From a virus, in the IMG/VR virus record IMGVR_UViG_3300032240_001273, positions 1-28,658 of that record: a DNA stretch of 28,658 bases; one strand, 5' to 3'. This document shows positions 1 through 28,658 of this stretch, piece by piece. Numbering within the stretch: the stretch's first letter is position 1; each line of letters opens with the position of its first letter. The position numbers and the translations under genes are program-made. Below the pieces are notes generated by a model, which saw only the letters and a list, made by a program, of their open reading frames with translations, was not told where the DNA came from and ran no database searches.

Positions 1-106
1 CGAGGATGAAGAGGAGTACAAGTACGAGACCGAGTGCGGCAAGACCATACACATCGACCACGCTGACCACTACGCACCCCAACAAACAACCCTAGCACTG
101 GAGTAA
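1..106 (+). CDS. C-terminal fragment of an unknown protein (5' end outside window)
   Basis: An open frame runs from the window edge (first full codon at 2) to TAA at 104-106 and encodes about 34 residues. It begins with an acidic stretch (EDEEEYKYE) and ends in ALE. The stop lies 3 bases before the ATG of the peptidase gene, so the two are probably in one rightward operon. The fragment is too short to assign a family. Its reality rests on the tight spacing and on the frame being open to the edge. Confidence 0.55.
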   Translation, partial: EDEEEYKYETECGKTIHIDHADHYAPQQTTLALE

Positions 107-109
107 ACC

Positions 110-1246
110 ATGACCAAGAAACGCATGACAATTCTCAACAAGACCCTAGCGCGTGCGCTATCCATGAAGCGGCCCCATGCTACGCTGGCCACAACTGAGT
201 TCACCGACTGGCTGTTTAATGCACTGCCACCTACTGTGCGCGGTAGAGCTTGGCTCGATGCAGCAGACAACCTGCACGTGGACACACGTCAAGACCCGAC
301 CAACCGCACGCTGTTTACAGCGCACGTGGATACTGTGCATCGCGTGATGGGGGCCAATAAGATACGCAAGACAGACAGTACGTGGTATGCAGACGGCGCG
401 CCTTTGGGTGCGGATGATGGCGTGGGCTGTGCGCTGCTGATGCACCTTATCCACGCTAAGGTGCCCGCGTATTACATCTTCACGCAAGGCGAGGAGGTGG
501 GCGGCATCGGTGCCAAGCACATATCCAAAGACCACGCTACGCTACTTGCGCAGTTCGACAGGGCTATTGCGTTTGACCGCAAGGGTACAGACAGCGTCAT
601 TACGCATCAGGGCTGGGGGCGTACGGCATCCGATGAGTTTGGCCAAGCCCTTGCTGATGCGCTTAACGAGACAGACCCGACTGGCAACCTGATGTATTCG
701 CCCGATGACACTGGCGTGTACACCGACACCGCTGAGTTCACTGACGTCATCCCCGAGTGCACCAACATATCGTGCGGGTATTACTCTGAGCATACGGAGA
801 AGGAGCACTTAGATATGCTGCACTTCATGCAGCTTGCCAAGTCGATACTACTTGTTGACTGGGACGCGCTGCCTACCATGCGTGACCCCAAGGTGCTGGA
901 GAGCAAGTGGGACAACGTGTCTCACTCAAGCTATGGCGGCTACACCAACAAGTACGACCCCAAGTGGTACGCCAGCGCGTACTCAGACTATGACGATACG
1001 TTCTACGCCAACGAGGAGGATGAGTACCTTATGGAGTGCCTGCTCGATGCCGAGTTTGGCTTCACGTCGGGGCTGGTCGGTATGATGGCTGAGTCTGTGT
1101 ACCCCGAAGACCCAGCGATGGCGCGCAAGTTCATCAACAAGAAGAAGCTGACCGAGGAAGCGATCGCGTTGGCCAAGAGTATGGTGGGTAGTAGCGACAC
1201 CAATGCAATTCTCGCTACGTTATTTGATATGGCTTATGCCGAATAG
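110..1246 (+). CDS. M20/M28/M42-like (MH clan) zinc aminopeptidase-like protein
   Basis: This 378-residue protein carries the ordered metal-ligand motifs of co-catalytic zinc exopeptidases. They are HVDTV (H72, D74), LGADDGVG (D102), QGEEVGG (E128/E129), AFDRKG (D156) and YYSEHTEKE (H228). The LGAD.G.G block and EE pair resemble PepT/PepD (M20). Only about 100 residues separate EE from the final His, so there is no room for the M20 lid domain and the architecture is closer to M28/M42. Residues after about 255 form a Tyr/Asp-rich tail with no recognised domain. Peptide hydrolysis from an N-terminus is the expected family activity; the substrate is unknown. It may act on a host peptide or protein during infection (inference). 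The next gene starts 12 bases downstream behind AGGAGG, so it is probably co-transcribed. Such a peptidase in an early phage arm is unusual. Confidence 0.82.
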   Translation: MTKKRMTILNKTLARALSMKRPHATLATTEFTDWLFNALPPTVRGRAWLDAADNLHVDTRQDPTNRTLFTAHVDTVHRVMGANKIRKTDSTWYADGAPLGADDGVGCALLMHLIHAKVPAYYIFTQGEEVGGIGAKHISKDHATLLAQFDRAIAFDRKGTDSVITHQGWGRTASDEFGQALADALNETDPTGNLMYSPDDTGVYTDTAEFTDVIPECTNISCGYYSEHTEKEHLDMLHFMQLAKSILLVDWDALPTMRDPKVLESKWDNVSHSSYGGYTNKYDPKWYASAYSDYDDTFYANEEDEYLMECLLDAEFGFTSGLVGMMAESVYPEDPAMARKFINKKKLTEEAIALAKSMVGSSDTNAILATLFDMAYAE

Positions 1247-1258
1247 GAGGGAACAGTC

Positions 1259-1951
1259 ATGAAATCGCCTAAGACGCGGGAAAAAATTCGGCGGGGGTTG
1301 GTCAAGTCGATGTGGAACCAGCTTTGCCGTCAGGTAGAGATGGCCCTGCGCGTGCCCAAAGCCCGCATAAAACGCTACGAACGAGCAGCAGCGGTCGAAG
1401 CCCTGACCGCCTACGCCAAGGAGTTCAACACGCCGCCTGCCAAGCGCAAGCTGGACACCTACCTAGCCTACACGGCCCTGCTCAACAAGCTGCTGGCCAA
1501 GCTGCGCAACTATCGGGATACCAAAGACCAAACACCGCAGGAGATGGCCAAGGAGAAGCAGATGCTGACCAGCGGCGCGCACTGGGCAGATTGGATACCT
1601 GAGGAGATAAAGGTCGAGTTCATGCAGGCGCTAAAGAGTGTGCACGAGTATCCTGAGGTGTCCATAACCCCATTCCCGCAGATGGTGTACAAGGTGCCGC
1701 CGCGACCCAAGCGGCCAAGCCGCAAACCAAAGCGGGAGAAAACACCCATCGAGCTGCTGCGCGACGAGTGCAAGGCGCTGGATACCGCGCACCTACTGGC
1801 CCCTACACCCGAGAACAAGGCAGCACTGGAGGCCAAGCTGGAGGAGCTGGCAGCAGCCAAGAAGGCCAAGGCGCGGGCACGAGCGCGGGAGCAGTACGCC
1901 AAGATAAAAGCCGAGCGCGAAGCGTTCAAAGCAAGGCTGGCTGAGGATTAA
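1259..1951 (+). CDS. Basic coiled-coil protein of unknown function
   Basis: This 230-residue protein is strongly Lys/Arg/Ala/Glu-rich. A Pro/Lys/Arg-rich linker at about residues 145-163 (PPRPKRPSRKPKRE) separates an N-terminal helical part from a C-terminal segment of charged heptads (about 190-230) typical of a coiled coil. I recognise no catalytic motif. AGGAGG lies about 7 bases before the ATG. It follows the peptidase directly and is followed by the first real intergenic gap of the window (1952-2030). Its basic charge would suit nucleic acid binding, but this is only inference from composition. Confidence 0.7.
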   Translation: MKSPKTREKIRRGLVKSMWNQLCRQVEMALRVPKARIKRYERAAAVEALTAYAKEFNTPPAKRKLDTYLAYTALLNKLLAKLRNYRDTKDQTPQEMAKEKQMLTSGAHWADWIPEEIKVEFMQALKSVHEYPEVSITPFPQMVYKVPPRPKRPSRKPKREKTPIELLRDECKALDTAHLLAPTPENKAALEAKLEELAAAKKAKARARAREQYAKIKAEREAFKARLAED

Positions 1952-1957
1952 AAATAA

Positions 1958-1977
1958 TTGTCAAGCAATAGACAAAA
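1958..1977. promoter_or_regulatory. Dyad operator-like element TGTCAA-N4-TAGACAAAA, copy 1
   Basis: In the gap between 1951 and 2031 the sequence TGTCAA, four free bases, then TAGACAAAA (1959-1977) matches a second copy at 12493-12511 with identical spacing. It contains the inverted repeat TTGTC (1958-1962) / GACAA (1971-1975) with 8 bases between, as expected for a dimeric repressor or activator site. Both copies lie in the two longest leader regions of the + strand and precede new gene blocks. The binding protein is unknown; three HTH-type proteins encoded in the window are candidates. Confidence 0.5.
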
Positions 1978-1998
1978 GGGAGTTTTTTCGTTTACACT
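1969..1998 (+). promoter_or_regulatory. Possible sigma70-type promoter before 2031
   Basis: TAGACA (1969-1974) and TACACT (1993-1998) are separated by 18 bases and could act as -35 and -10 boxes. The -35 box overlaps the dyad element, so a bound regulator would compete with RNA polymerase. A ribosome binding site (AGGAG) follows at about 2019-2023. The boxes are weak matches, so this is a suggestion based on position and on a TACACT hexamer also present upstream of 12527. Confidence 0.35.
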
Positions 1999-2030
1999 AT
2001 TTTTCCCATCAACTTTTTAGGAGAAGCAAC

Positions 2031-2609
2031 ATGGCAGATATTCAAACAGCATTGGCACGTGTACTTGACGAGTGGGAGGGCAAGGCGGACAACGCAGCGC
2101 CCCAGCCCGAGGCTACCCAAAAGCCCAAGGCGCACTTGTTTAAGCCCACCACAGGGGTGACGAAGGCTACGTTTAACTTTGTGCGGGCCAACCCCGGCAT
2201 CAATAGGGTGGAGGCCACTAAGCTGCTGGTCATGCAGGGATACAAAGAAGGCTCAGTGGCCAGCCTCATCACGGCGTTCATCAAGCAAGAGCAAATGGAG
2301 CTTGTGGATGGCAAGCTGTTCACCACAGTCAACGAGTACCAGCCCCTCAAAGATAGCAAAGCAGTGAGGGAAGATGCCATCAAGAAAGCCAAGCTGGCCA
2401 AGCGCAAGGCAGCAGCCGAGGCAAGAGCCGCGCGGATACGCGCTGAAGGGGCGGGCATCACCGCGTTACAACCACTACAGCCGCAGCCTACGCCAGCCCC
2501 ACGCAGCACCATTATCACCACTAACTTCAACGTGGAGAACGTCATCAAGAACCTGACCATCTATCAGGCCAAAGAGTTACGCGATGCGCTGAACAACCTA
2601 TTCAAATAA
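2031..2609 (+). CDS. Putative winged-helix protein, small-gene operon leader
   Basis: This 192-residue protein has a central segment (about 43-100) that reads like a winged helix. A helix (TKATFNFVRANPG) is followed by NRVEATKLLVMQG, then a recognition-like helix (EGSVASLITAFIKQ) and a beta wing (MELVDGKLFTTV). A basic Ala/Lys/Arg helix (about 114-140) and a Pro-rich linker lead to a short C-terminal helical domain (NVIKNLTIYQAKELRD). It is the first gene after the dyad element, which would suit autoregulation. An AGGAG site precedes the ATG within GAGAAGCAACATG. The DNA-binding role is inferred from the fold pattern, with no exact family match. Confidence 0.62.
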   Translation: MADIQTALARVLDEWEGKADNAAPQPEATQKPKAHLFKPTTGVTKATFNFVRANPGINRVEATKLLVMQGYKEGSVASLITAFIKQEQMELVDGKLFTTVNEYQPLKDSKAVREDAIKKAKLAKRKAAAEARAARIRAEGAGITALQPLQPQPTPAPRSTIITTNFNVENVIKNLTIYQAKELRDALNNLFK

Positions 2610-2620
2610 GGAGAAAGCAA

Positions 2621-2815
2621 ATGAACTTCCTAGACTTTTTAAAGCGCCACATCAAAGACCCATCCCCGCTGGAGGTCATCAGCAAGGAGCTATCCCAAGC
2701 CCACCTCGATAGGCTGGAGGCCGAGAACGCAGTGGAGTATGCGCAGGCTGTGCTGGAGCTGAACATCACCCGCATCGAACGATTGAACAACCGCATCAAG
2801 GAGTACAAGCAATGA
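2621..2815 (+). CDS. Small coiled-coil phage protein
   Basis: A 64-residue protein. After a short hydrophobic N-terminus (MNFLDFLKRHI) almost the whole chain is an amphipathic helix with regular Leu/Ile/Val positions (about 20-62), consistent with a dimeric coiled coil. AAGGAG and the recurrent AAGCAAATG context precede the start, and its stop overlaps the next start (ATGA at 2812-2815). I recognise no function. The strong ribosome binding site and the overlap show it is a real gene. Confidence 0.7.
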   Translation: MNFLDFLKRHIKDPSPLEVISKELSQAHLDRLEAENAVEYAQAVLELNITRIERLNNRIKEYKQ

Positions 2816-3024
2816 GAGAAAACATCAAAACTGAAAAAGACTACACCGACTGGATGGAGCGCACAGGCGGCTACGCAAAGGACATGACGCTGCGCGATTA
2901 CTTTGCGGGGCTTGCATTGCAGGGATTCCTCGCAGATGGCATGGCCCCAAAATGTGAAGCATTAACTATTGCGAAATGCAGTTTTTTAGCAGCAGACGCA
3001 ATGCTTGAGGAGCGAAGCAAATGA
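2812..3024 (+). CDS. Small phage protein with MTLRDYFAG motif
   Basis: A 70-residue protein. The core MTLRDYFAGLALQG followed by a C-terminal Ala-rich helix (FLAADAMLEER) is a pattern I associate with a short protein common in tailed phages of unknown function. The gene at 6695 encodes a similar arrangement. It overlaps the previous gene by 4 bases (ATGA) and the next at 3021-3024, so it is translationally coupled on both sides. Confidence 0.68.
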   Translation: MRENIKTEKDYTDWMERTGGYAKDMTLRDYFAGLALQGFLADGMAPKCEALTIAKCSFLAADAMLEERSK

Positions 3025-3179
3025 AAGAAGCAGACGAAAAATACATGGCGGTGTATGTGGAGGAAGAAGAGATACACGACCCATACGAATTCATCGGTCA
3101 GCAGATCAAAGGCATCATTGCATTAGCCGCCATCGTGACTGGTGTGTGGATGCTTGTTGCAGCGGTGGTGGTGAAATGA
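3021..3179 (+). CDS. 52-residue single-pass membrane microprotein
   Basis: ATG at 3021 overlaps the previous stop (ATGA) and the frame ends in TGA at 3177-3179, which overlaps the next start at 3176. The product has an acidic N-terminal half (VEEEEIHDPYEF) and one strongly hydrophobic C-terminal segment of about 20 residues (from about GIIALAAIVTG to VAAVVV), so it should be an N-in or N-out single-pass membrane protein. It is outside the usual 60-residue cut-off but is supported by couplings at both ends and by the AAGCAAATG start context. It could be a small holin-like or host-interference peptide; nothing in the sequence settles this. Confidence 0.6.
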   Translation: MKEADEKYMAVYVEEEEIHDPYEFIGQQIKGIIALAAIVTGVWMLVAAVVVK

Positions 3180-3370
3180 CAGGCTACCAAAGCAAAAAAG
3201 CAGCAGCGCAGGCCAAGCTGGAAGATGACGATGACATCCAAACCTACACGCGCCCTTGGGTAGGGCTATCAAATGGGGAAATGATAGAGCTATCTGAGAT
3301 GCAACTTGGTAGCTGGGATTTGATTTTAGAAGTCGAAGCCAAACTCAAGGAGAAGAACAATGCGACTTGA
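3176..3370 (+). CDS. Small acidic phage protein (MTGYQSKKAAAQAKL family)
   Basis: I place the start at ATG 3176, which overlaps the TGA of the membrane microprotein, rather than at the upstream in-frame start at 3005, which would overlie two other genes. The 64-residue product begins MTGYQSKKAAAQAKL and continues with an acidic DDDD patch. The N-terminal pattern is one I have seen in small phage proteins of unknown role. The following gene overlaps its end by 11 bases (3360-3370). Confidence 0.65.
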   Translation: MTGYQSKKAAAQAKLEDDDDIQTYTRPWVGLSNGEMIELSEMQLGSWDLILEVEAKLKEKNNAT

Positions 3371-3569
3371 TGAAGTAAAGGTAGCTAACGTAGGTGGTGT
3401 ATGGAACACGCACCCTTGGTGGCCTGCGCTGAATTGGGGTACCGGCACTGCCGCTGGCGTGAAGCGTTTGGAACTTATTGCCGAGGACTACACGTTCACG
3501 TTCAAAACCGTGGAGCAGCTATTCCCACTTAACTTAAACAAGCCCTATGGGCCAAAGGTGAACACATGA
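3360..3569 (+). CDS. Hypothetical protein, 69 residues
   Basis: Aromatic-rich N-terminal part (GGVWNTHPWWPALNWGTG) then a predicted beta segment (DYTFTFKTVEQLF). The start is preceded by AAGGAGAAG, and the end overlaps the next ATG (ATGA at 3566-3569). I recognise no family. It belongs to the ladder of overlapping small genes and is probably expressed with them. Confidence 0.6.
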   Translation: MRLDEVKVANVGGVWNTHPWWPALNWGTGTAAGVKRLELIAEDYTFTFKTVEQLFPLNLNKPYGPKVNT

Positions 3570-3883
3570 CGTACGAAGAATTTTTTAAGTTTGTGCAATC
3601 CGAGTGTATGCACGAAGCCATTTACCAGGACAGCGAGGGTAGGGCTATCCTTGTTATTACGATGTTGGATGCGTACGGCATGGTAAACAAAGCACAAGAG
3701 CCTGATTTTGGGCCACAACCGGGTATGCACTACGGCATAAACCAAGACGATTGGAAAGACATAGTTGCCGCCATAACCAAGGCGCGTGATAGCAGAGGCA
3801 TATACCTAGGATGCCACCCTGCTGATGTGTTCCAAAATTGGTTTCTTGCAATGGGATTATTCAAACCAAAGGAAACAAAATGA
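3566..3883 (+). CDS. Hypothetical protein, 105 residues
   Basis: The product starts MTYEEFFKFVQ and looks like a compact globular alpha/beta protein with several aromatic residues and two short Cys-containing stretches (SECMHEA, GCHPADVF). No metal-binding arrangement is clear. It overlaps the previous gene and the next start (ATGA at 3880-3883). The function is not recognised. Confidence 0.6.
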   Translation: MTYEEFFKFVQSECMHEAIYQDSEGRAILVITMLDAYGMVNKAQEPDFGPQPGMHYGINQDDWKDIVAAITKARDSRGIYLGCHPADVFQNWFLAMGLFKPKETK

Positions 3884-4122
3884 ACACAGATCAATTTAAA
3901 CAATTTGAAATTAAAGACAACGTACAAGTTGAAGGCATCACTGCAGATTACGTTTGGTACAACACGCAAATCCTGACGCAGAAAATGCAGTCATGGCAGC
4001 GCGATTTTGAAAAGTTAGCCAAAACAATGGAAGACCGCCATAACGAACACTTACACATGATCGGCGACTTGCTGCGGCAAAACAAATCCCTCAAAGACAA
4101 ACTAAAGGAGCTGGAGAAATGA
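3880..4122 (+). CDS. Small coiled-coil protein, 80 residues
   Basis: I choose ATG 3880, which overlaps the stop of the previous gene and follows AAAGGAAAC, over the upstream in-frame ATG at 3838 that lies inside it. The product begins MNTDQFKQFEI, and residues 30-80 form a charged amphipathic helix ending KDKLKELEK, consistent with a coiled coil. The stop overlaps the next ATG (4119-4122). The local sequence is visibly richer in A than the flanking large genes. Function unknown. Confidence 0.62.
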   Translation: MNTDQFKQFEIKDNVQVEGITADYVWYNTQILTQKMQSWQRDFEKLAKTMEDRHNEHLHMIGDLLRQNKSLKDKLKELEK

Positions 4123-4301
4123 AACAAGAAGACATTGAACTTATCGAGATGACGAAAAACAAACGGCACTTGTTCGGCGGCAGGGAAGTAATCCTTGGGC
4201 CTGTAGGTGAAAAGAAACGCCTTGGGTGGGTATACAAAGACACCGGGCTACCGCCTACCGAAGAAGAGACCAACGCCGTACTAGAAAAACAAAAGAAATG
4301 A
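4119..4301 (+). CDS. Hypothetical protein, 60 residues
   Basis: Lys/Glu-rich short protein with a central Gly-containing beta-like stretch (HLFGGREVILGPVGEKKR). ATG 4119 overlaps the previous TGA, and its own TGA overlaps the next ATG at 4298. I recognise no family; reality is supported by coupling on both sides. Confidence 0.58.
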   Translation: MKQEDIELIEMTKNKRHLFGGREVILGPVGEKKRLGWVYKDTGLPPTEEETNAVLEKQKK

Positions 4302-4555
4302 TCTCACGCCCACAGACAAGAATAAGGGAGCTGCTAAGGGAATACCCTGACGGCCTTACGGTGTTGGAAGTAACACGGCAGCTTTGCCTTAACTACACCA
4401 ACACAAAAAACTATTTGACCAATATGCCCGATGTTTACATTGACCGCTGGGTGCCTAGGACAGATTCCATCAAAGGCATTGGTAAGTGGCGGGCGGTTTA
4501 CTGCGCTATAGTGCCCCCAGAAAACTGCCCCCACCCTGACGGAGCTGATGAATGA
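4298..4555 (+). CDS. Small helix-turn-helix phage protein
   Basis: I start this at ATG 4298 (overlapping the previous TGA), giving 85 residues; an in-frame ATG at 4226 lies inside the previous gene. The sequence reads as a winged HTH. A first helix (TRIRELLREYPDG) leads to LTVLEVTRQL, a recognition-like helix (NYTNTKNYLTNMP) and a wing ending WRAVYCAIVPPENCP. The YPDGLT...MPD.YIDRW layout is one I associate with small phage DNA-binding proteins. It directly precedes and overlaps the glycosyltransferase gene, so it may regulate this operon (inference). Confidence 0.66.
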   Translation: MISRPQTRIRELLREYPDGLTVLEVTRQLCLNYTNTKNYLTNMPDVYIDRWVPRTDSIKGIGKWRAVYCAIVPPENCPHPDGADE

Positions 4556-5679
4556 CTGCGCGGTACGTTACCTTTAGTCCGTACTACGCGGGGCTGGGCA
4601 ATGTACTGATGAGCTACGAGTTGGCGTTGAGCATAGCGCACATCACTGGCAGGACGCTGGTGCTGCCGCCCAAGGCGTTCATGGCGTTTCTATCTACAGA
4701 GAACCACAGGGATAAGTTCATTGATATGTGGGACGTTCTCTACAAGCCAGCGGTGGCCGAGGCGTTTTCTGTTATTGACTTTGACGATGTGCCTGAGCTG
4801 CGCGCAGCCAAGGAGAAGATGCAAACGGAACGGTCATACACAGGCAACATCCTTGAGCACGTGCCAAATTTATTTTGGTACAAACCGAGGGAAGGCAACG
4901 TAGTGTGCGAAGAGCACGCGTTGCTGGTAAACGGCAGGCCCGATACAGAGGACTACAGAGTGTTTGCAGCAGACAGAATACCGGTTGACTTGGATCGGCC
5001 TGAAAAGTTTCTGCACTTTGAAAACAATTTGTTTGGGCATTATTTCTACCACGTCTACTGCGATAAGGAGCAGCGCAACATCCTCAAGGACAAGATGGCC
5101 AACGCCATGCGTTACAAGGAGATGTACTTCTACATGGCCAAAGAGGTCGCAAAGAAGTTGGGCAGCTACAACGCAGCGCACGTACGGCGTGGGGATTTTT
5201 TCCATCAATACAGCGAGTTCCTCAAGGGTATCGACACCGGGGATAAGCTGCTCAATCAAGTTAAGAAGTTCGAGGAGTACAACGGCCTGCCGCTGTACAT
5301 CGCCACAGACGAGACCAACCGCGATTTGTTTGATGCGTTCAAGGGCCAGTACGAACTGGCTTTCTATGATGACTTTGGTTTTGATTTCACGCCCTTGGAG
5401 AAGGCGATAGTCGAGCAGATCATCTGTAGCAACGCTAAGTTTTTCATGGGCACAAAGCCGTCGACGTACTCAGCAAAGATCAACAAGATCAGAGGCGAAG
5501 CTGGCAGACAGGCAGATGATTACATGGGCATCAACACAGTGCTTTACACAGAAGGCGGCTGGAAAGAAATGCCCAAGGACAGACCCGCTTATATAGACAG
5601 CCCCATGCCTTGGACACTGCGAGCGGATAAGCGCTGGTCTTGGGATAACTCAACACACCCACATTGGACAAAGGAGTAG
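4552..5679 (+). CDS. O-fucosyltransferase-like (GT-B) glycosyltransferase
   Basis: This 375-residue protein has the layout of the protein O-fucosyltransferase / alpha-1,2- and alpha-1,6-fucosyltransferase superfamily. The N-terminal loop AGLGNVLMSYELALS (13-27) precedes a first Rossmann-type strand (TLVLPP). HVRRGD (210-215) matches the H-x-R-x-G-D sugar-nucleotide motif, and YIATDE (249-254) and EQIICSNAKFFMGTKPST (288-305) are the later GDP-sugar-binding blocks. Known family members transfer fucose from GDP-fucose to protein or glycan hydroxyls; donor and acceptor here cannot be read from sequence. There is no signal peptide or membrane segment, so it should be cytoplasmic. The oxygenase gene follows 2 bases after its stop, with its ribosome binding site inside this gene's end. 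That arrangement suggests co-production and a shared substrate. Confidence 0.78.
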   Translation: MTARYVTFSPYYAGLGNVLMSYELALSIAHITGRTLVLPPKAFMAFLSTENHRDKFIDMWDVLYKPAVAEAFSVIDFDDVPELRAAKEKMQTERSYTGNILEHVPNLFWYKPREGNVVCEEHALLVNGRPDTEDYRVFAADRIPVDLDRPEKFLHFENNLFGHYFYHVYCDKEQRNILKDKMANAMRYKEMYFYMAKEVAKKLGSYNAAHVRRGDFFHQYSEFLKGIDTGDKLLNQVKKFEEYNGLPLYIATDETNRDLFDAFKGQYELAFYDDFGFDFTPLEKAIVEQIICSNAKFFMGTKPSTYSAKINKIRGEAGRQADDYMGINTVLYTEGGWKEMPKDRPAYIDSPMPWTLRADKRWSWDNSTHPHWTKE

Positions 5680-5681
5680 AA

Positions 5682-6692
5682 ATGTTTGCACTTAATTTAG
5701 AACCACGCTGGATAGAATGGTATTTGGAAAACCTTGCTATGGGCGTAGACCCCAAAGCGATTGTGACCGCCATGCTGGCAGCAGATGTGCCCGAGTCAGA
5801 AGTAATAACTTTGGCCAGTAACATAAACCGAGTGTCGGGATACCGCACAGCGCTAAAGCTGGGAGATCAGATACGCAAGCTGGAGTCGGTAAATTTAAAC
5901 CACCAAAAGCTGCTTGCCCAAGACCCCACGCGCCTGACGATTGATAGAGTATCAGGGCTGACCAAGGAGAGCTTCTTCCATGATTACTGGATAGCAAACA
6001 AGCCGGTCATCATCACGGACTTTCTTGATCGGTGCGATAACTACGATCGCTGGACTATGGACTACTTGCTGCACAACTACGGCGACGAAGTCGTGGAAAT
6101 ACAAGAAGGCCGGATGGCTGACCCCGAGTATGAAATCAACAGCACCAAGCTGAAGTCAACCATATCCATGTCCAAGTTTATTAAACGCATACTGGACACT
6201 GGGGATACCAACGACTTCTACATGACGGCCAACAACTTCTCTATAAGAAACACGCGCTTAGGGGATGTGCTAAAGACGTTGGAAAACATACCTGACTACT
6301 GCACACCACCAACAGCTGACTCACACACCGCGCATCTGTGGGTTGGGCCAAAGGGTACGCTGACGCCGCTGCACCACGACGAGTCGGGAATCATTCACCC
6401 AAACCTGCACGGATCTAAACGATGGATAATGATAAGCCCCAACTACTGCACGTATCTGTACAACCACGTAGGCGTTTTCTCAGAGGTAAATATTTTTGAT
6501 GTTGACTACAACAAGTTTCCCAAGATGCGTGACGTGCATGTCATGGACGTTGTGGTAAACGAAGGTGAAGCAATTTTTATACCAATAAACTGGTGGCACG
6601 CAGTGCAGTCTTTGACGCCGTGCGTATCGCTGACGCTGACAGGATTTCCGTTCGATAATAGGTGGAGCTTTTATAAACCCGTACGGAGATAA
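5682..6692 (+). CDS. JmjC/cupin_8 Fe(II)/2-oxoglutarate-dependent oxygenase
   Basis: The start is ATG 5682, preceded by AAGGAG (5671-5676) 5 bases upstream; an in-frame TTG at 5664 is less likely. The 336-residue product has a helical N-terminal region, then a double-stranded beta-helix. Its iron triad is visible as H231-x-D233 (TPLHHDES) and H306 (NWWHAV). K246 (GSKRW) is at the usual 2-oxoglutarate position, and the HLW.GP and GEAIFIPINWWH motifs are typical of FIH/JMJD5-like cupin_8 proteins. These enzymes hydroxylate side chains (Asn, Asp, Arg, His) or tRNA bases; the target here is unknown. Because it is paired with a glycosyltransferase, it may create the hydroxyl that is glycosylated, or modify a separate host factor (inference). 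Confidence 0.82.
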   Translation: MFALNLEPRWIEWYLENLAMGVDPKAIVTAMLAADVPESEVITLASNINRVSGYRTALKLGDQIRKLESVNLNHQKLLAQDPTRLTIDRVSGLTKESFFHDYWIANKPVIITDFLDRCDNYDRWTMDYLLHNYGDEVVEIQEGRMADPEYEINSTKLKSTISMSKFIKRILDTGDTNDFYMTANNFSIRNTRLGDVLKTLENIPDYCTPPTADSHTAHLWVGPKGTLTPLHHDESGIIHPNLHGSKRWIMISPNYCTYLYNHVGVFSEVNIFDVDYNKFPKMRDVHVMDVVVNEGEAIFIPINWWHAVQSLTPCVSLTLTGFPFDNRWSFYKPVRR

Positions 6693-6694
6693 CA

Positions 6695-6907
6695 ATGACT
6701 GAACACGAACAAAACCTGCGGGACTTGGCGGCCATGTTTGCTATGGCTGCGCTGTTGGTTAGGAACAAGTACGACAACCACCCGCACGAGCAAGCACTTG
6801 ATATTGCCAACGCCTTCATTGCAGCGCGGCAGGCCGAGCCTACCTCTGAACCCGAGGAGGGCATAGCCGCCATCAAGATCAACCGAAGAAAAAAGGAACC
6901 GGAATGA
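6695..6907 (+). CDS. Small phage protein, LAAMFAMAALL type
   Basis: A 70-residue protein with an Ala/Met-rich helix (LRDLAAMFAMAALLVRN) followed by a second helix (LDIANAFIAARQ) and a charged tail. The two-helix pattern recalls the 2812 product and suggests the two are distant relatives. It starts 2 bases after the oxygenase stop and overlaps the next gene (ATGA at 6904-6907). No function is recognised. Confidence 0.65.
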   Translation: MTEHEQNLRDLAAMFAMAALLVRNKYDNHPHEQALDIANAFIAARQAEPTSEPEEGIAAIKINRRKKEPE

Positions 6908-7080
6908 AACAAAAAGACACACCCAACTTTGCCGCATGGAGCAACGAGAACTTGGCAAACTTTGCAGCCGAGGCGTATATCCGTATGCAGGAGTTGCAGG
7001 AGGAGAACGAGCACCTCAAGCTGGACGCCAAGGCTGCACTGGAAGCTGCACGCAAAGCAATGATTGAGGCAAGCAAATGA
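6904..7080 (+). CDS. 58-residue coiled-coil protein
   Basis: ATG 6904 overlaps the previous TGA and the frame ends at TGA 7078-7080, overlapping the VRR-NUC start at 7077. After MKQKDTPNFAAW the chain is a long amphipathic helix (from about NLANFAAEAY to the end) with heptad-like hydrophobic residues. It is below the usual length cut-off, but double coupling supports it. Function unknown. Confidence 0.58.
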   Translation: MKQKDTPNFAAWSNENLANFAAEAYIRMQELQEENEHLKLDAKAALEAARKAMIEASK

Positions 7081-7388
7081 CACCCGAGGGGCTTGTTAAG
7101 AAAACAATCAAGGCTGTGCTATCGCACTACAAGGTCTACTACGCCATGCCCCTCGGGGCTGGCTTCGGGGCGGCGGGTGTGCCGGACTTCCTGTGCTGTG
7201 TCGATGGCGTCTTCCTAGCGGTGGAGGCCAAGGCAGGCAAGGGCAAAACAACTGCGCTGCAAGACAGACAGATTGCAGCAATCCAAGCAGCAGGTGGCCA
7301 CGCGTTGGTCATCCGCGAAACAAACATAGATGAACTAGAGGAGAAGATACTATGGATAAAGAAGAATTCCACCGCATCAGCAACGTGA
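7077..7388 (+). CDS. VRR-NUC domain nuclease
   Basis: A 103-residue protein with the PD-(D/E)XK layout of the VRR-NUC family. GVPDF supplies D37, VEAKAGKGK supplies E50 and K52, and Q62 follows in TTALQDRQ. The stand-alone length matches other phage VRR-NUC proteins, which are structure-specific DNA nucleases (known for FAN1 and phage homologues). It probably acts on replication or recombination intermediates. The AAGCAAATG start context is present, and the next gene overlaps its last 37 bases. Confidence 0.85.
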   Translation: MTPEGLVKKTIKAVLSHYKVYYAMPLGAGFGAAGVPDFLCCVDGVFLAVEAKAGKGKTTALQDRQIAAIQAAGGHALVIRETNIDELEEKILWIKKNSTASAT

Positions 7389-7636
7389 TCGAGGGTTGCA
7401 TCGTGAACATGAACAGCGCACGGGTCGATGCCATGCTGCGTATGTTTGAGTCAATAGCCAAAGCCGGTTCCGACAACAGCCACGGCGTGATCGTAATAGA
7501 GGTGTTGAAAAATGGCGTGATGCTATCGAGCATCAACGTCGACGAGGTAGCCGCTGCCGAGCTTGTCGGGGCATTGGCCATCAAACTGCAAAGCGATATC
7601 ATGCTTGGTGCCCCGCCCAAGGAGATGTTTAATTGA
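7352..7636 (+). CDS. Hypothetical protein, 94 residues
   Basis: Start ATG 7352 behind GAGGAGAAG, overlapping the end of the nuclease gene in another frame. The product has an N-terminal helix pair and a strand-rich middle (GVIVIEVLKNGVML), without recognisable motifs. Its stop overlaps the TTG start of the polymerase (TTGA at 7633-7636), so it is probably translationally coupled to DNA polymerase. Possible replication accessory by location only. Confidence 0.6.
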   Translation: MDKEEFHRISNVIEGCIVNMNSARVDAMLRMFESIAKAGSDNSHGVIVIEVLKNGVMLSSINVDEVAAAELVGALAIKLQSDIMLGAPPKEMFN

Positions 7637-9618
7637 GCGCGCCCTACGATCGCATACTGACTGTTGACTTTGAAACCTACTGGAACAGCAAGACCTACAC
7701 GCTGTCCAAGATGACGACCGAGGAGTACATACGTGACAAGTCTTTCCGAGCGTTTGGATGCTGCTTCCATGAATACGGCAGTGGACAACCTACTCAATGG
7801 GTTAGAGGAGACGACCTACCTGAGTACCTTTCTGGAATCGACTGGGGACGAACCGCCGTGCTTGCACATAACGCCCAATTCGATGTATCCATACTCTCAT
7901 GGCGGTACGGAGTTACCCCAGCCTTCATCTTCGACACCCTATCAATGGCGCGAGCTTTACGCGGCGTGGAGGTTGGCAATTCCCTCGCACGACTGGCAGA
8001 GGATTTTGGTCTTCCCCCAAAAGGGCGAGCCGTACATTCTACCGATGGACTGGCCGTCATTGACGCTGAGACAGAACGAGAACTTGCTGAGTATTGCCAG
8101 CACGACGTATATCTCTGCGAACAAATATTCCAAAGACTCGCGCGAGGCTACCCTGCTTCGGAACTACGCCTTATCGACATGACCTTGAAGATGTACACCG
8201 AGCCGGTCTTGCTGCTTGACAAGCTGATGCTAGTCAATGCGATCGACGAGGAGCGCGAGATGCGCAAAGCCCTGCTCAAACGTCTTGGTGTTATGGATGC
8301 TGCGCTGGCAAGCAACGGCCAGTTTGCTGAGCTGCTGCGCACCCTTGGTGTGGAGCCGCCGACCAAGAAGAAAAAGCCCACGGCCAAAACACCCAAACCA
8401 GTAGGCACCAACTTCGCATTTGCCAAGACCGACGCCATGTTCCAAGCTATGCTCAACGGTGACAACGAGGACGTGGCTGCGCTGTGCGAGGCTAGGCTAA
8501 AGGTCAAGTCAACGACCGAGCGCACAAGGGCGCAGCGGTTTTTAGAAATATCCCAACGCGGCCCGCTGCCTGTACCCCTGTCCTACTACGGCGCTGGCAC
8601 TGGGCGGTGGACGGCCAGCAAGGGCAGCGCTATCAATATGCAGAACCTCAAGCGCGGGTCGTTCCTGCGCAAGGCGATCATGGCCCCCGAGGGCTACCAG
8701 TTGGTGGTGGGCGACTTGTCGCAGATCGAGCCGCGTGTGCTGGCTTGGATATCGGACTATGAGGATATGCTGGACATCTTCCGATCAGGCGCTGACCCCT
8801 ACGCTGCGTTTGGTGCACAGATGTTTAACATTCCCGGCATGACCAAGGACAGCCACCCTGACTTGCGTCAGTCGGCTAAGTCTGCGCTGCTGGGCTGCGG
8901 TTATGGTCTTGGCTGGGCATCGTTTGCTTCGCAGCTTATGGTTGGTTTCCTAGGCGCGCCGCCTGTGCGCTACGACAAAGCCTTCGCCCGCAAGCTGGGC
9001 GTGGATGCGGCGTACGTGGAGAAGTTCATCGACTGGGAGGACAACCTCAAGAAGATGGCGGAGATTCCCCACACTTGCACCGACGCGGAGCTGCTCATCC
9101 ACTGTGTGGCTGCCAAGAAGATCATCGACATTTACCGTAGCACCGCGCATCCTGTTGTTTCATTCTGGGATATGTGCAGCGGCCTGATCGACACAGCGCT
9201 TGCGCAGGGGCGCGAGTTCAGGTATAAATGCGTTGTGTTTCGCAAGGGTGAGATCGAGCTGCCCAACGGCATGAAGCTACTGTACCCCGAGCTGAGACAG
9301 GTCAAGGACGACAAAGATCGGATGCAGTGGGTCTATGGCCCCGATGCAACCAAGTTGTATGCTGGTAAAATAACGAACAATATTGTGCAGGGCGTAGCCC
9401 GGATAGTGATGACAGATGGGATGCTCCGCGTAGCAAAGAGATATCCCATCAAAGGCACAGTGCATGACGAGCTTATTGCCGTTGCACCTGATGCAGAAGT
9501 AGATGACGCTAAGACTTGGGTCTTGGCGCAAATGACTATGGAGCCACGGTACATGCCGGGGATTCCGTTGAACGCTGACGGTGGCGCGCATCGTCGTTAT
9601 GGTTTAGCAAAAGGATAG
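7633..9618 (+). CDS. Family A DNA polymerase with 3'-5' exonuclease
   Basis: This 661-residue protein has both domains of a T7-like replicative polymerase. The DEDDy exonuclease residues are visible: D12/E14 (VDFETYW), D84 (AHNAQFD) and Y154/D158 (YCQHD). Polymerase motif A is DLSQIEPR from D361, motif B is R412-x3-K416-x3-L420-x3-Y424, and motif C is H611-D612-E613 (VHDEL). All catalytic residues are present, so it should be active with proofreading. L420 aligns with Phe762 of E. coli Pol I and Tyr526 of T7, a position that differs among phage lifestyles. The start is TTG 7633 behind AAGGAG (7619-7624), overlapping the previous stop; no ATG is better placed. The missing 5'-3' exonuclease domain is normal for phage enzymes. 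Confidence 0.93.
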   Translation: MSAPYDRILTVDFETYWNSKTYTLSKMTTEEYIRDKSFRAFGCCFHEYGSGQPTQWVRGDDLPEYLSGIDWGRTAVLAHNAQFDVSILSWRYGVTPAFIFDTLSMARALRGVEVGNSLARLAEDFGLPPKGRAVHSTDGLAVIDAETERELAEYCQHDVYLCEQIFQRLARGYPASELRLIDMTLKMYTEPVLLLDKLMLVNAIDEEREMRKALLKRLGVMDAALASNGQFAELLRTLGVEPPTKKKKPTAKTPKPVGTNFAFAKTDAMFQAMLNGDNEDVAALCEARLKVKSTTERTRAQRFLEISQRGPLPVPLSYYGAGTGRWTASKGSAINMQNLKRGSFLRKAIMAPEGYQLVVGDLSQIEPRVLAWISDYEDMLDIFRSGADPYAAFGAQMFNIPGMTKDSHPDLRQSAKSALLGCGYGLGWASFASQLMVGFLGAPPVRYDKAFARKLGVDAAYVEKFIDWEDNLKKMAEIPHTCTDAELLIHCVAAKKIIDIYRSTAHPVVSFWDMCSGLIDTALAQGREFRYKCVVFRKGEIELPNGMKLLYPELRQVKDDKDRMQWVYGPDATKLYAGKITNNIVQGVARIVMTDGMLRVAKRYPIKGTVHDELIAVAPDAEVDDAKTWVLAQMTMEPRYMPGIPLNADGGAHRRYGLAKG

Positions 9619-9626
9619 GAGAAGGT

Positions 9627-9944
9627 GTGGCAACAAAAGAAAGAACACCAATCCCACGGCGTATGCGCGTGGGCAAAAAGATGTACTCGGTCGAAGTGGT
9701 CGAGGCGCTGATCGACAAGAACTGCATGGGGCGTGTGCATTACAACGAACGCCTTATTCAAATTGCATCGCATCGTTCGCCCGGCCGTAAGATTGCTAAC
9801 GCTGAAGTACGTGATTCGTTTTGGCATGAGACTGTGCACGCAATCTTGCATGACATGGGCCGTGACAATCTGAACCGCGACGAGGCGTTTGTAATTGGTT
9901 TTGCATCCCGGCTGTCACAGGCCATAGACTCAGCAAAGTTTTAG
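9627..9944 (+). CDS. Small HExxH zinc metallopeptidase-like protein
   Basis: Start GTG 9627 behind AGGAGAAGG, 8 bases after the polymerase stop. The 105-residue product has a beta-rich N-terminal half and a zinc-binding helix FWHETVHAILHDMG (H67, E68, H71), followed by a second helix with E86 (RDEAFVIGFASRL) as a likely third ligand. This resembles the minimal phage metallopeptidases related to ImmA/IrrE or SprT-type folds. Cytoplasmic proteolysis of a regulator or a structural role are both possible; no HTH is fused. The GTG start may lower its expression. Confidence 0.75.
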   Translation: MATKERTPIPRRMRVGKKMYSVEVVEALIDKNCMGRVHYNERLIQIASHRSPGRKIANAEVRDSFWHETVHAILHDMGRDNLNRDEAFVIGFASRLSQAIDSAKF

Positions 9945-9945
9945 T

Positions 9946-10614
9946 ATGACCAAAGTTATATCGTGGAGTCACAGCGCTCTAAAGGATTACGAGGGATGCC
10001 CCAAGCGGTATCAAGAGGTCAAGGTCTTGAAGAACTATCCGTTCACAGAGACAACAGCCACGCGATACGGCAACGAGGTACACAAAGCCATCGAGCTGTA
10101 CATCCGCGATAACACGCCGATACCCGAAGCCTACGCACAATTCCAGCCTGTGGTTGATGAGCTGCTTAAAAAGCCCGGACGCAAACTGGCTGAGCAGCAG
10201 ATGGCGTTGACCAAGGACTTGCGTCCTTGCGACTGGAAAGCCAGTGATGTGTGGGTGCGGGGTATCGCTGACTTGCTGATTATGGATGACGACAACCTGA
10301 TGGCGTGGGTAGTAGATTGGAAGACCGGTTCGGATAAATACCCAGACCGCGACCAGCTCAAGCTCATGTCTATCATGGTGTTCGCCCACTACCCGCATAT
10401 CCGCAAAGTCAACTCAGCGCTTTTGTTTATTGTCAAAGGTAGTATGGTCAAGCACAGCATGACCTACGATCAAGCCGATGCGCACTGGTGGGACTACCGC
10501 GAGCGTGCTGCCCGCATCGAGCAAGCCTACGCAACAAACGTATGGAACGCCCAACCCTCGCCGTTATGTCCGTGGTGTCCGGCCACCACTTGTGTCCACC
10601 ATCCCAAACATTAA
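9946..10614 (+). CDS. Cas4/AddB-like PD-(D/E)XK nuclease with Fe-S-type cysteines
   Basis: This 222-residue protein has the RecB-family nuclease core: H46 (GNEVHKAIE), D109 (RGIADLL), D124 and K126 (VVDWKTGS) and Q137 (RDQLKLMSIMVF). C18 (EGCPKRY) near the N-terminus and C208, C211 and C216 (CPWCPATTC) at the C-terminus match the four-cysteine layout that holds a 4Fe-4S cluster in Cas4 and AddB. Such enzymes are DNA exonucleases acting on ends. There is no CRISPR array or cas1/cas2 nearby, so a role in phage recombination or end processing is more likely. It starts 1 base after the metallopeptidase stop. Confidence 0.86.
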   Translation: MTKVISWSHSALKDYEGCPKRYQEVKVLKNYPFTETTATRYGNEVHKAIELYIRDNTPIPEAYAQFQPVVDELLKKPGRKLAEQQMALTKDLRPCDWKASDVWVRGIADLLIMDDDNLMAWVVDWKTGSDKYPDRDQLKLMSIMVFAHYPHIRKVNSALLFIVKGSMVKHSMTYDQADAHWWDYRERAARIEQAYATNVWNAQPSPLCPWCPATTCVHHPKH

Positions 10615-10623
10615 GGAACTGTC

Positions 10624-10884
10624 ATGCCTTACAAAAATCCCAAAGATCGCGCTGGTTATCCGGCGTACGATCAAAAGCCCGAAGTCAAAAAAAAACGCGC
10701 AGCACGCAACAAAGCTCGCGCAATGCTTGAGAAAGAAGGGCTGGTGCATAAAGGCGACGGCAAAGACGTCGACCACAAGAAAGCGCTAAGCAAAGGCGGT
10801 GCAACAGTACGCAGTAACCTGCGTGTGAAATCAGCGACAGCCAACCGATCGTTCGCCCGCAAGAGCGACCACTCCATAAAATAA
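10624..10884 (+). CDS. HNH endonuclease-like small protein
   Basis: An 86-residue basic protein with a DH-N-N signature: D50-H51 (VDHKKALSKGG), N65 (VRSNLRVKS) and N74 (TANRSF). The usual Cys pairs are absent, as in many short phage HNH proteins. The N-terminal YKNPKDR...KPEVKKKRAARNKARA segment would bind DNA. It may nick replication intermediates or host DNA, or act with packaging, but it lies here within the replication block. The ribosome binding site is weak (AAGGAACTGTC before ATG). Confidence 0.78.
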   Translation: MPYKNPKDRAGYPAYDQKPEVKKKRAARNKARAMLEKEGLVHKGDGKDVDHKKALSKGGATVRSNLRVKSATANRSFARKSDHSIK

Positions 10885-10897
10885 ATAAGAGAAGCAA

Positions 10898-12457
10898 ATG
10901 CAAATCATTGATGACAAAGCCTTACTACTAAAGACCCGCAACCCCAACAAATACTCCATCATTCCCAAGCACAAGATCGTCTCGCAGGAGAACGGCACGT
11001 ACGGAGTATTGGTGTATTGGGGGCTGGAGGAAGTCAAAGTACTGCGCAACTTAGGCGTGAGGAATGTTCCCTCGCCTATCACAAAAAGATACAACTGGCC
11101 CGGGCGCTACAAGCCTATGGCCCACCAACGCGAAACAGCCGAGTTCTTGACGCTGCACCGCAAAGCGTTTGTGTTCTCTGAGCCGGGTACTGGCAAGACG
11201 CTATCAGCGTTATGGGCAGCGGATTACCTTATGAGCATTGGTAAGGTACGCCGTGTATTGATTCTGTGCCCGCTGTCGATCATGCAGTCGGCTTGGTTGG
11301 GCGATCTGAACAACAGCATCATCCACCGGTCTGCCGTTGTAGCGCACCACTCGCAGGCTAGCCGCCGTATTGAGATGGTGCAGCAGGACTACGAGTTTGT
11401 TATCACAAACTACGATGGGTTGAACCTGATCGCAAACGAAGTACGCAACGATGGGCGCTTTGATCTAGTCATTGTGGACGAAGCCAATGCGTACAAGACG
11501 CAGACCACACGGCGCTGGAAATCGCTGGCCTCCATACTCGGGCCGGAGACCTACTTGTGGATGATGACAGGCACGCCTGCTTCGCAGTCGCCTGCCGATG
11601 CCTATGGGCTGGCCAAGCTGGTCAACCCCAACAACGTGCCCAAGTTCTTCACGGCATGGCGCGATATGGTGATGCACAAGGTCACGATGTTCAAGTGGTC
11701 TCCCAAACCCAACGCCGCCGAGACAGTGCATGCAGCTTTGCAGCCTGCTATTAGATTCACCAAGGCGCAGTGCTTGGACTTGCCGGACGTGCTGACTACC
11801 ACCCGCATAGTGCCTTTGACGCCCCAGCAAGCCAAGTATTACAACCTGCTCAAAGATCGCATGGCAGCCGAGGCAGCAGGCGCAACCATCACGGCGGTCA
11901 ACGCGGCGGCCAACCTGAGCAAGCTGCTGCAAATATCCTGCGGCGCTGTATATACAGACGACAAGGAAGTCGTGGAGTTCGACGCTGCTCCGCGCCTTGC
12001 GGTGCTGGAGGAAATACTGGAGGAGACCGATCGCAAGGTGCTGATCTTTGCCCTGTTCCGATCCAGCATCGACACCATCCACGCCTACCTGACCAAGAAA
12101 GGCATCCGCGCTGAGTGCATCCACGGCGGCATAACGGCCAACAAACGCGGCGACATTATTCGCCGGTTTCAAAACGAACAAGACCCCCGCGTGCTGGTCA
12201 TGCAGCCGCAGGCATCGGCGCATGGTATTACCTTGACAGCCGCCGACACGGTGGTATTCTTCGGCCCCCTGATGAGCGTCGAGCAGTACATCCAGTGCAT
12301 AGCGCGGGCTGATCGCAAGGGGCAGAACTCGGACAAGGTAACCGTTATCCACATCGAGGGCAGCCCTGTGGAGAAGCAGATGTTCAAAGCGCTGGCTTCC
12401 AAAGTCATAGACAACTCGCTTATAACGAGTATGTTTGAAATAGCTATAAGTTCTTAA
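10898..12457 (+). CDS. SNF2-type superfamily 2 DNA helicase/translocase
   Basis: This 519-residue protein has an N-terminal phage-specific region (about 1-70), then two RecA-like lobes. Motif I is EPGTGKT (95-101), motif II is VDEAN (D194-E195), motif III is TGTP (224-227), motif V lies near SAHGITLTAAD and motif VI is Q466...R470-x2-R473-x-GQ. Motif II reads DEAN instead of the usual DEAH/DEGH. Family members translocate on dsDNA using ATP; in phages they are linked to replication and recombination. GAGAAGCAAATG precedes the start. A 69-base leader with the second dyad element follows. Confidence 0.88.
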   Translation: MQIIDDKALLLKTRNPNKYSIIPKHKIVSQENGTYGVLVYWGLEEVKVLRNLGVRNVPSPITKRYNWPGRYKPMAHQRETAEFLTLHRKAFVFSEPGTGKTLSALWAADYLMSIGKVRRVLILCPLSIMQSAWLGDLNNSIIHRSAVVAHHSQASRRIEMVQQDYEFVITNYDGLNLIANEVRNDGRFDLVIVDEANAYKTQTTRRWKSLASILGPETYLWMMTGTPASQSPADAYGLAKLVNPNNVPKFFTAWRDMVMHKVTMFKWSPKPNAAETVHAALQPAIRFTKAQCLDLPDVLTTTRIVPLTPQQAKYYNLLKDRMAAEAAGATITAVNAAANLSKLLQISCGAVYTDDKEVVEFDAAPRLAVLEEILEETDRKVLIFALFRSSIDTIHAYLTKKGIRAECIHGGITANKRGDIIRRFQNEQDPRVLVMQPQASAHGITLTAADTVVFFGPLMSVEQYIQCIARADRKGQNSDKVTVIHIEGSPVEKQMFKALASKVIDNSLITSMFEIAISS

Positions 12458-12487
12458 GAAAGGAGTTCGCAAAGCAAAAATCCCGTG

Positions 12488-12511
12488 TACACTGTCAACC
12501 CTTAGACAAAA
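12488..12511. promoter_or_regulatory. Dyad operator-like element TGTCAA-N4-TAGACAAAA, copy 2, with TACACT box
   Basis: In the leader between 12457 and 12527 the same element as at 1959-1977 recurs at 12493-12511: TGTCAA, four bases, TAGACAAAA, including the TGTC-N8-GACA dyad. TACACT (12488-12493) overlaps its first base and, with TTCGCA (12466-12471) 16 bases upstream, could be a weak promoter covered by the site. An AGGAG site follows at about 12516. A bound regulator would control the 12527/12942 gene pair (inference). Confidence 0.48.
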
Positions 12512-12526
12512 TAACAGGAGTAGTAA

Positions 12527-12931
12527 ATGACTGAAATTGCAGTACCAATCGACAAACTAGCCCGCGTCTATCGCAAGATAAAGGCCGAAATCGACACGCT
12601 CACGCAGGAGTACGACACCAAGTTCGCATCCCTAAAAGAGCAACAAGACGAAATCAAATTCGCAATGAAAGACCAGATGCAAGCGCTCGGCGTTAGGTCT
12701 GTTCAAACCACCTTCGGAACCGTGTCTATGGTGCACAAGACGCGCTACTCGACGCAGGACTGGGACTCGTTCAAACGATTCATCGTAGAAAACGACGTTG
12801 TAGATCTGCTGGAGAAACGCATTGCGCAAACCAACATGGCAAAGTTCCTTGAAGAAAACCCCGGTTCAGTACCCCCCGGTCTGAATTCGTTTTCGGATTT
12901 TGAAATCCGCGTAACTAAACCAAGCAAGTGA
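12527..12931 (+). CDS. Conserved phage coiled-coil protein, distantly Gp157-like
   Basis: A 134-residue protein. Residues 8-55 form a charged coiled coil (KIKAEIDTLTQEYDTKF), followed by a small domain starting GVRSVQTTFGTVSMVHKTR and ending in a PPGLNSF...RVTKPSK stretch. This layout resembles Siphovirus Gp157-type proteins (coiled coil then a short beta domain with G-K-x3-T-x-G-T), but the match is weak. It directly precedes the ssDNA-binding candidate, as is common in such phages. AGGAG precedes the ATG. Confidence 0.62.
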   Translation: MTEIAVPIDKLARVYRKIKAEIDTLTQEYDTKFASLKEQQDEIKFAMKDQMQALGVRSVQTTFGTVSMVHKTRYSTQDWDSFKRFIVENDVVDLLEKRIAQTNMAKFLEENPGSVPPGLNSFSDFEIRVTKPSK

Positions 12932-12941
12932 GGTAAGTATT

Positions 12942-13880
12942 ATGAGTAACGTATCTATTTTTTCTGGCGCAAACGTCCCCGCGTTTGCACGCAACAACAC
13001 CCTGTCGGACACAGCCCGCGCCCTGACCGGCGGCGGCAACTTAAGTTCGGGAATCAAACGCATTTCGATCAAGGGCGGCGTATTCCGTTTGATTGACGGC
13101 GGCAAGGAGTTGGCTTCGATCGACGAGCGCCATTTGGATGTTGTGATCGTCAAGGCTGCGCCTGACGTGAGCCGCCAGTATTACAGTGCGTCCTACAGTG
13201 CTGACGCTGTAGCGGCCCCTGACTGCACAAGCGAAGACGGCAAGACCCCTGATGCCACTTCTAAAAACAAGCAAGCCGAAACCTGTGTGTCGTGCCCCAA
13301 CAATGTGGCCGGTTCGGGTACAGGCAATAGCCGTGCATGCCGCTACTTGCAGCGCGTGGCCGTGGTACTGGCCAACGACATCGGTGGCCACGTCATGCAG
13401 TTGACCCTGCCTGCCACGTCGATCTTCGGTAAAGAAAACGGCGACAAGCGCCCGCTGCAAGCATTTGCCAAGTACTTGGCTATGCAAAACCCGCCGGTCA
13501 ACCCCGAGCAGATCGTCACTCGCATGAAGTTTGATACTTCGTCTGAAGGCCCCAAGCTGCTGTTCTCCGCAACGCGTTGGCTAAACGACGAGGAGTATGA
13601 CGTGGTGTTGGGCCAAAAAGAAACAGAAGACGCCAAGAAGGCTGTCACTGGCTACGGCGCTACTGCCGCTGCCTCTGCTCCTGCGACGGCTTCTTTGAAA
13701 CTTACCGGCAAAGCACCTGCGGTAGAAGCCCCCAAAGCTAAAGTAAAAGCCGAGGTAGTTCCCGAGGGAGAAGACATTGCCCCCGAGCCAGAGGTTCGCA
13801 AGACAGCCGCCAAGCCCACCGCAGTTCCTGCGGCAAAGAGCAAGCTGGCTGACATTGTGTCTGACTGGGACGACGAGTAA
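12942..13880 (+). CDS. Putative phage single-stranded DNA-binding protein
   Basis: A 312-residue protein with a beta-rich core (about 35-235), four cysteines C95, C115, C118 and C133 that could bind one zinc, an Ala/Pro/Lys linker (about 240-300) and an acidic C-terminal tip DIVSDWDDE. A flexible linker with an acidic aromatic tip is the hallmark of ssDNA-binding proteins (E. coli SSB, T7 gp2.5, T4 gp32). An embedded zinc site also occurs in T4 gp32. Location between the helicase and primase genes agrees. GAGG precedes the ATG at 12942, and a strong hairpin follows the stop, so high expression with 3' RNA protection is likely. Confidence 0.66.
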   Translation: MSNVSIFSGANVPAFARNNTLSDTARALTGGGNLSSGIKRISIKGGVFRLIDGGKELASIDERHLDVVIVKAAPDVSRQYYSASYSADAVAAPDCTSEDGKTPDATSKNKQAETCVSCPNNVAGSGTGNSRACRYLQRVAVVLANDIGGHVMQLTLPATSIFGKENGDKRPLQAFAKYLAMQNPPVNPEQIVTRMKFDTSSEGPKLLFSATRWLNDEEYDVVLGQKETEDAKKAVTGYGATAAASAPATASLKLTGKAPAVEAPKAKVKAEVVPEGEDIAPEPEVRKTAAKPTAVPAAKSKLADIVSDWDDE

Positions 13881-13886
13881 ATAACA

Positions 13887-13902
13887 GGGGGCTTCGGCCC
13901 CC
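13887..13902 (+). terminator. UUCG tetraloop hairpin after the SSB-like gene
   Basis: GGGGGC-TTCG-GCCCCC is a perfect 6-bp GC stem with the extra-stable C(UUCG)G loop, 6 bases after the stop of the SSB-like gene. No T-tract follows (ATCAACAC), so it is not a canonical intrinsic terminator. It could be a partial terminator, a 3' RNA stabiliser or an attenuator that lowers expression of the downstream genes. The 13912 gene starts 9 bases after it without a visible ribosome binding site. Confidence 0.6.
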
Positions 13903-13911
13903 ATCAACACT

Positions 13912-14190
13912 ATGGCCTATTCACAACGAACTATTGACTTGATAACGCACGCCCCGCGCACCTCTGGCAACACGCTGGGTCGCTGGGCTGTGCATCTTGA
14001 GTTTCCTGTGACCAAGATTGCGTACGCCTTGGGCGTGACGCGTCAGACGGTCTATAACTGGTTTGCTGGTAAGGAAGTATTTGTCGCCTATCAACAACGC
14101 GTCGAACTGCTCACCAGCATTATGTCAACATCAAAAACTGCCGACGAGGCATGGAGAAGAATATGCACGGTCTACAACCTCAATCCCTAA
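13912..14190 (+). CDS. Helix-turn-helix DNA-binding protein
   Basis: This 92-residue protein contains a clear HTH: VTKIAYALGVTRQTVYNWFAG (helix, G-V-T turn, recognition helix), followed by a helical C-terminal part. The length and single domain resemble phage Cro-like or replication-associated HTH proteins. It may be a repressor acting on the dyad elements upstream of 2031 and 12527 (inference). The start has no good Shine-Dalgarno and follows the UUCG hairpin, so its translation may be weak. Confidence 0.75.
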   Translation: MAYSQRTIDLITHAPRTSGNTLGRWAVHLEFPVTKIAYALGVTRQTVYNWFAGKEVFVAYQQRVELLTSIMSTSKTADEAWRRICTVYNLNP

Positions 14191-14339
14191 CGAACTCCGA
14201 ACTGAAGCGCCTGACATACATCATCGGACAAGAGAAGATTCCAGCGGAGTGGGTCACTGAACTGCTGCGCCGTACCGAGAAAAACTGGACAGACGAAAAG
14301 CCCGAGAACCCTGACCAACTAGAACTAGACCTGTCCTAA
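14163..14339 (+). CDS. Small phage protein, 58 residues
   Basis: I choose ATG 14163 (GGAG 6 bases upstream) over ATG 14151, giving MHGLQPQSLTNSELKR...; it overlaps the end of the HTH gene. The core SLTNSELKRLTYIIGQEKIPAEW (first and last residues about 8 and 30) plus a helix ELLRR resembles a short protein I have seen next to replication genes in environmental phages. Function unknown. Confidence 0.6.
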   Translation: MHGLQPQSLTNSELKRLTYIIGQEKIPAEWVTELLRRTEKNWTDEKPENPDQLELDLS

Positions 14340-14358
14340 ACCCACCCCGAGGATTCCT

Positions 14359-17307
14359 ATGGAACCGCTAGATTTTATGGCGGCGGTTCTACCGCCCCCG
14401 GGTAACGGGCGCTATTGTGCGGTGGAACTGACTGATAAAAAAGAACACGTTTATGTAGAGGAGCTGGATCAACTAAGTGGGCCAATCAATCGCTGGAACC
14501 AAGCAAAGTACGACATCTACTTTGCGCTGACAACCTTTGGGGACGAGGACAGGCGGGTGGCCGCCAATGCCAAGATGTCAAAGTGCATTGCAATCGACGT
14601 TGACTGCAATCACCCCAAGGACGTGCCGGAGAAAGACGGCACAATCAAACCCAAGGCGTACGCATCTGCCCGCCTAGCGGCGCAGGCTATCATGAATTTC
14701 ACCGAGGAGGTGGGGCTGGCTGCATTAGGCAACCCGTGGCTAGTAGCTTCGGGCGGTGGAGTGCACGCATACTGGCCGCTGACGGAGGCCGTGAGCATTG
14801 ACGAGTGGAAGCCGGTAGCCGAGGCGTTCAAGCGCCTGTGTGTTCAGAAGAAGCTGGGCATCGACCCGACCGTGACTGGAGATGCGGCGCGGGTGCTACG
14901 CGTACCGGCAACAACCAACCGAGGATTCAAGGGCAAGAAGCAAGTACGCGGGGAGACCAACGTGCGCTTCATGAACGAGGGCGACCTGTTTGATTTGCAG
15001 GACATCCGCGCCTTGCTGGAGCGCGAGCTGGTCGGGACGGCGTATGCCATCAAGCCAATAACGCCGGGCGGGGATTTGGTACTGCCGGGCAAGCGCCCAA
15101 CCAAGGAGCCGACGTCGCACGTGCAGTTGTACGCCAACAGCATAACCAAGTTTGGCAACATCTTCAAAGCGACCAAGCAGGGTCGGGGTTGCGATCAGCT
15201 CCGCTTCTACGCGGAGAACGCATCGGACGATGGCATGGAGCCGCTGTGGCGCGGGATGCTCAGTATTGCGCAGAAGTGTCAGGACGGCGAGAAGGCGGCG
15301 ATCTGGCTTAGTAGCCTGCACCCCTACGACGAAGATCGGATGCGCACCAAGTTGGCCGAGATCAAGGGGCCATACCCCTGCACCAAGTTTGACTCGGAAA
15401 ACCCCGGCGTGTGTACAACGTGTGTACATTGGGGCAAGATCACCAACCCATTGGCACTGGGCCGAGATACGGCAATAAGTACTGAAGCTAAGGAAATTGC
15501 GGTCTCTGAGCCGACAATATCCGAGGAGGTGCGCAGCGTGCTGCGTCCCGAGCCGCCCAAGGGTTATGCCTATGGGGCAAACGGCGGCATCTTTGTTTTG
15601 AAAGACGACGAGGATGCCGACGGTAACAAGGTGCAGCGCAAGATCATGGTTGTGCCCTACGATTTGTTTCCGGTAGACATACTGGTGGCCAACAAAGAAC
15701 ACGTGGTGCACATGGTAGCGTTGCGCCCCGATGGTAGCCAGACGGTAACGCTGGCGCAAAAAGCCGTTGTCAGTAAAGACGAGACATTAAAAAGCCTTGC
15801 CAATCAAAATGTCATAGCTTCTTTTGGCTCCCTGAACGACAGCAATTTATTTCAATATATACGAGCGAGTGTAGAAAAAATGAGCATTGAAAAAGCACCT
15901 GTACGAGTACCCGAAAGCTACGGCTGGCAGAAGGATGACACCTTCGTCTACGCGGGGCAAATCTATTCCAAAGGCAAGCCGGTGGCCATACCTATGGCCG
16001 GGCTGGAGAACATTGTTAACAATACGCAGCCCACAGGCAGTATCGAAGCGTGGCGCAGCTGGATCAACCTGCTTATCCGCCACGAGATGTACGACCACTT
16101 GGCAATTGTCCTAGCCGGTGCTGGTTCCCCGCTGATGCGCTTTACTGGCATCTACGGCATGACGTACCACTGCGCAGCGCGGGACTCGGGTACTGGCAAG
16201 TCGCTGGCGCTTGAAGGCGCGGCCTCAATTTGGGGTCATCCCACCCACTACCGCACAGGTAAGAGCACTTCGATGGTGGCGATGCAACAGCGCCTTGGCC
16301 TGCTTAACAGCCTACCCTTGGTGACCGACGAGATTACCAGCAAGAACCGCGAGACGCCCAATTGGTTTTCGGAGTTCCTGCTGGACATGACCGAGGGCCG
16401 TGGCAAGGAGCGTATGGAGTCCGGGGCCAACAAGGAACGCATCAACAACTCGACGTGGATGGCTAACGCCATCATGTCTTCCAATACCTACGTGGTCGAC
16501 AGCCTGACAGGCCTGCGTAAGGTTGGCTCGGAAGGCGAGATGCGCCGCCTGCTGGAGTTCCGCATGAACGACAAAGAGGTGTGGACACATGCTGAGGTGG
16601 CGGTAATTAAGTCACTGCAAGACAACTACGGTGTGGCAGGTCACATACTGGCTGACTTCTACGCCAAGAACGTGGACATGCTCAAGACCTTTGTGCCGCA
16701 GATTGTTGAGAAGATGTACGACGAGTACAACGCCACCAATGACGAGCGCTTTTGGATGGCTAGTGTTGGGGCCAACATTGCCGCCGGTATTTTGATGAGC
16801 GACGCCCACGCAGGGATTGTCAACTTCCCGCTGGATAAAATTATTCAAGCCTACGGTAAGCGCATTGAGTACCAGCGCGTGGTCATTAAGTCCAACAAGC
16901 GCACCGCCGAGGATGTCCTTAACGAGTTCATCCGCGAGAACATAGGCCGCTTCGTGGTGGTCAACTTTGGTACGGCTGGCGGTGTACTGGCCGAGATGGG
17001 CAACGGCGCAGCGTTGGGCAAGAACACTACCCGCAGCGAGGTGCATGGGCGTATTGAGAACGGCGTTACAGTCGGATTCTCTGACTTCTACATCGAGGAG
17101 CGCGTGCTCAAGACGTTCTGCTCCACCATGAACTTTGGCTATGCTGAGTTCAAGGAGCAGCTTGAGAAACTGTTTGCAATCCAGTATCTGCCACGTAAGG
17201 ACTTGACCGCCAAGACCGGCGCTCCCCCGATGCGCACCAGCGTTATCAAGATTACAAGGCCGGTCGATGAGTCGCTTGAAGATCACCTATCCGTGGGCAA
17301 AGGTTGA
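14359..17307 (+). CDS. AEP-type primase fused to DUF927-like helicase
   Basis: This 982-residue protein combines two enzymes. The N-terminal part has archaeo-eukaryotic primase features: the metal-binding D80-x-D82 (AIDVDCN), VASGGGVHAYW with H136, and DAARVLRVPATTN. A central cysteine motif, C-x10-C-x2-C followed by His-Trp (PCTKFDSENPGVCTTCVHW), is a likely zinc site between the modules. The C-terminal part has a P-loop GTGKS (611-615) and Walker B LVTDE (D657-E658) with surrounding sequence of DUF927-type (SF3/RecA-like) ATPases. It should prime and unwind DNA at the fork, the role of T7 gp4. GAGGA precedes ATG 14359. The next gene overlaps its end by 41 bases. Confidence 0.85.
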   Translation: MEPLDFMAAVLPPPGNGRYCAVELTDKKEHVYVEELDQLSGPINRWNQAKYDIYFALTTFGDEDRRVAANAKMSKCIAIDVDCNHPKDVPEKDGTIKPKAYASARLAAQAIMNFTEEVGLAALGNPWLVASGGGVHAYWPLTEAVSIDEWKPVAEAFKRLCVQKKLGIDPTVTGDAARVLRVPATTNRGFKGKKQVRGETNVRFMNEGDLFDLQDIRALLERELVGTAYAIKPITPGGDLVLPGKRPTKEPTSHVQLYANSITKFGNIFKATKQGRGCDQLRFYAENASDDGMEPLWRGMLSIAQKCQDGEKAAIWLSSLHPYDEDRMRTKLAEIKGPYPCTKFDSENPGVCTTCVHWGKITNPLALGRDTAISTEAKEIAVSEPTISEEVRSVLRPEPPKGYAYGANGGIFVLKDDEDADGNKVQRKIMVVPYDLFPVDILVANKEHVVHMVALRPDGSQTVTLAQKAVVSKDETLKSLANQNVIASFGSLNDSNLFQYIRASVEKMSIEKAPVRVPESYGWQKDDTFVYAGQIYSKGKPVAIPMAGLENIVNNTQPTGSIEAWRSWINLLIRHEMYDHLAIVLAGAGSPLMRFTGIYGMTYHCAARDSGTGKSLALEGAASIWGHPTHYRTGKSTSMVAMQQRLGLLNSLPLVTDEITSKNRETPNWFSEFLLDMTEGRGKERMESGANKERINNSTWMANAIMSSNTYVVDSLTGLRKVGSEGEMRRLLEFRMNDKEVWTHAEVAVIKSLQDNYGVAGHILADFYAKNVDMLKTFVPQIVEKMYDEYNATNDERFWMASVGANIAAGILMSDAHAGIVNFPLDKIIQAYGKRIEYQRVVIKSNKRTAEDVLNEFIRENIGRFVVVNFGTAGGVLAEMGNGAALGKNTTRSEVHGRIENGVTVGFSDFYIEERVLKTFCSTMNFGYAEFKEQLEKLFAIQYLPRKDLTAKTGAPPMRTSVIKITRPVDESLEDHLSVGKG

Positions 17308-17470
17308 GCGTGGGCAGGGGTTCTTTGTCCCCTGCTTAGACCCCGAGTCCGTCAGGACGGAGGGGCTTAAAAAAGCTACGCTCTTGAGGCTGTTTGATGC
17401 CCGGGCGCAGCCGGGTATTTATAAAGGGCAGGCCGGTGTGTGGTTTTACCGCCTGCCCATGAAGCCCTAA
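17267..17470 (+). CDS. Small protein overlapping primase-helicase end
   Basis: A 67-residue protein in a different frame from the primase-helicase, starting at ATG 17267. Residues ERGQGFFVPCLDPES, LLRLFDARAQ and VWFYRLP give a compact alpha/beta chain with a Cys and several aromatics; I associate this pattern with small phage proteins of unknown function. It is the last rightward gene, and its stop overlaps the stop of the leftward giant gene by 4 bases (17467-17470). Three GC-rich stem-loops lie inside its coding sequence. Confidence 0.62.
   Translation: MSRLKITYPWAKVERGQGFFVPCLDPESVRTEGLKKATLLRLFDARAQPGIYKGQAGVWFYRLPMKP
17314..17335 (+). other. GC-rich stem-loop near end of rightward transcription
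   Basis: GCAGGGG (17314-17320) pairs with CCCCTGC (17329-17335) around an 8-base loop; no T-tract follows. Weaker hairpins lie downstream, including one with stem CCCGG/CCGGG at 17400-17415 followed by an AT-rich stretch. All lie within the 17267 coding frame. They may slow or stop RNA polymerase before it meets opposing transcription, but none is a classical terminator. Confidence 0.35.
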
Positions 17471-20400
17471 CGCTGCATCATTTGCTGCATCTTCTCGGCG
17501 TACTCTGTACGCTTGGCCCGCAGTTCTTCCAGCCGTGTACGTTTTTGCTCTGGTGTCAGGTTGGGATCAACGGTGACCGCCTGCATCTGAGTTTGGTAGT
17601 TACGCATCACAGTGTTGAAACTGCCTGCTGAAGCGCCGCGAGCAAAAGCCTCGGCGTTCTTATCCAAAAATGCTTTGGCTTCGTCGGGCTTGTTCTTCTT
17701 AAGCAGATCGGCAACCGTAGCCCGGACTTGCTCAGCCTCAGTCATGGTCTGGTATGCTTCCTCGACAATGTTGCCAGCGTCTTTGGGTTGGAACAGCGTG
17801 CCTACGATAGGTTCCCGCGACAAGTTCTTCTCCGGCTCATTGGGGTTTTGCGGCCCAAATACCAGCGAGCTTGCCATCTGCGCAACTGCCAGCCCCATCG
17901 ACCCAGTGTATCCGCTTATCAGGTGGTCAATTTTGACTGGGGATATATTGAGCGCGGAGCCCAGCTCAGCAGCAAAGCCAGACGTGCTGTCCCGCACCCG
18001 CATACCGGGCGTCAAGGATTGCTCGTGTTTGCTCTCAATGTCACGGCCTGTGTAGAACGACTTGCCCAACCCCACCTCGATGGCAGGCTTGAGGATCTGC
18101 GGCACGTAATCGGTGTCACCGCCGGGAAGAAGTTTTTGCGCCATCATGCGTATTGCCGTGGCGGCTTCTTTGTCGTGGCCGTAGATGTAGTTCATCACCG
18201 CTTCTGGCAAAGACTTGAATACGATGCCTGCTTCAAATGGAATTGGCACCCGCACCATCTCGTCCACGCCGGGGAACGGCACAAAGAAGTTGTTGTACTT
18301 CTGCTCTGGCAGCGCGTTCTTGTACGTCTCGTCGTCCTGCATCATGGCGGCGTATACCATAGAAGCCCCAGCCAGCATCATCCCGCGCTGAATGATTTTC
18401 TGTTTGATCTGCAACTTCTCTTCCATCGGCATGTTGCCACGCAGCGCCTTGACCAAAGTATTGATGCCTTGGATTTGGGAGTTCATGAACGGATTGATGG
18501 CGTTCAGTACGTGCAAGCTAGGCGATATTCCGCGCCGCGTAAAGTTCATGGACTCCAGCGCCATGTAGCTGGCTTCCATTTCGGATAGCCCCTGCTTGAG
18601 GTAGCTTTCGTAACGAATCTGACGAGTCATAGCGTCGGCTTTGCCGTGCAGCTCGTAGCCCTTGGCCAGCAACTTTTCCCAGTTTGGGCCGCCAGCTTGA
18701 ACTTTCTTTAGGATGTTGGTCAGGTCATCAGGCAGGCCGGTGTAGACCTCGCCGCCGGACAAACCACGGCGCTCCATCAAATCAGACTTGACGTTTTTAA
18801 TTGCGTCTGCCATGCCTTTGAAATCCGAGCCAGCAACCATTGCCGATGAGATCGTGTCCTTAAACAAGATGCGCCCGGCAGACACGGGGTTGGCAACAAA
18901 CATGGTACGGATTAACCGGCTGGGAGCGCCCACAAGGCGCATCAAAGCGCTGGGTTGGATAGGCATACCTTCCATGCCTTTGACCAAAAGTTCCGCAGGA
19001 ACTTCGTCAGTGTCTTTGACTATGGCGTAGTGGTCTTCGCCGTCTACCTTGAAGTTAAGGACGTTGCCGCGAGCGGTAGTCTTGCCTTTGCGCACATCGG
19101 CCAACCCAATTTTTTGCAACTCAAACGCCGTGTTCTTAATCGCTTGGTTGTTCAAGCCCATCTCAAGAATCATATTGGCGTTACGCACTGAGCTGGTAGC
19201 AAAATCCACGACGCGGGAATCATCCCCAACAAGCTCATGCAGATACGGTTTGTCTTTGACGTTGCCCACCTTGGTTATGGACTCATTGCCCATCATCAGC
19301 GACACGCTGCCGTCAGAGTTCTCGCGGTAGTAAGGAACGTAGTCCTTGTTGGCCATCATCTTTGCGCCAAGCTCTTTGGAGAACTGCCCGGTGCTTACGC
19401 CAAACTTAATCATGTCTTGGTTAAAGCGGCGGTATTCTTCCTTGGCATTTTTAAAGATGTTCTCCAACCCCGGCACAGATGCAATCTGGCGGATGGCTGA
19501 ATCAAGTTGGGCCTGTGTTATTTTGCCGCTGTAGTCTAGCTTTTCGAGACCGACTTCCTTGGCGCGCTGCGCAACTTCGTACAGGGAGAACAAGTTGTTT
19601 GTAGCTTCTGGGCTACCTGTCAGTTTGTTGGCAGGCTCCAGCGTCTTGGCCACATTGACCAGCGAGTTGTTCTTGTCTTTGGTTTCGTACAGGTACTCGG
19701 TGCGGCCGTCCGGGCGGGTAATCTTGCGCAGCTCAGGAACGCCCCGGCCAACAACTTGGCCCAAAAGGTTTGTGCGTTGTTGAGCCATACGCAGGTAGTA
19801 CATCATTTGTGTACCAGCAAGCTGATCCATTTTCTTGGCAAGCCGTGCTATAGGCGCAAACTGGTCGACCAGCTTGACTTCAAGTTCCAATGCTTTGCGG
19901 CCCAGAGCGCTGGCGGTCATGCTCTCGTGCAGTGGGCGGTTGGTAGCAATAACTTTCTCTGCCAAGTCGCCTGCTTCTTTCAGCCTAGGGTCATACTTGG
20001 CGGTGCGGTATGCAGCTTTGCCAGCGGGGGCTTCACCTTTGCCACGCTCGGTTCCCTCGATAACATACTGGCGGGCATCAGCAACGATCTGGCGCACGGC
20101 CTCGTCGCTTAAAGTTTGGCCTTTGAATGTCTTCTTGAACCATTCCTTGATATCGTCGATGATCTTGCGCACAGCGCCGCGCTCTTCGGGGGACGGCTTG
20201 GGGTTCTCGGCCATCTCTGCCAGCACTTCTTCAACAGCGACTTCTTTGCTTAGCTTAGGGCCTTCACCTGCGTCACTTGCCTTGAGCTTCTCGTCGGCGC
20301 GCTGGCGCACCTCGTTGTTGCCGTCGTACAGCTCGTTCATCTTGCTGGTGTAGCTCTCGCCAAGTACTTCGCGCAGGCCGTGGTGGCCGGTTGCCTCGTG

Positions 20401-23400
20401 TGCTATTGTGGCAATGACATCCTCAGCGGTGTGCATCTTGTCGCCAACAAGGTAGACTGTCTTGGTGTTCGGGTCGTACACACCGGGGATTTTGCCCTCA
20501 ACGCCGTCGGCCTTGGCCTGCTCTTTGATGTGGTCAGGCAGCTCGTCAAACGTGTCGACCAGCTTTATCTCGGGGGCATTGACCCAGTCTTTTGTGATGC
20601 GATCAATAAACCGCTGAATCTCGCCCCGACGCATGGCCGGGCCTTCGCTCTCGCTGGTTCTGTAGACTGACGGCCCGCCTTCTTTTTCGGATGCGATACC
20701 TTCTTCAAAGTCACGGTAGAGTTGTTTGCCAAGTTCCCGTGGAGCGCGCCGTATAGTGCGCGTTTCTTGCGTTGTGCGCTTGCTCTTAACCTCCTGCTTG
20801 CCAGCGCTGGCAAGGGACTCACGCATATCTTCAAGCCGTTGCTTTAGCGTCTCTTTGTACTCGGGGGTAGAGCGGCCCAGTTTCTTTGCCGTTTCACCTA
20901 GTTGCTTGGTGGCTTCCTGTTTGTACTCTGCAACGGCCTTATCGTCTGGGCCGTACTTGTCCCGCAACGCCTTGAGGCGTTTCTGTACTTCTGCAAGCTG
21001 GGGTTTAAAGTCAGGGTGTTCTTGGCCGAGCAGCACCGATAGGTCACGGAAGTCTTTGGACTTCTCCACCTCGTACCGAATATCACCGGCGTTAATCCGC
21101 GCTGCGCGCTTGGCTTCGGGGGACGGGCCTTTTTCTCCGGCCTCACGGGCCAGTCGATCGCTTTCGGCTTTCTTTTCGGCCCGCAAGGTTTCGGCGGACT
21201 TAGCAGGCTCAATCGTGCGAAACCGCTTGTGCAGGTCAATTACCTTTTGTTTGGCAGGCTCAACCCGAGTCTCGACAAGACGAGCGTATTCTTTGGCCAG
21301 TGTGCCCATGCGGCGCTGCGCGTAGGCCTTATCTTTGGCGCTGGTAGTGGGGCTGTCAATTTTTTCTTGCAGCTTGCCGTGTTCGTCAGCCAGTTCGTAA
21401 AGCCGGTCAAGTACCGAAATGCGGGCATTACCTTGCGGTTTCTCAATCTTGTCTCTTTCGGTTTGAATTTTTTCAAGCAGGCGGTTGTAATCATCCCCCG
21501 CCATTTCGGTGCGCTTAACTTTGGTGCCCTCAAGATTAAGCCGATCGTCCAAAGATTTAATGAGCTTGTCATTGTCAGCTTTCTCTTGGTCACGCGTTTT
21601 GTTGCGCTCTTGCAGTTTCTTCTGCTCGTAGGCTTGCGTCATCCGCTTGATGGTGGGCTCGTCTTTGTTTTGCAGCGCAGTGTTCAGGATGTTGTACTCG
21701 CCAAACAGTTCTTGCTGCACCGGGCCTTTTTCTTCTTTGGCTGGTGCTGGCACTTCGGCTGGCGTTTCTTCTTTGGCGACTTTGGCCTCTTTTGGTGCAG
21801 GCGCTTCTTTCTCGGTAAACATACCGATGGTTTCGCCCTTGGACGTAACTTTGCCTCGGAGCGCATTTACGCGTTGCGTGTAGTCCTGTATCTGTTGCGA
21901 CCGTTGGGCTTGAAGTTCGTCCAGTGTAGTAGCGTGCTGGCTAGCTGCGTCAAAGTCTTCGCCTTGTGTGGCGTCAAGCATCTTCTTCTTGGTAGAGTCG
22001 ATCTTGCTGTCGAGCGCCGACAGGTTGGCTTGGTGCTGGGTCTCCAGCCCCTCGGGTGTTTGGGTCGTGCCGCCAAGACTTTCAATCTGCTGGGATGACT
22101 GTTCCATCCTCCCTTGGAGGTCTTTGATCTGCGCGCTAAGGTCGCGCACCGCGCCAGTATCCTGCTTCTGCGCTGCGTCAGCCGCTTGGGCTTTAAGCGT
22201 ATCGAGCTGCTTGGTGAGCAGGTCATGCTGCTCCATCAACTTGTACAAGTCGGGTTTGGTCGCTTCCGGTACGGTTGGCGCGGCTGGTGCTTCTGCTGCC
22301 GGGGCCTCGGGGGTTTTGGGCAGGAACTGCTCGCTGCGCAGCGCGTCAGCGGCTGCAGTTTTGAGTGTCTTGTATTGCTCTTTGAGCTGGGCCACCACGG
22401 CAGCGTTGCGCTGCTTGTCAATTTCGGTCTGCGGTTTGGGTATGAGCTGCGACTTGAGATCGTCGTATTTCTGCTGCTCAGCTTGATAAGTAGCCTGCGC
22501 CTGCTGGGCGTATTCGGGGCTTTGTGTGCGTTGCTGTTCTGCTGCCGCAGCCTGCGCTTCGGCTTTGGCTTGGTCGGCTTCTGCTTGGGCACGCACGTCA
22601 GCGTTGCGGATTCCTTCGGCGGTGTTTAACTCGCCTACTGCGCCGCGTCGTGCCCCAATGCCGTGCGCCAGCCCAAATATGGGGGCCATGCCCAACGCAC
22701 CCTTTGTGGACTCAAGGTATTGCTGCATGGCCTCGGGAGAGGTCAAGTCCTGCCCCAGCGCTGCCCGAGACACAGCCTCGTTGCCCACCATCATGCCTGT
22801 GCCGATGAGTGCATTTTCTGCCGTGCTGTGGGCAATGTTTGTCAGCGTACCCGACACTTGTTTGGCGGCGGCTTCGGCGGTCAGTTCTCCGGCGGCTACT
22901 TTTGGCGCAAGGGCTGCGGCCTGTTCGGCGGCTGTTTTACCCAGCAAGCCTTTAATTGGCCCGGCCATAGCCACACCCGAGAATGCGTTGATGACTGCAT
23001 TGGTGATACCACCGGCGATATCAGCCATGTGGTCTGGGGGTTGTCCTGCTGCTTTGCGGCGTTTGGCCAGCTCGCCTATATCTGCGGAAACATCTGCACC
23101 AACAAAAGCCGCGCCAGCGGCTACGGCCCCAGCTTCGGGGGCAATAAAAGGAACAGCCGCAGCAGCGGCCATTGGCGTAACAAACCGCCCGCCCATAGCA
23201 CCAATGTCTTGTGCAAGCGGCTCGATTGCTTTGGATGCGTATGCACCAAGTTCTGGGAAAAGACCGCGCTGGCTTGCGGCTTCAATGTCTGCTTCGGTTG
23301 TTGGGCGGTAGCCTTGCTGAGCCTTTTGCTGCTGGCGCTGGCCGAACTTGGTCAACCCCTCTAGGCCCAACTCTGTCCCAGTGTCCTCGGCAAACTGCCC

Positions 23401-23580
23401 AATACCGCCCCTGAACCCAGAACCCAACGCGGACAAAATGCCGGTAGTGGGTTTGGGCTGCGCTCCAGCGCTAGCTATTTGACTTTGAACAGCCGCGTAG
23501 GCCTGTTCGTCTGTAAGTTCTACGGGCGAGTCAACACGATAAGTTCCTGATCCGGGGACATTTATTTCGTATTGGGGCAT
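17467..23580 (-). CDS. Giant internal virion / polyvalent protein (LPD38-like C-terminus)
   Basis: A 2037-residue protein, ATG at 23580 behind GAGGTGGG. The N-terminal 30 residues (YEINVPGSGTYRVDSP) resemble a small beta module, followed by Ala/Gly-rich hydrophobic segments (about 130-175) that could insert in membranes. Coiled coils lie near 313-427 and 727-830. A zinc-peptidase-like HEATGHHGLRE starts at H1061. It has one residue more than HExxH, as I recall for phage polyvalent proteins. The last third (about 1560-1850; TRQIRYESYL, NAINPFMNSQIQG) reads like the large polyvalent-associated domain LPD38. Position and size fit a T7 gp16-like ejected protein that enters the host with DNA. It follows the transglycosylase gene in a leftward operon. 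Confidence 0.75.
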   Translation of the reverse strand: MPQYEINVPGSGTYRVDSPVELTDEQAYAAVQSQIASAGAQPKPTTGILSALGSGFRGGIGQFAEDTGTELGLEGLTKFGQRQQQKAQQGYRPTTEADIEAASQRGLFPELGAYASKAIEPLAQDIGAMGGRFVTPMAAAAAVPFIAPEAGAVAAGAAFVGADVSADIGELAKRRKAAGQPPDHMADIAGGITNAVINAFSGVAMAGPIKGLLGKTAAEQAAALAPKVAAGELTAEAAAKQVSGTLTNIAHSTAENALIGTGMMVGNEAVSRAALGQDLTSPEAMQQYLESTKGALGMAPIFGLAHGIGARRGAVGELNTAEGIRNADVRAQAEADQAKAEAQAAAAEQQRTQSPEYAQQAQATYQAEQQKYDDLKSQLIPKPQTEIDKQRNAAVVAQLKEQYKTLKTAAADALRSEQFLPKTPEAPAAEAPAAPTVPEATKPDLYKLMEQHDLLTKQLDTLKAQAADAAQKQDTGAVRDLSAQIKDLQGRMEQSSQQIESLGGTTQTPEGLETQHQANLSALDSKIDSTKKKMLDATQGEDFDAASQHATTLDELQAQRSQQIQDYTQRVNALRGKVTSKGETIGMFTEKEAPAPKEAKVAKEETPAEVPAPAKEEKGPVQQELFGEYNILNTALQNKDEPTIKRMTQAYEQKKLQERNKTRDQEKADNDKLIKSLDDRLNLEGTKVKRTEMAGDDYNRLLEKIQTERDKIEKPQGNARISVLDRLYELADEHGKLQEKIDSPTTSAKDKAYAQRRMGTLAKEYARLVETRVEPAKQKVIDLHKRFRTIEPAKSAETLRAEKKAESDRLAREAGEKGPSPEAKRAARINAGDIRYEVEKSKDFRDLSVLLGQEHPDFKPQLAEVQKRLKALRDKYGPDDKAVAEYKQEATKQLGETAKKLGRSTPEYKETLKQRLEDMRESLASAGKQEVKSKRTTQETRTIRRAPRELGKQLYRDFEEGIASEKEGGPSVYRTSESEGPAMRRGEIQRFIDRITKDWVNAPEIKLVDTFDELPDHIKEQAKADGVEGKIPGVYDPNTKTVYLVGDKMHTAEDVIATIAHEATGHHGLREVLGESYTSKMNELYDGNNEVRQRADEKLKASDAGEGPKLSKEVAVEEVLAEMAENPKPSPEERGAVRKIIDDIKEWFKKTFKGQTLSDEAVRQIVADARQYVIEGTERGKGEAPAGKAAYRTAKYDPRLKEAGDLAEKVIATNRPLHESMTASALGRKALELEVKLVDQFAPIARLAKKMDQLAGTQMMYYLRMAQQRTNLLGQVVGRGVPELRKITRPDGRTEYLYETKDKNNSLVNVAKTLEPANKLTGSPEATNNLFSLYEVAQRAKEVGLEKLDYSGKITQAQLDSAIRQIASVPGLENIFKNAKEEYRRFNQDMIKFGVSTGQFSKELGAKMMANKDYVPYYRENSDGSVSLMMGNESITKVGNVKDKPYLHELVGDDSRVVDFATSSVRNANMILEMGLNNQAIKNTAFELQKIGLADVRKGKTTARGNVLNFKVDGEDHYAIVKDTDEVPAELLVKGMEGMPIQPSALMRLVGAPSRLIRTMFVANPVSAGRILFKDTISSAMVAGSDFKGMADAIKNVKSDLMERRGLSGGEVYTGLPDDLTNILKKVQAGGPNWEKLLAKGYELHGKADAMTRQIRYESYLKQGLSEMEASYMALESMNFTRRGISPSLHVLNAINPFMNSQIQGINTLVKALRGNMPMEEKLQIKQKIIQRGMMLAGASMVYAAMMQDDETYKNALPEQKYNNFFVPFPGVDEMVRVPIPFEAGIVFKSLPEAVMNYIYGHDKEAATAIRMMAQKLLPGGDTDYVPQILKPAIEVGLGKSFYTGRDIESKHEQSLTPGMRVRDSTSGFAAELGSALNISPVKIDHLISGYTGSMGLAVAQMASSLVFGPQNPNEPEKNLSREPIVGTLFQPKDAGNIVEEAYQTMTEAEQVRATVADLLKKNKPDEAKAFLDKNAEAFARGASAGSFNTVMRNYQTQMQAVTVDPNLTPEQKRTRLEELRAKRTEYAEKMQQMMQR

Positions 23581-23601
23581 TACCCACCTCGCAGTAGTTG
23601 G

Positions 23602-25416
23602 TTACGACCCGATTTTATTTACGGTTACCCCCGCAGGTAGCGGAACAGTTCCGGTGGGTGCAGCAGCCGCCATTGTACTTGTGCCAGCCATGCTTGTCAT
23701 CTGTTGCAACAATCGCGCTGCGTTGGCTTGATGAATAGCAATTTGTGGGTCAAGCGGGTTTGTTTTTGCCAACAACGCGGCGGCAGCTTGCTCGCCTTTG
23801 GCCTGTGCTTGCAGCACATTGAACTGTTGTTTTTGCGCCGCAGGTACGCGGTTTGCAAGTTCAGCGGCGCGGGCATCAAACAACGCCGCGCGTTCAGGCG
23901 CAATGTCGGCCATCGCGTTTGCTTGGCGTGCCGTAGCATTAAGGTGGGAAATTTCTGCCGCTTGTTTCTGGCGTTGGTTGCGCAGTTGAGCCATTGAGAT
24001 ACCGGCTTCGCCCAAGTTTTGCAACGCGTACTGCGACTTACCGGCCAGCAACGCCATGCCCATATTGAACATATCCTCGTTGCTCATGTGGAAACCGCCT
24101 TCTTCTTTTTTGGTTTCCGGGGTAGTCAGAGCAGCAATGCCAGATGCGGGGCCTGCTTCTGGGTTTTCATTTTCATAGTCTGCACTGGCGCTGGTATCAA
24201 ATGCCCCCAACGCGTCCTCTGCGGGTTTTGGTTTGTACGAGGCAAATCCTGCGGAGGGGTTTATGTTTTCCCAATCCGCGCCAGCGCCAGTATCGTAGTC
24301 GCCAACTTGTGCGGCTTGGCTGGCAGCAGCACGTTGTTGCGTAACTGCTTGGGCCAACTCAGGAGAAATACCCGCTTCACCGGCATAACCTGCCGTTGTT
24401 GGATTTAGAAGATCCGCGATACCTTTACCCGCGTTGCTAAAGGCGGTGCCGACTGTGCTGGCCGCATTACCAAATTCTTTGCCCACCGCGCTTGTTGGGG
24501 GAATTTCAGCGGGGGCTGCCGCAGGTTGCGCAGGCGCAGCGGAGGGGAGTTCGGCTGCTTGGGCGTTTGAGCCGGGCATGACGGCGGTCAACAGCTTGCT
24601 GAACTTTTTCAAATAACCTTGGGCTTCGCTTGGCAGCGCGCTGGGGTTGATTTGCCCGTTGTTATCGCGCAAGTGTTTGTTGAGGACGGACTCGCCTTGG
24701 TTGTAAGCCACCGCCATCTTGGCGCTGTCGCCGCCATACTTTTTCTGCAAGTCGGACATGTACGCAATCGAAGCGTCAATGTTTTTGTATGGGTCGGTAC
24801 GTTCGTTGGGGTCAACGCCGTAGGCTTGTCCTGTCGCTTTTGTCAGTTGGCCAATGCCCACAGGGCCGGTCTTGGACTTTGCGTTGGGGTTGTAGCCAGA
24901 CTCAATGCGGAAAATACTGTCGGCCAAGTAAGGGCTCAAACCCATCTGGCGTGCTTTGGCAATCGCATACTGGCGGTACGCGTCAATAGCATCGCCCTCA
25001 CCACGCCCAGCACCGCCTCCAGCATAGCCAGCAATACCGCCTTCAGCCATGCTTTGCAGATTCTGTGCGGGGAGCGAGGGTAATCCTTGGCCTTGCGGGG
25101 CTTGGGGAATTGGGGCAGCCTGCGGGCCGGGCGCTGCTCCGCCTTGCGGCATCTGTTGGGGCATGCCTTGCGGCATCTGCGGGGGCATAACCGGCTGCGC
25201 CATTTTGGCAATATCTTGTTCAGCCACAGTTGGGGGCTGCTGCCCTGCCATTTTTGCCATTGCTGCTGTGCGCAGTTGCTGGCGGCCGTTGCTCTCTTGG
25301 ATTGCCAACGACAGAATGTACGGGTCGTTTTTGTGTATTGCAGCATACTGCTGCAGTTGCTGGTCGGGCATGCCGCGCAGCGTAGTCGTGATTTGGTTTA
25401 CATTTGGGATTGGCAT
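23602..25416 (-). CDS. Virion-associated lytic transglycosylase (SLT domain)
   Basis: This 604-residue protein has a Pro/Gln/Met-rich N-terminal linker (about 60-120), a Gly-rich MAEGGIAGYAGGG stretch (about 123-135) and then an SLT-type transglycosylase domain (about 140-280). Catalytic E172 is in FRIESGYN, GIGQL is at 187-191 and AYNQGE at 237-242. The family cleaves peptidoglycan beta-1,4 bonds; on a phage particle this makes a hole for DNA passage. The C-terminal half is Ala/Gln-rich and helical (about 430-590). Its place between the Gln-rich protein and the giant protein matches the T7 ejected-protein cluster, where the transglycosylase is part of gp16 and not a separate protein. Confidence 0.83.
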   Translation of the reverse strand: MPIPNVNQITTTLRGMPDQQLQQYAAIHKNDPYILSLAIQESNGRQQLRTAAMAKMAGQQPPTVAEQDIAKMAQPVMPPQMPQGMPQQMPQGGAAPGPQAAPIPQAPQGQGLPSLPAQNLQSMAEGGIAGYAGGGAGRGEGDAIDAYRQYAIAKARQMGLSPYLADSIFRIESGYNPNAKSKTGPVGIGQLTKATGQAYGVDPNERTDPYKNIDASIAYMSDLQKKYGGDSAKMAVAYNQGESVLNKHLRDNNGQINPSALPSEAQGYLKKFSKLLTAVMPGSNAQAAELPSAAPAQPAAAPAEIPPTSAVGKEFGNAASTVGTAFSNAGKGIADLLNPTTAGYAGEAGISPELAQAVTQQRAAASQAAQVGDYDTGAGADWENINPSAGFASYKPKPAEDALGAFDTSASADYENENPEAGPASGIAALTTPETKKEEGGFHMSNEDMFNMGMALLAGKSQYALQNLGEAGISMAQLRNQRQKQAAEISHLNATARQANAMADIAPERAALFDARAAELANRVPAAQKQQFNVLQAQAKGEQAAAALLAKTNPLDPQIAIHQANAARLLQQMTSMAGTSTMAAAAPTGTVPLPAGVTVNKIGS

Positions 25417-25417
25417 A

Positions 25418-26710
25418 TTATTTCCCCATACGTGCGATGGCTAGCCCGGCCAGACCGTCGCTTTCTTTGACGTGCCCGCCCTTGGCAAACGGTTTGTAGC
25501 CCATAGACGCGGCAGTCATACCCAAACCACCAAGTTGCGACAAAGCGCTGGGGGGAGCGTTGTACGTTTGTTTTGATTCCTGAGCGATAGGCAAACCGCG
25601 AAGCAGGCTGGACATAAACCCAAGCTGCTGTTGCGGGTAGTTGGCCGCGTTGCGGAAATCAGTTATTTGCGAGTTCAGTACATTCTGAACATTTTGTTGC
25701 TGCTGGGTGCCCAGCGCATTCTGCAATTGGTTAATACCCATGTTTTGGGCGTACTGATTTTGACCCAAGCTACCCAGCGTGTTAGCGCCAGTCAGTGCCG
25801 TTTGGGCACCTTGCAGTCCGAGACCCGCGCCAAACTGTTGCTGTTGCGCATTGAGTTGAGCTGCCGCCTGACGTGCTTGTTGCTCGGTGTTGAACTGTTG
25901 CAACGCTTGGTTGTACGCTGCCTGCGATCCTGTGGCTTGGATGCCTGCTAGATTTTGTTGCAAGCCAGCATTGCCTTGAGCGCGCATCACTGCGTCCCGG
26001 CCTCCACCAAAAGCCCCTGCTTGGGTAGCCTGCGCCTGCTGTTGGGCACCGGCTTGTCCCGCCGCACGTCGTGCAGCCTGCGACTGAACGTCCACTACAT
26101 TTTGCATGTAAGGACTCATATATGCCGACACGTTGCTCTGGGGCTGGTAACCGCGTCCGGGCATATAACCGCCACCCATACCTTGGCCTTGCGGGGGCTG
26201 CATCTGCTGGGAGTTTTGATTTTGCATCCCGCCGGGCAAACCACCCAAACCGCCCATCATTCCTTGGCCACCACCCATACCATCAAAAAACCCACGCTGC
26301 CTACCGACTGGGCCAATAGCGCTTTGTGTACGGTAGGGGTCGTAGTTGTACTGTGCGGTCAGTGCGTTGTATGTGGCTTGGTTTGCGGCCCCAGTAGCAT
26401 TGCCTAACTGAGGGGCAGCTTGCATTTGCTCAGCGCCTTGGAACGCCTGCTGCTGCAATGGAGTAAATTGGGCAACTTGCTGGCCGGGGTATTGTTGGTA
26501 GCCTTGGAACCCGGTAATGGTAGGCATCCCTGTGGCATCAACGGCGGTATTACCGCTGGCGTCTTTTCCGTATTGGAACACCGTGCCAGCGCCAGCGCCC
26601 AACATTTGCTGCACATACGGCGCGGCATAGTCGGGGATCGTAGTTTGACTGCTGGATGTTGATGTGGGGATTGTTGCTCCGCCACCGCCGCTGCTGCCGC
26701 TACCGCTCAT
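25418..26710 (-). CDS. Gln/Gly/Ala-rich virion protein, T7 gp14-like position
   Basis: A 430-residue low-complexity protein: a Ser/Gly N-terminus (MSGSGSSGGGG), a Gly/Met/Gln-rich region around 145-195, a long Gln/Ala helical region (about 205-340) with short coiled-coil-like repeats, and a C-terminal AKGGHVKESDGLAGLA. It starts at 26710 overlapping the GNAT stop (ATGA) behind AGGTG and ends 1 base before the transglycosylase start. Gene order puts it where T7 encodes internal core protein gp14. No sequence match is claimed. Confidence 0.68.
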   Translation of the reverse strand: MSGSGSSGGGGATIPTSTSSSQTTIPDYAAPYVQQMLGAGAGTVFQYGKDASGNTAVDATGMPTITGFQGYQQYPGQQVAQFTPLQQQAFQGAEQMQAAPQLGNATGAANQATYNALTAQYNYDPYRTQSAIGPVGRQRGFFDGMGGGQGMMGGLGGLPGGMQNQNSQQMQPPQGQGMGGGYMPGRGYQPQSNVSAYMSPYMQNVVDVQSQAARRAAGQAGAQQQAQATQAGAFGGGRDAVMRAQGNAGLQQNLAGIQATGSQAAYNQALQQFNTEQQARQAAAQLNAQQQQFGAGLGLQGAQTALTGANTLGSLGQNQYAQNMGINQLQNALGTQQQQNVQNVLNSQITDFRNAANYPQQQLGFMSSLLRGLPIAQESKQTYNAPPSALSQLGGLGMTAASMGYKPFAKGGHVKESDGLAGLAIARMGK

Positions 26711-27111
26711 AATTTCACCTCAATAATTTGGTATTTGGGTTCAAACCCGTAGCGTTTCCACAAACGCGTAACTGACTCACGAGTTGCGCCTTCCATAACA
26801 GTAGCGCCCATACTTACTGCGTATGCCTTTAATTGGGCAAAAGTGTCGGGGTTTGAAATCAATTTGCCCCCAATTGCCGTAATAAAAGCTACACGGTCGT
26901 TTGCCCTATTAAAAAACTCCACGGTAACCGCGCCGTGAATTTTCTCATCTTCTGTCACAACTAGCAACGCCCACTGCCCTTGGGACACGTAAACCTTGAC
27001 CTGATCGACAGTGTAATCGCCCTTGGAGTACTCCAGCGCCGAAGCAACGTGGGGCTCTGCCGCGTCCCAGACACGGTGTACCCAAGCCAAATCGACGACC
27101 TCTAGTTTCAT
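26707..27111 (-). CDS. GNAT-fold protein, T7 gp13-like position
   Basis: A 134-residue protein with the GNAT pattern: strand-turn-strand WALLVVTEDEKIHGAVTVEF, then FITAIGGK in place of an acetyl-CoA loop, a helix (FAQLKAYAVSMGA) and a final ESVTRLWKRYGFEPK. The canonical Q/R-x2-G-x-G/A loop is not present, so catalysis is doubtful. T7 internal virion protein gp13 has a related GNAT-like fold as I recall it, and the size (about 138) and gene order agree. It overlaps the flanking genes by ATGA on both sides (27108-27111, 26707-26710). Confidence 0.75.
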   Translation of the reverse strand: MKLEVVDLAWVHRVWDAAEPHVASALEYSKGDYTVDQVKVYVSQGQWALLVVTEDEKIHGAVTVEFFNRANDRVAFITAIGGKLISNPDTFAQLKAYAVSMGATVMEGATRESVTRLWKRYGFEPKYQIIEVKL

Positions 27112-28658
27112 ATTGGCAGGTGTTTATCTGCGCGGCTGTTCACGGCTACGCTATTTTTGCCTGTGGTTTTGCCACGGGCCTGTTGAACACGATCCATCAT
27201 GGCGTACAGTTTACGCGCCCCAGCTTCGGTCGAGCCGTTGCCCAATTCAGACACTATACGGGCAGGAATTACAAACTCGCCGTCAGCCAAGCGTGCTGGC
27301 TGGTGCTGACCAATGGTAGCGGGGATGCTATCAGATACGCCATCACCGGGGCCACGCAATAACCGGCCACCATCAGAGTATGAACCTAGGTTATACATTC
27401 CGCCTTGGGCCATGCCGCCCATAGCCAACGCTGCCAATCCGCCTGTTGCATGGTGGGTTAAACCGCTATTATAAAAACTTAAGTTATTTGCATTCTTAAA
27501 GTTGGAAACATATCCACCGCCTTTACCACGATAGTTGGAATCGTAAGAGCTTTCTTGTCCCCAACCCCCACCAAAGTCATTGCCAGCATACTGAAGGGTT
27601 TGGTTGCCGCTATCCCACCCCGAAGTTTGTCCGGCATCAACAGGGTTTGTGTCAGCAGGTTGAGTTTGTATTTGAGTTTGCGTTTGATCGCCGCCGGAAG
27701 GAACCAAGGATTCAATGCCACTGGGAACTGGGGTTGCCGTATTGGTATTAAACAGTGTATTGTCATTTTCAGTGCGGTTTATGGCATCTGTTGTAAGGCT
27801 CTGTACTTCCGTATTAGCTGCATTCTGTTCTTTTGTTCTTTGCGCTGCCGCAGCATTCTCCATTGCAATAATTGCAGCATCATGGGCTGAAACTGGTTGG
27901 TCACTAACATTAAGCACCGTAGGGGGGAAAGCGCCTTCCTGCAGGCCTGATTCTGTATTTAGAACGGGGTTGCCGTTTGCGTCAAATACACCAGAGCTAA
28001 AACCGTATGGGGTGCCAACAGGAACTGCGGGGTTGTTGGAATCCCCGCCCGGTACAGGATTACCCCGAGTAATAATATTTGTAATTCCACCTGTTCCCGA
28101 CATAACTCGGTCGTGAGCAATTATGGCGTCCAAATCAGACTGAGAAAGCACGTTACTGCTGTCTGCTGAGGATACGGGCGTAACTGGTGTGGGACTTACT
28201 GGAGTCGGGGATACCGGAGTCGGGCTTACCGGAGTTGGGGATACAGGTGTTACCGGTACTTCTGTCAAGTACTTAGTCAGGTCATTAACGCCGTATCGCG
28301 CCGCACCTTGTCGAATTTGGTCATCAGTAAACCCTTGCGCTCTTGATGCGTCAATAGCATTTTGGATCTGCGCATCGGTATACGTTACCGCTGGATTGGT
28401 CGTAACCGTGGTATCTGGCGTAGGAGTTGTGGTTGTTGTTACCGTGTTGCCATCAGTCAAGTACTTGGTTATATCGTCAATGTTGGTCGGCGTGGGGATT
28501 CCGGGCACCGGAGTCGGGCTTACTGGCGTTGGGCTTACTGGCGTTGGGCTTACAGGCGTTGGGCTTACCGGAGTCGGGCTTACAGGCGTTGGGCTTACCG
28601 GAGTCGGGCTTACCGGAGTCGGGCTTACTGGCGTTGGGCTTACTGGCGTTGGGCTTAC
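27108..28658 (-). CDS. Repeat-rich virion protein, N-terminus outside window (partial)
   Basis: The frame stays open to the window end: upstream of a GTG at 28508 it continues as ten V-S-P-T-P units, so that GTG is not the start and at least 516 residues are encoded. After the repeats come a DDITKYLTDG module, a Thr-rich linker, a helical module (DAQIQNAIDASRAQGFTD), NDLTKYLT and a second block of four V-S-P-T-P units. The C-terminal part has Gly-rich MGGMAQGG and a conserved-looking GPGDGVSDSIP...ADGEFVIPARIVSELGNGS segment seen in phage tail proteins. It is upstream of the gp13-like gene, so it is probably a tail or ejected structural protein. Its stop overlaps the GNAT start. Confidence 0.7.
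   Translation of the reverse strand, partial: VSPTPVSPTPVSPTPVSPTPVSPTPVSPTPVSPTPVSPTPVSPTPVSPTPVPGIPTPTNIDDITKYLTDGNTVTTTTTPTPDTTVTTNPAVTYTDAQIQNAIDASRAQGFTDDQIRQGAARYGVNDLTKYLTEVPVTPVSPTPVSPTPVSPTPVSPTPVTPVSSADSSNVLSQSDLDAIIAHDRVMSGTGGITNIITRGNPVPGGDSNNPAVPVGTPYGFSSGVFDANGNPVLNTESGLQEGAFPPTVLNVSDQPVSAHDAAIIAMENAAAAQRTKEQNAANTEVQSLTTDAINRTENDNTLFNTNTATPVPSGIESLVPSGGDQTQTQIQTQPADTNPVDAGQTSGWDSGNQTLQYAGNDFGGGWGQESSYDSNYRGKGGGYVSNFKNANNLSFYNSGLTHHATGGLAALAMGGMAQGGMYNLGSYSDGGRLLRGPGDGVSDSIPATIGQHQPARLADGEFVIPARIVSELGNGSTEAGARKLYAMMDRVQQARGKTTGKNSVAVNSRADKHLPI
28185..28244 (-). repeat. Internal V-S-P-T-P tandem repeat block, four units
   Basis: Four 15-base units encode V-S-P-T-P in the virion protein (flanked by VPVTP and VTPVSS). 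Unit sequences differ by synonymous changes, so the block is older or more diverged than the one at the window end. The 15-base period keeps the frame on gain or loss of units. Confidence 0.85.
28509..28658 (-). repeat. V-S-P-T-P tandem repeat block, ten units, running off the window
   Basis: Ten exact 15-base units fill 28509-28658. Each ends in GGGCTTAC on the + strand and begins either [T/A]GGCGTT or CGGAGTC. From 28509 upward the order is B, A, A, A', B, A', B, B, A, A, where B is the CGGAGTC form, A the TGGCGTT form and A' the AGGCGTT form. All forms encode V-S-P-T-P. The window ends exactly at a unit boundary, so the true number of units is unknown. Confidence 0.93.

Follow-up and report, generated by a model that had tools for sequence, protein, structure and literature searches.

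The window, the whole stretch of DNA that was analysed, is the entire linear record of an IMG/VR virus (28,658 bases). Its outermost gene is read on the minus strand in a frame that remains open up to the contig end (Table 1). In the window and its relatives the gene order is endolysin (lysozyme), stabilization/hub-like protein, a 120 aa protein, the gene carrying the repeat array, a 134 aa protein, a 430 aa protein, an SLT protein and an LPD38 protein. The stabilization-type protein (694 aa) belongs to phrog_3287, virion structural protein, and has relatives in pelagiphages of the HTVC023P type, which are described as Podoviridae (PMC9599517). The array gene is located in the block of internal proteins, beside the SLT/transfer protein, as is characteristic of podovirus ejection proteins. 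A preliminary description of this DNA had treated the product as a virion protein, a view for which gene order is the only support. Elsewhere in the window (4552-6692, plus strand), a gene for an O-fucosyltransferase-like protein (PF10250, E 6e-16) adjoins one for a cupin-8/JmjC-type oxygenase (PF13621, E 1e-34), and the pair is possibly host- or surface-modifying. Close to the start of the contig, 110-1246 on the plus strand predicts an M28-family peptidase-like protein (PF04389, E 6e-7; phrog_4191).

Table 1. Features of the truncated array gene and of the virion genes that follow it in the window.
Feature	Position	Strand	Evidence and remarks
Main VSPTP array (ten units visible), interrupted at the contig end	28509..28658	-	Repeat and codon analysis
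GTG resembling a start, actually an in-frame valine codon (VSPTP|VPGIPTPTN)	28506..28508	-	Relatives read through
Inter-array segment (PGIPTPTNIDDITKYL...YTDAQIQNAIDASRAQGFTDDQIRQGAARYGVNDLTKYLTE...)	28247..28505	-	198-base core: identity 97.0% with L003, 87.9% with L002
Second VSPTP array of 4 units, more diverged than the main one: GTATCCCCAACTCCG GTAAGCCCGACTCCG GTATCCCCGACTCCA GTAAGTCCCACACCA	about 28187..28246	-	Includes type B
Variable segment	27423..28186	-	79.7% identical to L003, 381 gap columns including the second array; flanks 96-97%
Conserved C-terminal domain (GGMYNLGSYSDGGRLLRGPGDGVSDSIPATIG..PARLADGEFVIPARIVSELGNGSTEAGARKLYAMM)	27108..27422	-	66-sequence alignment; weak match to tape-measure families
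5'-truncated virion-operon protein gene, 516 aa visible	27108..28658	-	Open frame; full-length homologues L002, L003/L004 and L005
Following gene (134 aa), almost the same in L002; GNAT-like by eye	26707..27111	-	Without Pfam or PHROG match
Virion genes for a 430-aa protein without a match and a 604-aa protein carrying an SLT transglycosylase domain	23602..26710	-	Latter like T7 gp16-type internal virion proteins
2,037-aa LPD38-domain protein (polyvalent-protein type), last of the virion block	17467..23580	-	Domain match

The main array comprises ten 15-base units that continue the reading frame past the GTG, as the preliminary description had it, and every unit encodes Val-Ser-Pro-Thr-Pro (VSPTP). 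Three synonymous unit types, A (GTAAGCCCAACGCCA), A' (GTAAGCCCAACGCCT) and B (GTAAGCCCGACTCCG), are arranged on the minus strand, 5' to 3', as A A B B A' B A' A A B. Only columns 9, 12 and 15 of the unit vary, and all three are third codon positions. TRF scores for the repeat are 209 and 230, and the longest exact internal repeat in the visible array is 47 bases. Mean pairwise DNA identity between units is 0.881, compared with an expected 0.70 (maximum 0.79) when the same peptides are rewritten with the phage's own codon usage in 10,000 draws, which indicates duplication of DNA beyond mere repetition of a peptide. The units are thus copies of one another that have undergone synonymous drift. 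A 156-aa open frame on the plus strand across the array was not accepted as a gene; it is a by-product of the repeat, because the period of the array is divisible by three.

One scan of IMG/VR found 549 stretches related to the window, among which L002, L003/L004 (two records with an identical gene) and L005 are complete over the region matching the window gene. The complete proteins are 955 aa (L002), 1,038 aa (L003/L004) and 1,409 aa (L005) and begin MSLQVLANHMAAQGRGPDSTLVHMSPKEVQSLQ. The longest uninterrupted array consists of 13 units in L002, 25 in L003/L004 when VAPTP variants are taken as units, at least 23 in L091, the contig of which itself ends within the array, and at least 10 in the window; the counts elsewhere come from assemblies, in which arrays may be collapsed or expanded. 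The comparison of copy number among relatives proposed earlier therefore excludes a unit number fixed in all of them, and the array, being in frame, head to tail and variable in number between relatives, qualifies as an intragenic coding tandem repeat. Across the four genomes there are 34 distinct 15-base units in 92 occurrences (VAPTP and VTPTP variants included). All four contain the two commonest units, A' and A; B is present in the window and L003. Serine in the VSPTP units of these genomes is encoded by AGY as well as TCN codons. No single synonymous change leads from one kind to the other, and the peptide has therefore been arrived at, or retained, by more than one route. L091 was also considered as the missing half of the window gene, but its 34-base overlap with the window's array is uninformative because it is pure repeat.

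Identity between the window and L003 is 96% over the downstream genes, 97.0% over the inter-array segment and 96.2% over the C-terminal domain, flanking the variable segment listed in Table 1. Judged by these alignments, the window gene is a mosaic relative to L003. The order of the unit types had earlier been taken to suggest duplication and exchange. Order alone proves nothing, but the suggestion is made plausible by the presence of type B in the second array, by duplicated multi-unit blocks in the array of L091 and by the mosaicism relative to L003.

Relatives with 85-94% identity in their upstream DNA carry one of two spacers, a PVSPT type that lacks a Hint domain (L002, L003) or a PSVPS type that has one (L005, L099), and the spacer type switches right after the codons for AYNYLMGYGP. 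Up to about this motif L091 shares 93.4% identity with L005 and 93.9% with L003, and beyond it L091 is of the PVSPT type only. The switch is read here, from the aligned sequences, as a cassette swap. In homologues with the PSVPS spacer the Hint (intein-like) domain starts CPAPWIKITM, ends VLSHNI and precedes the C-terminal domain, lying at about 7570-7980 in L005, about 1220-1560 in L041 and near the 3' end of L099. Its match to PT-HINT (E about 2e-4) is below the Pfam cut-off, and ordinary splicing is not expected since an isoleucine follows the final asparagine of the domain.

The wider family has a consistent layout, consisting of an N-terminal motif, a glycine-rich hydrophobic stretch, a variable and often repeat-rich middle and a conserved C-terminal domain. 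The conserved N-terminal motif is GRGxDxxLVHMxPxEVxxLQ...GGSLTINPxTGLPEAG. An alignment of 61 N-terminal sequences has 17 invariant positions, and the C-terminal domain is nearly fixed in an alignment of 66. TRF detects a tandem array in 35 of 62 distinct full-length genes, and 96 of the 97 array periods in these genes are divisible by 3. Arrays cover the bases of the gene 5.4-fold more than flanking bases, and the gene carries an array at 33 of 56 loci, where neighbouring stretches of the same length give an expectation of 10.4. The repeat units are lineage-specific and include VSPTP, AAADK, AGVNA, APAP, GAGA, PVAPVT and GPTTP.

Searches for known counterparts gave few matches. The 516-aa protein and its full-length relatives match no Pfam or PHROG family at E 0.001, with the exception of PT-HINT in L005. 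The query has no blastn match among named phages, only two MAG contigs matched among bacterial genomes and gave no host, and PDB profile searches matched no solved structure to family members. A scan with the podovirus portal model PF12236 found no match, and its control was likewise silent, which makes the scan uninformative. AlphaFold models are poor, with a mean pLDDT of 54 for the N-terminal 260 aa (61 sequences) and 53 for the C-terminal 149 aa (66 sequences).

From the gene order and the motifs, the protein is predicted to belong to the interior of a short-tailed phage and to be ejection- or tape-measure-like, and the array is most likely an extended linker or spacer within it, a function deduced from the same features. 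The contig has probably been cut in the tandem-repeat spacer of a large internal virion protein of this kind, at a point where assembly was unable to continue, the array being a flexible spacer that changes in length. As an extended, proline-rich segment it would join the hydrophobic N-terminal part to the C-terminal part, lengthening and shortening via slippage or unequal recombination, while selection would preserve both the reading frame and the peptide (small residue-Pro-Thr-Pro). Hydrophobicity over 19 residues peaks inside the first 130 residues in 64 of 66 genes, although the median peak value is only 1.5 (Kyte-Doolittle), which is moderate. A resemblance to tape-measure families is seen in the C-terminal domain of 46 of the 66 members (phrog_3547; best E 4.5e-4, window's own E 0.013), and the domain includes SDxIPAxLxxGEFV, a motif that is often seen in tape measure proteins and is not strictly defining.

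A rather unlikely identity, which nevertheless keeps some weight, is that of a tail fibre, spike or needle with the proline-rich array as an external stalk. Neither end of the protein carries a receptor-binding or fibre domain detectable with Pfam or PHROG, the N-terminus has a glycine-rich hydrophobic stretch, ejection-type genes lie downstream, and the C-terminus resembles tape-measure families. These features have to be set against the occurrence of proline-rich PVTPT arrays in fibre-like proteins encoded on unrelated viral contigs and against the location of the array gene after the stabilization/hub-like gene, its neighbour being annotated as a needle head protein in Pag-Yong1. The needle gene of P22 lies near the corresponding place in the gene order.

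That the protein is the true tape measure, or length ruler, of a long tail is improbable. The C-terminal likeness to tape-measure families and the annotation of a homologue in phage DSL-LC04 would fit such a role, but among relatives with N-terminal regions 93-97% identical the length ranges from 955 to 1,409 aa, a swing that a ruler would not tolerate. The surrounding hub, SLT and ejection genes are moreover of the podovirus type, and in the Pfam and PHROG searches at E 0.001 no tape-measure family matched the whole protein.

Short-read assemblies are often interrupted by such repeats, which would account for a contig that stops within the array. IMG/VR contigs with V[STA]PTP arrays, defined by a degenerate pattern as having at least 4 consecutive units, number 16, and 6 of them end inside the array where 0.58 would be expected if contig ends were random (P about 4e-6), though the six breaks are not all independent because L086 and L088 are one phage with the same sequence. 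The longest exact internal repeat is 72-104 bases in five contig-end arrays and 38-62 bases in those that are spanned, with L090 (83) as the exception and the value for L085 measured on another, internal array. The difference indicates that synonymous variation between units probably helps assembly. The visible part of the window's array reaches only 47 bases by this measure, and its homogeneous or polymorphic part presumably lies beyond the contig end. The preliminary description had argued for an assembly break from the fact that the contig ends exactly at a unit boundary. The break itself is upheld by the excess of contig ends in arrays, but the boundary is a weak argument: a boundary end has a chance of roughly 1 in 15, and six other contigs broken in such arrays leave 4, 4, 6, 6, 7 and 14 bases outside whole units.

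Several other arrays were noticed among these contigs. L086 and L088 start with a different phage protein that has many YFAGG...ADKLTYSTDTT repeats and a PVTPT array at the contig end, with 22 units in L086 and 14 in L088. In L087, L090, L092 and L096, PVTPT/PVAPT linkers connect small cysteine-containing domains in fibre-like proteins, and the L092 protein recurs in L085, where the copy is broken at a linker of this type.

It is very unlikely that the array is itself an assembly artefact, either a chimera or a wrongly expanded repeat. The record is a metagenome assembly and its contig ends in a repeat, but the same unit types occur in relatives' arrays that are spanned, synonymous differences between units occur in linked blocks, and a second array with a shared unit sits inside unique sequence of the same contig.

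The preliminary description also held that the real start is not visible in the window, and the relatives agree: the gene start MSLQVLANHMAAQGRG is found in L002, L003/L004, L005, L091 and L099, and in the PVSPT-type genes of L002 and L003 the start ATG is preceded by AAGAGG (Shine-Dalgarno) and located 472-477 codons ahead of the main array. The upstream half of the window gene is outside the record and its start is placed from these relatives; beyond 28658 the array would continue, followed by a segment like AYNYLMGYGPSG..., with the ATG some 470 codons before the array. A complete gene starting at the GTG, a permitted start codon that would give an ORF of 466 aa with the array as untranslated upstream DNA, is scarcely credible, being refuted by the relatives save for a rearrangement unique to the window's phage: every close relative reads through in frame from a start 472-477 codons before the main array, all differences in the array are at third codon positions of the gene's frame, and the GTG is preceded only by the array, without a ribosome site, whereas the relatives' ATG has AAGAGG.

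The contig end is accordingly a limit of assembly and neither the end of the gene nor that of the genome, and the record lacks the 5' half of a major virion gene. Proline-rich arrays are recurrent break points in viral metagenomes, and the genes that carry them will therefore be systematically truncated and their length variation under-seen. Repeats of this sort are of an already known kind, and the repeat of a single contig is ordinary; the rebuilding of the spacer across the family is of more interest. Tentatively, since the family-wide picture rests on metagenome assemblies, this widespread family of internal proteins may hold both ends almost constant and go on remaking the middle, by lineage-specific repeats and by cassettes, some of them with a Hint-like domain, swapped at a fixed junction. 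The spacer would then be under selection and evolve fast as a component of DNA delivery. A family without a matching Pfam or PHROG model offers a useful case for the evolution of spacers in phage DNA-delivery proteins.

Little literature was found on proline-rich repeats in phage virion proteins. In a survey of phage low-complexity regions, proline ranks in the top three residues by enrichment and short repeats can form extended structures (PMC6821194). The longest phage case there is 115 aa, and the V[SA]PTP array of L003 reaches 125 aa within a longer proline-rich stretch; unlike the cases surveyed, the unit in the array protein is replaced among homologues. BACON-domain repeats of crAss-like phages (PMC6949934) are likewise tandem repeats in a phage protein, but the repeating element is a folded domain and not a unit of 5 residues. 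Tail length tape measure proteins (PHROGs 3547, 17300 and 6090) share the short C-terminal motif DxIPAxLxxGEFV with the array protein, but the match is weak (best E 4.5e-4), there is no whole-protein similarity, and the neighbours of the array gene are of the podovirus type. The closest counterpart is a 'tail tape measure protein' of DSL-LC04 [WJZ48115.1; OR003939], annotated by similarity only in a metagenome-assembled genome (PMC10611076). It shares the N-terminal motif GRGQDTMLAHITPQEA...GTVNPATG, with only about 40% identity over that motif, and the glycine-rich hydrophobic stretch. Its own mid-protein tandem repeat, GGPSYAGMDLSSAQGTL in about 5 copies, differs in unit from VSPTP, but the C-terminal SDSIPAMLSDGEFV domain is shared and the gene occupies the same place in a similar gene order.
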